DNA from: Labia minor
Lineage: Eukaryota; Arthropoda; Insecta; Dermaptera; Spongiphoridae
Direction of reading: 5' to 3'
DNA length: 64,000 nt
Assembly (NCBI GenBank): GCA_963082975.1
Contig: OY720345.1
Coordinates: 80,445,034 to 80,509,033, forward strand
Below, one piece after another: positions 1-64,000 of this stretch. A model generated the notes under the pieces. That model was not told where the DNA came from. It saw only the letters and a list, made by a program, of their open reading frames with translations, and did no database searches. The position numbers and the translations under genes were made by a program. Every line of letters starts with the position of its first letter. Position 1 is the stretch's first letter.

Positions 1-851
1 TAACCAGAAGTAGTAGTATGAACCAGAATTTTCCTATAAACGATGCACGATATCAGTTTAAAGACCGTAAGACCGCTTCTGTAGCGCCATCTTCTCCCTC
101 TAACAACTGACGAAGTTTGTCAACACACAATAACCATAAAGTTTCATACACCGGTATATTTTTCTATAACCTCAAACATGTCGACTTTTGTGCCTACGAA
201 CTATGCTTTGCGGACAGCATTGGTTTTGTGTTATCATTTGAAGAAAACTGCTGCAGAATCCAATAAAGTGCTTGTCGAAGCATACGGTGAACATGCTTTG
301 AGTGGTTTAAAAAATTGAAAAGTGGTGATTTTGACGTGAGAATCGAGGAGCGTGGGAATCCATCGAAAAAGGGTATAATAAATTATGAGCTACTCAAACC
401 TGGAGAAACTGTTAACACTTTCGCTACCAACAACAAATGATAGATTTGAATCGAGCAATACGTGAAAAACGACCGGAATATGCAAAAAGGCAACATAAAG
501 TAATTTTGCTTCATGATAATGCCCCCTCACACACAGCAAAACGGGCCACAGATACGATCGAGGCGTTCAATTGTGAAGTACTAGCGCATGCGGCTTATTC
601 CCCAGACTTGGCTTCGTCTGATTACCATCTATTCGCACTTGCCGAACAACATTTAAATTCGTATGAAAAAATGTACGAAAATGGCTCGACAACCGGTTCG
701 CTTCAACGGAAGAATTGTTTTTTTGGCGTGGCATTTATAAGAGGTGGAAAAAATGTATAAATTACAATGGATCCTATTTTGAATAAAATATTTTTTATAA
801 TTTTCAAATAACAGACTAAAAAATTCCGGTTTCATACTTCTTAAGCTGGTA
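1..851 (+). pseudogene. Internally deleted mariner transposon (irritans-like)
   Basis: This is a Tc1/mariner DNA transposon relic. Terminal inverted repeats are visible: the first ~35 bases (TATGAACCAGAATTTT core) match the reverse complement of the last ~35 (TATGAAACCGGAATTTT core), with TA at both outer edges. From 178 an ATG starts a mariner N-terminal helix-turn-helix region (KKTAAES...LVEAYGEHALS motif), then a frameshift near 317 leads to WFKKLKSGDFDV. About 130 residues are then missing, including the region of the first catalytic Asp (DEKW). The frame resumes at ELLKPGETV, shifts again, and from 437 reads the second catalytic Asp in HDNAPSHTA and the third in YSPDLASSDYHLF. A further shift gives the C-terminus RW.KCINYNGSYFE with a stop near 776. 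Two of three catalytic Asp survive, but the gene cannot make transposase. G+C is higher than in the flanks. Confidence 0.9.
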
Positions 852-1654
852 TTTAAAAATTTGCTTTTTTTTTTTTTCTTAATGAACAATTAGATGTGTA
901 AAATATTGATTGAAAGGAAATGAAGATGATACAAATAAAGTTAGTATTTTTTTATTTAATGAAATTAAATTACCGTTTAAAAATATACTGGTATTAATAT
1001 TATTATGTGGTAATTTTAAATGATATTCTTTTTCAGGTTTTTTTTTATTAAAGTAGGGAACCAGCTTTCTTCTTTAATAATTTATATATATATATAAATA
1101 TATGATAAAATGGAAATATCTTCAATATTCTAATTCAAGAAAAAAGAATGAGAGAGAAAAAGGAAATGAGATAATTGAAATGTCGATTCAATCATTGAAT
1201 CGTCATTAAATCGAGAATAGGAAAACCTTTTTTTTTATTTAAAATAAAAGTTTAACATGATTTTATAGTTAGCCTCAAGATAATATAAAATTTAGAATCT
1301 TACATAGAATATGTTTATTTTATTTATACTAAAATTTAAAAGATAAAATTCTTGTCAAATTATTTGGTAAAATAAAACAGTGAAGAATTTTAAAATTAGA
1401 AAATTTTTCATGCAATTTAATATTGGAAAATAAAAATAATAAATTATATGTTATAATATATTTTTATTTGAATTTGAATTTTTTTAAATCAATTTATGCA
1501 TTTTTGAGACTTTATTAAATGTTCTTTTTCGCGCGTATAAGTAGTTCAGTTTTAATATTTTTTTCAAAAAACTTAAAAAAGACGAAAATAATGGCTTTTT
1601 TTATTTTTTTTTTATATAAAAATTCAAGTTGAAATTCGAATTGAACACATAAAA
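852..1654. other. AT-rich intergenic stretch, no gene seen
   Basis: Very AT-rich DNA with T and A runs and a short (TA)n at about 1083-1100. I see no splice-flanked open frame, no RNA gene and no transposon terminus. Confidence 0.6.
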
Positions 1655-2254
1655 AATAAGTTGACCTGTAGCCAGGCACACAGCCGACCGACGGTTTGAA
1701 ATAAATTAATTTCCAGCTACAGAAACAATTTCAAATAATTTTAACATATCTATTAATGCAATAAAAAACAGATATGGATATAACATAAATATTTTTAATT
1801 TTATTTGATTTATAATATATAAGTTGAGCAGGCTGTGACGTAATGAAGAGCTGGGTGACGTCATATAATTTTAAATTAAGAAAAAACTAATGAAGATGAT
1901 TTTCCCGAGGATAAAACCAATACAAAGTGCATGATTCGTGGAGATATGTAACAAAATCTCCTCATGTGAAATTTGATGTGAAAATAACCCTTCCCTTCCT
2001 ATCGACGATCGGTAATACTACCACTTCCAGTTTCCGGATATACACCAAAAGTTGATCAATTCATCATACTGATGCATTAAGTAATACCAAATTTTATCAA
2101 AATCCGTTGATCCGTTCAAGCTGTATACATCTATTCGGACGGACAAACATCATGCTAAAAGTACTTTTTTCTGTTAAGAAAATGCATGATTCGTGGAGAT
2201 ATGTAAAAATCTCCACATGTGAAATTTGGTATGAAAACAATACCTTCGGTCGGT
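1655..2254 (-). mobile_element. Family A copy 1 (Helentron-like non-autonomous element)
   Basis: Near full-length member of a ~600-bp dispersed repeat. Read on the - strand it begins after a T-run with ACCGACCGA and ends TCGGTCGG...CCTG-gcta-CAGG-TCAACTTATT, so it has a subterminal inverted repeat (ACCGACCG core) and a 4-bp-stem hairpin near the 3' end. Inside are a GTCC-type microsatellite remnant, the CGGATTTTGATaAAATTTGGTA-like box, an ACCGGAAGT-like box, two hairpins of the GGAGAT...ATCTCC type and a pair of CRE-like sites. It carries no coding sequence. Assignment to Helentron/DINE-1-like elements is inferred from architecture. Short open frames here are chance readings. Confidence 0.75.
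1836..1863. promoter_or_regulatory. Paired CRE-like sites in family A copy 1
   Basis: TGACGTAA at 1836 and TGACGTCA at 1856, start-to-start distance 20 bp. Same arrangement as in the other family A copies, with one site mutated by one base. bZIP/CREB-type proteins bind TGACGTCA; function here is untested. Confidence 0.5.
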
Positions 2255-2714
2255 AAAAATTAATAAAAAAGATAGAGAAAAATCTTATATAATTAATTAT
2301 TTTACTGATCAAATCACCAATTGGAATTTTTTTTTTTTTAATTTCATGAATAGAATAATCAATTTTTCACTTTTTTTTCTTTTAATAATTTACAATTTGA
2401 AAATATGAGCAATTAGAAGAAACTATAAAAACTAAATATGGAAGCCATTTTCAATTCTAATATACCTTTAGATATCTTCTATTTGAAAATATATTGAAGA
2501 TAATTAAATTTATTTAATTATATATACATCAATTTTCATTTTATTGAATTTTCAACCCATAAACTATATTCTTCTTCTTGATTTCCCAAAAGATTTCTTT
2601 AATAAAAATCTTTCTCTTTTCTTATTATATAATATATAGGATTATTAGATAAATGTCTCTCTAATTTCATTGTAAGATTATGTTCTGTTTAGAGAAAAAA
2701 ATAGTACTTACATT

Positions 2715-2947
2715 CAGGGCTAAACTAATCCTTTGGGCTGTTTAGGCTACAGCCCAGGGGCGCCATAACTTAAGGGACGCCAGGAATGTCAGGATCAGGA
2801 ATTTTTAAATATGCTTAAATGAAATGTAGGTTAACGAGAACTTCATTTTACAAAATAATTTTATTTATAACTTTATTGAAATATTAAAAATCATATTTAA
2901 GAATTTTATCGCCTAGGCCCTATGTCGTTAATTAGTTTATACCCCAG
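2715..2947. mobile_element. Possible hAT-like MITE
   Basis: The left edge reads CAGGGCTAAACTAAT and the reverse complement of the right edge reads CTGGGGTATAAACTAAT, an imperfect terminal inverted repeat. Just inside the left end is a palindrome (GGGCTG...CAGCCC). No clear 8-bp target duplication is visible (CTTACATT versus TTCGCCAA), so this could be a decayed hAT non-autonomous element or chance. Confidence 0.35.
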
Positions 2948-2982
2948 TTCGCCAAAATTGATAAGAACATATGTATTATTAT

Positions 2983-3556
2983 TACTGATCGACGATAGTA
3001 AGGGAGGTATTGTTTTCATACCACCAAGATTTTTACATATCTCCACAAATCATGCATTTTCTTAACCTTTAGCATGTCTGTCCGTCCGTCCGTATAGATG
3101 TGAACAGCTTGAACGGTTCAACGGATTTTGATGAAATTTTGTATATTTGCTTAATGCATCAGTATGATGAATCAACTTTTGGTGCAAATCAGGAAACCGG
3201 AAGTGGTAGTAGGGAAGGGTTATTTTCACACCAAATTTCACATGAGGAGATTTTTTTACATATCTCCACGAATTATGCACTTTGTATTGATTTTATCCTC
3301 ATGAAAATTATCTTCATTAGTTTTTTCTTAAATTAAATTTATTGACGTCACCCAGCTCTTCATGACGTCACAGCCAGCTCAACTTATATAATATTATTAT
3401 AAATAAAATAAAATTAAAAATATTTATGTTATATCCATATCTGTTTTTTATTGCATTAATAGATACATTTAAATTATTTGAAATTGTTTCTGTAGCTGGA
3501 AATTAATTTATTTAAAACCGTCGGTCGGTTCTGCGCCTGACCACAGGTCAACTTAT
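2983..3556 (+). mobile_element. Family A copy 2, opposite orientation to copy 1
   Basis: Full-length-like copy lying 0.7 kb from copy 1 in reverse orientation. The order is: ATCGACGATAGTAAGGGAGG start; hairpin GGAGAT.../ATCTCC; GTCCGTCCGTCC microsatellite at 3079; GGATTTTGATGAAAT box; CCGGAAGTGGTAG box; second GGAGAT hairpin unit; CRE pair; then AAACCGTCGGTCGGTT and CCTG-acca-CAGG hairpin, ending TCAACTTATTTTT. The hairpin loop differs from copy 1 while the stem is kept. The start has lost one C of the ACCGACC motif. Confidence 0.8.
3343..3370. promoter_or_regulatory. Paired perfect CRE palindromes in family A copy 2
   Basis: TGACGTCA at 3343-3350 and again at 3363-3370, exactly 20 bp apart (two helical turns), separated by CCCAGCTCTTCA. 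Conserved in sequence and spacing with the other copies. Confidence 0.6.
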
Positions 3557-4943
3557 TTTTAATTTTTATAAACATAAATATACACATTTGGGATTGGAAT
3601 TATTAAAATAAAAATAATACTGGCTTGATTTTATATATAATTTTGAATAATGTTAAAATGATAATACATTACCTTGTGAAGCTATTCTTAATAATCACTA
3701 CCTTGTATAATCTTCTTATCATATTGACTTCTTTTAATAGGCCAATATATTCTTTTTTGAGATTCTATTCTCAATCCAAAAAAAAACATTTACAGGTCAG
3801 GTTTATTTATTAATTCATTTACTTATTTAGCATTTCTTATTCTGTATTCACAACTAATATTCCTTAATATTATATTGAAAAGAAATAAATTGTGTAGATT
3901 TATTAAATTTAATAATTTTATTTACTAATAATATTTTACATTAAAAACTTAAATATTATATAGTCTTTAATTTACTTTACATAAGTACCTTTTAATCTAG
4001 ATATGACTGGAGTGAGTTCAGAGAATTTTAATCGTTTCTCTCCTTATTGAGATTTATTTCGTGCTTTTTTGATTTTATATTTTGAATAAAAACATGAATA
4101 ATACAAATACCTTTATTAATTTTTTTCAATGCAATTTTAATTAGTAGTCTATATAAAAGTTATTAGAAATTTATTTTAATAAATTAAATTAAAATATGTG
4201 TGTGTGTGTTCATTTATAATTAAATATTTATTAAATTAAATACAAATTAGAAATTCTCTCCCATTATAATATAATTGTAAAGATATATGGCTTGTATGTC
4301 ATTTCTAGTTGTGGTTAAATTCGACTAGAGAATCATTTAGATATATATATAAAAAAAGAGAACATTTTCATTCTTGTCAGTTTTATAGTTTAATTTCCTG
4401 TCTAGTAATTCTTTTGGTAATTTCAGCTCTTTTTTTATCTTTATTAAAAATATACATCCTGTAGATCTTGAGCGAGCTAAATGAAAAAGGGAGAACTCTT
4501 TAGTTATATGATCATTGGAAAATTACTCTTCCAGATAGAAAACAACGAGTAGTTTTAAATAGAAAATAAAACAATCCATGTATGTATATACATTCTCATT
4601 TTTTCTTTATAAAAACGATAGATCAAAAAAAAAATCAATATACCATATTGTGGATATGATTAGCATTTTGTTTTCTAAAAAGTTTATTTTGATAAGAATA
4701 GACAATTAAAGAGACACTTTCTAGAAATTCAATGAATAAATTTCACTAGAAATGTCTTTAGGACGCAGGTTATTATTGGATTACAAGGAACGTTTCTAGT
4801 TCATTTTAACTTGATTTAATCGACTGAGACCATCTACACAACAAATATGACCCATTTCAATTAGTGATTTTGTTTGAATGTAAAAATTCAATTCTTCTAT
4901 TTTAATAGCAAATATAATTATGATCTCTAAGCATCATGAGAAA
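3557..4943. other. AT-rich intergenic stretch, no gene seen
   Basis: I see only AT-rich sequence, a short (TG)n near 4197 and short chance open frames. A 62-codon frame at 3625-3813 is hydrophobic because of base composition and has no recognisable domain. Confidence 0.55.
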
Positions 4944-5130
4944 TAGTTAGGAAGATAAAATCGAGTAAGTTGCGATGGGTAGGACATGTGGCGAGAATGG
5001 GAGAAGAAAGGCGAAAAATCTATTGGTGGGGAGACCGATTGGGAAGCGACCAAGGACGGTCAGACAATGTAGAAGGGACTTAAGAGGGATGAGAGTTAAT
5101 AGGAGTTGTATGGATTGAGCTGAGAAAGGG
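4944..5130 (+). pseudogene. LINE 3' coding fragment (non-LTR retrotransposon tail)
   Basis: Fragment of the C-terminal region of a non-LTR reverse-transcriptase polyprotein. In shifting frames it reads LRWVGHVARMGEER, then LVGRPIGKR, the recurrent arthropod LINE C-terminal signature also present nine more times in this window. Both ends are missing: no RT domain and no GATA-type tail are present. Clearly dead. Confidence 0.7.
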
Positions 5131-5189
5131 ATATTAACTTTGGAATAAACATAATTGAACGTAGAATAAATTTTTTTTATTCTTTTTCT

Positions 5190-5437
5190 TCTTAAGTTTG
5201 GCTATCATCATGACTAGGATAGCCTTAGAAGCTGCCTAGCCATGATAATTTTTCTTGGAAATGTTGTGGTGGTTTTCCCGTTGCCTTCCGCATGTATAGA
5301 ACCAGGAACTGACAGTTACTGGAGCCGGAGGCAGCTGATGTTAAATTGAATTTTATTAGAAAAATTTGTTCTTAGTTGGAATCGAACGTCAACTTCTTGT
5401 ATAGTAAATTGCTATGCTACACTCTCGGCTAGCTGCA
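5190..5437 (-). mobile_element. tRNA-derived SINE, first family
   Basis: Read on the - strand the head holds an A-box-like TAGCCGAGAGT (5421-5431) and, 34-44 bases on, a perfect B-box GTTCGATTCC (5378-5387), the internal RNA polymerase III promoter of a tRNA-derived SINE. The body continues toward 5190 and on the + strand contains GTGGTGGTTTTCCCGTTGCC at 5269-5288. It is unrelated to the second SINE family at 35.1, 40.0 and 48.3 kb. I did not find a clean target duplication. Confidence 0.55.
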
Positions 5438-5487
5438 TCTTATTCTTTTTAAATACATCAAATATATTAATTACATTCCCACTTGAA

Positions 5488-5750
5488 CAGTGATTCTCAA
5501 CCTTTTTTTTTTACCGCGGCACACTTTTAACGGTTTAAAAATTTGGCGGCACACAAAGAAAAAGATAAGTGTAAAAGTTTACCATATTGAAAAAAGTGGT
5601 CCCAAAAACGGTTTACCTTTTTTTTAGAACCATATTGGAAAAATTTAGAAAAAAAGTCGGAAATGTTTAAGAACCTCATAATCTTGGGGCACACTTTTGA
5701 AAATCTCGCTGCACACTAAAGTGCCGCGGCACAGTGGTTGAGAATCACTG
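5488..5750. mobile_element. hAT-type MITE
   Basis: A 15-bp perfect terminal inverted repeat, CAGTGATTCTCAACC at 5488 and its complement ending at 5750, encloses ~230 bp with no coding capacity. CAGTG...TCTCAACC termini are typical of hAT elements. The flanking 8-mers CACTTGAA and AACAAGAA agree at five of eight positions, consistent with a decayed 8-bp target duplication. A second internal inverted pair (CCGCGGCACA-like sequence at both sides) lies just inside the ends. Confidence 0.7.
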
Positions 5751-6195
5751 AACAAGAAGAAGAGATTCCTTCTTCCCCCCCCCCTCATGTTCAAATATTC
5801 TTATTAAATTTTATTTATAAAAATTATATATATGATTTAATAGTTACGTTATATAATTATATAGATTCAAGATGTGCAGATTTTATTTATCCTTATTGGC
5901 TATTCTGAAAATTTTTTTTTTTTTAAATAAATTAGTCTACTTTTATTATCCACTAATAATGTTATTTTTTTAATTTTAAATTTAATCTATCAATTAAATC
6001 CAACTAAAATTAAAAATTTATTAATACCCCTAGTTATTATAAAATATTTTAGGAGAAAGTCGCTTTATTTCGACCAATTTTTGTTTAAAAACCTCGAAAT
6101 GCATAAACAATCATCTTTAAAAAAGTGTCTCTTTTTATTGATACACATTAACTATGTTGTATAACCTGTAAATCTAAAGATACAATGAAAAATAA
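5751..6195. other. AT-rich spacer, no gene seen
   Basis: Contains a C-run at about 5777 and AT-rich sequence; nothing recognisable. Confidence 0.5.
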
Positions 6196-6676
6196 GCTGG
6201 AGTGTCTCCACTCGACTATCTCGCAATTTGAATTGGATTAATTAACATATATTCTATTTAAATTAAATTTAATTAATTATAAATTAAAATTAATAAATAA
6301 TATTTATTAAATCAACGCATGTTTGGCTCTTTGTTGATGGCGCCACGTCACGTGTTGGCGCGTGATTTGCAGTGTTAAAAAATTAATTCCGGTACTTTTA
6401 GCGATTCAATCAAGCTGAAATTCTATATATAGCAGTTTTATACAATTTTTAATCATGTGAAAAACTATCAAACATTTATTTTTACAGTCACTTTAGAAGA
6501 AAAAAAATCAAAACTAAATTTCATGATTCTAGCTCAAACCGTTTTTGCGAATTCTTGTCTACATATACATTCACATACACACGGACAGACATTTTTCTCA
6601 ACCTTAGTGAAAATGTCTCAGGGACCTTCAAAACGTATAAAAACATTAAATGGAAAATTTTCTCTGGCGAGATAGT
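6196..6676 (-). mobile_element. Family B copy 1 (internal deletion)
   Basis: Member of a ~600-bp repeat present six times. On the - strand the 5' end follows a T-run and reads ACTATCTCGCcaGAGA; the 3' end reads GCGAGATAGTCGAGTGgaga then CACTCCAG, that is, a subterminal inverted repeat ACTATCTCGC followed by a 5-bp stem, 4-base loop hairpin. This copy lacks most of the GAAATTTGGTA region and part of the 5' region present in copies 2-4. It keeps CACGTCACGTG and the CTATATATAG palindrome. No protein is encoded. Confidence 0.75.
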
Positions 6677-6976
6677 AAAAATTGCTAAGAGAGGTTCATT
6701 TTTGGAAACTGGTCGCTGAAATTGTACTTTAAGTGTCTTTAATTGAATAACAAAGAGATGATTAATTTAAATATTTAAAATGTGGCAATAATCTATTTTT
6801 CGTTTTGGGAGTTACTTTGGCACAGATGGTATATACCCATCTGTTACAATAAAGAATACTAAATCATGTCTTCTCCGCATAAGAAATAAAAACCATCAGG
6901 TTGTTGTCATTATTATGTTGTTTCTTATAGATATTTGTTTGGTCATACATTTTATATTTTTCCGTATAAATATATA

Positions 6977-7454
6977 TTAGGTTCTTTGGAAAGAAATTTC
7001 GTTTTTTTTTTATTTGTAAAACTGCAAGACAATTTTCGTTTAATAAATAAATATTTGATCGCAAAAAACTGATCCAGGTGATTTTTTTAATCTCTTCATT
7101 TAAACATCAACAAATGCCTTTACAGTGTTTTTATCAGCTTCAACCGGCCTTCCGTACGTGGTGCATTTCATCTTCCACATCAAATTTTTTTGCAAACCAG
7201 TCCGTTAATTTCTTTCTGGATTAAACAGCATTTTTACTTTTTCAATAGGAAAAAAGTAAAATTTGATGAAAATTCTGCTTATTGCTCTTCTATTTAAAAA
7301 GGCACCAATCATAAAAATACTGCGTAGATTCAATTGAACTTTTTACACACAGCTCTTCAAACATGATTATGTGGCTTAAGTGTGAAGTTGTGTTCGAAAA
7401 AATATAATTAAATCCTTTGGCAGAAAAAACGAAATTACTTTCTGAACAACCTAA
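6977..7454 (-). pseudogene. Deleted mariner element
   Basis: Terminal inverted repeats TTAGGTTCTTTGGAAAG at 6977 and, reverse-complemented from 7454, TTAGGTTGTTCAGAAAG, both followed by TAATTTCG/AATTTCG and poly-T, with TA on each side. Inside, the - strand reads a mariner N-terminal remnant: FDVEDE, then after a shift GRPVEADKNTVKAFVDV. No catalytic triad remains. The TIR sequence differs from the mariners at 1, 9.3 and 17.5 kb, so this is a separate mariner lineage. Confidence 0.75.
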
Positions 7455-7456
7455 TA

Positions 7457-9141
7457 CCTATATATTGGTTGTTTTTTTATCAATAATTCAAAAGATAGCA
7501 GCATCCAATTATTACCAATTTAAAACTATGATGAATTCTCTTATAATTAAATTTTGAATAGAATATTATAAATGTTACCTAAAATAAAAACTTTTTACTC
7601 CTGTGGTCCCTTTTTAGGTACAATATTAAAACAGAACCTTCTCTTTTTACCAGTTTTCAATAACAAGCACATTCATTTTATTTACCAAAACGGACTCTTT
7701 GTAAAAATTTGTTTCTATTTTATTTTCATAGACCTATTTATCATAAATTTAGAAACTTTTAACAAACACAAACAATCTGTTTTTTTTTTTGTAAATTCTT
7801 TAAAAGTTCCTTTATAATTTTGATAATTATATATATACACAACAAATTATTTTAATAATTAAGTTATACTCTTTGTTTTTATGATAAATGTGTCACGTTT
7901 AAAAAATTACCATGTAATTTTAATCAATTACTAAGTTGCTTTGCATTCTAATTAAATGTTGAAAACTTTAAAATTATATATCATATAATAAAGGTTATTA
8001 TTCTTTAATTTTAAATGTTATTTCGAAGATCATTCTTAAATGAATAATAAACGTGAGAATTCAATTAAGTTTAAATTAGATTTTCAAATTTAATTAATAT
8101 AGCCATTTATTTTATATCAACTTTCAATTTGTGTTATTTAAGTAAAAAAAAAATTCCATTTCAGGAATTTGAAAGATCAAGTTTCGTCTTTGTCGAATAA
8201 AATATTATCATGGCCCTCCAAGATTCTTTATTGATTGAATTTATTCTTTCACAGAGCATATCAGTTGCTGAATTTTTCGAATAGTTTGAAAAAAAAAGTC
8301 AATATAAATCAAATAGGGGAAATGCGATTCGTCGCAAATGTCGATTTATATTAGCCACCAGACTGGAAATTTTGATATCTGATAATATAGCAGAGCCAAC
8401 AAAATTTTATATAACCATGAAATACAATAGTTTATCAATTATTCAGCTAACAAATGAATACCTTGTATTATGTTATTGACATTGGAATTTTTAGTCATTT
8501 TAAGATAAACTCAAACCTTTGAAATCAAAGTCAGTATTGAATTTATAAAAATTAAAAAATTAGAAATACATATTATAGAATTTTATATTAATTATTATTT
8601 TTTATTAAAATGGATTACACTTAAAAATTAATGAACATATTTAAAAAAAAATTGTAAACTATTATTTATTTTTTTTTATTATTATAGAAAAAATTAGAAT
8701 AACAAATTTTAAATAAATTATTTATATAGAAAACTTTATTGAAAATAAAATAATAAGAAATATTAATATATTTATCTTAAATATAAAATAGAAAAAAGTG
8801 TTTGGTACACAATTGATTGATTTTTCTTTATATTATAATATTCAATAAACATGTAATCTAATCAGATCGCCACACTTTCTAAAGGGAAATCAATCATAGA
8901 TATCTATTTCTGAAGAACACTGTAATTCAGGAGTCGTTTAAAGTGCTGTAAGGAATCTATGTAGCAATCGTCAAACGCCGCGAGCCCCATGCGGCACTTC
9001 ACTTTCAATTATAAATATTTCTAATTATATTATATTTATATAATTATTTTATTATATTATTTACTAAAATATTATATTAATTATTATTTATTATATTTAT
9101 AATTATATTATTTTTCTTTCAAAACTCAAAATACTATATTG

Positions 9142-9180
<39 letters not shown>

Positions 9181-9272
9181 CTAAAAAAAAGATAAAACAC
9201 TCAACAGAGAACAGTTTATTTATTTAATATAAAAAATCAAATCTATATGCCCAATTCTAAAGCAAATAGTAT
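7457..9272. other. AT-rich intergenic stretch with (AT)n
   Basis: No supported gene. It holds an uninterrupted (AT)n run at about 9144-9178. A short slightly GC-richer patch at about 8930-9000 gave no recognisable product. Confidence 0.55.
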
Positions 9273-9273
9273 A

Positions 9274-9740
9274 CGAGGGAAGGTCAATAAGTCTGTGACT
9301 TTTTGAATGAAACACAGGTTTTTAGATAAAAAACATTAATTTATTTTTCAACTTTGGAGCTCTATACACTTCGCCCAACGTTTCTCCAATTTTTTTATCC
9401 CTTCAAAAAAATAAGATTTGTCGAGGACATCAAAAGACGTATTTGTTTGTGAGATGATTTCATCGTTGGAGTCAATTCTCATTCACGCCGAGCCATTTCT
9501 TGAGAGAATAAGGATGAGGGAGTCATTCGTATCCCAACTCATGGATTTGAATAGAAATTCACTTTTTTCATTTTCTTCTCCAATCACGAGGTAGCCTGCT
9601 ATTAATGGATGTCAAACAAAAACGAAAAGAACCTGCTTGTTCAAATTTCGACAGGAGTCAACTGGTAGTTGTCTGTGTGTTACCATTTCATTTAAGAGAC
9701 GGGATATTCAAAAAGTCGCAGACTTGTTGACTTACCCTTG
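9274..9740 (-). pseudogene. Deleted mariner element with readable transposase C-terminus
   Basis: TIRs CGAGGGAAGGTCAATAAG (9274) and, complemented from 9740, CAAGGGTAAGTCAACAAG, each flanked by TA. On the - strand the transposase C-terminus is readable: HELGYE then LPHP.YS joined directly to LKKWLGVNE, then SNDEIISQTN, FDVLDKSYFFEGIKKLEK and RWAKCIELQS with a stop near 9344. A deletion inside PYSPDLAPS...LKKWL removed the third catalytic acidic residue. The upstream junction is shared with the fragment at 37.8-38.1 kb, so both descend from one internally deleted, non-autonomous subfamily. Confidence 0.8.
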
Positions 9741-9863
9741 TAATATTTATTAAATTCAAAAAACTTCGGTGGTTATGTTTATTAATAAAGATATTTTGTA
9801 AATAATACCACATAATTATATTTTATTGCACTTTTATTAAAAAACAAAAATACAACGTTTTGA

Positions 9864-9966
9864 TTGCTCTTTCTGCAATTTTTATCAAGTAATTAAACCG
9901 AATAATAACCTGTAGCTGATCGATCGGGCAGTGCAATTATTTGATAACGATTGCAAAAAGAGCAAT
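9864..9966. repeat. Imperfect inverted repeat, 26-bp arms
   Basis: Left arm 9864-9889 (starts ATTGCTCTTTCTGCAAT) and right arm 9941-9966 (ends TTGCAAAAAGAGCAAT) are complementary with about three mismatches and enclose ~51 bases. No target duplication or coding sequence is seen; it could be a foldback element remnant. Confidence 0.6.
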
Positions 9967-9969
9967 TAG

Positions 9970-11089
9970 ACATATTGTCTTTTTTGAAAAAGAACAGTAA
10001 AATTTAATTATGCGTTATTATTTACAAAATTCTTTACCACAATATTGAAACAAAGATAAGGGTGTCGACTCTTTTATCTATGTTAACAAAAAAATAAATT
10101 TAGGTAGGGATATTAAAACATCAAATCACCAACCAAGTTGAAGATTTCATTAAATGATTAATTATATAACTTACATTCTATCAGTAACATATAAGTAGGT
10201 AATCTTGGGAAAAATTAAGTATAATATAAAAATAAAAAAAATAAATAATTTCTAGTTTAATTATGTGAAAAAATTTGTTTTATCTTTTAATAAGAAATTC
10301 AATTTTTACTATTGAACAGCTTTTCATAGATTAAACTGCGGTGATAATAATGGATTATATATTATGAAATTATCATGATTAGATTATGAGAGTTAAAGTT
10401 GGCTCGAAATACGCCTTCCAAATGTCGTGTGACAACCCCTAATGGAGTCTTCATGGGTTGCTTCTTAATTGGCAGAAACGGTAATAAAATGACACCTGAA
10501 ATAGATATATGAAAATATAATAGAATATGCAATAAATTTAAGAAGAAGATCACGTGACTTTTTCAAATTTTCTATTGAGGTTAAATTCATTTTAATTTGT
10601 AATTGTAAATAAATCAATTTGAAAATGATTTGTAAAAAAACTCTTTAAATATAATATTAATAATAAAATTTAGATCAATTAATAAACTTTCAAAATATTA
10701 TTATTTAACATAATTAAATTAAAAAAAACTTTTAAGAAAAGATTAAAAAAAATACAAGTAGTTAGTATGTGTGTCTGTGTGTATACGATCCGAATTCAAA
10801 TAAGTAATTCAAAGTTATTTTTATTCAAATTTTCTCAATTATTAATTCTTTTTTAAAATGTTACAGAAGTAAATTATTTTAATTAATAGATAGGTACTAT
10901 AGTAGTAGTATGTTTGATATTTGTACATTTCGAAGCATTTTTTTGAATAAATATTTTAAATTGTTCGTGTATCACAGAAGATCTAAAAGTTAAGGATTCA
11001 GATGTAGCTGTAGTGGATGGTTGAAGAGTGAAAAAGCTCAATAAATGAATATTACTCAAAAATTGAATGCCCGACAAAAATCTTTACTT
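9970..11089. other. AT-rich intergenic stretch, no gene seen
   Basis: AT-rich DNA with a few moderately mixed patches, such as 10390-10500, but no motif, splice pair or transposon end that I recognise. Confidence 0.5.
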
Positions 11090-11540
11090 TTGGGTCTTTG
11101 TTATTCTTAGCTCAACAAAAATGACCCTTTTTTGGCTTCATCATTACTTGTGATGAAAAGTGAAAAGTCTACGAAGATCTTAAGCATCATGAACAGTGAT
11201 TGGACAAGGTTGAGCCTCTCATAAAAAACCATGGTTGCATTATGGTCTCATTCACCTTTTAAAAGCTTGTCAGAGACTATTACAGCAGAGCCCTATCTTC
11301 AAGAAATCGACCAAGTGTTCAGAAAATCACGCCAGCAGCACCCTGCATTTATCAACAGGAGAGGCTTTATCGTCTTACACAACAACGTCTGACTTCATTT
11401 TTTACGGGACACCATCCAAAAATTAAGTTCTACCGCATCAACCATACTCTCCAGACCTCGTCGATTTTATTGAAACGATTTATTTACTCCAAAGAAATTA
11501 TTCCGCTTCTTTCTGGTTGGAAAATATGTTGAATTGAAAC
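11090..11540 (+). pseudogene. Mariner transposase relic (mauritiana-like), ends lost
   Basis: In shifting frames this reads the middle of a mariner transposase. CDEKW with the first catalytic Asp lies at about 11147-11161 and is followed by HHEQWLDKVEPL. After a gap comes GFIVLHNNV, where the normal LHDNA motif has its catalytic Asp replaced by Asn, followed by an in-frame stop and DTIQKL. The third catalytic block (YSPDL) is only vaguely present as a shifted, degraded stretch after 11440. No TIRs were found. Several stops and frameshifts show that it is long dead. Confidence 0.7.
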
Positions 11541-13338
11541 AAACTTATTTGTTTTTCTTGTAACATAATAATATTATTATATATAATTGCTAAAATTTTT
11601 AAATTTTTATCTTATAAAAACGCATAATAAAATTATAAAATTGGAATATTAATCGAAATTTCATTAATTTTTCATTAAAATTTTCAAAAATAAAAGAGAA
11701 AGTCAAGTAGGTTGACTCTCACTGCTCCTGATTAGGTTTTATTATCAGACCTTTTGTATTCATTCGTTTGATGTCAATGGGCTACCATATCGCGAGTTTT
11801 GTTCACTGGTATTCGAATCTATCTATATTTATTCCAATACCTTGATTAAAAGAAGATTAAGCACACTGATATTTTTTTCTGTTTTTTTTTTTGTTTTTTT
11901 TTCTTTTTAATCCTCTTCACTAAATGAACGTGAATACATGAGATCTGTATGAGAGAGGGAATTGGAAAAATATAGGGATTATTATGTGGTTGATTATAGA
12001 TAGGTGAATGTTCTATTATTATTATTATTATTATTTTTATTTTCTTTTAGTAAATTTCCATAAATTCATATTCATTAAAATTGAATTATTAAAAAATAAT
12101 TAACATTGTAAAATATAATAAAATAAATGACAAGATTTGCTGAGAGCAACAAAGTATTTATTTACCTATTAGTATTTATATACTCATATAAAATAACAAT
12201 TAATTTTATAAAAAAATATTTTTTTTAACATTTACTTATCTTAAATAATACAATTCGTCTTTCTTTAAAGATAAGTCACAGAAATTGAAATTCCTCTATA
12301 ATTACAAAATTTTAAACCATAATATATGTATTAGTTAATTATAAAAATTGAAATTATAACAACAAAATTAATAGTTAATTATAAAAATTGAAATTATAAC
12401 AACAAAATTAATTTTTTTTCTTTAAAGAACATCGGTATTAATTGAAAAGAAAATTAATTTTTAATAGATAAGATGATGTGGATGAGATAATATATGTAAA
12501 ATATGCAATCATAAAATACAATAATAATAATTTCAATTGTTTAATTTTAATATAATTAAAAAATATATAAATAAATGAATTGAAAATAATATGAAAAGTA
12601 AATAAATTAAAAACCAACAAACTAGGGATTGTTAAATAATACAAATAAGCCACTCTGCTTGAATTAGGATCGTTTTTAGCCAACAAAATGGGGGATTAGA
12701 GCGTAGAAGTGGATCGTAAGTACTTAGGAAGTAGGATTGGGTTTCGAATCTTATTTTTTACTGGCAGAGAGGGGTCAGCGTCAAGGGCATCACTTTACAG
12801 GGCAGAATCCCTAAATTATTAATGGAGCCTCCCTATTCTTTATCTGCATTTACCTCCATCTTGGTTAAGGTTTATACTATGGATCCTACGTATTTTTTTA
12901 TACACTTGAAGAATGGGAGTTTTAATTTTATTTTCAGATAAAGTAATTACATAGATTATGTTCTACCATGAGAGGACAAATGTCTTTTGGAGGGGGGAAC
13001 TATTATTAACAATTTGGATTTAGTTATCCCAGATTTAGGAACAAATATTTTTCAATGAATCTGGGGTGAGTTTGCAGTTATTAACGCAACATTGACTCGA
13101 TTCATTGCTTTTCACTTACCACTACCCTTTATTGTGTGGCAGCTTTAAATTAAATAAAATAAAATAAAGGGCTCAATACAAATGTGTGTTAATTGATTTA
13201 CAATTTTCCATTTTGGCTAAAGAAATATTGAATTTCTTTCTTTTTATTAGTTATCAAGAAGGAAAATATAAAATTAACAAATATTTTATAACTAAATTTT
13301 AAAATACCATAATTATTAGTCTGATAATTGGATATCAT
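11541..13338. other. AT-rich intergenic stretch with a tandem duplication
   Basis: Mostly AT-rich, with T-runs at 11880-11910, (TTA)n at 12016-12036 and the tandem repeat listed separately. At 12690-12860 there is a more mixed-composition patch with a GTTTCGAATC segment resembling a tRNA B-box. No matching A-box or target duplication was found, so I do not call a SINE. Confidence 0.5.
12333..12412. repeat. Two perfect 40-bp tandem copies
   Basis: The unit starting AGTTAATTATAAAAATTG occurs at 12333-12372 and again at 12373-12412 without a mismatch that I can see. This is a recent local duplication. Confidence 0.85.
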
Positions 13339-13872
13339 TTTTACGATAGGAAGGGAAGGTATTGTTTTCACACCAAATTTCACATGTGGAGATTTTTGCA
13401 TATCTCCACGAATCATTTTGTTAACAGACACAAAGTATTTTTAGCATGATGTCTCTTCGTCCGTCCCTCTGTCCATTGTGTGTCCTTATAGACGTGTAAA
13501 GATAGAACTGCTCAACGGATTTTGATACAATTTGGTATATTTACTTAATGCATCACTAGCAGTGGCGTAGCGTGATCTATTATGTTGTGGGGGGGGGGCA
13601 CGGGGTGGTCCGGGGGTCTCCCCCAGAAAAAATTTTTACAAAATAAATTATTTATTTATTAATTAACACATTTAGACTATACTTATACGTAATTTAAAGA
13701 TGTTTTTTTTTTCTTTTGGGTTCTCAGTTACAAAACTAATCACTTTTAAATTTATTTTTTGCACAATGTTTGGGGGAGGGGGGCACGTGCCCCCCATGCC
13801 CCCCGGCCTGACGCCACTGATCACTAGCATGAATACATATATCCCGAAACCGGAATTGGCAGTTTACAAAGT
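13339..13872 (+). mobile_element. Family A copy 3, split by a hAT MITE and 3' truncated
   Basis: Starts ACGATAGGAAGGGAAGGT after a T-run, keeps the GTGGAGAT...ATCTCCAC hairpin (13386-13409), a degraded GTCC microsatellite, the CAACGGATTTTGAT box and GGTATATTTACTTAATGCAT. It is then interrupted at 13560 by a MITE and resumes with a degraded CCGAAACCGGAA box. The CRE pair and the 3' SIR/hairpin are missing. Confidence 0.7.
13560..13819. mobile_element. hAT MITE with perfect 8-bp target duplication
   Basis: The element begins CAGTGGCGTAGCG and ends ...TGACGCCACTG, giving an inverted repeat CAGTGGCGT. It is bounded by ATCACTAG on both sides (13552-13559 and 13820-13827). The 8-bp duplication and CAGTGGCG termini define a hAT-superfamily insertion. 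The 260-bp body has G-runs and C-runs near the ends (GGGGGG...CCCCCC pairing) and no transposase, so it was mobilised in trans. It sits inside family A copy 3 and is therefore younger. Confidence 0.9.
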
Positions 13873-13879
13873 ATTAATT

Positions 13880-15306
13880 TAATATTCATTGTCGGAAATT
13901 TGTTAGATAACGTAGATTTTTGTTTATATGTTGTAATGATTTACAATTTTAAATTGTTGTTTTGTCAATAAGATTTCTTTTAAAAATTTATAATTTAAAT
14001 TTTATTATACACTGATCCAAACTGCTTTAATTTTACATTTAGATATTAAATTATACTTATAATACTCTTATAGGATTAAAAAAATTTGTATATGGTAGAT
14101 AAATAAATTTCTGATATCTTTAAATAACTTGAAAAAAAAATTATCTGTACCAGTATATTCTATGATTTGTAATATTAAAGTAATAAACACACCATAATGG
14201 CAAAAACAACAACAAAACAAACAAAATTCACTGAAAGTCAATCGTTGTTTTGGTTTCTCTCATCCCAAATGATACGATTCGGAAATACGCTGACATGATT
14301 GATTCTCGATATACAATCAATACTAACTATTGGAGAAATAATAGCTAAATCATCTTGTAACTTGATGACGTTGTATTCTCATCATGATCAGTAAACTTTT
14401 GAAAAGTTGAATTTAAGAAAAACATACATATTTCATATTTTTATAAATAGAAAACAATTTTAAAATTTCAATACAATCTTTAAACAATATTAATTCACAA
14501 TAATTTGGCAAATACTTTCCATCATAAGTGTGTAGTTATTTTTTTTTTCATTTATTCAAAATGAATCAAATAATTAAATTTGATTTGAGTATATATTTAA
14601 ATAATAATAACAATAATTATAATATATTTATAAATTATAATAAGTTAGCAATATTCTGATATTACTTAAATTTTTACATAAAACGAATTAATTATTATGT
14701 ATATTATCAATTGGATTGAGTACATATTTGCCCTTTTTTGTAAAATGTTGTTTTTAATTAAAATATTATGTCATGACTGTGGTGTATGCAAACGAGGCTT
14801 TAAAAGTAAAAAAAAAATATTAAACCCCTTGACATCTAAAATGTCTTTGGAAATTGCTGGTAATAAAATATAAAACGTATTTTTAATTATGTTATAGACC
14901 TACATTGTAATTTCTTTAAACGTAATTCTTTTTATGTTTCAACAGTTAACAAAATATACATATAATAATACTCATAATATATATTATAATAAATACCAAC
15001 AATATTGATTTTTTTTTGCAAATTATGCAATAAAATTGCAATTCAACCAATTTAATATTTCAATTTCAATAGATATAGTAAATACATCCTTTAATTTATT
15101 TTTACATGTAGGTATAATTTTTCTAACATAATTTTTACAGTTATTCTTGATACAAAAAAAAACATAAATAAATCAATCAATTATAAAAATTATAATATGA
15201 GAAATGATATTATAAAATTATATATATATATATAATATATGATAAAATATAAAAAAAAAATTTTGTGAATAGTTTAATAAGTCACATTGACATTTAATCG
15301 TAAAAA
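13880..15306. other. AT-rich intergenic stretch, no gene seen
   Basis: AT-rich sequence with short (TA)n near 15221. No gene, RNA or element end recognised. Confidence 0.55.
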
Positions 15307-15307
15307 T

Positions 15308-15874
15308 CTGGAGTGTCTCCACTCGACTATCTCGCAAATTTGAATTGAATTAATTAACACACATATATTTAAATTAAATTATAAATTAAAATTAATAAAT
15401 AATATTTATTAAACCAGCGCGTGTTAAGCTCTTTGTTGATGGCACCACGTCACCTTGCACTGTTTAAAAATTAATTCCGGTACTTTCAGCGATTCAATCA
15501 AGCTGAAATTCTATATATAGCAGTTTTATACAATTTTTAATCATTTGAAAAACTATCAAACATATATTTTTATTTTTACGTTCAGTTTAGTGGAAAAAAG
15601 TGAAAACGTTTTAGGTAATGACCCTCTTCCGAAAAAGCTACATTTTTCAAAAGTTGATAGAAAACTACCAATTTTGAATAATGCCCGTGTACCAAATTTC
15701 ATGCTTCTAGCTCAAACCATTTTTGCTTGTCTACATATACATTCACATACACACAGACAGACATTTTTCTCAACCTTAGTGAAAATGTCTCAGGGACCTT
15801 CAAAACGTATAAAAATATCAAAATCTCGACATCGAAAACTTTCGTGATCGCAATACTATCTCTGGCGAGATAGT
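15308..15874 (-). mobile_element. Family B copy 2
   Basis: Near full-length. The + strand runs from the 3' hairpin GAGTG-tctc-CACTC and ACTATCTCGC (15327-15336) to the 5' end ACTATCTC-tggc-GAGATAGT at 15855-15874, followed by AAAAA. It contains the CTATATATAG palindrome, the CCGGAAG-type box in mutated form, the TACCAAATTTCATG box, a short CACA microsatellite and the CGATCACGAAAG box. The CACGTG segment is deleted (CCACGTCACCTTGC). Confidence 0.8.
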
Positions 15875-15879
15875 AAAAA

Positions 15880-16771
15880 GGATCAAAGAGAAAAAGATTA
15901 AAGACAAAAATTGCAATTATTCAGATTAGATAATTTTTCATATGTTTTTCTCATACGAAAGGAGTAAGTGCCAGGTTTATATACGCCCTTGATTTAAATA
16001 AACATATTAGCTATTAATCCCTTTAAATTTAGAATAATTAGTACTTAACTTTGAAACTTAGAAACCCTATATAAAATCAATATAAACAATTTATTATAAA
16101 TTGTACACTTTTAGACAAATTAAAACAATAATATTTAAAATGAGAAACAAATGAATATAATGGATAAATTTCTTATTAAAACTGATAAAAGGGACTGTTA
16201 ATGAGAAATTAAAAATGATTCATTGATATTTATTAAAATATATTTAGAAAAATGTTGAAAAATTGAAGTGAATATAATTTCAAAAAACTATTTCTGTAAT
16301 TAAACTTAAATCAAGAATATTTTCTTATATAACTTAATATATTAAATATTCTTTGATCTTCTGAAATTTAAAAAAAAGAAGTTTTTTTTTCTTGAATTGC
16401 AAAATTATTTGAGAAAAAGTTCTTAAAGAGACTGTGGCATACGATTAGATAGACGTTAGCATATTATATATATATATATATATATATATACCATATACCA
16501 GTATATAGTTATCTACGACTATGCCTTATCTATATATAATAAAAAGATAAGGTATTTTTGGAAACGGATATACTTTGGGAGTAGGGTGGATTCTTCAGCT
16601 TCCTGAAACACGCCCCTTAAGCCATTTAAGGTGTCTTTTTTTTATTTTAAAACTTATCTAGGATCTACATATAGATCCAGTTTCGATGAGACGACAAAAA
16701 TATTTATATTTGTAAATTTTTTCAATTAAAAGTTTTAAATTTTAAAATTGACAACTGTTGTATATGGTATA
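15880..16771. other. AT-rich intergenic stretch with (TA)n
   Basis: (TA)n at about 16467-16490. A patch at 16560-16640 is less AT-rich but gives no recognisable product. Confidence 0.5.
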
Positions 16772-16773
16772 TA

Positions 16774-16900
16774 CGAGGTGGGTGAAAAGTTTCCGGCCTG
16801 ACCAAGAAAAACGATGTTTTTAAAATTTTTTTTTTTGCTTTATTTTTCAACATTCAAGATAGTGCAGGTTCTCCAATTCGAGTTTTGTTGTTGGTAATAA
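16774..16900 (+). mobile_element. Solo mariner end
   Basis: TA followed by CGAGGTGGGTGAAAAGTT and TTCCGGCCTGACCAAGAA at 16774-16808, the same terminal repeat as the mariner at 17470. The following ~80 bases match its interior (CAACATTCAAGATAG) before similarity fades. The matching right end was not found nearby. Confidence 0.7.
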
Positions 16901-17280
16901 ACAAGAATTCTTATAAATTAAAAGTAACTCAAGTATGCAGTAAACAAGAGAAGGAATACTTGATTTATACATTATCAAAACGTTCAATTTAAAGACAAAA
17001 GGAGAGGCTACTGATTTAGGGAGTCAAACTTTGGTGAACATCCTTAAGATAAACGAACTCAGGGATATTGAAGCCATTTACTGATTTATGAATTCAGTGC
17101 TGTAACTAAGGACATTTCTAATAAATGAATAAACTTGGAGGTAATGTTAGCAAAATTCAAACTCAAAAAGACTAAAAAATAGTATCTTTTTGTTTTGTTT
17201 CTATTATTCAAAAGGAAATATATTTAAATTATTATTATTATTATTATTCCTTATTATAGGGTTTGGCTGATAATCTTAAT

Positions 17281-17469
17281 ACCTGGTTCACCGAGCCGCC
17301 GTTCAAATAATTTAAAAGAACATAAATTAAAAAAAAAATAGTCATAAAACATACAGCCCTTTTTATTTATAAAAATCATCTATGGTGTGAAAAAGTCTTT
17401 AGCGGTTTTAGATTTCAAAAATACAAATATATATATATACTTTTTGCTGGTATAATAAGATAAGATATA
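17281..17469 (+). repeat. Dispersed repeat G, copy 1
   Basis: Segment shared with 61648-62002: TTCACCGAGCCGCCGTTCAA, CATAAAACATACA, ATCTATGGTGTGAA, then ACAAATATATATATA and GTATAATAAGATAAGATATA. A mariner is inserted right at its end. No terminal repeats or coding sequence recognised. Confidence 0.55.
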
Positions 17470-17921
17470 CGAGGGTGGGGTGAAAAGTTTCCGGCCTGAC
17501 CAAGAAATGTTTTTAAATTTATTTTTGCTCTATTTGTCAACATTCAAGATAGCTGAGACCTGTACGATGTAAGCTGAACGCGTGCGAAATATTTTGCACA
17601 ACCATTTGAATATGGAATGCTGTGTGTAACGTGGGTACCGCGTTTGCTAACGTTAGACCAAAAACTGCTTCAAAAAACCATTTCTGCCGACAATTTGGCG
17701 CTATAGGCGTAATCCAAACGAATTTTTTCGTCGCTTCATAACTGTTAATGAGACTTAAATTAAATTAAATCAAATTTAATTAATTAATTAATTAACTAAA
17801 TTACAACACCGTTATGAGAAATGTATCAGTGTTGATGGAGATTATGTTGATAAATAAAGTAAAAAAAAATTTAAAACATCGTTTTTCTTGGTCAGGCCGG
17901 AAACTTTTCACCCCACCCTCG
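17470..17921 (+). pseudogene. Deleted mariner with both TIRs and transposase ends
   Basis: TIRs of about 38 bp are nearly identical (CGAGGGTGGGGTGAAAAG, then TTTCCGGCCTGACCAAGAA), with TA at 17468-17469 and 17922-17923. The + strand reads mariner transposase pieces: LNMECC, a shifted RGYRVC region, YRRNPNEFFRRFITVNETWIH-like sequence (only its start is present), then an AT-rich replacement, then HRYEKCISVDGDYVDK and a stop at about 17852. The first catalytic block reads VNET instead of VDET, an Asp-to-Asn change at a catalytic position. The region with the second and third catalytic residues is deleted. Confidence 0.85.
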
Positions 17922-17999
17922 TATGAATATATTTATGCAATTAACTTTACCAAATAATTAATTAATGTCAATTCTTAATTGAACCTGAATAAAGGTAGA

Positions 18000-18240
18000 T
18001 AGGAGCATTTAGTGGTGATTTGGATTGACAGAGGGAAGTAAATGGTTGTGACCACTGGGATAGTGTCTGTTGCTCGCTGTCGGGGATCTCTATTTCCGCC
18101 TGTTGACTCCCGAGGGCGGTTGCTGAGGAATCGATTTTGCCAACCCCAACTCCCTTCTCTCCCTCAGGAACTCGTCTCTTTCCTCGCTTTTCAGCAATTC
18201 TGTTGCTTCTATTTTACGTTACGTTGCTTACAAACACATC
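18000..18240. other. GC-richer low-copy segment, unknown role
   Basis: This ~240-bp patch is far less AT-rich than its surroundings, has several CpG, and has no repeat partner in the window. Open stretches exist on both strands. The - strand reads an acidic ELLKSEERDEFLRERRELG segment ending in a stop. The + strand has an acceptor-like TCTCTCCCTCAG at 18157-18168. It could be a host exon or leader, or a GC-rich element piece; I cannot decide. Confidence 0.35.
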
Positions 18241-18413
18241 CGCTAAATTACCTTAAATAATATTATTTACTTGTATTATACAATTCACTAAAGAGAAGTT
18301 CATTTCTAAATTATCAACATAAGTTATAATAGGATATTCTGTTGTTCTATTCAAATTTTTCAAGATATTAGTTTAGAATTTGTATATAATATTCAAATAC
18401 AATTGGAAAAAAT

Positions 18414-19012
18414 CTGGAGGATCTCCACTCGACTATCTCGCAAATTTGAATTGGATTAAATAACATATATTAATTTAAATTAAATTAAATTAATTAAATT
18501 ATAAATTAAAATTAATAAATAATATTTATTAAACCAGCTCATGTTTGGCTCTTTGATGATGGCACCACGTCACGTGTTGGCGCGTGATTTGCAGTGTTAA
18601 AAAATTAATTCAGGTACTTTCAGCGATTCAATCAAGCTGAAATTCTATATATAGCAGTTTTATACAATTATTAATCATGTGAAAAATTATCAAACATATA
18701 TCTTTATTTTTACGGTCACTTTAAAAGAAAAAAAATCAAAACGTTTTAGGTAATGATCCTCTTACGGTTGAGCTATATTTCTCAAAAGTTGATAGAAAAC
18801 TACCAATTTTGAATAATGCCCGTGTACCAAATTTCATCATTCTAGCTCAAACTGTTTTTATGTATACTTGTCTACATATATATACACATACACACAGACA
18901 TATTTTTCTCAACCTTAGTGAAAATGTCTCAGGGACCTTCAAAACGTATAAAAACATCAAAATCTCAACATCGAAAATTTCGTGATCGCAATACTATCTC
19001 TGGCGAGATAGT
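18414..19012 (-). mobile_element. Family B copy 3
   Basis: Full length. The + strand begins CTGGAGGATCTCCACTCG (the hairpin has one mismatch, CTCGA side kept), then ACTATCTCGC, CACGTCACGTGTTGGCGC at 18567, CTATATATAG at 18645, and the TACCAAATTTCATC box. It ends ACTATCTC-tggc-GAGATAGT followed by AAAAA at 19012. Confidence 0.8.
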
Positions 19013-19571
19013 AAAAATGGATTCAATTAATAAATAAGATTAATTAGAAAGTATTATTTTGAAAACACACAGACAAGAGCTCATTTGTTATTAACATTTC
19101 TTGTTGTTTTAGTAACTGATTTATTAAATGTTATTTATTTGTTTAGCTTAGTTATTTAATGTTCATCTGAAATCTAGTTAAACTTTATAGCTAAACACTA
19201 ACAAACATACACACACATACACACACACACATCTATCTATCTATCTATATAAATATATATTAACATTTAATTTTTATTTTATTGACCAAGTTGACCAATT
19301 GAACAAGTTTTAATATTTTCAAATGGCAAAGTTTGCATTTCCCTTCAATAGAATTTAACTATTTTTAGAGAGGTTGTTTTTATAGGATTGAATTTAAAAA
19401 TTTACTTAAGTAGAGATTATTTCATGGTAATTGTTTACAAAAACGAAAGCTTCAGGGATTTGGATAAAACTTTACCACTGGATTCTTTTTTTAATTCCAA
19501 AGAAACTTTTCTTATGCACTATCTCTCGGTCGCTTCTAATTTCCGAGATAAATATTATTATAGTTTCACAG
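19013..19571. other. AT-rich spacer with CA and CTAT microsatellites
   Basis: (CA)n and (CTAT)n at about 19207-19250. A 72-codon open frame at 19388-19606 matches nothing I recognise and ends inside an inverted repeat, so it is not called as a gene. Confidence 0.5.
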
Positions 19572-19905
19572 ATAAACTAAAGTTATGGACGTCCAAATTA
19601 AATTAAATTAAAAAAATAATTAATTAAATAATTTTCCTATATCCAAACCAAATAAAAAAAACCCGAAATTTAGTGAATAAGTGAATAATTGGTAAATTAG
19701 TCAATAAAACATTACTAAATGGCTGCTCATTTGGACGTCCATAACTTTAGTTTATATGTCAAACTATTATTATTTAATTAATTAATTTTTTAATTTTCCT
19801 AATCCAAACCGAATAAATAAATTAATAAATTAATTAATTAAATAATTTCCCTATATCAAATCGAACTGAAAAATAAACCCCGAAAATTAGTGAAGCTATC
19901 TACTG
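19572..19905. repeat. 27-bp perfect inverted repeat within a tandem duplication
   Basis: Arms 19572-19598 and 19729-19755 are perfect complements (core TTATGGACGTCCAAAT) around a ~130-base loop. The loop and the following ~150 bases also share an imperfect direct repeat (CCTATATCCAAACC..., CCCGAAATTTAGTGAA..., AATAAAACAT) at about 19635-19710 and 19830-19925. This may be a foldback or a collapsed element; no transposase. Confidence 0.65.
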
Positions 19906-20127
19906 GCCAAATGAATAAAACATAAATATGGTAGCTAAATTGAATATCAAATTTTAATAATTTTTATCTCGGCAACTATAAGTGACCGAACCATTTGTTA
20001 ATTTAATAATCACTTGGAAGTAACCCTTAGCACTCGAACGTCGCCATATAGGCGACAATATATGTTTTGTCATATACGTAGTCGCCACCCTACCTTCTAT
20101 CATTTAATGTTTGTTTTTTTAATTTTT

Positions 20128-20939
20128 ACCGACCGACGATAGTAAGGGAGGTATTGTTTTCACACCAAATATCACATGTGGAGATTTTTACATATCTCCA
20201 CGAATCATATATATATATATATATATATTGTTAGTACTAAATGAGGTTAAAAACTAATTTGTTTTAAAATAAAAAAATATTAAGAAAATTATTATATGAT
20301 TTTATATCATAATAAATTGGAATAAATTGCCTAATTTTCGAATATTCTATATAAGTATTCATTTTAATTGTGTTAAAATTTAATTAAAATTAAAATCAAT
20401 GATAAATCATTCAAATTAATAAATTAAATCCCTACTAATACCCTACGTCCGTCCATCCGTATAGAGTGTACAGATTGAACGGCTCAACGGATTTTGATGT
20501 AATTTGGTAAATTTTCTTAATGCATCAATATGATGAATTGATCAACTTTTGGTGCTAATCTGGAAACCGGAAATGGTAGTATTAGCGATCGACGATAGGA
20601 ACGGAAGGGTTATTTTCACACCAAATTTCACATGAGGAGATTTTTTACATATCATCACGAATCATGCACTTTGTATTGGTTTTATCCTCGAGAAAAATCA
20701 TCTTTATTAGTTTTTTCTTAATTTAAGATTATATGACGTCATCCAGCCATTCATGACGTCACAGCCTGGTCTTACATATATATTATAAATAAAATAAAAT
20801 TAAAAATATTTATGTTATATTCATATCTGTTTTTTATTACATTAATAGATATATTAAAATTATTTGAAATTGTTTCTGTAGCTGGAAATTAATTTACTTC
20901 AAACCGTCGGTCGTTTCGTTGGCCACAGGTCAACTTATT
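20128..20939 (+). mobile_element. Family A copy 4
   Basis: Begins TTTTT-ACCGACCGACGATAG at 20128 with TAAGGGAGGTATTG (20143-20156) and a perfect GTGGAGAT...ATCTCCAC hairpin (20178-20201). From about 20208 to 20445 the usual sequence is replaced or interrupted by an (AT)n run and unrelated AT-rich DNA. It then resumes with GTCCGTCCATCCGT, the GAACGGCTCAACGG box, the CCGGAAA box, the second hairpin unit, the CRE pair, and ends AAACCGTCGGTCG...CCACAGGTCAACTTATT. The 3' hairpin stem is damaged here. Confidence 0.8.
20734..20761. promoter_or_regulatory. Paired perfect CRE palindromes in family A copy 4
   Basis: TGACGTCA at 20734-20741 and 20754-20761, again exactly 20 bp apart. Confidence 0.6.
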
Positions 20940-21062
20940 TCTGATAAATTAGTAACTTGTTTTATTATATTTTCAGACTAGAATATTTTTATTAAAATCA
21001 AATATGAGAAAAAATTCCGAGTTGTTGTCCTTTCCAAATATAAATTCGAGTGCAAATGGTTA

Positions 21063-22493
21063 AAAAAAATCTACTGGAAAAATTTTATCCGAATCCCTGA
21101 AGCTTCAGTTTTAATAAACAATTACCTATTTCATTAAAATAAATTGTGTAATTCAAAGTCATTGTTTTTTGTAAATTTATCGTCTTTGGAAAGGATATAA
21201 TAGTATTTTCCTAAGCAAGAATAACTCTCTTATTTTTATCCTTAAATTAATGGCAATTTACTCGTATTTTATCTTGTTTAATATTGAAAGAACACGGCAT
21301 TTGATTCCGAAAGGAAAATTGAATTTGCATCTAGAATTTCAAATACTAATATGACAATTTATTCATTTTAGCCTTTGATTTTTTTTTTTTAATATATTAA
21401 TTAAGAAGCGAAATATATCGAAACTTAATTCATTAGTCATTTAGCTTGAATAAGGACCTTTACAATTTTCAAAATAATTTTGACAGGATTAGGATTTTCA
21501 TTTGGAACAAAAATACAGATTAAGATTTGTTTCATTGAAAGTTTGCAAGAAATTTTCATGTTTGTCATTACCAGATGAAATCAATAAACGAAGATATTTT
21601 TAAAATATGTTACATAAATATGATGCATTATATACTTTCAAAATCTGAGACACAATTTCTTTTTTTAATAAACATGATTTTTTCTAATTTTTTATTCAAT
21701 GAAAAGGAACAGATTCTGGAAATTAGAAATGGTGCATTTTGTGCAACACGATTAATTTTTTTTTATTTATTATCTCTTCTTTAATTCTTTTAATTTTTCA
21801 TTGTAAATTCTTCAAGTAATAGATTACATCATTAATTTTAATGAACAAATAAAACCATTTTTTTAAAAGTACATATATACAGTATATAGTATATATATAT
21901 ATATATATTATATATTAAAGAGAGATATTAATATTATACGTTAAGGAATTATTTATTTTCTTATATTGTGTGTCAATAAAGTTTAAGAGAAAACGAGGAT
22001 AAAATAATATTAAACTCAGCCAACTCAATAAAGAGCAAATATTAGATGGCTCTTATATTTGAACAAATAAAGTATTGATAGGAAACCTGAAATATATTTT
22101 CTTTCATTTTTATTCAGATTAAATTTTTTTACCCTTATTTCCATTATAACTATATATTATATAGTATATGAGAGTATAAACACTTGCATTGATGATTAAT
22201 ATCTTAAAATATAAAGAATATTTTGTAATTCAATAAGTGGAAGAATTTTATACGAATATCTATAAATATATATATATATTATTTTATTCGCGTTAGATAT
22301 TTTCTGAAATTTTATTAACAGGTCATTTTCAGGGGCTCTAATGAAATTCTGAAATAAACCTGAGAGTTTATACTTTATCAATTGTTATTGGATTTTGCTA
22401 ACATATTTCACTCAATTATTATATATCTATTTTTTTTATTGAATACATTTAATTATTGAATTATTCAATGCTAGATAGGAATTTGTCATTTTT
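21063..22493. other. AT-rich intergenic stretch, no gene seen
   Basis: AT-rich with (TA)n at about 21888-21909 and 22263-22280. Open frames at 21575 and 22381 have only low-complexity composition and no domain. Confidence 0.5.
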
Positions 22494-23082
22494 ACTATCT
22501 CATAAGAGATAGTATTGCGATCACGAAAATTTTCGATGGTGAGATTTTGATGTTTTTATACGTTTTAAAGGTTCCTGAATCATTTTCACTAAGGTTGAGA
22601 AAAATGTCTGTGTGTGTGTGTGTATGTATGTAGGCAAGATTACGCAAAAACGGTTTGAGCTAGAATGATGAAATTTGGTACATGGACATTATTCAAAATT
22701 CATAGTTTTCTATCAACTTTTGAGAAATGTAGCTCAACCGGAAGAAGGTCATTACTTACAACGTTTTGATTTTTTTTCCTCTAAAGTGACCGTAAAAATA
22801 AATATATATGTTTGATAATTTTTCACATGATTAATAATTGTATAAAACTGCTATATATAGAATTTCAGTTTGATTGGCTCGCTGAAATTACCAGAATTAA
22901 TTTTTTAACACTGCAAATCTCACGCGCCAACACGACGTGGTGCCATCAACAAAAAGCCAAACATGCGCTGGTTTAATAAATATTATTTATAATATATAAT
23001 TAATTAAATTTAATTTAAATATAATATATTATGTTATTTAATCCAATTCAAATTGCGAGATAGTCGAATGGAGACACTCCAG
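22494..23082 (+). mobile_element. Family B copy 4, the only + strand copy
   Basis: Full length. The 5' end TTTTT-ACTATCTC-ataa-GAGATAGTATTG (22494-22517) is followed by CGATCACGAAAATTTTCGA, GAGATTTTGATG, ATGTCTGTGTGTGTG microsatellite (22603), the ATGAAATTTGGTACATGG box (22665), the CAACCGGAAGAAGG box (22735), CTATATATAG (22849), a CACGTG site mutated to CACGAC, and the 3' end GCGAGATAGTCGAATGgaga then CACTCCAG. The 5' hairpin loop (ATAA) differs from TGGC in other copies while the stem is intact. Confidence 0.85.
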
Positions 23083-23191
23083 CTTATTTATATAGGAAGT
23101 AAAGGATAGGCAACTGGAAAGGATTTTGAATGAAAGCCCCTTCTAGGTAGGCAACCAATGAATACTATGGAAAAACTATTCCTCGATTTTT

Positions 23192-23225
23192 ACCGACCGA
23201 CGATAGTAAGGGAGGTATTGTTTTT
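23192..23225 (+). mobile_element. Family A 5'-end stub 1
   Basis: Only the first ~34 bases of family A: T-run, ACCGACCGACGATAG, TAAGGGAGGTATTGTTTT. Unrelated AT-rich DNA follows. It stops at the same internal point as the stub at 51715. Confidence 0.75.
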
Positions 23226-23229
23226 TCTT

Positions 23230-24949
23230 ATTTCAATTTCAATTCATATGACATTAAATGAAATTAAACGATAACAATAAAAAAATATATATTATTTATA
23301 AAATTTCAATTTGTAATACATATAAAGAAATGATTTAATATACGCGTATACGTTAGTTTAAATATTCAAAGAATAGCCCTATTTTAATATTATAATTAAA
23401 ATTACAACTTTGAGGGTTTTATAATTACACTCATATTTCTGAATTTAATAGCAAGTTGATTTACAAAATTTTCTATTTTAAGTGCATATGATTGATTACA
23501 TGTGTTTAAATTTAAACAAATTTAAATATTCTAATAATTAAATTTATATATAATTTATTATTATTTTTTATAATATCACGTCAAAAAAGAGAATTTATTA
23601 AAAAGAAAAAAAAAGTAATCTATTAATAAATTATAATAGAATATAATAATTTAAAACAAATTTAAAAAAATTAATCAATTTAAGAGACAAAATTTTAAAA
23701 CAACTCCTTTATACCATTTGTCCAATAAATCATATTTTAATTTTTATATAATCAAGAAATCATTTTTGCACTTAAAATATAATAGTAATTAATAATTGAG
23801 TAATTAAATAAAAAAAAACAAAAACAAAGATAATATAATTTAATCATTTTAATTGACGTTTTGAAAATATTTTTACCTTCATAAAACCCTAAAAAAAATT
23901 ATTTCTAATTTTTTTTTTATAAGACATAAATAAAATTTATACCCTTCACTTTTAAATAAAAAAAAATATTCAAATATATAAAGAATAAAAAAAATAATTT
24001 AAGCTAAATATGATTTAAGATTTTATTAAATTAATTAAAATGAGAACTTTTAGAATAAATTAAATACTTGTAATGATATTTGAATATTATTCGAAAATAA
24101 AATAAAATTTTAAATATTATGTTAATTCTTTGTTTGGGAATTGCTAGAATAATTAATTTATATTCATTGTGTAAAATGAATCGACTTGTTCACTCAGCCA
24201 TGAGAGACTCTGGAATGAACTCCACAAATTATATATATAAATTTTTAAAAATTAATTTCTTCGGTTATTGAATAAATATTGATAAAATTTATAGCCTATG
24301 TTCAAATAGAGATATATAAATTCTGATTCTATTCGAATTCCTGTTGTATGGATGAATGTATATTATATAAGCAGTTTATTTTCTGATTCGTATATATAAC
24401 ATATGAGATTAATAGAAGTTTGCTTATCTGACCGCACACCTCACCTCTTCCCCTCACCACCCCACCCCAAGTAATTGGAGAAGTAAATTTTAGCTGTAAA
24501 GCAAAGACTAGCTTGGTAGCCATAACGGACGCTCACACACACTTCTCACCTAAATATACCCTGCCTTTAACTTGGAATGGTCCAAGCCATCTAAAATCTT
24601 TATTCAATATTAATCGTTGAATCCAGTGTGAATATATACAAGTGATTATTTTGAAAATTGCAACACTAATTATGAAATAAAATTGAAAAGTAAGTTTCAG
24701 CATTTCTGACTTAATGTAGGAAGGGTTTCACTTGATTTCTATAGAAATAGAATAAAGATACCATATCATATATATACTATCATTATCGATTTACTTTCAA
24801 TATTGCTTTCTAGATTCATTATTATTAAAAGAACTACATAGAAGTGATTCTACTATTTTTTGTTCATATCTACCATATGTATCATATATCATCCCATTCC
24901 CTCCCTATCTTTCTATGTCTATCATATACCTATACATTAATGTTTTTAT
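23230..24949. other. AT-rich stretch with one GC-richer patch
   Basis: Extremely AT-rich up to about 24180. At 24430-24600 a C-rich/mixed patch (CCTCACCTCTTCCCCTCACC at 24439) has no repeat partner here and could be part of a host leader or regulatory region for the exons just downstream; this is position-based inference only. Confidence 0.4.
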
Positions 24950-24961
24950 TTTTTTTTTCAG

Positions 24962-25046
24962 ATTTACTATGGATGAAATGGTTCATGCATGAATGTTGCA
25001 TCCCCTTTATGCATATGGATATTTCTATCAAACTCACAATTCATAG
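24962..25046 (+). CDS. Candidate internal host exon 1 (coding)
   Basis: A long T-tract ending TTTTTTTTTCAG (24950-24961) is a strong splice acceptor, and CATAG|GTAAGT at 25042-25052 is a near-perfect donor. The 85-base interval is open in one frame through its full length, reading LLWMKWFMHECC, IPFMHMDIS, IKLTIH and ending with two bases of a split Arg codon. It enters with two bases of a previous codon. There is no repeat partner in the window, unlike nearly everything around it. Gene identity is unknown. Codon choice is not distinctive. The exon call rests on splice signals plus phase agreement with the next candidate exon. Confidence 0.45.
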
Positions 25047-25356
25047 GTAAGTTGGTTATTTCTTTGTAAATATTTCACCTATTATATTATATTATTGAAT
25101 TTGGAGAGAGAAACACTATTTGACATTTTTTTAGAATAACTTGCTATAAATAAAAAGCATCTTTGTGAATGCTATGAATTGCATATAGAAGAATTGTTCC
25201 AAAGAAGATTGATCAAATATAATTCATTTGATTTAATAAAAAATAAACACATGATATGCGTATATTAGTTCTACTATATTTTAATTATAATATATACTTT
25301 GATCAGTATATCAGAAATATTTCTTCAATTTAAAATTTATGATTTTATCATTTGAG

Positions 25357-25421
25357 ATGGGTTCTGCCTCCGATGGTTGCTCTTGTAGGTGATGTATTCT
25401 CGGTATTTACAACATTTTGCT
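25357..25421 (+). CDS. Candidate internal host exon 2 (hydrophobic segment)
   Basis: Follows the previous candidate exon by a 310-base AT-rich intron. The acceptor is T-rich and ends ATTTGAG (a less usual GAG). The donor is TTTTGCT|GTAAGA at 25415-25427. Its first base completes the Arg codon left by exon 1, and the frame then reads WVLPPMVALVGDVFSVFTTFC without a stop (21 residues), ending one base into the next codon. The segment is hydrophobic and could be a membrane helix; a receptor or channel is possible but not shown. The next exon was not identified; a LINE relic occupies the DNA from 25523. Confidence 0.4.
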
Positions 25422-25522
25422 GTAAGATAATATAAATTTTTATTCGTTATTGAAATTAAGAATAGACCAACAAAGTAAAAACCAATAATTGCAATAGGAT
25501 TTCAAATTTTTCGAAAATATTC

Positions 25523-27105
25523 TATTTATCTATTTTTCTCTACGTAACTCCAAAGTTACCTCTATCCTGAGCTATAACCATCCCACATTATCTAACCGCC
25601 GCGTTCTTGGTCTTCCAAGCGAACCCCAATCGGTCTCCCCATCAATATATTTTTCGCCATTCTTTCCTCTCCCATTCTAGCCATGTGCCTTGTCCATGGC
25701 AGCCTTCTCGATTTTATAACCCTATGTCTGTAAATGCACAGAGGTCATGCAATTCTTCGTTATGCAGTCTCCTCCATTCATCGGGGACCTTATCCTTCTT
25801 TGGCCTATAAATGCTGCGAAGAATCCTATTCTCAAATACTCTAAATCTACTCTCGTTTCCCAGGATCATAGACCATACTTCACACTCATATAATACAATG
25901 GTAAAATAATTATTTCATATATTTTAATTTTGATCCCCTTTGATAATAAATTTTACGAGATAAGCCCCTTTACTGCATGATAACTGGCGTTACCCGATTG
26001 CAACCTCAATTTAAATTCTTCTAGAATATTATTATTCTTCGTGATTACAGAACCTAAGTATTTAAATTTTTCTACATTTTCAAATTCTAAGTTTTGTATA
26101 TTAAGATTTTGCATATTAATACTCTGTGTAACTACTATCTGCTACTAAATATTTTGTATTAGTCAAGCCCCCCTCCCTCTTTGCCAGCGTTTATTAATTT
26201 TTCTACCACATTTAATTGAGTTTATTGAGTCTCCTATTCTATTTGAATCGTCCGCGTAACCTAATACTTTAATTCTGTTCCCTAATTGGATTTCGTTCGA
26301 TTTCTCCCCAATTTTTCTAATCACGTATTCCAATGATAATTGTAAGTTAATTAAAATTGAGAATATAACCTCTCTTTGTTTTAACCCATTTCGAATTTCG
26401 AAAGTTTCTGATAATTGATTCTCGCATCTTACTCTTCCTTTACTACCTTCGAGAAAAATTTGAATCACACGTACTAGTTTTGGCGGAATTCCCAATAAAA
26501 TTAAAATTTATAAGAGTCGTATGCTTAGAATAGTTGATGAACCGAAATTTTCAATTCGTGTTTTTTTTAATATCTGCTTTAATGAAAATATCTGATTAAT
26601 ATTAATCGATTTGGTCAGCATTCGCATTGATATTCTCCTAATATTTTCTCTGCAAATATGTTATTTTAATAAAATAATATTTGAAAGAATCTTATACGAT
26701 GTGGTCCAAAGAGAAATTCCCCTGTAGTTATTGCAGTCCGTTCTATTTTCTTCTTTTAAAAAAAAGGGATAATGATTACCTCCTGCCATTCCAATGGGAT
26801 TTTTTCCTTATGCCAAATTGAAAGAACTAACTTGTGCATACACTCTACTAAATGCTTCCCATTATATTTAATTAAGCCTGCAGGTATCCCATATATTCTC
26901 GGTGCTTTATTTTTCAATTTCCCCACTATTATTTTTATTTCATGTATCTTCGGTTCTTCTAAATTGATTTCTGCTACGTCTACCACGAGTGTTTCTGATC
27001 TATTACTTCCATTTGAATTAAATAATTTTTTATTATAGTCCCTCCATTTATTTTTAATATCCCCTATGTCATTTAATAATAATTTAGTCAATCATGTTGA
27101 TACAT
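25523..27105 (-). pseudogene. LINE (non-LTR retrotransposon) reverse transcriptase relic
   Basis: The most complete LINE copy, read right to left. At 27091-26756 is the RT entry region (RDYNKKLFN, LKNKAPRIYGIPAGLIKYNG, EKIPLEWQEVIIIPF). A degraded stretch follows with ILGEYQCE and ISVHQLF.AYDS, where the IDFK part of motif A is lost. At 26495-26163 come GIPPKLVRVIQIFLEGSKGR, RNGLKQRE (normally GLKQGD) and the catalytic YADD at about 26247-26258. At 25870-25560 is the C-terminal LRRLRWAGHVARMG-type region in broken frames, ending in an ATCTATTT tail. The endonuclease domain is absent (5' truncation). The clade is not resolved from the sequence alone. Stops and shifts make it non-functional. 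Confidence 0.85.
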
Positions 27106-27109
27106 TAAT

Positions 27110-27530
27110 TGTAGCAAATATCTTTAGAAATATTTCTAATTCTACATTAATAAATATATTATTGCTTTTTTTATTTAATAATTTCAATATTTTATTATAT
27201 TTTTATTACTACTAAATGAGAATGACAACATTAATTAAATTTGATGGAAGAGAGAGAGAGAGAGTAAAACTTATGGGGAGGATTAACTTCGACATCAACC
27301 ATCAATCGTTGCTAGGGGTGTTAACAATTCATAAAAATTCTTGCTTTATATATATATACATTTATCGAATTATTTTAATATATTTTTAATCTTAATCAAT
27401 GTGAACTGTTCAATTTTGTATGTATTTTTTGTATTTCTATGTATATACCAGGTGTGGCCAAACTTTTAGCTTTTAGGGGCTACTTTTTGAATAAAATATA
27501 GTCTATGGATATATTTTAAAATTTTAGAAG
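27110..27530. other. AT-rich spacer with (GA)n
   Basis: (GA)n at about 27249-27264 and short (TA)n; nothing else recognised. Confidence 0.5.
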
Positions 27531-27865
27531 ATAATTAAAGAAGTCATTATATCGCCGATTTAGATATATGAAAGATATGTTAGTTTTAATTATTATAATA
27601 ATATTAATAAAAAAAAATTGTAAATGGAAGGGCTGTTCTTTTTCATTTAAACTTCATTTAAAATAAATACTTCATTTTGGAATGGATATGAGAGGAGGGG
27701 GAGGTAGAGGCAAAATTTGGGTAGGGTAGAGTAGTCTAGGACTAAACGGTGTTTTGAGAAAGGGAAGCCCTTGGATAAAAAGTATATAAATTATCGGGAT
27801 AAGAAAAATATAAATATATGGTATATAAAAGATGTAATAACATATAGGATGATTATGACCTAAAA

Positions 27866-28080
27866 TTATTTTTTAATAAATTTAAAAATAATATCCCGGG
27901 TAGCGAGTAGATTCTTTTCTATAAAGAATTATAAAAAGAATTCTATTTCAGGGATTGGCGTCCCTGCCCTCACGTGAGCTCATGATTTCTTCTAAATCCC
28001 TCTTCTACCTGGAGGAATCATGTCCTTTACCCATTGACGCCTTTCCATCCATTCCCTTACTCTTACTCCCCCCCCCCCCA
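27866..28080 (+). repeat. Repeat F, first unit in duplication copy 1
   Basis: Starts TTTTTAATAAATTTAAAAAT, then CCCGGGTAGCGAGTAG, ATTCTTTTCT..., a CAGGGA-ttggcg-TCCCTG hairpin (27949-27966), then CACGTGAGCTCATGATTTC and a C/T-rich tail (CTTTACCC, CCTTTCC, C-run). Non-coding. Confidence 0.7.
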
Positions 28081-28649
28081 ACCCTGATCATTCAAAAAAT
28101 CAAATTTATACAAATTAATAACAAAATTTCATACAAAAATGAATAAAAGTAAAAAGATACAACAGAATTTTCGCCAGATTTTCAATAAAATGGATTTTTA
28201 GTGAAATATAAATGAAAATTATAATTAATTTTTATTTGGTATCATGTTTACACTTGAAATAAACATTTTCTGATAACAATATATAAAACGCATATCAAAA
28301 TACTCGTTATTCAATGTAGATTCACTTTCACTAGCATTATATAATTTTATGATGCTTCCTTAATTAAATATTAATTATTGAATTTTGACAGTTGCAATGT
28401 GATTTCGGCTGCCATGTTGAATGACGTCGAATCTTTTGATCCATTATATTAAATGATTATTCTTTGCATATCTCTTCTCTCAATACAAGATTATTTTTGA
28501 TTCTTGTATTTCTTGTATTATAACTATTTCCATGATCATTTTTCTCTGTTTAATCAATATTTAATGAATAAAGTCTTTGCCATGTATTGCTTATGGGCTG
28601 AATTTTCGTAGCCTTCAAGTGGATTTCTTTCCTATGTTTTTACTAGTTA

Positions 28650-28725
28650 ATAGAACAGTCGCATCGGATTGGACTCTGAGTAGTAATTTTTTTGTCTGAG
28701 TTCAAATCTTTCAATTTGTTTATTT
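28650..28725 (+). other. Degenerate tRNA-like patch
   Basis: GGATTGGACTCTGAGTAG followed by GAGTTCAAATC resembles the anticodon arm and B-box of a glutamine tRNA, but there is no acceptor stem and the A-box is poor. Duplicated at about 53935-54005 with the rest of the segment. Probably a decayed tRNA or tRNA-derived piece; not called as a gene. Confidence 0.25.
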
Positions 28726-28902
28726 TTTATAATTTTATTCTTTAGATTTTTAATAATATAATTATAAATGTTAATATAATATTATTTAAATTAATTATTA
28801 AATAACTTAAAAATTACTTGAAAAGGAAGGAAATAATTTTATTGTTTTTATATATGAAGCAATAAGAAAAAATTGAATAAGTTTCATGAAATGTAAAATT
28901 AA

Positions 28903-29044
28903 TTTTTAATAAATTTAAAAATAATATCCTGGGTAACGGGTGGATTCTTTTCTATAATCCCAGTAGAAAAGAATTCTATTTCAGGGATTGGCGTTCCTGC
29001 CCTCACGTGAGCTCATGATTTTTACTGCCTTCCCTCTCCCATGA
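28903..29044 (+). repeat. Repeat F, second unit in duplication copy 1
   Basis: Direct repeat of 27866 onward. It has a perfect 11-bp stem ATTCTTTTCTA (28944-28954) pairing with TAGAAAAGAAT (28964-28974), then CAGGGA-ttggcg-TTCCTG (28982-28999) and CACGTGAGCTCATGATTT. It ends in CCCTCTCCCATG. Confidence 0.7.
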
Positions 29045-31727
29045 AATAATTAATTAATTTTAAAAAATTATGCTTTAGTTTAATATTAAAAAAATAAATA
29101 ATTGGATTTTATTAATTAAAGTTCTTTGTGTATACAATTTACAATTTTTTTGATATAATTTTTTAATGAATTTATGAATAAGAAAAATCTCAGAAATTGA
29201 TAAAGATTTCTGGTAATATTTGACTAAAGGGTATAAATTTAAACGATAAAAAAACACTGAAAGTCCCTCATTATTATTCATATGTTTGTGTTTTACTTTT
29301 TATTTTAATACTTTATTATTTATGTATCGTAGTTTAAAAAAATACATTTTTTTTATGGAAAATTTGAAAAAAAATTAATTAAAGTTTTATAAATCATATT
29401 TAAATGAAATAATGATAATGCATCGTTATTTAATAAAATAAAACTAAAGGTAACAAGGATGAGAAAAGTTCACTGTTGTAGTTTTGTTTAGATTACAAGG
29501 TTACATGACAAATTTATGTAATAACTTTTTATTTAATATTAATAATATTACAATATAATAAATATATATTTAGTAATAATATATATAAAATTTAAGTTAT
29601 TTTATTGAGTTGAAAAAATTAAACTGTCTTGTTCAAAACGACACAGACTTGAAGTCTAATCTTTCAAATAATTTTTGATTTTTTGCAAACTAAATGACAT
29701 ATTATATATATTTATGTGTATTTATAGAATGATGAAGTGCGTTATTTTTTTTTCTACCAAAATAATTAATTCTTATCTGCTTTTTCTGGTTTGTTCAAAT
29801 TAAACATGCACTAATGACCAAATTAATATACTTTAAAATTTATATTTAAGATTAGACAAAATTCATTTTTAAACTCTTAAATTCAAATAATCTTGTTCCT
29901 TTCTTCTTGATAGTTTTCACTATTTCCCAACTATTTTAAATGAAATTTTATTATCAATTAAATAGATTTACCAACTTGTTTAAATAAATAATCTGTAATG
30001 GGTTCTCTTTTCTTACTTTCGCTATAGTTTTTAGAAGTATTTTGTTGTTGACAAATTACTAGCAAAAATCTTCTGGATGTGGTGGTTGGGTCCCTTTTGA
30101 AAATTCTTCCAATGACTCTGAGCTGCTTCCACTCCACAAATCGTCAGCTGAAGATACATCTGTTTCTTTTTTTCTTCAATTTCGTTATCTCATAGTTTTT
30201 TTCGTAAACTACCTCCTTGTTTCTTTTAACTCCTTTCCCTCCTTCCTTTAAATCCTTCCTTTTTCTTCTTTTTATCTTCTTGCGGTTTCTTCTCTTCCAC
30301 AAGTTTCTACTTCACTAACGTACTTGTTGAATATAGGGGATTTACCTTTCTTATGTCCTCTTTATTGTTCTTTTGAATCTTGACTTGTAGATGTCGATGG
30401 CAAAGGACTACTACTCTAAGTGGTTAAAGTTACAGAATATTCTGTCATGGTGATAGATTTCCTACTCTCGTAGTCACAATTAACAAAAAAGATAATCTTC
30501 AAAAACATTTCTGTTACTATACTACTATCCCTATACTTTCCTTAGAAAAACAATTGCAAAAAACCTACCAGACACAATTAAAAATATGTTTCACTACAAT
30601 AAAATCACTAAATAATACAAGGCAATGTGAGAATTATTTAACTATTTGTTCCTGGCACAAGTTTAAAATTATTTCAGACGCCATTCACTGAACTGTTTCT
30701 GTACATGGTAAAGAGTATTAGAACTAGTATGTTAGATGCCAATAATATTTTATTTTTTTCTTAAATGTATATGATGTTCAAAGGTACGCTACGGTCAAAC
30801 ATCGTAGGGCTTGCAATATATCAAATGTTGTTCCATAAATAGCCTTTTTTAGTCATTGTAATAGTTCTTCGTAAAGAAATTGGCTTTTGGTTGCCGTCAA
30901 CATACGTAGTTCGTATTCTCCGATTTTTGAAACAATAGGAAATAGGAAAAAAAATTGGAACAGAGGAAATTTTTTGAATCAATTGAATTTCACCAAATTA
31001 TCTTCCATTTCATATTTATGTATGCTACTCTCTATAGATATATCAAATTAATTTTTTAATCAATAATAATAATTTATATAAAAACTTTGTAAAATGTTGT
31101 TAACAATTACAATAATTTTTCTTTTGACATTTTAAGATAACAAAAATCTAGTTACCAATGTAACAATGCCATTATTTTAATCAATAACATTCGTTAGAGG
31201 AATTTAATACCTAAAAATTATACAAAGAATCATCAACTCCTTTTATATACTTTATGAGTTGAAATACAAATAAAATGAATAATGTATATGTCGAGAATAA
31301 AAGGGCTCGATAGATGAATGAACCATTTTGTTTTACAAATTTTAGAGAGATATACTCTCTATCTCTCTTTCTCACTTAGCAAAACATACTTCCTCCTCCT
31401 CTTGTTCCACACCCAACAACCTCCTCAAGCACATTCACAAAACCACACTCACATTAAAAGTGAGAAGGATAATAAAAGGAGCGACTAACATTAATAACTA
31501 CGAGAAAAATGAATAATAAGAAGAATAAAAATGTTTCAAGATTCATAATAAAGACAAATTAAAAGTTTATCCCATTCATTTTATATTGAAATTTAACATT
31601 TTATTTAGTTATGTTTTTATTTCATTCTTTTTTTTTATCTATAATTTATTATTTTTTTTAAAAGTTAGTTAAATTTATAGTTGAGTCTGGGTCATTTTTA
31701 CAAATATTAATTATAGATAGTATTTTT
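29045..31727. other. AT-rich stretch with a possible degraded coding patch
   Basis: Mostly AT-rich. At 30060-30400 the - strand holds a Lys/Glu-rich stretch (KKKKEGFKGRRE-like) followed by SADDLWSGSSSESLEEFSKG, with stops and shifts. It could be a processed pseudogene or gag-like relic, but I cannot name it. A (TC)n-like patch lies at 31345-31375. Confidence 0.35.
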
Positions 31728-32203
31728 ACTTTCCCGCATACTTCGTATAAGGGAAGTATTGGAATCGTCAAAAATTTCGACTTCGAGATTTCGATAGATC
31801 TTGACGTTTTAGACCTCCCTGAGTCGGAAAATACCATTTTTCGAATTATGTCTGTGTGTGTGTATGTAAGTGTATGTATGTATGTAGGTATGTATGTATG
31901 TAATGTCTGTAAGCAAATTTACTCAAAAACTAATCAAGCTAGGACTTCGAAATTTGGTACACCGATATTATTCACAGTTTGTAGATTTCTATCAAAATTT
32001 CGTCAAAATCGGTTAACCGGAAGTGGTACTTTACTTACACTGGTTGCGTTTACCTTTCAAGTAAAGTACCAGTTTGCTTCGAGATATTTGCTTCATATTT
32101 TGTATATAGATTTAAAAATATGAAAAAAATTGAGATACCAAATTTCATCATGATCTGACTACCGGAAGTGACATTTTACCTATACAAGTAGCGTTTCTTT
32201 TTT

Positions 32204-32720
32204 ACCGACCGACGATAGTAAGGGAGGTATTGTTTTCACACCAAATTTCACCTATGGATATTTTTAGGCACATATCTCCACGAATCATGCATTTTCTTAA
32301 CAGAAAAAAGTATTTTTAGCATGATGTCTGTCCGTCCGTCCGTCCGTCCGTATAGATGTATACAGCCTGAACGGCTCAACGGATTTTGATGAAATTTTTT
32401 ATATTTACTTAATACATCAGTAGAATGAATTGATCAACTTTTAGTGCAAATCCGGAAACCGGAAGTGCTAGAATTGCCGATCGAAGAGAGGAAGTGAAGG
32501 GTTATTTTCATATCAAATTTCACGTGAGGACATATCTCCACGTGTTATGCACTTTGTATTGGTTTTATCCTCGAGAAAAATCATCTTCATTAGTTTTTTC
32601 TTAATTTAAAATTATATGACGTCACCCAGCACTTCATGACGTCACAGCCAGCCCTTATATATTATAAATAAAATAAAATTAAAAATATTTATATTATATC
32701 CATATCTGTTTTTTTTACAT
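32204..32720 (+). mobile_element. Family A copy 6 nested in family C, 3' truncated
   Basis: Starts TTTTTT-ACCGACCGACGATAG and runs through the hairpin unit, GTCCGTCCGTCCGTCCGT (32330-32351), the GATTTTGATGAAAT box, CCGGAAGTGCTAG, the CRE pair and the CCATATCTGTTTTTTTTAC region. It stops before the 3' SIR and hairpin. Family C sequence resumes with CAGTTAACCGGAAGTAGC. Confidence 0.8.
32617..32644. promoter_or_regulatory. Paired perfect CRE palindromes in family A copy 6
   Basis: TGACGTCA at 32617-32624 and 32637-32644, spacing 20 bp. Confidence 0.6.
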
Positions 32721-33120
32721 TTAAAATATCAGTTAACCGGAAGTAGCACTTTATTACATTCTAAATATTCATTCACAACTCTTTATACCTATTTATATGC
32801 GGGAAAGTCTAGGGGAGGACACTCCCGTTTATTTTTATTTAAACAGATAAGTTTTCAATATAAATAAATCAAAAACTAAATGATCACAATAAAAATCAAA
32901 AAATTATATAATTTAGATTATCTAATTAGTTTTTCCCAATGTGGACGATAACGTCTGGAATATCTACAGGGAGATGCTAAACGTATTGGGAGGTTCGATG
33001 ACATCTATATATTTCTAATATTTTAAAATTTAAATTTAAAATCCATCTTACTAAATAAATAATTACTAAATAAATAATGTACTATTGAAAAAAAAATAAA
33101 CAATTAAATTCCTAAAAACT

Positions 33121-33590
33121 ATATCTATCTATCTCTGTGGCTCTATGGAACTCGAAATTTCTTGTCCGCAGCAACCACACTTCTCCAAGTGTCCCTATTC
33201 TGAACCACAACCCTCCAATCCCTATACGCTCCCTTCTCTCTCACGTCCTTTCCCAGATTATCCACCCACCGTGTCCTTATTCTTCCAAGTGGACGTTTCC
33301 CACTAAAATAATAATTCTATTATATTTTTAAATTTCATAATTTTACTTGATTACGATTGTAATCTCATTAAAGTTTGCCATTCTTTCCTCCCCCATTCTA
33401 GCCACATGTCCTCTCGATTTTATAATTCTAACTATATCTGGAGATGCATAGAGGTCATGCAATTCCTCGTTATGCAATCTTCGTCATTCCCCGGTGACCC
33501 CCCTATAAATGCTTCGCAGAATCATATTCTCAAATACTCTAAATCTACTCTCGTCACCTAAGGTCATAGATAGATAGATAATTCAATAAT
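33121..33590 (-). pseudogene. LINE 3' end with (GATA)n tail
   Basis: Antisense LINE C-terminus. On the - strand, from 33590, it reads SRFRVFEN-type sequence, the HNEELHDLY and IVRIIKSR regions, then ARMGEER and GKR, in broken frames. It ends at ATAGAGCCACAGAG followed by (ATAG)n at 33121-33134. About 60 bases near 33308-33370 are replaced by unrelated AT-rich sequence. Another GATA run at 33569-33583 lies at the upstream edge. Confidence 0.75.
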
Positions 33591-33599
33591 ATTTATATA

Positions 33600-35095
33600 T
33601 CTTTATAACACTGCTAAAAACATAATTTACATATGCAATTCAAAACATTTTTTTTAAATATAAAACAAACAAAATTACAAAAATAAATTTAATACTCAGA
33701 TTTGAAGAAATCATGTCCTGGCGATATTGTAATAAGTCAATTATGTTCTTGAATTTTACTGTTGTAATTTGTCTGATATTATATTCTATTAAGTGGTGTA
33801 ATATAATATTTTCTAACTCTAGTAATAAATTAAGGAGTTTAAAATGTATTCATTCCTTGATGTCTTATAGAAAGTATTTTACGGTTTATTTCTGACAAAA
33901 CTTATTCAACACATTTTTAACCAGTTTTAGTGATTGTCTGTTCCAATTCTTTAACATTCTAATTATTCTATCTTAATTTAAGTATAATTCAACTTAAAAA
34001 TACTACTGCAAACTTATGGGTCCAGAATGATTGTATTTACTCGGAATTTAAGTAATCTTAAAGGCTTTATTGATAGACAACTTGAAGTTGTACATAGAAT
34101 TATAGAACTACGCATAACCCATTGCCAGCTCTTGCATTTACGGAGCCCTGGGATATAAAATAAATTGATCTCCCTCCCCGCATATTCTTAAAAAGTATTA
34201 CATCATAACCAAATTGCCGGTATCAAATTTAACATTTCGGTTTGCCGCCCGGAGAAATGCTTGATTTGCCGCCCTCTAGAGCGGACGCTGATAAAGATAT
34301 ATGAAAAATGCATCCCGGAAATGAATCGTGAATTTGAGTACTTTATAAACTCTCGATAAACTTATAATTTGAACAATTAACAACAAAAATGATTAGATCA
34401 TTGAAAATTAAAATTCATTAAAATAAATCTTTAATCTTAAATTTTCTATTCAAAAACCTAATTTTATTTTATCAAAATTCATTCATCAATAAATATTTAT
34501 TTAATTTTATAAATGTCCTTTCTCGAATATTTTTGTGATTCGAAATGTGAATTTCCCAAAATGCTGCAATGTCATTTCTTGGAAATGAAAATATTTCTTT
34601 ATATGAGTTATAAATCCAACATTTATTAAAATTTCAAATTAAGATAGGATTTAATAAATAAAACATTGATACTACTATAATTAATATATGGTATGAATCA
34701 AAATTAAAGAAATTAATTTTGAATACCAATTTAATTTTAAATGATTGACAGTTTTTACGACCTGAAAAAGTTGTGTCAACCCTCGAGTCCTCTAGGGCTA
34801 AGGTAATAAACACACACTTTGTGAATGTGTTAGTAAATTAGAGGGGAGGCTATGCTATACTAGCTCAACCTAGCTTAATATAAATTTTCTCCATGGTATG
34901 GTATGATGGTGGAATTATGCGGTATGATATGATTTGTGCACAAAAAAGAGATTATGACTGATCTCACATTTTGTGGCTTCATGAATTTTGTTAAATAAAA
35001 CAAAAATTTTCAAATAAAATAGGAAAAAAATGTTTTACTAAAGAGCAAATACTTATTATTCTTTGAAGGGAGGGCACAAATCTTTTATCCTTATT
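33600..35095. other. AT-rich stretch, one possible hAT-like patch
   Basis: No gene recognised. At 34120-34290 a GC-richer patch with GCCGCCC and CTCTAGAGCGGACGCTG resembles the end of a hAT-like element, but a matching opposite end and target duplication were not found. Confidence 0.4.
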
Positions 35096-35149
35096 TTATT
35101 TATTATTATTATTATCATTATTATTATCATTATTATTATTATAAAAAGG

Positions 35150-35390
35150 CGTCACAGAGTGAGAGGTTATCGAAGCTGCCTCACATACGGTAAAGGAATT
35201 TCTCTCGCTGGGGTCTATGGGAAGGAGTCAACCCAGCCTCCGGGATCAAAATTGGGAAAGCTACTTGATAGCGCCTCCGATGAAGAAAATCTAGGTAAAG
35301 GTTGATAGGACCCGCTCTACTGATCATAGGAAACCTAAATGATACAGACTTGATAGGCGTTGTTCTTGCATACAAAGTCAGAGAATTTTT
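35150..35390 (+). mobile_element. tRNA-derived SINE, second family, copy 1 (B-box lost)
   Basis: The head GGCGTCACAGAGTGAGAGG matches the other two full copies at 40.2 and 48.4 kb. The part that should carry the B-box (GGTTCAAGTCCC) is deleted between CCTCACATACGG and TAAAGGAATTTCTC. The body CAACCCAGCCTCCGGGATCA, GCTACTTGATAGCGCC and GATCATAGGAAACC follows, ending CAGAGAATTTTTTATTATT. It is inserted in a TTA-rich microsatellite, so a target duplication cannot be read. Confidence 0.75.
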
Positions 35391-35399
35391 TATTATTAT

Positions 35400-36515
35400 T
35401 ATTATTACATAATACACGTAGTATAGACATTCTATATACTGCCTGTATAGTATTTGTATCACAATTAAAGGAGCATATACACATGTAAATTTATTGATAA
35501 ATAAACACAAATAATAAATAAATAAATATTCTAATACTATTAGAGTAGGTTTTAAGATAACATCCGGAGCTTTAATCTAAAATAAATAAATACATTAAAG
35601 TTATTGTTTTTGGGAAATCTTTTTTTTTTTAAAAAAAAAGAGAAACTTGAAAAGAAAATTTCTAGTAATAAATAAAATTGAAAGAGTGAAATTTATTTTT
35701 GTTTTCTCTTTTTAATCGTCAATTATTTTAATTATGTCTTTTGATATCTTACGATTATAGAAAAATGCAAAAACAAGAAATTTAGCGCCCCGTGATAAAA
35801 GGCATTCTTTTATCCACCCTGAGGCCTGCCTGCAGTCATTCTATATATTTTTCTAATAATAAATTTCCTTTCATAATAGAATTAAAAATCATCCTAGTAT
35901 AAAATATTTTTTATTCTTTAAACAACATGAAAATCACCTGGATGGGAAATAAAAATTTGATATTTCACATTCCTTGGTTTTGTTTTTGAACTGAGTTAAT
36001 GGAGTGGAGAATTTCCATTTCGTTGGCATTAAAAAAATATTAGTATATTCACTTTTTACTTAATTAATTTTATGCAAATGAAATTAAGATTCTCTTTGGT
36101 TTCTAATTTAAAAAAGAAGACGCTATGCCAATGCGACTTTTTTTTTATTTTAATTTAAACACAAATGTTTACAGAAGAATTTCAAATCGTGAAAAATGTT
36201 TGAAATCAGGCTGAGAGACGAAATTCTTTTTCTATATCCATTAAATTAATAAATGGAAATAACAAATGCACAAACATTATTTGTATAATGTGTGTGTGTT
36301 GTTCATGATTTATTAGATAGAATTGACTTTTATCTCTGAATTTATTTATTTATTTATTTTTTAATAAATAATTAATACAAACATTATTTTTGTGTAGGTT
36401 GAATAATAATTTTAAGTTGTTGTTGTTGAATATACATTAAATGAAATATTTTTAATAATTTAAAAGTCTATAAATTATAATATACCTTTTTATTTCGTTT
36501 TTTTGATAAAAAAAA
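35400..36515. other. AT-rich stretch, no gene seen
   Basis: Contains (TTA)n adjoining the SINE tail and T-rich runs. Nothing else recognised. Confidence 0.5.
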
Positions 36516-36517
36516 AA

Positions 36518-36970
36518 CCGGAGTGTCTCCACTCGAATATCTCGCAAATTTGAATTGGATTAAATAACAAAATATATTATATTTAAATTAAATTTAATTA
36601 ATTATATATTATAAATAATAAATATTAAACGAGCGCATGTTTTGCTCTTTGTTGATGGCACCACGTCACGTGTTGGCGCGTGAGATTTGCAATGTTAAAA
36701 AATTAATTCCGGTACTTTCAGCGATTCAATCAAGCTGAAATTCTATATATAGCAGTTTTATACAATTATTAATCATGTGAAAAATTATCAAACATATATC
36801 TTTATTTTTACGGTCACTTTAGAAGAAAAATATCAAAATGTTGTAAGTAATGACCCTCTTCCGGTTGAGCTACATTTCTCAAAAGTTGATAGAAAACTAC
36901 AAATTTTGAATCATGCCCATGTACCAAATTTCATCATTCTAGCTCAAATCGTTTTTGCGTAATCTTGGTT

Positions 36971-37014
<44 letters not shown>

Positions 37015-37049
37015 CACACAGATATTTTTCTCAACCTTGGTGAAAATGA
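36518..37049 (-). mobile_element. Family B copy 5, 5' truncated, with (CA)n expansion
   Basis: The 3' hairpin GAGTG-tctc-CACTC is intact; the adjacent SIR reads AATATCTCGC (one change). CACGTCACGTGTTGGCGC (36661), CTATATATAG (36742), and the CCGGTTGAGCTACATTTC and TACCAAATTTCATC boxes follow. The microsatellite position has become (CA)n at 36975-37012. The element stops at GGTGAAAATG, so the 5' SIR/hairpin is missing. Confidence 0.8.
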
Positions 37050-37774
37050 TCCAGGATCATCTAGCAAAACAAGGAATATTGCCGTACTTTTCTTAATTTG
37101 TTAATGAAAATAATTTCACTTGTACTTATTCCAATGACTGATTGTGTTTAACTAACAATTTGGGTTTCTACATATTTTATTTCATTAATTTCCTCTTGCC
37201 TATAACTTACAGTAGACTTTTATTCTCTAGTTACTTAGTTAATTGAATCTTTATCTGTAATATCGATCGAAAAGTCAAAAAAACACTTTCCTAAAACGGT
37301 TCTATCTCCTTTATATTTATATTGTCTTACCGCCAGGTCTTTGTTCTCCAACAAATTTTTTTATAAAAAAATAACCTTAAACAGGTATACATAGGTTTAT
37401 TTATCATTACTGCAATTAGACTTTGTTGAATTTTTCCACTTGATTTGTAGTCCAGTGAAAGGGATGTATTTATATTATTAATATGTATGACTTTGATCAA
37501 AGATGACTACTTTTTCAAAAAATAAAAGAAAGAATTCTTTCTAATATTCAACTTACCTTCAACAACATTATATCAATTTAATTATTTCCAAATATATATA
37601 TTTTTTTTTTCAAATAATTAATCTATTATTTTGATATAATTGAATCATTCACATAGTAATTTGTCTATTTCTTGTTCTTTTCTTCATTGCTCAAATACCT
37701 ATTGTTTCTGAATAAAACAAAAATTTAAATGCTTTTCGATAATTTTGTTTTTTTCACTGTAGTCTCCTTTGATC
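37050..37774. other. AT-rich stretch, no gene seen
   Basis: No recognisable feature beyond a short (AT)n/T-run near 37590. Confidence 0.5.
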
Positions 37775-38060
37775 TTTTTACACTTCTATAATTTTTTTAT
37801 CCCTTCCAAAAAATAAGATTGGTCGAGAATATCAAAATAGGTATTTGTTTGAAAAATGATTTTATCGTTGGAGTCAAATCTCTTTCCGATGAGCCATTTC
37901 TTCAGGTTTGAAAACAAAAAATATTCACTCGGGGCTAAATCGGGAGAATAGGGCGGATGATGGAGTAATTCCTATCCCAATTCATAGATTTCCATGAAAA
38001 TTCACTTTTTCCATTTTCTTCTCCAATCACGAGGTATCTGCTATTATAATGGATGCCAAA
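37775..38060 (-). pseudogene. Mariner transposase C-terminal relic with DD-E type third residue
   Basis: On the - strand one frame reads EIYELG, a stop in place of Trp, ELLHHPPYSPDLAPSEYFLF, then LKKWLIGKRFDSNDK, FQTNTYFDILDQ and SYFLEGIKKL. The third catalytic position is Glu (PSEY) where most mariners have Asp. Its upstream junction (CTCCAATCACGAGGTA) is the same as in the deleted mariner at 9.27-9.74 kb, which has lost exactly this catalytic block. TIRs are not present. Confidence 0.8.
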
Positions 38061-38978
38061 AAAAAATAAAATAATCAATAAAATAATATCACTGTCTATA
38101 TAAGAGCTGACGTGTCCCATCATGAGCCAGTCCGCTTGAATCGGAGCAAGCGTACGGTACTTGAAAACGACTGCAGAATAAGCAGTCGAAACGTTGTACA
38201 ATTATTTTAATTTAATAAATAATTTTATACAAATAATGTGGTCTTTTAATAAAAATTCCCTTAATAATTATCAAAATAACCACAAAATCTTTAATAAATA
38301 CAATATCCATAAATTTAACTAATATGCGTTTGAAAATAAATGTTTTTGGTTTTTTTTTTGCAAATTTTAATGAAAAATAATTTTCTTATAATTATTTAAA
38401 AAAAAATGTAAATTCCCTCCTTTCAAATGTGCTGGGATGTTCAAAGAGAACAAATCTATTCAGATTCAAGCTTTCTAGTAAATATACTAAGAAAATATTA
38501 GCTAAATTTTCCAAGTTGATAAATGAGTTCATTTGTGATGTTTAAACAATCGAATCGGTGAAGCGTTTTTAGTTTCATTTGATGACTAAACTTGGCCGAC
38601 GAATATAAAAATGAATGTTCATTCTTCCATTTATCATTCTTGACATTTACTGAACATATGCAAACGAGTATATTCTCTCTCCTCTCTTTATTATCCCTCG
38701 AGCAATTGCTTTATAAATAAATAATTTGATAAAATTAAATAGTTAATGAATATATTTACTTAGGAAAGATTAATGTTCTATGTAAAATACATATCTATAT
38801 TGGTTAATCTATCTATCTATGATTGACGGGAATCTAATCTAATACGCGTATATAAACATAAATAATCTTAGATCAACTTGGGAAATACACGAAAAGATTT
38901 TAAACAAGTTTTAAATAAATTATCAAATACTTTTGAATGATATTAAAATATTTCTTACCTGCACATCCATATTAATAA
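38061..38978. other. AT-rich stretch; possible retroelement remnant at 38110-38200
   Basis: At 38105-38200 a mixed-composition patch (GAGCCAGTCCGCTTGAATC, GTCGAAACGTTGTAC) looks unlike its surroundings, but I could not assign it. The remainder is AT-rich. Confidence 0.4.
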
Positions 38979-39195
38979 TGTATCTATCTATCTCTATTGC
39001 TCTACAAAGTTCTTGGCCACAGCAACCATATTTCTCCAAGTGTCCCTATCTTGGGCTACATCCATCCAACTCCTACCCTCCCCAATCTCTCACGTCGCTT
39101 CCTAAATTGGCCACTCACCGCGCTCTTGGTCTTCCAATCGGACATTTCTCAATTGGTCTCCCCACCAATATATTTTTCGCCATTCTTTGTCAATT
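38979..39195 (-). pseudogene. LINE 3' end with (GATA)n tail
   Basis: Short antisense LINE tail: on the - strand ARMGE-less fragment KNILVGRP.., GRP region, then the conserved 3' stretch ending AGAGATAGATAGATAC. It is severely 5' truncated, as usual for LINE copies. The GATA run is at 38980-38993. Confidence 0.7.
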
Positions 39196-39579
39196 TTCAA
39201 TGTTCAGTCCTCCAACGTAAAAAAATGAATAAATAAATATAATTCATAGAAATTATCTTTTTATTAATTTAGATGTGACTTCTAAAAAAGATAATAAATA
39301 AATTGGAAAATAAATTTAACTTGTTTAATCAAAGTGAAATCTCAAACCAATTCTTATATTTTGAATGATTTCAGTAATTAATTGGGTTTAACATGCGATT
39401 TCTTTATTAGTTTTCGAAAAATTTCAATTAATTAGTATTTTTTCCACTTACACACACATTTATTGATAGAAAAATTGATACATTAAAATCAGGTTGTCAA
39501 ATAAATAAATGAATGATAATTATTTAAGAATTTATGTAATCATGAAAATAGAACAGAAATTTTTTTCTGAATAATTTAA

Positions 39580-40230
39580 TCAATCTATCTATCTATCTCA
39601 GCGGCTCTATGGAACCCAAAAGTTCTTGGTCACAGCAATCACATTTCTCCCTATCCTGAGTCACAACCTCTCCCTTCTCTCTCACTCCCCTTTCTACATT
39701 GTCCACCCACTATGCCCTTGGTCTTCCAAGCGGACATTACCCAATCGGTCATCCCACCAATATATTTTTCGCCATTCTTTCCTCCCCCATTCTAGCCACG
39801 TTTCCTGCCCACCGCATCCTTCTCGATTTTATAATTCTAACTATATCTGGAGATGCATAGAGGTCATGCAATTCCTCGCTATGCAGTCTCCGCCACTCCC
39901 CTTCATCCTTCTTTATCCCATAAATGCTGCGAAGAATCCTATTCTCAAATAAAGAAAAAAAAATCCTCTGACTTTTGTACGTCGGTTATATCTATGATCA
40001 GTAGAACGAGTCCTCTCAACCTTTACCTTGATTTTCGTGATCGGAGGCGCTTCTTTTTATCAAGTAGCTATTCCCCAATATTGATCCCGGAGGCTGGGTT
40101 GACTCCGTCCCATAGACCCCAGCTAGAGATATTCCCTTACCAGGCCCGGGACTTGAACCCGGGACCATGTGAATGAGACAGCGAGGCTAGCCTCTCACCC
40201 AATGGCGTCTTCTCCTATTCTCAAATACTA
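39580..40230 (-). pseudogene. LINE 3' end interrupted by a SINE
   Basis: Antisense LINE C-terminus: on the - strand FENRILR (right of the SINE and repeated at its left as target duplication), ITRNC, ARMG.E, GRP.GK signatures in broken frames. It ends AGAGCCGCTGAGATAGATAG with (ATAG)n at 39583-39599. The SINE at 39952-40212 splits it, so the LINE is older. Confidence 0.75.
39952..40212 (-). mobile_element. tRNA-derived SINE, second family, copy 2, with 15-bp target duplication
   Basis: Flanked by identical TCCTATTCTCAAATA at 39937-39951 and 40213-40227, a clear L1-type target-site duplication. On the - strand the head is GACGCCATTGGGTGAGAGG, with an A-box-like GAGAGGCTAGCCTCG and a B-box GGTTCAAGTCCCGGGCC (about 40143-40159). 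The body matches copies at 35.2 and 48.3 kb. The 3' tail is T-rich (CAGAGGATTTTTTTT). Probably mobilised by a LINE in trans. Confidence 0.9.
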
Positions 40231-40539
40231 ATATTAATAATGTATTTGAAATATTTTTTTTTTTAAATGAGACTCGTGTGATGGACACTCCATTTCATTT
40301 CTAATCGATAAACGTTCATGTTTTGCAATGTAATGTCATTCTAAACAGGAAATTTACTTTTTTTCATCTTATTAACGTTTGACATCTGCGATTTACCCTC
40401 AAAACGTGAAGATGAACATGATAAGAGGGGAAGAAAACAAAAAGATCACGGAGTAAATGTAATGAACCTTATAAATGGGGTTCCAAATCAGATATCCAGC
40501 AAAGTTATATGCTTTCAGCTTGTAGAGAATACAGATATT

Positions 40540-40705
40540 GGTAGCAAACCATTAATTCGCACCAAGATTCATCAATTGGATAAATTCAATGGTGATATCA
40601 AACGGAAGCGCCTAAAGTTGGTGAATTATCAACATGCTATATTTCATGATGATAACATAATATTATTTACACATAAAACTTTGATCATTGCTCAAAAGTT
40701 GTTGT
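40540..40705 (+). pseudogene. Mariner transposase fragment (second catalytic block)
   Basis: One frame reads SKPLIRTKIHQLDKFNGDIK, RKRLKLVNYQ and HAIFHDDNI, matching the usual YC.QLDKLNEAIK and KRPELVN...IFHDNA order of mariners in the clade of the 37.8-kb relic. The catalytic Asp is retained (HDDN). Similarity beyond 40660 is weak and there are no TIRs. The surrounding frame extends from 40462 to a stop at 40707. Confidence 0.55.
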
Positions 40706-40709
40706 AATA

Positions 40710-42340
40710 TGCATAGTACTATTATATATATATATATATATATCGCATGATCAATATGTAGTATATTAAATCAGACATTGATAAACACTTTTTATAGTAA
40801 AACCTTTTTATTTTATTTTTATTAATGATCAAATCATCTTATAAAGTAAACAAGTATTAGCTCTTTGGAAGGTTGTTACACATATGTTGTTGTCTAGAAG
40901 ATGAAAATGTTTGCAAATAAAGAAAGGGAGATTTTTCTTTATTTATAGGTAAAACGCATTATTCACTTTATTTATTTAGACTCCAACAAAAAGCGTCAAC
41001 AAACATAATTTATATATGAATGTAACTCAAAAATAAAAGAAAATAAATTAAATAAACGAATTTAAAACTTTTGAGATATTCCTTTTTTTTTTGTTTATTA
41101 ATTATACTGAATATTATTAAATGTGTGAATAAATTCTTAAGAGATCAATTTATTCAAAGAAAAGTGTTGAGAAAGAACACTTTCGACATTATAATATAAA
41201 AATGAGAATAAACTAACAAAATTATATTCTTCAAATGAAATTTACTAATTAGATTCCTAAAAAATATAAAAGGGTTGATATATAAAGAAAATAATCAAAT
41301 TTATCCAAATAATGTATGATTAATTAAAATGATAAAAATAATATTATTGTATATTTTTACTGAATAATAAAAAGTTATATTATAATTTATTTGATATGTA
41401 TAGAAAATCAAAATTTACTGTTAAATTTAAATTTCTTTTGTTCAAAGTAAAATTGTAATTTTAAATTTATTTCATATTCCTTATAAAAAATACATATTTA
41501 TTATCTAGTCTATAGATTAGGATTAATATCTGTTATAAAAAATCACCTTTAATGTTTATTTAGAGCGGTTCAATTTGTTTAAGTTAGAAATTTTATATGT
41601 ATAAATTTTATTTTGTAAAATAAAATTGTATTCATAAAATTTTCATAAAATTTAACCAAAATCTTTGTTTAATAATGCAAATTTTGGATTGTATCAAAAT
41701 TATTTCATCAATTAAATTGTAACATAATAAATAAATAACCAAAAATAAAAAAATAATAAATAAATGATCATAAATGTAATAAATAAATTCGTGGTCATCA
41801 TCATTTATTTGCTAGAATGTGATGTAAGTATAATAGGTTGATTTATCAAAAATAATAACAAAATCAATTTATTTATTATTTATTTATTTATTTACTTGAC
41901 ATGGATTTAAAGCAGTTTTGTTTGGACAATTAAGAACAATAACGATTTAAACACTTATTTGAAAAATCTATATAATATAAAAAAAATAACATCAAGTGAA
42001 ATTTATATATTCTATTAAAAAGGTGAAAGAAATATTTCTATTCTTCATTGAATGGGTGTTAATATCCTTTCTCTCTCTACTTATATAAAAGAGATGAGAT
42101 AAAATTTCTATTAAAATAGTATTCTAAAGTATACGTGAATATAGCCCAAGTTAATAATAATTCCTTTTAAGGGTGGGGAGCTCCATCCCTCTTAGCCCCC
42201 CCCCCAAAAAAAAAAAAATAAAAACACTTATCCTTTTAATTTAAAAAAAAAAGAATAAGAAGAATGTTTGATTATTCTGTTATGATTTGTTTTAAAAAAC
42301 ATTTGAATTAGTAATAATGAATTAATGGAATCCTGAGGGG
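40710..42340. other. AT-rich stretch, no gene seen
   Basis: (AT)n at 40721-40742; C-run and A-run at 42199-42220. The part nearest 42340 would be the 5' part of an intron if the first exon at 42359-42428 is real. Confidence 0.5.
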
Positions 42341-42358
42341 AGGAAGAAGAAGAAGTAC

Positions 42359-42428
42359 CTGTTGGAGGAGCTGCCCATCCACTGAAGAAGAGCATGACGA
42401 GGACCAAAACGACATTCAATGCCAGCAT
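42359..42428 (-). CDS. Candidate first coding exon with signal peptide
   Basis: On the - strand an ATG at 42428-42426 opens MLALNVVLVLVMLFFSGWAA then PPT, a textbook signal peptide: short N-region, hydrophobic core, Ala-X-Ala-like cleavage area around GWAAPP. The frame runs into CAACAG|GTACTT at 42364-42353, a good splice donor, and becomes Ser-repeat and then AT-rich sequence beyond it, as expected for an intron. The exon has 70 coding bases (phase 1 exit). A longer in-frame start exists at 42503 (MGFPHTHPRR), but I prefer 42428 because the hydrophobic core follows it at once. A secreted or membrane protein is implied; its identity is unknown. Confidence 0.5.
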
Positions 42429-42429
42429 G

Positions 42430-42740
42430 ACGCAAAAATAATCACTTGATATCACCGATGAAGAAACACTGTCCCTTCGTGGATGTGTGTGTGGGAATCC
42501 CAAGAGAGAGACAAAGAGTAAGAGAGAAAGAGATGAGAAAGTCTGGTAACAAGAATATAGATGGTGGTTTTTCCCCCGGCGGCAGCGCTGCTACTGACTG
42601 CCTCGGCAGCCACGGAACCAACCACCCCCAACCCCTCATCTCCTACCACTCTGTCTTGTTCGCACTCACTCCCCCACACCATCCACCCTCACCCTCCCTC
42701 CCTTCCCGATTTCAAGGTCTACGCATGCGTTCCCAATTGC
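42430..42740 (-). promoter_or_regulatory. GC-rich leader / promoter candidate upstream of the signal-peptide exon
   Basis: The strongest GC-rich island in the window directly precedes the candidate first exon (- strand). It includes GGCGGCAGCG at 42579, pyrimidine/GA tracts and CA repeats. An initiator-like AGGCAGTCAGTAGCAGCG (- strand) spans about 42589-42606; no TATA box is seen. Several overlapping open frames on both strands here come from GC-rich composition and are not called. Confidence 0.4.
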
Positions 42741-42844
42741 ACACACACCTAATATATCTAACCAAGGAAATTAATAGAAAAAATTTATAAATTTCATTTC
42801 TCTATTTCATTTATTTTATTGAAATTTCAATTTAAAAAAAAAAT

Positions 42845-43284
42845 CTGGAGTGTCTCCACTCGACTATCTCGCAAATTTGAATTGGATTAAATAACATATA
42901 TTAATTTAAATTAAATTAATTAAATTATAAATTAAAATTAATAAATAATATTTATTAGACTAGCGCATGTTTGGCTCTTTGTTGATGGCACCACGTCACG
43001 TGTTGGCGCGTGAAATTTGCAGTGTTAAAAAATTAATTTTGGTACTTTCAGCTATTCAATCAAGCTGAAATTCTATATATAGCAGTTTTATACAATTATT
43101 AATCATGTAAAAAATTATCAAACATATATCTTTATTTTTACCGTCACTTTAGAAGAAAAAAAATCAAAATGTTGTAAGTAATAACCCTCTTCCGATTGAG
43201 TTACATTTCTCAAAAGTTGATAGAAAACTATACATTTTGAATAATGCCCATGTACCAAATTTCATCATTCTAGCTCAAACCGTT
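42845..43284 (-). mobile_element. Family B copy 6, 5' half missing
   Basis: The 3' end is intact: CTGGAGTGTCTCCACTCG hairpin, ACTATCTCGC, CACGTCACGTGTTGGCGC (42991), CTATATATAG (43073), and the TACCAAATTTCATC box. It stops at AGCTCAAACCGTTT, just before the microsatellite position, so about a quarter of the element and its 5' SIR are absent. Confidence 0.8.
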
Positions 43285-43289
43285 TATAT

Positions 43290-44517
43290 ATAACTAATAA
43301 AAATAAATTTCATTAAGACGAATTGCAAATCTAGAAATCATTTTATATATTAAAATATCTTTTATATAATTTGTTTCGTATAATTTTTTTTATTGCGAGT
43401 ATGTTTCTGATTAGTATGTTGAATCTATAGCTCACTTTAGATTAAAGAGAGAGAGATGAAATTTTTTTTTTTTATGGTACATTTAAGTATTATTTTTAGT
43501 TAATAATCCTCCCCACTTGGCTCCCTTTGCTACTTTATGGTTAGATCACATATACCTTTCCAAGGAGATTAAATATATAAATATTATTAAAAAAAACCTT
43601 AATCTCACAATTGAATTTCATTAAATATTAAGGAAATTAGAGTAAAAAAGTTTGTCCTTTTTCTTTCGTTTTTCTAGTAGAACTATATTTAATCATGTGA
43701 TTGTAAATGACAATTCTATTTTAAAATTCATTGTATTTTGTTCTACTTTTATAAAATATATGAATTGATAATTTATCATTTATCCATTGAGGAGAAAAAT
43801 TTGATTTGCATTAATGGTCTAGAAACTTAGAGAGAGGGAGAAAGTTTTAATAATTCGATGAAAATGGTATATGAAAAGTTTGAAATCTAAATTAATGGAG
43901 TCACTATTTCACTATTTCAATATGATTTTTTCTCTACTGAGATAAAAAAACAAGTAAAAATTTCTCTCTCTGGTTTATTAATTGTCTTGCTTCTCTATAG
44001 TTCCTAAAAGCTGGTGCGGGCGCTTCATCCCTTATATTGTCTGTTATTTTTTTTTAATGATCGATATAAATAATTTTTTTCTAGTTTTTTTATTGGTAAA
44101 AGAAGTAATTTTCATCATTTTTCTTATAATTTTATTTTCAATTAAATGATTAATTCATAGTTGAATATCAACTTTTAAAAGATAATTATTTTTGTGTTCT
44201 TTTGTAAGGTTTGGAATGTTAAATTTGTAAATTATAATATAAAATTCAGTAAATGTTTATTTTTGTTTTACTAATTTTAAAATAAATATATTTTGTAAAA
44301 ATTTGATGATTTCTTTTCCTAAATTAAATTGAAAAGGGTTAGATCACCAAGATCACCTATCATTAATTAGATATAAACTATCCGGTAATGAAATATAAAA
44401 TTTCCACTCTTTATGGAGTATCTGACCTTTTAAGAGTCTTAGATAAGTGGTATATATTCAATTTTACTTTTGTTAGGTTTTACTTGTCATTTCGAGAAAA
44501 AAATTAAATATAGAATA
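43290..44517. other. AT-rich stretch, no gene seen
   Basis: (GA)n at about 43445-43455, T-runs, nothing recognisable. Confidence 0.5.
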
Positions 44518-44971
44518 AAGTGGGGCAAAGGTCCGCACTCTCATTTTCAAACTACTGCTAATATTGGCGTAGTTGTAAATAACTATTTTAGGTTGTTAAC
44601 AAAAATAAATAAATAAGACACATTGAAATTCATTAGCGTGTTGGAAGCCATTTATATACAATGAGCAAAATGTTTTTGTCATATTTCATCTAATAGATTT
44701 TCTCATGATCGTAAAGCCCTTTTCGAACTATTTAGTGTTTTTGATTGAAAGTTGATTCCCTTAAATAAATATTTTAGAACCTTTTTTTTTGTGTCTAAAG
44801 TAAACATTAAAAAGTTTTTGTAGAATTTTAATGAAAATATTTAAGGGGGGCAAATATCCGCATTGTCGACGGGGCAAAAGTCCGCAATGAATCTTTGCCT
44901 CTCAATAGATAGTCAAGTTTCTAACATATTCTACCTTATTTTTCTTGATGTAAATCATACAAAAAGAAAAC

Positions 44972-45108
44972 AAAAAAGCAAGCCTGTTTACGCATGAAGC
45001 ACGGGAATTACTCCAATATGGCCTTTCAATTTAAAAAATTGCATTAAAATTGAAATTCAATGAAACAACACTTAGAAAAATGGTAATACTATCCAGCAGA
45101 ATGCTAAT
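44972..45108 (+). pseudogene. psq/CENPB-type helix-turn-helix relic of the transposase
   Basis: One frame reads KKASLFTHEARELLQYGLSI, a stop, then KIALKLKFNETTLRKMVILS. The spacing of ALQ/LL..G.SI..IA....N.TTLR fits the N-terminal psq-type DNA-binding domain of pogo/Tigger transposases. The DDE domain is not recognisable downstream. The stop at about 45032 and frameshifts show decay. Confidence 0.5.
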
Positions 45109-45654
45109 AAAATTATAATATAAAAAAATTTAAAAAAAACACGCATTTATTTGAGAACGAATTTAAAAGTTCAAAACAATTTTTAATACACGTGTTAGGT
45201 GATTAATAAAAAAAATAGATATCAAAGGTTCAGTAAAAATTAATTAAATAATTTTGTATTTAGATTTATTTGGACAATTTGTTAAATTAGATTTCTCTAA
45301 ACTTTAATTTCTTCAAAGATGAAAAGCGACCTTTTATGGAAATAGCCTGAGTGCAAAGATATTCTGACCTACGATGGGATGTCTATATAAATACAAAATA
45401 AAAATAAATAAATACCAACGTACATATACCTATAGGATTTCTTATTTAGTTTTTTTTTCACTTTGATTCGTGACGGTTGTTCACTATTTGAGCAATCGTC
45501 GGTTGATGTGGAACTTTGACCTTCTCGGTGGGGTAAGATGCAAGATTTTGTTTAAATGCCTCTACTACTCTTAAATTAATGATTTGGAAACTAATAAAAT
45601 CCAGATAGATGGTTAAAATATCATTTCGGGTGATGTTTCAACCTATATTTTATC

Positions 45655-46246
45655 TTTTATAGGAAAGTCAAATTTAAATACTTAGGTTCTGTCATAACGA
45701 AAGATAATAATATTCGAGATTACAATCAAGAAACGCATGTTATCATGCAATAAAGGGGGTTATCACGTCAAAATTATTATCAAAAGGGATAAAAATTAAA
45801 ATATATAAAACAATTATTTTACCGGTTGTATTATAAGAGTGTGAGGCATGGTCTATGATCTTAGGTGACGAGAGTAGATTTAGAGTATTTGAGAATAGGA
45901 TTCTGCGAAGCATTTATGGGCCAAAGAAAGATGAGGTCATCGGGGAATAGCGAAGATTGCATAACGAGGAATTGCATTACCTCTATGCATCTCCAGATAT
46001 AGTTAGAATTATAAAATTGAGAAGGCTGCGATGGGCAGAGTACGTGGCTAGAATGGGAGAGGAAAGAATGGTGAAAAATATATTGGTGGGGAGACCGAAT
46101 GGAAAACGTCCACTTGGATACGGTGAGTGGATAATGTGGGAAAGGACGTGAGAGAGATGGGATAGGATAGGGACTGGAGGGTTGTGACTCAGAATAGGAA
46201 TAGAACTTTCGAGTTCCGTAGAGCCATAGAGATAGATAGATAGGAA
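45655..46246 (+). pseudogene. LINE 3' end with (GATA)n tail, nested in the pogo-like element
   Basis: Sense LINE C-terminus in broken frames: LGSVITKDNNIRD, then SVRHGL-type region, ESRFRVFENRI, KDEV.G, LHNEELHYLYASPDIVRI, LRRLRWAEYVARMGEE, RMVKNILVGRPNGKRPLG, and a 3' end AGAGCCATAGAGATAGATAG at 46220-46239. No reverse-transcriptase core. It lies wholly between the two ends of the 44520-46291 transposon and is younger. Confidence 0.8.
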
Positions 46247-46294
46247 AATCAAAAATCAATTCCAAACAAAAATTGCGGATCTTTGCCGCACCTT

Positions 46295-47230
46295 TTTTTT
46301 TTATTCTATTTTCATATTTTATAAGGGCAATTGCTAGATAATCTCTTGTTGATCTTTAATTACATTTTTTAATAAAATAAAAATTAGAAATTGTAAAGTA
46401 CACATGAGTCGTTTAAGAACCATGCTATGAGTAACACGTGTTTTATCTCAATCGTCAACGAATGCTACACTCATATTGAATATAGAAATAATTTTAATTC
46501 TTTTTTTTCTGTTAAAACTCACTAAAACTTTTCACTAGGGAAACAAATTTCGATCTTTAATGTTGTTTTTTTTCTTGGAGGTTTCAATGGCAATGAACAA
46601 AATCAAATTTCAATATAAAAATAATCTCTATTAATATTATTCCATAAATAAAATCAGTTTAACTTTTTAAAATGATATTTATGATTTAAATATGTATCCT
46701 GCAATTTATTTTTATTAATTTTTTTGTTTCTATTTTCGTTTTAATTTCATATCAAAATTTTACCATAATAAATTATCTGTAACATGAAAGAAATATTGTC
46801 TTAACTAATATATTTATATATATATATCAACACGTCTAATTTTTAGAGGTACTCCGTGGGGAGGCCAATAGAAAGTTTTCTTGTTTCACTTTTTTTTACT
46901 CTCCTTAATTTCACTTTATTCCCAATGGAAGTTTAAAAAACAATATAAATGACTATTTCTTGTTTCCTTCTTTAATAAGTGCAAATTTCCTTTTTTTAAT
47001 TATTATAAATGAATAATATTCTACACATTTGCTTTATATGCATATTAACATCTGAAAAAAATTATTTAAATTGAATATATAATATAAACATTTTTTTTTG
47101 TATATTTTGCTTATTTCAAAAAACATTAGGCACAACGTTCTATTTTTTTTTTTTTAATATACGATTTATGACATTTGTTTTATTACTATAAATTATTATT
47201 GAAAAGCATATAATTAAAATATGAAGTTTT
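46295..47230. other. AT-rich stretch, no gene seen
   Basis: (TA)n at 46814-46827 and T-runs; no feature recognised. Confidence 0.5.
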
Positions 47231-47231
47231 T

Positions 47232-47433
47232 CAGTACCCAACCTATTCACCAGATCTCTCGTCAACCGACCATCATTTTAAAAAAAAAAATTTTTAGAAC
47301 TGTTTTACGAGTTAAATATTACGAAAATGAAGAAACTGAAAATATTTTTAATAAGTCAGGCATTTATGTTTTAAAAACTCATTAGGTAAAATGTATTGAA
47401 GTCAATAAGGGATTTTTCGAATTGAATAAATAA
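47232..47433 (+). pseudogene. Mariner transposase C-terminal relic
   Basis: The reading starts QYPTYSPDLSSTDHHFK, with the third catalytic Asp in STDHHF. A shift follows, then KYYENEETENIFNKSGIY, VLKTH, a stop, and VKCIEVNKGFFELNK with the terminal stop at 47431. This is the usual C-terminal order of a mauritiana-like mariner. The earlier catalytic blocks and the TIRs are absent. Confidence 0.75.
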
Positions 47434-47689
47434 CTTTTGAATAAAGATACCCACTTTTATATATTCTCTTAAAAATCCGACAGCTAATATTTTATCTCTT
47501 TAGAGGAAAAATATGAGCAAATATTTACAATTGAATAAACAGTATAAGGTATAAGATATATTATATTTTATTTATATGTATTTTATATAAAAAAGCAAAT
47601 AAAATTCGATTAAGCAAAATGTAATCAAAAAAAGAAATAAAAATTAATTAATATTATGGGGTATAAATTTAAAATAGAGAATTTAAATC

Positions 47690-47945
47690 AAGGTTTCAAT
47701 CTGGTAACACTTCTTATCATGCAGTAAATAATATAAAACAATTATTTTACCGTATTAAATGGGTGTGAGGTGTGGTCTTTGATTTTAGGAGACGAGAGTA
47801 GATTTAGAGTATGTGAAAATAAGATTTTTAGCAGCATTTTTGGGTCAAAGAAAGGTGAGCTCATCGGGGAATCCAGTAATATTTAAGGTCACGTGGCTAG
47901 AATGGGAGAGGAAAGACAGGCAAAAACTATGATTGATGGGGATAG
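47690..47945 (+). pseudogene. LINE C-terminal fragment
   Basis: Sense fragment with NG.EVWSLILGDESRFRV-type sequence, KKGELIG and HVARMGEERQ, broken by deletions (the LHNEELH region is missing). It stops near LMGIV without the 3' tail. Confidence 0.65.
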
Positions 47946-48206
47946 TTTTTATCACATTTCTAATTAAGTATAATCATCATAGGTAATGATTTATATCATA
48001 TATTATTTGAAGACTATTTCTTTATCTTAAAATATCTATTACATATTTTATAAATATTTATTAATAATTAATTATTGATAATTTATAAGTGAATATTTTA
48101 CTTAAAAAAGATAACCTAAGAGAAACAACTATCAAATTATTATCAAATGTAGAATAGTTTTTACAATCTTTTAATATAATTTATAACAACATATGCTCTT
48201 ATATAA

Positions 48207-48441
48207 TCTTTGACTTTTTTACATCAGTTTTATCAAGTTATATCAATTAGGTGGGTCCTATCGACCTTTACCTTGATTTTCTTGCTATCAAGTAGCTTGC
48301 CCAATTTTGATCCCGGGGGTTAGGTTGACTCCATCCCAGAGATCCCAGTTAGAGAAATTCCCTTGCCAGACCCGGGACTTGAACCCTGTGCCACGAGAAT
48401 GTGAGCCAGCTACACAAACCTCTCACCCTGTGGCGCCTTCT
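48207..48441 (-). mobile_element. tRNA-derived SINE, second family, copy 3, with 13-bp target duplication
   Basis: Flanked by identical TGCTCTTATATAA at 48194-48206 and 48442-48454. On the - strand the head is GGCGCCACAGGGTGAGAGG, with GAGAGGTTTGTGTAGCTGG as A-box region and GGGTTCAAGTCCCGGGTC as B-box (about 48362-48379). The body CAACCTAACCCCCGGGATCA and GCTACTTGATAGC is shared with the other copies. The 3' third is AT-rich and diverged. Confidence 0.88.
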
Positions 48442-48454
48442 TGCTCTTATATAA

Positions 48455-49111
48455 GTATATTTATTTAAAACAATCGATCATTTGTTTAGCTGGAAATTTT
48501 AAAAAAATAATAAATTTTATTTTGTTCAAAATTATTTTTTAAATATATTAGAACTTTTTTAATAATTTTTTTTTTCATTAAAATTTAAAAAAAATAATTA
48601 TTTTCAAAGAGAAACCTCAAAACAATTATTACAGTAGGATTTGTTAGGCCAAATTGAAAAAATAGCATGCTATATTAATAAAAAAAATTAAAAAGTATAA
48701 TTAATAAAAATGAATCATGTATTTGATTCAGGTGGTCGATTACAGGTAATTTGGTGGTAGGATTGAGATTCAAGTGAGGGATGCTTGGCTCATCACAATG
48801 CAATTTATCTGAATTGAATTTGCCTATTTGGACACTACGAAATAACGAATTAACAGGGATGATGAATGACTTTACTTAAGTGATTAAGTGTTCATCTACA
48901 ATTGATTCCAAAACCCTAACAATGAAATAAACAAGTAAATAAACTCGAATGTCAACTTAACATAAACGACCACAGGGAAACTCAACTTAAGCTTAGGTAT
49001 AATTTATTGATTTTTTAAATTCTCTGTAAATGCACACATCTAAACTTAATTTTTATTATATATTACATAAAGATTATTTACACTTTAGTGAACAATATAT
49101 ATGTATATAGT
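48455..49111. other. AT-rich stretch, no gene seen
   Basis: No recognised feature. A mixed-composition patch at 48720-48800 has no clear tRNA boxes. Confidence 0.45.
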
Positions 49112-49605
49112 TGTGGCCGAGGGACTCTCGGTGACGGGGGTGTCGCGACCTTCTCCCTCCACTCACTCTGGGAAGGGCAATTGTCTACAGCCTGTATTGT
49201 AAAATATTTCTCTACTCTCATTATCTTTTGCAAGCGGAAATGCAGCGGGTTCCCCCACCCCATTCATGCAAAAAACAGGGCCTTTGGCGACATCCAAGGG
49301 AGAGTCTCCCGATCCTTTCCCCACCACAAATTATTCTCGGTAAGAGGTTGAATGGATATGTAAATAGGAGCGTGAATATCTACAAGAGATGACTTTGACG
49401 AGAGATTGCGTTGACAGGAGAGGTGACTGTGGCCGGAGATATTAAGAGTGTCTGAATTGTGAAGTAATTTGTATAAATATTGTAAATTAATCGTTTTTAA
49501 GAAATCTATAAGCTTTTATTGAAAAGCCCAAAGAGCAAGTCTTCTTGCTGCTCATTGGAAAATTTAACCCTAGACACCGAATCGATCCCCTCCAGAGCCT
49601 CTACA
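49112..49605 (+). mobile_element. Putative solo LTR of a retrotransposon
   Basis: A GC-richer ~490-bp block starts TGTGGCCGAGGGACTCTCGG and ends CTCTACA. It has TATAAATA at 49473-49480 in the 3' third and a TTTTATTGAAAAG stretch that could serve polyadenylation. It is followed by TTATT and TGGCCGCTCGTCCATGAT, the position and TGG start expected of a primer-binding site. A second copy of the LTR edge plus PBS-like sequence follows at 49641. No gag-pol sequence and no second LTR occur in the window, so the call is tentative. Open frames in the block are not gene-like. Confidence 0.4.
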
Positions 49606-49685
49606 TTATTTTGGCCGCTCGTCCATGATAAAAATATTTCTACATTATTTTGGTGGCTCAGCCGAGATCAAAATACTTCTACATA
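49594..49685 (+). repeat. Tandem LTR-edge/PBS-like units
   Basis: CTACATTATTTTGGCCGCTC followed by GTCCATGATAAAAATATTT, then CTACATTATTTTGGTGGCTC and AGCCGAGATCAAAATACTT, then CTACAT. Two ~46-base units in direct tandem, each with a TGG(C/T)(C/G)GCTC core. Confidence 0.6.
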
Positions 49686-49689
49686 TGTA

Positions 49690-51714
49690 TATATTTAATG
49701 TCAAACAGGTTTCGATAATACACTAAAACTTCCTTAGAAAATTTTAAAAGAAAAAGATAAAATTGTTCCAAAAACACAACTCACAACCTTACACTTATAT
49801 ATCAATATATTATGCACAAAGGGAATTTAAAATACAATTTCTCTATTAATTTTTTGAAATTCACTTTTATTTTATTACTTTTACTATTTTACTTTATTGT
49901 TATATTTGGAAAATTTACGAATTTTCTAGTTATTCTTTTAAACTATTTATCTTATTCATATATAAATATATATTAGTAAAATAAACCTGTGTTGCTGCAG
50001 GCATTCCCTTGTCATATAAACACATTAATTATTTTTTTTATTATTATTTCTTATATTAAAATAAAAATTGTCAAAATATTTGCGTGAAAGACGAAAAAAA
50101 TATTATAAGTTGACTTTAATGTACAAATAAAACTAACAAAACTTTTGTTTATAATAATAAATGATTTTGATTGTTTGCTTAAATAAAAGTATTTTAATGA
50201 AAATAATAGATTTAACCGTAAACACAATATTTGAAAAATATTAATAATATATTAAAATTAAATTTAAAAATATTTATATAATAAAAATTTAAAAATATAA
50301 AACACATTATAAGAATCATTTTTAGTTGCAAACAAGTAAGATTGTGATTAAAGTGTAGTCTAGTAATAGAAATGCGCATAAAGTAAATATAATCTTGAAA
50401 CTATACGGTGTCTTTAATTAAAATTTATTCTTGTTAAGTTTTATATTTTTAAGTTTAAGTTTAGTTTTCATATAAGTCTTTATTTCATTAAAACCATTTG
50501 TTGTGATTTAAGTATTTATATAGATACAAATATTTAAGTATACAATACCTCTCTCTCTACTGTTCAAGTACTTCCATCTTTCATCTAAACATCTCCAGGA
50601 TGAAATGAACACGCAAACAAACTCATAATTCAACATAAACTAAACTCTGACACCTCAATGTAACCACTCAACATAAAACCCTCCCTTCCACTCTCATCCA
50701 TCTCTCCATCCACATCACTTCTATCCTCAACCCTGTTTTGATGAAACGACTATTCCATGTTCAATAGCATCAATATGGATTTAATGTCTTTTTAATGAAT
50801 AGAATAAATAAATACAGCTTGAACAAAATTATTTATTTATTTATTCCTTTATCGCTTTTAATTTATAGATTAATGTTTTCATAATAAATTTTATAATGTT
50901 AATTTTAAAATAATGATTTATATTTGATTAAAAATTGATTTATATATTATAATAAAATTAATGTAATTTCGAACTATTATTATTGGATTATTATGTAATA
51001 ATCGTAGTACAATATTTTATCATTTTTTTCCCTTTCATTCTGTTTTCTTTTATTGATATTCTTGAGATCCGATCTTTTGCTCTTAAATTTACTTCAAATA
51101 CTCAGTCTATATTAGGTTTCTTTTCTTTCCAGTCTCATAGCAAGCAATAAATCAATATCATCATCAATATAAACCTAATCATATTAGAAAATATCTTATA
51201 TGAGAAGGTTTCGTAGATTATTTTTTTTATTTATTTACTCTTATTATTTTTTTAATGATTTTCGAATATATATATATATAATATATATAAAATTTCTATA
51301 ATATGTATTTATATATATAATAGTTAAAATAAATTTATCAATATTTATATTAAAAATATTATATTATAAAAAAAAAGAAAGTAAATAATAAAAATTTAAA
51401 AAAATATTATTTATACATATATATGCGATAATTAAGATAAAAAAAACTTTAATCATGATTGATTAAAAATATATCAGAATTGAGAAAAATTGGAAATTAA
51501 ACTATTTCATAAAAAATATTAATTATAATCTTTACTTTCTATCATTATTATTTAACTTTACACTTTTTAAGAGTTTTTTAAGAGGTGACGAACTAATATA
51601 TACTAATGTCTTCTTTTAATGGTTTATGATATTGAAAAAAATTAAATAATTAACAAAATTTTTTATTGAAAATTTATGAAAATTCTACATTATAAATATT
51701 CGATTTTCATTTTT
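49690..51714. other. AT-rich stretch, no gene seen
   Basis: Very AT-rich with (TA)n at about 51267-51290. A mixed patch at 50540-50760 (CTCTCTCTAC, CCCTCCCTTCCACTCTCATCC region) has no recognised product. Confidence 0.5.
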
Positions 51715-51747
51715 ACCGACCGACGATAGGAAGGGAAGGTATTGTTA
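51715..51747 (+). mobile_element. Family A 5'-end stub 2
   Basis: T-run, ACCGACCGACGATAGGAAG, GGAAGGTATTGTT, then unrelated AT-rich DNA. Ends at the same internal point as the stub at 23192. Confidence 0.75.
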
Positions 51748-51964
51748 AACTTTAAAATAATGTTTTAATGATAAAATAAATTAAGTTTTGTTCAATATTA
51801 TTTTTTATTATAATTATATTGGGTTATAACATAAGTTCGTTCGTTTTCAGTTAATTAATATTAATATTAATTAAATAATATTAATAATTAAAGAAGTCAT
51901 TATATCGCCGATTTAGATATATGAAAGATATGTTAGTTTTATTTATTATAATAATATTAATAAA

Positions 51965-52594
51965 TAATAAGTTGACCTGTGGCCAGGTCCGAACCGACCG
52001 ACGGTTTGAAATAAATTAATTTCCAGCTACAGAAACAATTTCAAATAATTTTCATATATCTATTAATGTAATAAAAAACAGATATGGATACATAAATAAT
52101 AAATATAAACATTTTTAATTTTATTTTATTTATAATATATATGCAAGACCAGGCTGTGACGTCATGAATGGCTGGATGACGTCATATAATTTTAAATCTA
52201 GAAAAAACTAATAAATATGATTTTTCTCGAGGATAAAACCAATACAAAGTGCATGATTCGTGGTGATATATAAAAAAATCTCCTTTGGTGTGAAAATAAC
52301 CCTTTCTTTCCTATCGTCGATTGCTAATACTACCACTTTCGGTTTCCGGAATTGCACCAAAAGTTGATCAATTCATCCCACTGATGCATTAAGTAAATAT
52401 ACCAAATTTCATCAAAATCGGTTGAGCCGTTCAGGCTGTACACATCTATAAGGACGGACGGACGCACAGACGGACAGTCATCATGCTAAAAATACTTTTT
52501 TCTGTTTAGAAAATGCATGATTCGTGGAGATATGTAAAAATCTCCACATGTGAAATTTGGTGTGAAAACAATACCTCCCTTACTATCCGTCGGT
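51965..52594 (-). mobile_element. Family A copy 8, complete, with an identifiable empty site
   Basis: On the - strand it runs from ACCGACGGATAGTAAGGGAG (52594 side; one CGAC unit fewer) through hairpin GTGGAGAT...ATCTCCAC, a GTCC/GTCT microsatellite, the CAACCGATTTTGATGAAATT box, CCGGAAACCGAAAGTGG, a second unit, the CRE pair, AAACCGTCGGTCGGTT and CCTG-gcca-CAGG, to TCAACTTATT. The junctions are A3 on the left and A7 on the right where the empty site has A9, so no target duplication beyond about one base is detectable. Confidence 0.85.
52157..52184. promoter_or_regulatory. Paired perfect CRE palindromes in family A copy 8
   Basis: TGACGTCA at 52157-52164 and 52177-52184, spacing 20 bp. Confidence 0.6.
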
Positions 52595-53142
52595 AAAAAA
52601 ATTGTAAATGGAAGGGCTGTTCTTTTTCATTTAAATTTATAACTTCATTTAAAATAAATACTTCATTTTGGAATGGATATGAGAGGAGGGGGAGGTAGAG
52701 GCAAAATTTGGGTAGAGTAGAGTAGTCTAAGACTAAACGAAGTATTAAGAAAGGGAAGCCTTTGGATAAAAAGTATATAAATTATCGGGATAAGAAAAAT
52801 ATATAAATATATGGTATATAAAATATGTAATAACATATAGGATGATTATGAGCTAAAATTATTTTTTAATAAATTTAAAAATAAAATCCCGGGTAGCGAG
52901 TAGAAAAGAATTCTATATCAGGGATTGGCGTCCCTGCCCTCACGTGAGCTCATGATTTCTTCTAAATCAATCTTCTATCTGGAGGAATCATGTCCTTTAC
53001 CCATTGACGCCTTTCCATCCATTCCCTTACTCTTACTCCCCCCCCCCACCCCTGATCATTCAAAAAATCAAATTTATTTGGATGAAGGAGAATACCTAGC
53101 ATAGCTTCATTAAAAAGAAAAAAAAATTGAAATCTTGTTTCT

Positions 53143-53214
53143 TATAGGAGACTCTTTAGAGTCTCCTATATATATTTGAATCAACCCCCCGAAGGGGGGT
53201 TGATTCAAATATAT
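53143..53214. repeat. Two abutting perfect hairpins
   Basis: Hairpin 1: 13-bp stem 53143-53155 / 53158-53170 (TATAGGAGACTCT, 2-base loop TT). Hairpin 2: 21-bp stem 53170-53190 / 53194-53214 (core GAATCAACCCCCC), 3-base loop GAA. Both are perfect and they share one base. They lie in the segment absent from duplication copy 1. No T-tract terminator context or gene is adjacent. Confidence 0.9.
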
Positions 53215-54202
53215 CCAGGTTACGTCAATCCTCCAACTAGCAAAACCCCGTTTATTCACGAGTGAGACATGTCTTAAGTGTCTCTGAGAGGACCCACCTC
53301 CTCAACGCTTTTTACTATTAGAAAATTTGGAACTCCTATTTATTGAACTCTTTGGAGAATTAGCAGAAACACTTCTATTCAATTGGATTCAATTTATACA
53401 AATTAATAACAAAATTTCATAAAAAATGAATAAAAATAAAAAGATACAACAGAATTTTCGCCAGATTTTCAATAAAATGGATTTTTAGTGAAATATAAAT
53501 GAAAATTATAATTAATTTTTATTTGGTATCATGTTTACACTTGAAATAAACATTTTCTGATAACAATATATAAAACGCATATCAAAATACTCGTTATTCA
53601 ATGTAGATTCACTTTCACTAGCATTATATAATTTTATGATGCTTCCTTAATTAAATATTAATTATTGAATTTTGACAGTTGCAATGTGATTTCGGCTGCC
53701 ATGTTGAATGACGTCGAATCTTTTGATCCATTATATTAAATGATTATTCTTTGCATATCTCTTCTCTCAATATAAGATTATTTTTGATTCTTGTATTTCT
53801 TGTATTATAACTATTTCCATGATCATTTTTCTCTGTTTAATCAATATTTAATGAATAAAGTCTTTGCCATGTATTGCTTATGGGCTGAATTTTCGTAGCC
53901 TTCAAGTGGATTTCTTTCCTATGTTTTTACTAGTTAATAGAACAGTCGCATCGGATTGGACTCTGAGTAGTAATTTTTTTGTCTGAGTTCAAATCTTTCA
54001 ATTTGTTTATTTTTTATAATTTTATTCTTTAGATTTTTAATAATATAATTATAAATGTTAATATAATATTATTTAAATTAATTATTAAATAACTTAAAAA
54101 TTACTTGAAAAGGAAGGAAATAATTTTATTGTTTTTATATATGAAGCAATAAGAAAAAATTGAATAAGTTTCATGAAATGTAAAATTAATTTTTAATAAA
54201 TT

Positions 54203-54430
54203 TAAAAATAATATCCTGGGTAACGGGTAGATTCTTTTCTATAATCCCAGTAGAAAAGAATTCTATTTCAGCGATTGGCGTTCCTGTCCTCAGTGAGCTC
54301 AGATTTTTTCTACCTTCCCTCTCCCATGGAAAAATCATTTTCTTTATCTTTTAACTTTTTTCTATCAGTTCCCTGACTAGTCCCCCTCTGATCTTTAGTA
54401 AAATTCAACCTTATTTAGAGGAAGAAGAAT
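54203..54430 (+). repeat. Repeat F, second unit in duplication copy 2, with extension
   Basis: ATTCTTTTCTA-taatcccag-TAGAAAAGAAT perfect hairpin, a damaged CAGcGA...TTCCTG hairpin, CCCTCTCCCATG. Past the end of the duplication the F-like similarity continues to TTCAACCTTATTTAGAGGA (54404), as in the F copy at 61 kb. Confidence 0.65.
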
Positions 54431-54434
54431 ATCA

Positions 54435-55394
54435 CTTATCAATTCTTTAAATAAGAAAATAAGCTTAGTTAGGGGATTAATTATATATACAGGTATATTA
54501 TATATAAATTTCTCACTTTCAATTATGAAATATTTAATTTGCAATGTTACTTTCACGTGCATTATTCGACCTGATATAACTATTAGATATCTTCACCATT
54601 TCTTCTCCTATATAATATTAATATATTAAAATGGACGAATCGAATGTGAGTTAATACAATACAATACAATTATGTAAAAAACCATTTTTACTTTTGTAAA
54701 AATAAAATTTGCATATATTTTAAAGAGCATCCAATATAATTAAATTACAGCGGACCCAAAACAATATCTTGAGTATAATAACTAAGGCACCTCGGTATCT
54801 ACCAGTTCGACTATTACATAGAGATCTCAAATTGGGCACAATAGAGGAAGTGATTAAATACATTTCTAATTAATTTGAGGATGATGCTTCTAGTTTAAAC
54901 ATGAAATGGAAAGTATGCATGTTTTCAATTCATTGTCAAAAACTGTTATTACGGAGTGAAAATTTATACTCTGTAAACGAAATTCTGGTTGAACACTTTC
55001 AGAAACGCTAAAATTATATATTCATTTGTATAAAACTATTTCAGAATATAAATGATTGTATATAATAGAGTATGATATCATTTACATAAATGAATCAAAT
55101 TAATATTTTTGGATATTGCAAAATCATTTAACAGTTTTCTTTAGTTAATTAATTGATATTTTTAAAAAAAATATATATAATATATAATTTTAAACAATTT
55201 AAAAATTTTTTATTTAAAATAAATGTATAAATCAAAATAAAATTCAAAAAAATTTTAAATAAGAGTAGGATTAGGTAGACATATTCTATAGTATTAGTAA
55301 ATACATTAAAAATGATATTTTAACTTGCATTAAAAGGCTTCAAATAGACAAAACGCTTTTAGGTCGTTTCATAATGACATCTTGATAATCTTTA
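54435..55394. other. AT-rich stretch, no gene seen
   Basis: No feature recognised. Confidence 0.5.
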
Positions 55395-55508
55395 TCTATA
55401 TATATAAAAAAAGGTTTTTGTCTGCACATTGCTCAGAATTTAAAAATTTTTGCATATCTTCGCGTTTCATGACCTCTAGAATCCAAAAGTGACTTTAGAA
55501 TTTTTCAC

Positions 55509-55574
<66 letters not shown>
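55509..55574 (+). repeat. (GTCT)n tetranucleotide array
   Basis: About 16 perfect CTGT/GTCT units without interruption, then TCCGG. Located ~115 bases inside the Helitron 5' end. GTCY-type microsatellites are a known internal feature of Helitron/Helentron-related elements. Confidence 0.95.
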
Positions 55575-55575
<1 letters not shown>

Positions 55576-57504
55576 CGGAAAATTACTATTTTATAGACTC
55601 AGAATTGGCTGAACCGATTTCTTTGAAATTACATCACAATATTCTTATATACCTCTAGAGTAACATAGGCTATAAATTTTATTAATATCTTATCAATAAC
55701 CGCAGAAATTAATTTTTTAAAGTTTATATAATTCTCCGTGTTGTTCATTCAAGAGCAGCTCGCGGCTCACTGTCGGCCTAGCGGAATCATTTCAAACAAT
55801 GAATTATCATAGAGATTCCCAATTGAAGAATTATTATAATATTTCCCTTTTTATTTTAAATTCTAATATACAAATATCAATTCAATTAAATAATTTATTC
55901 TAAAAGTTCTCAATTTAATTAAAATATTTATTAGATCATATTTTTATCTTAAATTATTTTTTATTTAATTGAATATTTCTTCTTTTCTATAATATATATA
56001 TAATAATATATAAATTTTATCATTGAATAATAAAAAAAAATATTATTTAACCTGAATTAAAATGACTGAATTATATTATCTTTGTTTTTTATTTTAATTT
56101 AATTACTCTATTATTAATTACTAAATATATATCTATATTATTAATTAACTATATATATATATATATATATATTATATAAAAATTAAAATATGATGATATA
56201 AAGTTGTTTTAAATTTTTGACATTTTTAAATTGGGTATATTTTTTAAATTTATTAAAATGTCTTTTTTATTTATTATGTTTAAAAGATTCATTTTTATTA
56301 TGTGATATTAATAAAAAATAACGATGCTCTGTGCAAGTCGAATCATGTTGCACATAATTAAATAACAATTGCCAAACAAAGAATATAATATTTTTTTAAA
56401 TTCTTATATTTAAATATCATTTCAATTAAATAATTTATTCTAAAAGGTCTCATTTTAATTAATTTAATAAAATATTTAAATCACCATTCAATTTTTTATT
56501 AATAGGCTTCTTTTTTTATTTTTAATTTTTAATAAATTCTCTTTTTTTGATATGATATTAATAAAAAATAATATTAAATTGTATATATAAATATAAAAAT
56601 TAGAATATTTGAATTTTTTTAAATTTTAACACATGTAATCAATCATATGCATTAAGAATGGAAAATTTTTAAAATCAACTTGCTATTAAATTCAGAAAAA
56701 AATACTGATATATAGAAAATATAGACTATTCTAATATAATTTAAAACTCTTTCTCTCCTTCTATTTTAAATTAAAAAAACGGAGTTTTAAGAAATTTAGA
56801 TGCCATATGCAACATGGGTGGGTAAATGAATTGGGCTGGAAGAGGAGGCAATTTATAATTTTCTTCTAATTCAGATTTAGGACAAATCGTACAACATTAT
56901 ATCAAATCTCGCTAAGAACATTCAATATTTTTGTACACAAAATATTCAGAGTATTGGCTAAGCGTATCACTCACAATCAGTTTATATTGAAATTTATATA
57001 AATTAACAAAGTAAAAATTTTTATTTGTTTAAATTTTATTATAATGAATCAAAAAAAATTAAATATATAGATCACATGATTAAGAGAAGCAAAAAACTTA
57101 ACAGAAAATAACTGTTGGATGGAGGTCGGACATGACAGAAACTGTAAGCGAAATCTTTATATTGCGACGAATAATTTTCAAATCCCCTAGCACCACAGAA
57201 TTTAAGTTTCTTTTAAGGAAAATAACTATGATCTAAAAAAATTAATAAATGAACTTAATAATAAAAAAAACAAATAAATCAATTAATTTAAATTAATACT
57301 ATTAATGAATGTATATATTGGTCATTTATCTATAGTTTTATACCGTTAATTTTTATAAATTGTCTCAAGTCTCTATTTTTGCATTTTCTCAAGTTTCATT
57401 ATAATTAAAAATATTCAATAATAATCTAGCAATGAAAATAAAATATCAAAATGTAATGATCAAGAAATATTATACTATTATAACATAGAAAATACTTAAG
57501 AACC

Positions 57505-58500
57505 ATAGGCGGAGGAAATATTAGGAGATATCATTGCGGGTTCAGGCCAAATCGACCAACATTAATTAAGATATTTTCATTATGACAGATATTAGGAACT
57601 AAACCGCGAATTCAATATTTCTGTTCACTAATTATTTGTAGACTTTAGTAAAACATACGCATAACTCAATAGATCCTGATAAACTTTTTCAAATTTTCAA
57701 TCTTCAAATTTCTCTTGAAGGTAGTAAAGAAAGAATAAGATGCGGAAATCAATTGTAAAATATTAGGTTACTCAGACGACTTAAATATAATAGGAGATTC
57801 GGCAATTGCAATTACAGATAGCGAGGAAAATTTAATGGAGGTTTGAAATTAATAGTGATAAGAAAAAATATTTAGTAACAAAGAGGAAGAGTATTAACAT
57901 ACAAAATCTTAAGATACAAAATGTAGAATTTGAATATGTATAAAAATTGAATGTAATCACGAAGGATAATAATATTTGAGAAGAATTTAAATCGGGGTTG
58001 CAATCGGGAAACGCCTGTTATCTGCAATAAAGAGGCTTATCTCTTCAAAATTATTATCAAAGGGAATATATAAAAAGAATATTTTGCCTGTTGCATTATA
58101 TGGGTGGGAGGCATGGTCTATGACCCTTGGAGATGAGAGTAGATTCAGAGTATTTGAGAATAGGATTCTTCCCTGCATTTATTGGCCAAAGAAAGATGAG
58201 GTCACCGGGTATGAGGGAGACTGTATAACAAGAAATTGCATGGCCTCTCTGCATCTTCAGAAATAGTTAGGGTTATAAAAGGGAAAAGCTGCGATAGGCA
58301 GGGCACGTGGCAAGAATGGGAGAGGAAAAAGATATTGGTGGGAAGACCGATTGGAAAACGTCCGCTTGGAAAACCAATGACGCGTAGGAAGGGACGTAAG
58401 AGAGATGGAATAAGGGCTCAGGATAGGGACACTTGGAGAAATGTGGTTGTTGCGGCTAAGAACTTTAGAGTATCTTTGAGCCACATAGGTAGATAGATAT
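57505..58500 (+). pseudogene. LINE reverse transcriptase relic with 3' tail, nested in the Helitron
   Basis: Sense copy in broken frames: GGNIRRYHCGFRPNRP, then VDFSKTYA (RT motif A with its catalytic Asp), LEGSKERIRCGNQL, a deletion, GYSDDLNIIGDS (motif C, YSDD in place of YADD), FEY, TKDNNI, ALYGWEAWSMTLGDESRFRV, AGHVARMG, KILVGRPIGKRPLG. The 3' end is CACATAGGTAGATAGATATA. It is the only copy here that keeps both catalytic RT motifs, though not in one frame. 5' truncated. Confidence 0.82.
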
Positions 58501-58674
58501 AACATATACAATAATAATATATATAATTAATATAGTGATTAAATTAAAATATATTTTTTAAATAAGAACACAAAAAGAAATGAATGTTTTATGTAATATA
58601 CTGATTGAAACAAAATGGATGAAAACCTTTTAATACTTTCAACCACCAAATACTATGTACAACTCGGGGGTACA

Positions 58675-58730
58675 GGGGGCGGAGCCCCCGTCTAGGTGTG
58701 AAGAGCGCCGAAGGCGCTCTGAGCAGCTAG
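58675..58730 (+). terminator. Helitron 3' terminal hairpins
   Basis: GGGGGC-gga-GCCCCC (58675-58689) and AGAGCGCC-gaa-GGCGCTCT (58702-58720), followed by GAGCAG and CTAG. The hairpin close to CTAG is the replication-termination signal of Helitrons in the accepted rolling-circle model. These are perfect stems in an otherwise AT-rich region. Confidence 0.75.
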
Positions 58731-58734
58731 TATA

Positions 58735-59779
58735 ATATAAAAGTAAAATGAAATCATTTTTCGAGAGAATATATCACTGATTAAATTTTTTCTGAAACCT
58801 TCCTGTGTGCTCTCTTGATGTAGATAGATTAAGCGGATTTGATTCTTTTTCTTTGTAAAATTGCAATAAATGCTGATTCTGTTCGTTTTTCCTTCTTACT
58901 TCATTAATCTTTTCATTCCAAATAAAAATCCATCAGAGAGGATTACTTCGTAAAGAGGTTATTTTTTTTTTAATGTAACATTTAATTTATTTCTCTAAAA
59001 CAAGCAGAAAGCCCTACGGTGGTTGGTGTAACTTTGATTAGTTTAGGCTTAACTTCATTATCAACATTACCTGTGCTATTGTATAAGTTTAAATGAAATT
59101 ATAACTTATATTCGAGCAACTATTAACAAAAACTATGAATATGTCTATCGATAAATTTCTTGATAATTTATTATTGTATCTGCAAAGCTTTAACAAATTA
59201 AATAGAAATTATTTATTGTTTAGTAAAATGAAATTATTTTATTACAAACAAACTTTTTTTTTCAATTCTGTGGGTAGAACTTATCAATTCTATCTCAAAG
59301 AAAAGAATAATAATCTTTTCCTTATTAATTAATTTATCTTATTATTATATATAATAGAGTTTTAGAGCTTAAAAACTCTACTAAAAGCTGTCACTGAAAG
59401 AAATTTTAATGTTTAATTGTTATTTAAATTTTCAAAATTTGACATTCCCCCACACATACTTTCTCCCCACCATTTCAAATCTTTGTTCTCATCATCCATC
59501 TATTAATCACAATTGAATGAAATTTCCAATAAGTTTTTTTTGTATTGATTTATAAAATAATAAAGTAAACAATTTGAAAATATTGAAATTATATCAAATG
59601 ATTTCAATATAAGGAAATTTTGAAAAACTAATGTATAAATTCATACAAGAAATTGTAATTGTTTGTGATAATTTCTTACTAATATCTTTATTGGATGTTT
59701 CTATATGATAATTTATATTATATATGGTCTTATTTATATTTTTATACTTTATTTAATTTGTTATTACTAAGGCAGAACA
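58735..59779. other. AT-rich stretch, no gene seen
   Basis: No feature recognised. A 65-codon frame at 59135 is Lys/Asn/Phe-rich and composition-driven. Confidence 0.5.
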
Positions 59780-59885
59780 AAGTTGGAAAGCTATTTGAAA
59801 TAAAAAGTGACGCCTCCGATCAATATAAAGATTGAAAGGGTCCGTTTTACTGATCATAGAATACCTTTACCTCGATTAGAATTCT
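59780..59885 (+). mobile_element. SINE second-family 3' fragment
   Basis: AAAGTTGGAAAGCTATTTGA, GTGACGCCTCCGATCA and TTTTACTGATCATAGAAT match the 3' half of the SINE at 35.2-35.35 kb. The tRNA-like head is absent. Confidence 0.6.
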
Positions 59886-59889
59886 AAAA

Positions 59890-60665
59890 TTCATGAAAAT
59901 GTGAAAAAGATATATTTTTCTTTTATAATTTTATATTTATTATTATTCATATTATATTCAAATATATTTATAATTTAAATTATTAACTATATTTAATTTA
60001 GAATTTATTCATAATAAAAAAATTCCTATTATTATTAGACTAATTCAAATTGTGTGAGATGTTAATATTTAGTAAATATAGTGAATTAAATTCTTAATTG
60101 ATAAATTTAATGATTATAATACGAAAAATGTTCTATAAATTGGATTAATTAATTCCTGTTGGAATTGGAATGTTTTTTTTTATTGAAATAGAAAATCAAT
60201 ACAAAACAACCATAAGAAAGAAAAAGTTTTATTCAGAAATTAAAAATTATTTAAATTATTTTAAAATTTTTAAATGCTTCATAAAACATTCATATTAGAT
60301 ATAATTTGATTTAATTATTCGTCTATTTTCCAATCAGTATGATATTGAATGATTGATGATAAAGAGTCTTTAATTTTTTTTTTAATCGTTATCTCATTCT
60401 TCATTGGTTTTTATCGAGACAGGCTTTAATTAAAAGAAGCTTTTTTTGCAATAGCCAATATTTCGAGAATATGGAAAAGTTTCTTTCTCTTTCTCGAATC
60501 AAGCTATTTCAAAATCAATAAATAACTGTTAAATCGGAATGTTACATTCTTGCTTTTTCTTTCTAAAATTTAATGCAGGATAGAGATGAACCGATATTGA
60601 TCTGTTTCGCTTAAATCCACTCTGGCAACTACCACTCCTGCATCAATAAGTACAGTGAAATGATC

Positions 60666-60706
<41 letters not shown>

Positions 60707-60775
60707 ATATATATTGTTATTATAGGATTATCTTTCCATTTTAAAAGGACATTTTTCTATAGAATCTATGAGAGA
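59890..60775. other. AT-rich stretch with (TTA)n
   Basis: (ATT)n at 60668-60702. No gene recognised. Confidence 0.5.
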
Positions 60776-60995
60776 CTAGTTAAAAATAGATTTATTATAA
60801 ATATATTAGTGGGGAAACCGATTAGGAAACGTCCGTTTGGAAGACCAAAGACTCTGTAGATGGACAATGTAAGAAGGGACATGAGAGAGTAGGGATTGGA
60901 TGGTTGTGACTCAGGATAGGAACACATCGAGAAATGTGATTGCTGCGCCCAAGAACTTTCGAGCTTCATAGAGCCTCAGAGATTGATATATATAG
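60776..60995 (+). pseudogene. LINE 3' end fragment
   Basis: Sense fragment: ILVGKPIRKRPFGRP-type reading, then TCAGGATAGGAACAC and CAAGAACTTTCGAGCTTCAT, ending AGAGCCTCAGAGATTGATAT. The (GATA)n tail has decayed to TATATATAGA. Confidence 0.7.
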
Positions 60996-61009
60996 ACATA
61001 AAACCATGA

Positions 61010-61290
61010 TTGATGGGTAACGGGTAGATTCTTTTCTAAAATACCAATAGAAAAGTTATCTACTTCAGGGAGTAGCGTCCCTGCCCTCACGTGAGCTCAT
61101 GATTTCTTATACCTTCCTCTTTTCACCTGGAGGAATCATGTCCTTTACCCTTTAACTCCTTTCAATTCATTCCCTTTCTACTCCCTATTTCCTTCATTCC
61201 TCAAAAAATCAACCTTATTTAGATAAAGGAGGTGCATTCAAATTTTATGTGCATTTTCTGACTAGTAAAGCATCGTAATTGACGAGTGAG
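61010..61290 (+). repeat. Repeat F, stand-alone copy
   Basis: GGGTAACGGGTAGATTCTTT, a degraded first hairpin, then CAGGGA-gtagcg-TCCCTG (61066-61083), where the loop differs from the copies at 28 and 53 kb but the stem is intact. CACGTGAGCTCATGATTTC, the C/T-rich part, TCAACCTTATTTAGATAAAG and ACGAGTGAGACAAATCTTA follow. The last parts match the segment at 53.08-53.27 kb, so the full F consensus is longer than duplication copy 1 suggests. Confidence 0.7.
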
Positions 61291-61330
61291 ACAAATCTTA
61301 GAATTTATGGTTAGGTATGGGCTTCTTCCG

Positions 61331-61352
61331 CACCCCCGGTTAAGAACCACTG
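61331..61352. mobile_element. Possible solo hAT terminus
   Basis: The complement reads CAGTGGTTCTTAACCGGGGG, a hAT-type end. No partner end found nearby. Confidence 0.4.
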
Positions 61353-61647
61353 ATGTATATGAAAGGATTTTGAAGAAATCATAATGTCCTAATAGGTCAA
61401 TTATGTTTATGAATTTTACCGTTGTGATTTGTCTGATATATGAATTCATTGGTGTTGTTACAAAATTTTCGAATTTTGATAATAAATTCAGAAGTTTAAA
61501 ATTTACGTTCTCATTTTAATGTGATTAATTATATTATTTTCCTTTAAAAAATAAAATATAACAATATCAAGTAAAATATTTCAACTTATCAAACTTTATT
61601 TTTATTATTCTGCTATCAACAGTTCTTCTTTATTTAATTCATAAGTA

Positions 61648-62002
61648 CTTGATTCACCGAGCCACCGTTCAAATAAAAAATATTTATAAAACATACACCC
61701 CTTAAACGTTCGTATTAATGCACTGAAAGACAGCAAAGTATGGCCTGTGGATATAAATAATATATATTTCGTAATTTTTATAATATTGTATTTAAGGAAG
61801 GGCTGTCTGACGTAGTTGTTGACGTCATTTAAATTTCCTATTTTAAATTAAGAAAAAACTAACAAAGATGATTTTTCCCGAGGCTTTTTTTTCTTTATAA
61901 AAATTATCTATGGTGTGAATATCAAAAAAATCGTTTCAGCGATTTAATTAAATACAAATATATATACATATATACAATTTTTACTAGTATAATAAGATAA
62001 GA
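61648..62002 (+). repeat. Dispersed repeat G, copy 2, interrupted
   Basis: Shares TTCACCGAGCCACCGTTCAA, ATAAAACATACA, ATCTATGGTGTGAA and GTATAATAAGATAAGATATA with 17281-17469. The middle is interrupted by other sequence that includes a family A fragment. Confidence 0.55.
61790..61885 (-). mobile_element. Family A fragment (CRE region)
   Basis: AGGGCTGTCTGACGTAG...TTGACGTCATTTAAAT, TTAAATTAAGAAAAAACTAA, AAGATGATTTTTCCCGAGG: the CRE/3' middle part of family A only. One CRE is intact except its first flank (TTGACGTCA at about 61819-61827); the other is mutated (TGACGTAG). Confidence 0.65.
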
Positions 62003-62009
62003 TATATCT

Positions 62010-62599
62010 ACTACAATTTTAATATTTGCTTATAAGTTTAAATTATTGAAAAAAATCATTTTTAGATTTTATTTTTAATAATATTGCTAAGAATATATTC
62101 GTTGTAACCGAAAAAGGGAACAAAATAAAATGTGGAATGAGTGCATGACCACCTCTTCGCCTGATTTATGTATTCTTATGTATCTATACACAACATGGAA
62201 TAAATAATCGAGACAAATTTATATTTTATCAAATCTGCTTTTGTCGATTTTTCAATTAACAAATAATTAAATAGAGTATATTTGTATAGCGTATGTACGA
62301 ATAAGTTTGTTCGTTTCAGTGTTATTATTTTAATATTTATGGAAGTAAATAAAAGTTTGTAATAATAGCTCATGCATGTAAATACAAGTTAATATGATTA
62401 CTTCATATTGATTTACAAATAATTATAGCTTAATTTAATGATTCATTCGAACTATTTTTTTTTGTCTTAGAAAACATATTTTAAATTCAAATAAACTTAA
62501 TTGATATATGAAAGGGAATATGAACAAACATCAAGGAAAATATTTTCTTTGGAATTTTTCAATGGTATTAAATATTTGAAAAATATAAATGTCTTTTTC

Positions 62600-62634
<35 letters not shown>

Positions 62635-63550
62635 TATTAAGATAATGACAAAAATAATAGAACATGAGTCATTTCGTGATGATATTCTATTCGAATCGAA
62701 TGGAAAATCGATGGGCCAACATTCCAGTCATAGTATAGTGAGTGAGTGGCCTTTAAAGCCTGGACGGACTAATGACCCTCGATGATGAATTGTGGTCCCC
62801 AATTGGTGTCCATTTCCCAGACTGGCCGACAGACCAACTATTGACCAAACTAAGCATCTGCCTTCTCGATGTGTACTTTTGTGTATATATACATAGATAT
62901 CTACATATGTACTCGTATTAAACCAAGTCCTGGCTGGCTTTCTCCGCCATTATTCACTGACAAATTTAACCGAACACATAATGACTTTAACTTTATTCCT
63001 TGCCTCTCAGCTCATAACTTATTGGAAGCATAAGTACTTTTCTTCTTTATTTCAATGTACTATATTTCAAATAAAAATAAAAGACAATCAATCTGTGTGG
63101 ACGTCAATCGTTATACTATAATAATTATCAGATTCCTAAATACTATTTAACAATATTATGCGATAAATAGATTTTCTTCTAAAAAATTAGAAAAAAATAA
63201 CAAATGTAAATAAAACAAGTAATTAATAGTGTTATTCATTTATTATCCATCTTCATTGTCTATTTAATGTATCTTACTATTCATTTTATTGAGATCGTGC
63301 AAAAAGAAAAAGAACCGTGTTTAGGAGGCACAGCCATTGCATTGTATAACCAAATGAACCACTAAGAAAAGTTGACAACTTATAGTAAAATTAATTATTA
63401 TCATCTAAAAAAATATATTAATTTGTTACACTAATAATTTAATTTAATTTTTAAATGTAAAATATTTTTATATATAAAATAATTATTTTCGTTCAGATGG
63501 TATTTCAAGAGGTGCCTTCTGGCATCTAAATTCTTAAAACTTGGAGATAA
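62010..63550. other. AT-rich stretch with one low-copy mixed patch
   Basis: (AAT)n at 62607-62632. At 62650-62980 composition is more balanced, with no repeat partner here (GAGTGGCCTTTAAAGCCTGG, GGTGTCCATTTCCCAGACTG). It may be host single-copy DNA, but no splice pair or domain was identified. Confidence 0.4.
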
Positions 63551-63559
63551 AAAATTATT

Positions 63560-64000
63560 AATAATCACAAAAGAGATAACAATATTCGAGAAGAATTTAA
63601 ATCGAGGTTGCAATCGGGTAACGCCTGTTATCATGCTGTGAAGAGATTTATCTCGTTACACTGATTAAAAAAGGGGATCAAAATTAAAATATATAAAATA
63701 ATTATTGTGCCGGTTGGATTATATGGGAGTGAGGCATGGGCAATGACCCTGGGGGACGAGAGTAGATTTTGAGTATTTGAGAATAGGATTCTTCGCAGCA
63801 TTTATGAGCCAAAATGTGGTCACTGGGGAATGGCGGAGACTTCAAAACGAGTAATTGCATAACCTCTATGCATCTCCAGACATAGTTAAGGTTATAAAAT
63901 CAAGAAGGCTGCGATGGGCAGGGCACGTGGCTAGAATGGGAGAAGAAAGAATGGTGAAAAATATTTTGGTGGGGAGACCGATTGGGAAACGCTCGATTGG
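63560..64000 (+). pseudogene. LINE C-terminal region running off the window
   Basis: Sense, broken frames: FKSRLQSGNACYHAV, PVGLYGSEAWAMTLGDESRF, a stop, VFENRILRSIYEPK, a short deletion, then ARG.NGRRKNG and the GGETDWE frame (shifted LVGRPIGKR). It continues past position 64000, so the 3' tail is not seen. Confidence 0.8.

Follow-up and report, generated by a model that had tools for sequence, protein, structure and literature searches.

Repeat families in the window

The window, which is the whole stretch of 64,000 nucleotides analysed here, comes from the 604 Mb genome of Labia minor and has a GC content of 26.9% (25.3% in the sampled pieces). It holds copies of three repeat families, A, B and C, which are abundant non-autonomous elements. 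Family A has one copy with both ends at 20128..20939 (+), which by eye carries an AT-rich insertion, further copies at 2984..3557 (+), 1655..2254 (−, with a short deletion in the head) and 51966..52594 (−), and an interrupted copy with a broken 5' end at approximately 13343..13900 (+). There are also two A stubs, one of 31 bp at 23192..23222 (+) and one of 32 bp with another head variant at 51715..51746 (+), both ending at GTATTGTT. Family B has a copy at 22494..23088 (+) and copies on the other strand at 18408..19012, 15302..15874 and 6191..6676, as well as two 5'-truncated copies, likewise on the minus strand and with approximate upper ends, at 36512..37050 and 42839..43300. Family C is present at 31728..32833 (+). 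Other features of the window include an open frame at 416-760 which by eye resembles part of a mariner transposase, and two identical 300-base copies, 25 kb apart, at 28135-28434 and 53422-53721, both of which adjoin other repeats common to the two places. A perfect GTCT microsatellite of 16.8 copies lies at 55509-55575, outside the A, B and C copies listed.

Exact 5' heads were counted throughout the genome, and the numbers are 18,620 for A, a total which includes stubs and heads nested in C, 7,356 for B and 2,645 for C. The control patterns, read backwards, gave 0 for each family.

The composite C element

The C element in the window is 1106 bp long. It is preceded by TTTTT and starts with the 5' subterminal inverted repeat ACTTTCCCGCATA (31728..31740), followed by the box TAAGGGAAGTATTG (31748..31761), which consists of the 3' arm of a 5' partial palindrome plus GTATTG, and by a TATG microsatellite (31847..31911). 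Near the other end lie the 3' subterminal inverted repeat TATGCGGGAAAGT (32796..32808), the exact inverse of the 5' word, and the hairpin GGGAG-GACA-CTCCC (32813..32826). All these features are where the earlier note had located them. That note gave the element as 31728..32827; start and layout stand, and the right end is really at about 32833. The longest stop-to-stop frame over C is 153 aa.

The right end is common to 20 of 20 C copies compared and the left end to 19, the exception (L022) being rearranged there; these 20 are the best matches to the window copy, a choice which favours both the uniformity and the presence of the insert described next. Between 32204 and approximately 32722 (+; right end by eye) the C element contains an A element without A's last ~95 bp, and the A head is found at the same place in the window copy and in all 20 copies compared. 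The GTCC microsatellite near 32330 belongs to this nested A and not to C. Because another C copy, of 627 bp (in L041), has no A inside, we infer that the element in the window is a composite: an A element jumped into a C element and lost its 3' end, and the composite was then amplified. The Fusarium Helitrons FoHeli1/2, with several 5' termini per element, are a precedent for such multiple heads (PMC5148889). A second, degenerate head is present inside A itself, 264-280 bases in where the element is uninterrupted.

A shared layout

The earlier note postulated that the three families have distinct termini built on one common blueprint. The blueprint was scanned for in 264 kb of sequence, made up of the window and twenty 10-kb pieces taken at round coordinates from contigs C1, C2 and C4, with the rule that TTTTAC plus a 10-mer is followed by the exact inverse of the 10-mer 150-3000 bases downstream. 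The scan gave 19 pairs, of which 12 have a short hairpin with a 4-base loop next to them (B 6, A 3, C 3). The words of these 12 pairs are ACTATCTCGC (6), ACCGACCGAC (3) and ACTTTCCCGC (3), with no fourth word. Reversed words gave 0 pairs in the same 264 kb, and ten dinucleotide shuffles gave 1 pair, without a hairpin. A second scan used 9-base words, allowed any bases to follow TTTT and asked for stems of at least 5; it produced 16 matches, all with the same three words. With 12 matches of word plus hairpin against 0 in the controls, the shared blueprint is real and exceeds chance, and the words, boxes and hairpins claimed for A and B are present in the window. The distinctness of the termini applies to A, whose word differs; those of B and C are forms of a single word.

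The layout comprises subterminal inverted repeats of 10-15 bp, a feature of HINE and DINE-1-like elements, a hairpin downstream of the 3' repeat, and a GTCY-type microsatellite in the 5' part, which is GTCC in A and GTCTGTGTG in B. In C a short GTCTGTGTG is followed by a microsatellite that is mainly TATG. In copies with both ends the hairpin loop is GACA in C (12/12), GAGA in B (11/11) and GCCA in 4 of 6 A copies. Compared with shuffles the 5' partial palindrome is strong in B (z −7.28), moderate in C (z −2.36) and indistinguishable from them in A (z 0.42), and the B 3' region folds only weakly better than shuffles (z −1.46).

Ends and insertion sites

Upstream of the 23 C heads listed, T is found at positions −1, −2, −4 and −5 in all of them and at −3 in 22. 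Most of the C and A copies examined have CTTATT as their last common bases; the right end of B is variable, with CAGCTTATT, CAGATTTTT and other forms. Canonical Helitrons have 5' TC and 3' CTRR ends and an A/T target; the ends here are T-run/AC and CTTATT.

One C copy (L026) sits in a B element, and its flanks, when joined, match 26 places across the junction. Of these matches 11 are gap-free within 12 bases of the junction, and in the alignments inspected most of the other gaps lie ~10-12 bases to the right of it. A second empty site, at L021, is weak: its single match has a gap of 2 bases immediately to the left of the T-run. Taken with an A stub inserted in a B element (L068, see below) and the T-runs, these sites point to insertion in T-rich DNA without visible target duplication. 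It should be noted that the data, the target being a T-run, fit either an element that ends in TT or a duplication of TT.

This bears on the possibility that A, B and C are MITEs, moved by cut-and-paste, with short inverted repeats and a TT duplication. DINE-1 was once read in this way (PMC2374699), and the T-runs may hide a TT duplication with which the empty sites found here are compatible. However, only the 5' repeat is terminal; its 3' counterpart is set back ~24-28 bases from the end, with the hairpin outside it, and the layout agrees with that of rolling-circle elements point by point. We consider a MITE origin very improbable. The earlier note had named real target duplications and terminal repeats as observations that would speak against a Helentron-like element; the sites examined show no visible duplication, and the 3' repeat is subterminal.

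In a few places elements follow each other closely. A B 3' end is immediately followed by an A head (L047, ~6011-6048), a B-like 3' end by a C head (L009, ~485-501), and an A stub lies 12 bases before a C head (L041, minus strand, 2860-2903). The later arrival seems to use the T-rich right border of its neighbour as its target.

Kinship of the families

B and C are homologous over their whole length, with a local score of 249 against a maximum of 64 in 200 shuffles. For A the whole-length scores are 69 with B (shuffle maximum 65) and 60 with C (58). The three families can be aligned over their first ~70 bases around an invariant GTATTG; blocks downstream of it are also invariant in the three heads, and so is CTTATT in the three typed ends. 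Two of the 10 positions distinguish the B word from the C word, and the substitutions are mirrored at both ends; since each word is matched by its own 3' inverse, the change is paired. The A box is almost that of C (13/14), yet the A word is different, and it is again matched at the A 3' end.

The earlier note read this as a layout that was kept while the terminal words were swapped. We classified 74 heads by their 5' word and the first 3' word within 1.3 kb, and found A-C 23 times, C-C 12, B-B 11, C-A 9, A-A 6 and no 3' end within that distance 13 times. The 23 A-C cases come from A heads that sit inside C or from a stub immediately preceding C, and the 9 C-A cases are false matches on the GTCC microsatellite. 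With these nested, adjacent and false cases set aside, the 74 heads include no intact element that has the A word at one end and the B or C word at the other. A true exchange of ends by recombination between unrelated families could explain why A outside its head is only weakly similar to B and C, and nested composites do exist; against it stand the homology of B and C throughout, ends included, and the lack of intact mixed-end elements among the 74 heads, and we find such an exchange improbable. Judged from the sequences, the families are better read as the result of descent with paired change (co-divergence) than of swapping.

Known relatives and interpretation

The closest descriptions concern elements in other animals and in fungi. 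DINE-1 (INE-1) of Drosophila shares a 13-bp subterminal inverted repeat, a GTCY microsatellite, a 3' hairpin and insertion at TT. It also has a partial inverted repeat adjoining the subterminal one, as B and C do, and lacks significant frames, and D. willistoni has three types of subterminal repeat in one genome, like A, B and C here (PMC2374699, Table 1). The words are different, and the 3' stems of DINE-1 are 7-11 bp long against 4-6 bp in the present families. HINE-Mo of the mite Metaseiulus has the subterminal repeat, the 3' palindrome, the T-rich target left unchanged and, as here, several families per genome; it differs in that an autonomous Helentron is known for two of its subfamilies (PMC4067079), whereas none was found at the four Rep loci discussed below. 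FoHeli1/2, of the Helitron2 type, share an asymmetric inverted repeat and, with B and C, hairpins at both ends, but are autonomous and fungal, have other terminal words and insert after TNAT (PMC5148889).

The ends, the 3' hairpins, the microsatellite and the empty site agree with the proposal in the earlier note of Helentron-like, non-autonomous elements similar to DINE-1; the 5' palindrome of A lends it no support. From the fixed ends, the T-run target, the matched subterminal repeats, the hairpin, the copy number and the B-C homology we conclude, with a probability of about 0.88, that A, B and C are three lineages of the HINE/DINE-1 type (Helitron2 group), derived from a common ancestor and moved as non-autonomous rolling-circle elements. 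The layout is already known, and A, B and C themselves are ordinary new families.

For the movement of such elements we propose that a Rep-helicase made elsewhere nicks between the T-run and the leading AC. One strand would be peeled off, the process would stop at the hairpin before CTTATT, and the strand would be joined into another T-run. In experiments with Helraiser the 5' end was essential and the 3' end was not, and the 3' hairpin was the terminator (PMC4778049). The 5' word is probably recognized jointly with its inverse in the 5' palindrome and the inverse ahead of the 3' hairpin, by pairing or through a shared binding site. A change fixed in one word would then drag the others along, giving different words in the same layout.

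Search for an autonomous partner

The earlier note also suggested a search for an autonomous Helentron with matching ends. The genome has 104 matches to Helitron_like_N, several of them in frames of 1,345-2,181 aa, and four Rep loci among these were inspected, three of which are covered at the ends only or mainly on one side. A Helentron-type Rep was found, and none of the four loci has a Rep element with A, B or C ends and their layout.

The Helentron-type Rep is a frame of 1785 aa (L049), covered for 3.4 kb on its 3' side and ~270 bp on its 5' side. It encodes Rep and PIF1 domains and has the motif EFQNRGSPHIH, in which GSPH is the Helentron-type signature (PMC4067079). No endonuclease is found among its 10 Pfam hits, so that of the autonomous Helentron set (Rep, PIF1 helicase and AP endonuclease) L049, the locus to which the set was applied, carries the first two. 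Going by this predicted protein, a Helentron-type enzyme exists in the genome, and it is a candidate for the mover of A, B and C.

The second locus (L050, C1:82177501-82185500) is a canonical Helitron with an intact frame of 1652 aa and the signature GLPH. Seven matches share its score, and six of these have frames of 1651-1652 aa; this family therefore looks recently active. The third locus (ends in L051 and L052) has a frame of 2181 aa with inverted repeats of its own, and the C-terminal part of the frame (L052, minus strand, 1-830) resembles by eye a cysteine protease of the Ulp1 type. The fourth has a frame of 1754 aa, with its ends in L071 and L072.

Among the matches listed for the four loci, there is no A word within 2 mismatches. 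A few C-like matches with at most 3 mismatches (in L049, L050 and L071) and a single B-like one with at most 2 (in L072) are not accompanied by the other parts of the layout and look fortuitous. By eye, the minus strand of L071 also contains a core-like sequence, GAAACGGCTGGACCGATTCTAATGAAATTTT, which points to a further family of this type whose ends are different. On contig C5 (G000, C5:46739897-46792979) Rep matches with equal scores are spaced by 9,817 and ~5,688 bases, a pattern that resembles an element with a Rep repeated in tandem.

Short stubs of family A

Of all the observations, the 31-bp stubs, which are specific to one family, were the least expected. The two stubs in the window and one in L041 all end after GTATTGTT, and they account for 3 of the 14 T-run-preceded A heads outside C in the window and the sample (14 heads from 15 entries, one entry being a second head). 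Between base 15 and the box a permanent break is seen in 0 of these 14. Of the 18,620 exact A heads in the whole genome, 15,490 also have the following 8 bases of the full element, and 14,819 have the 8 beyond those as well. Approximately 3,130 heads therefore are not followed by TTCACACC; the first 8 bases past the box cost 16.8% of the matches, and the second 8 cost 4.3%.

About half of the 16.8% is ordinary change, judged by 18 sites examined. These are the heads without the next 8 bases among the first 100 listed; 9 are full heads with small changes and 9 continue into unrelated DNA. All nine of the latter pass from GTATTGTT into different flanks and share at most two further Ts with A, and it should be noted that the search pattern itself requires GTATTGTT, so that by construction they break within the following 8 bases. 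Nine in 100 corresponds to some 1,700 stubs in the genome, which is a rough figure since the 100 heads are neighbours on one contig.

An empty site is found for the stub L068, which lies in a B element. When its 31 bases are removed the flanks match 19 B places, 12 of them gap-free within 12 bases; because the flanks rejoin cleanly in B, this stub is an insertion. For the two window stubs and the one in L041 the flank tests gave no empty sites in the window and the examined sequences.

The stubs could instead be full A elements from which the inside has been deleted. Loss of everything between the box and the right border would leave the same product, and an empty site is at hand for one stub only. 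Such a deletion must, however, strike the element border every time, while 9 of 9 stubs leave GTATTGTT into different flanks and L068 without its 31 bases is matched by 19 B places. We hold deletion to be unlikely, if considerably less so than the alternatives discussed above.

Early termination is the most likely source of the stubs. Our analysis favours it because the A box is followed by TT as at the border, and because Helraiser, a canonical Helitron with TC/CTAG ends, makes truncated insertions whose new 3' ends, for example CTTG, lie beside T (PMC4778049). After the box TT is found in A, as at the real right border, and CG or GA in B and C. Counted by pattern, stub-like heads continuing with TT number 3 of 7,356 in B and 0 of 2,645 in C. 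A strong 5' hairpin was considered as the cause and rejected: the B hairpin is the strongest and yet B has next to no stubs. At the step over the 8 bases after the box, A heads inside the C composite lose 58 of 984 (counted by pattern) and the remaining A heads 3,072 of 17,636 (by subtraction). This would fit a requirement that the head lie at the very beginning of the element for a stub to be formed; the composite is young, and part of this contrast may be due to age.

We suggest that the GTATTG box together with TT mimics the right border of the element, and that the enzyme would sometimes cut there just after the start and leave a 31-bp stub. The first 31 bases of A would then be a complete transposition unit whose 5' end acts both as start and as stop, an idea to which we give somewhat less than an even chance. 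The Fusarium Helitrons, for which copies limited to the first 31 or 65 bp are described, are a precedent (PMC5148889). Apart from that paper no literature on stubs or premature termination was recognized by title and the start of the abstract, and the available part of the DINE-1 study mentions no stubs (PMC2374699).

Implications

Three types of ends on one layout, in one genome and in thousands of copies, amount to natural paired changes. From these the contacts among the 5' word, the 5' palindrome, the 3' word and the hairpin can be inferred. The 31-bp stubs offer a route, by sequence alone, to the minimal start-stop signal of Helentron-type elements, and the stubs of A may show how these elements start and stop copying.
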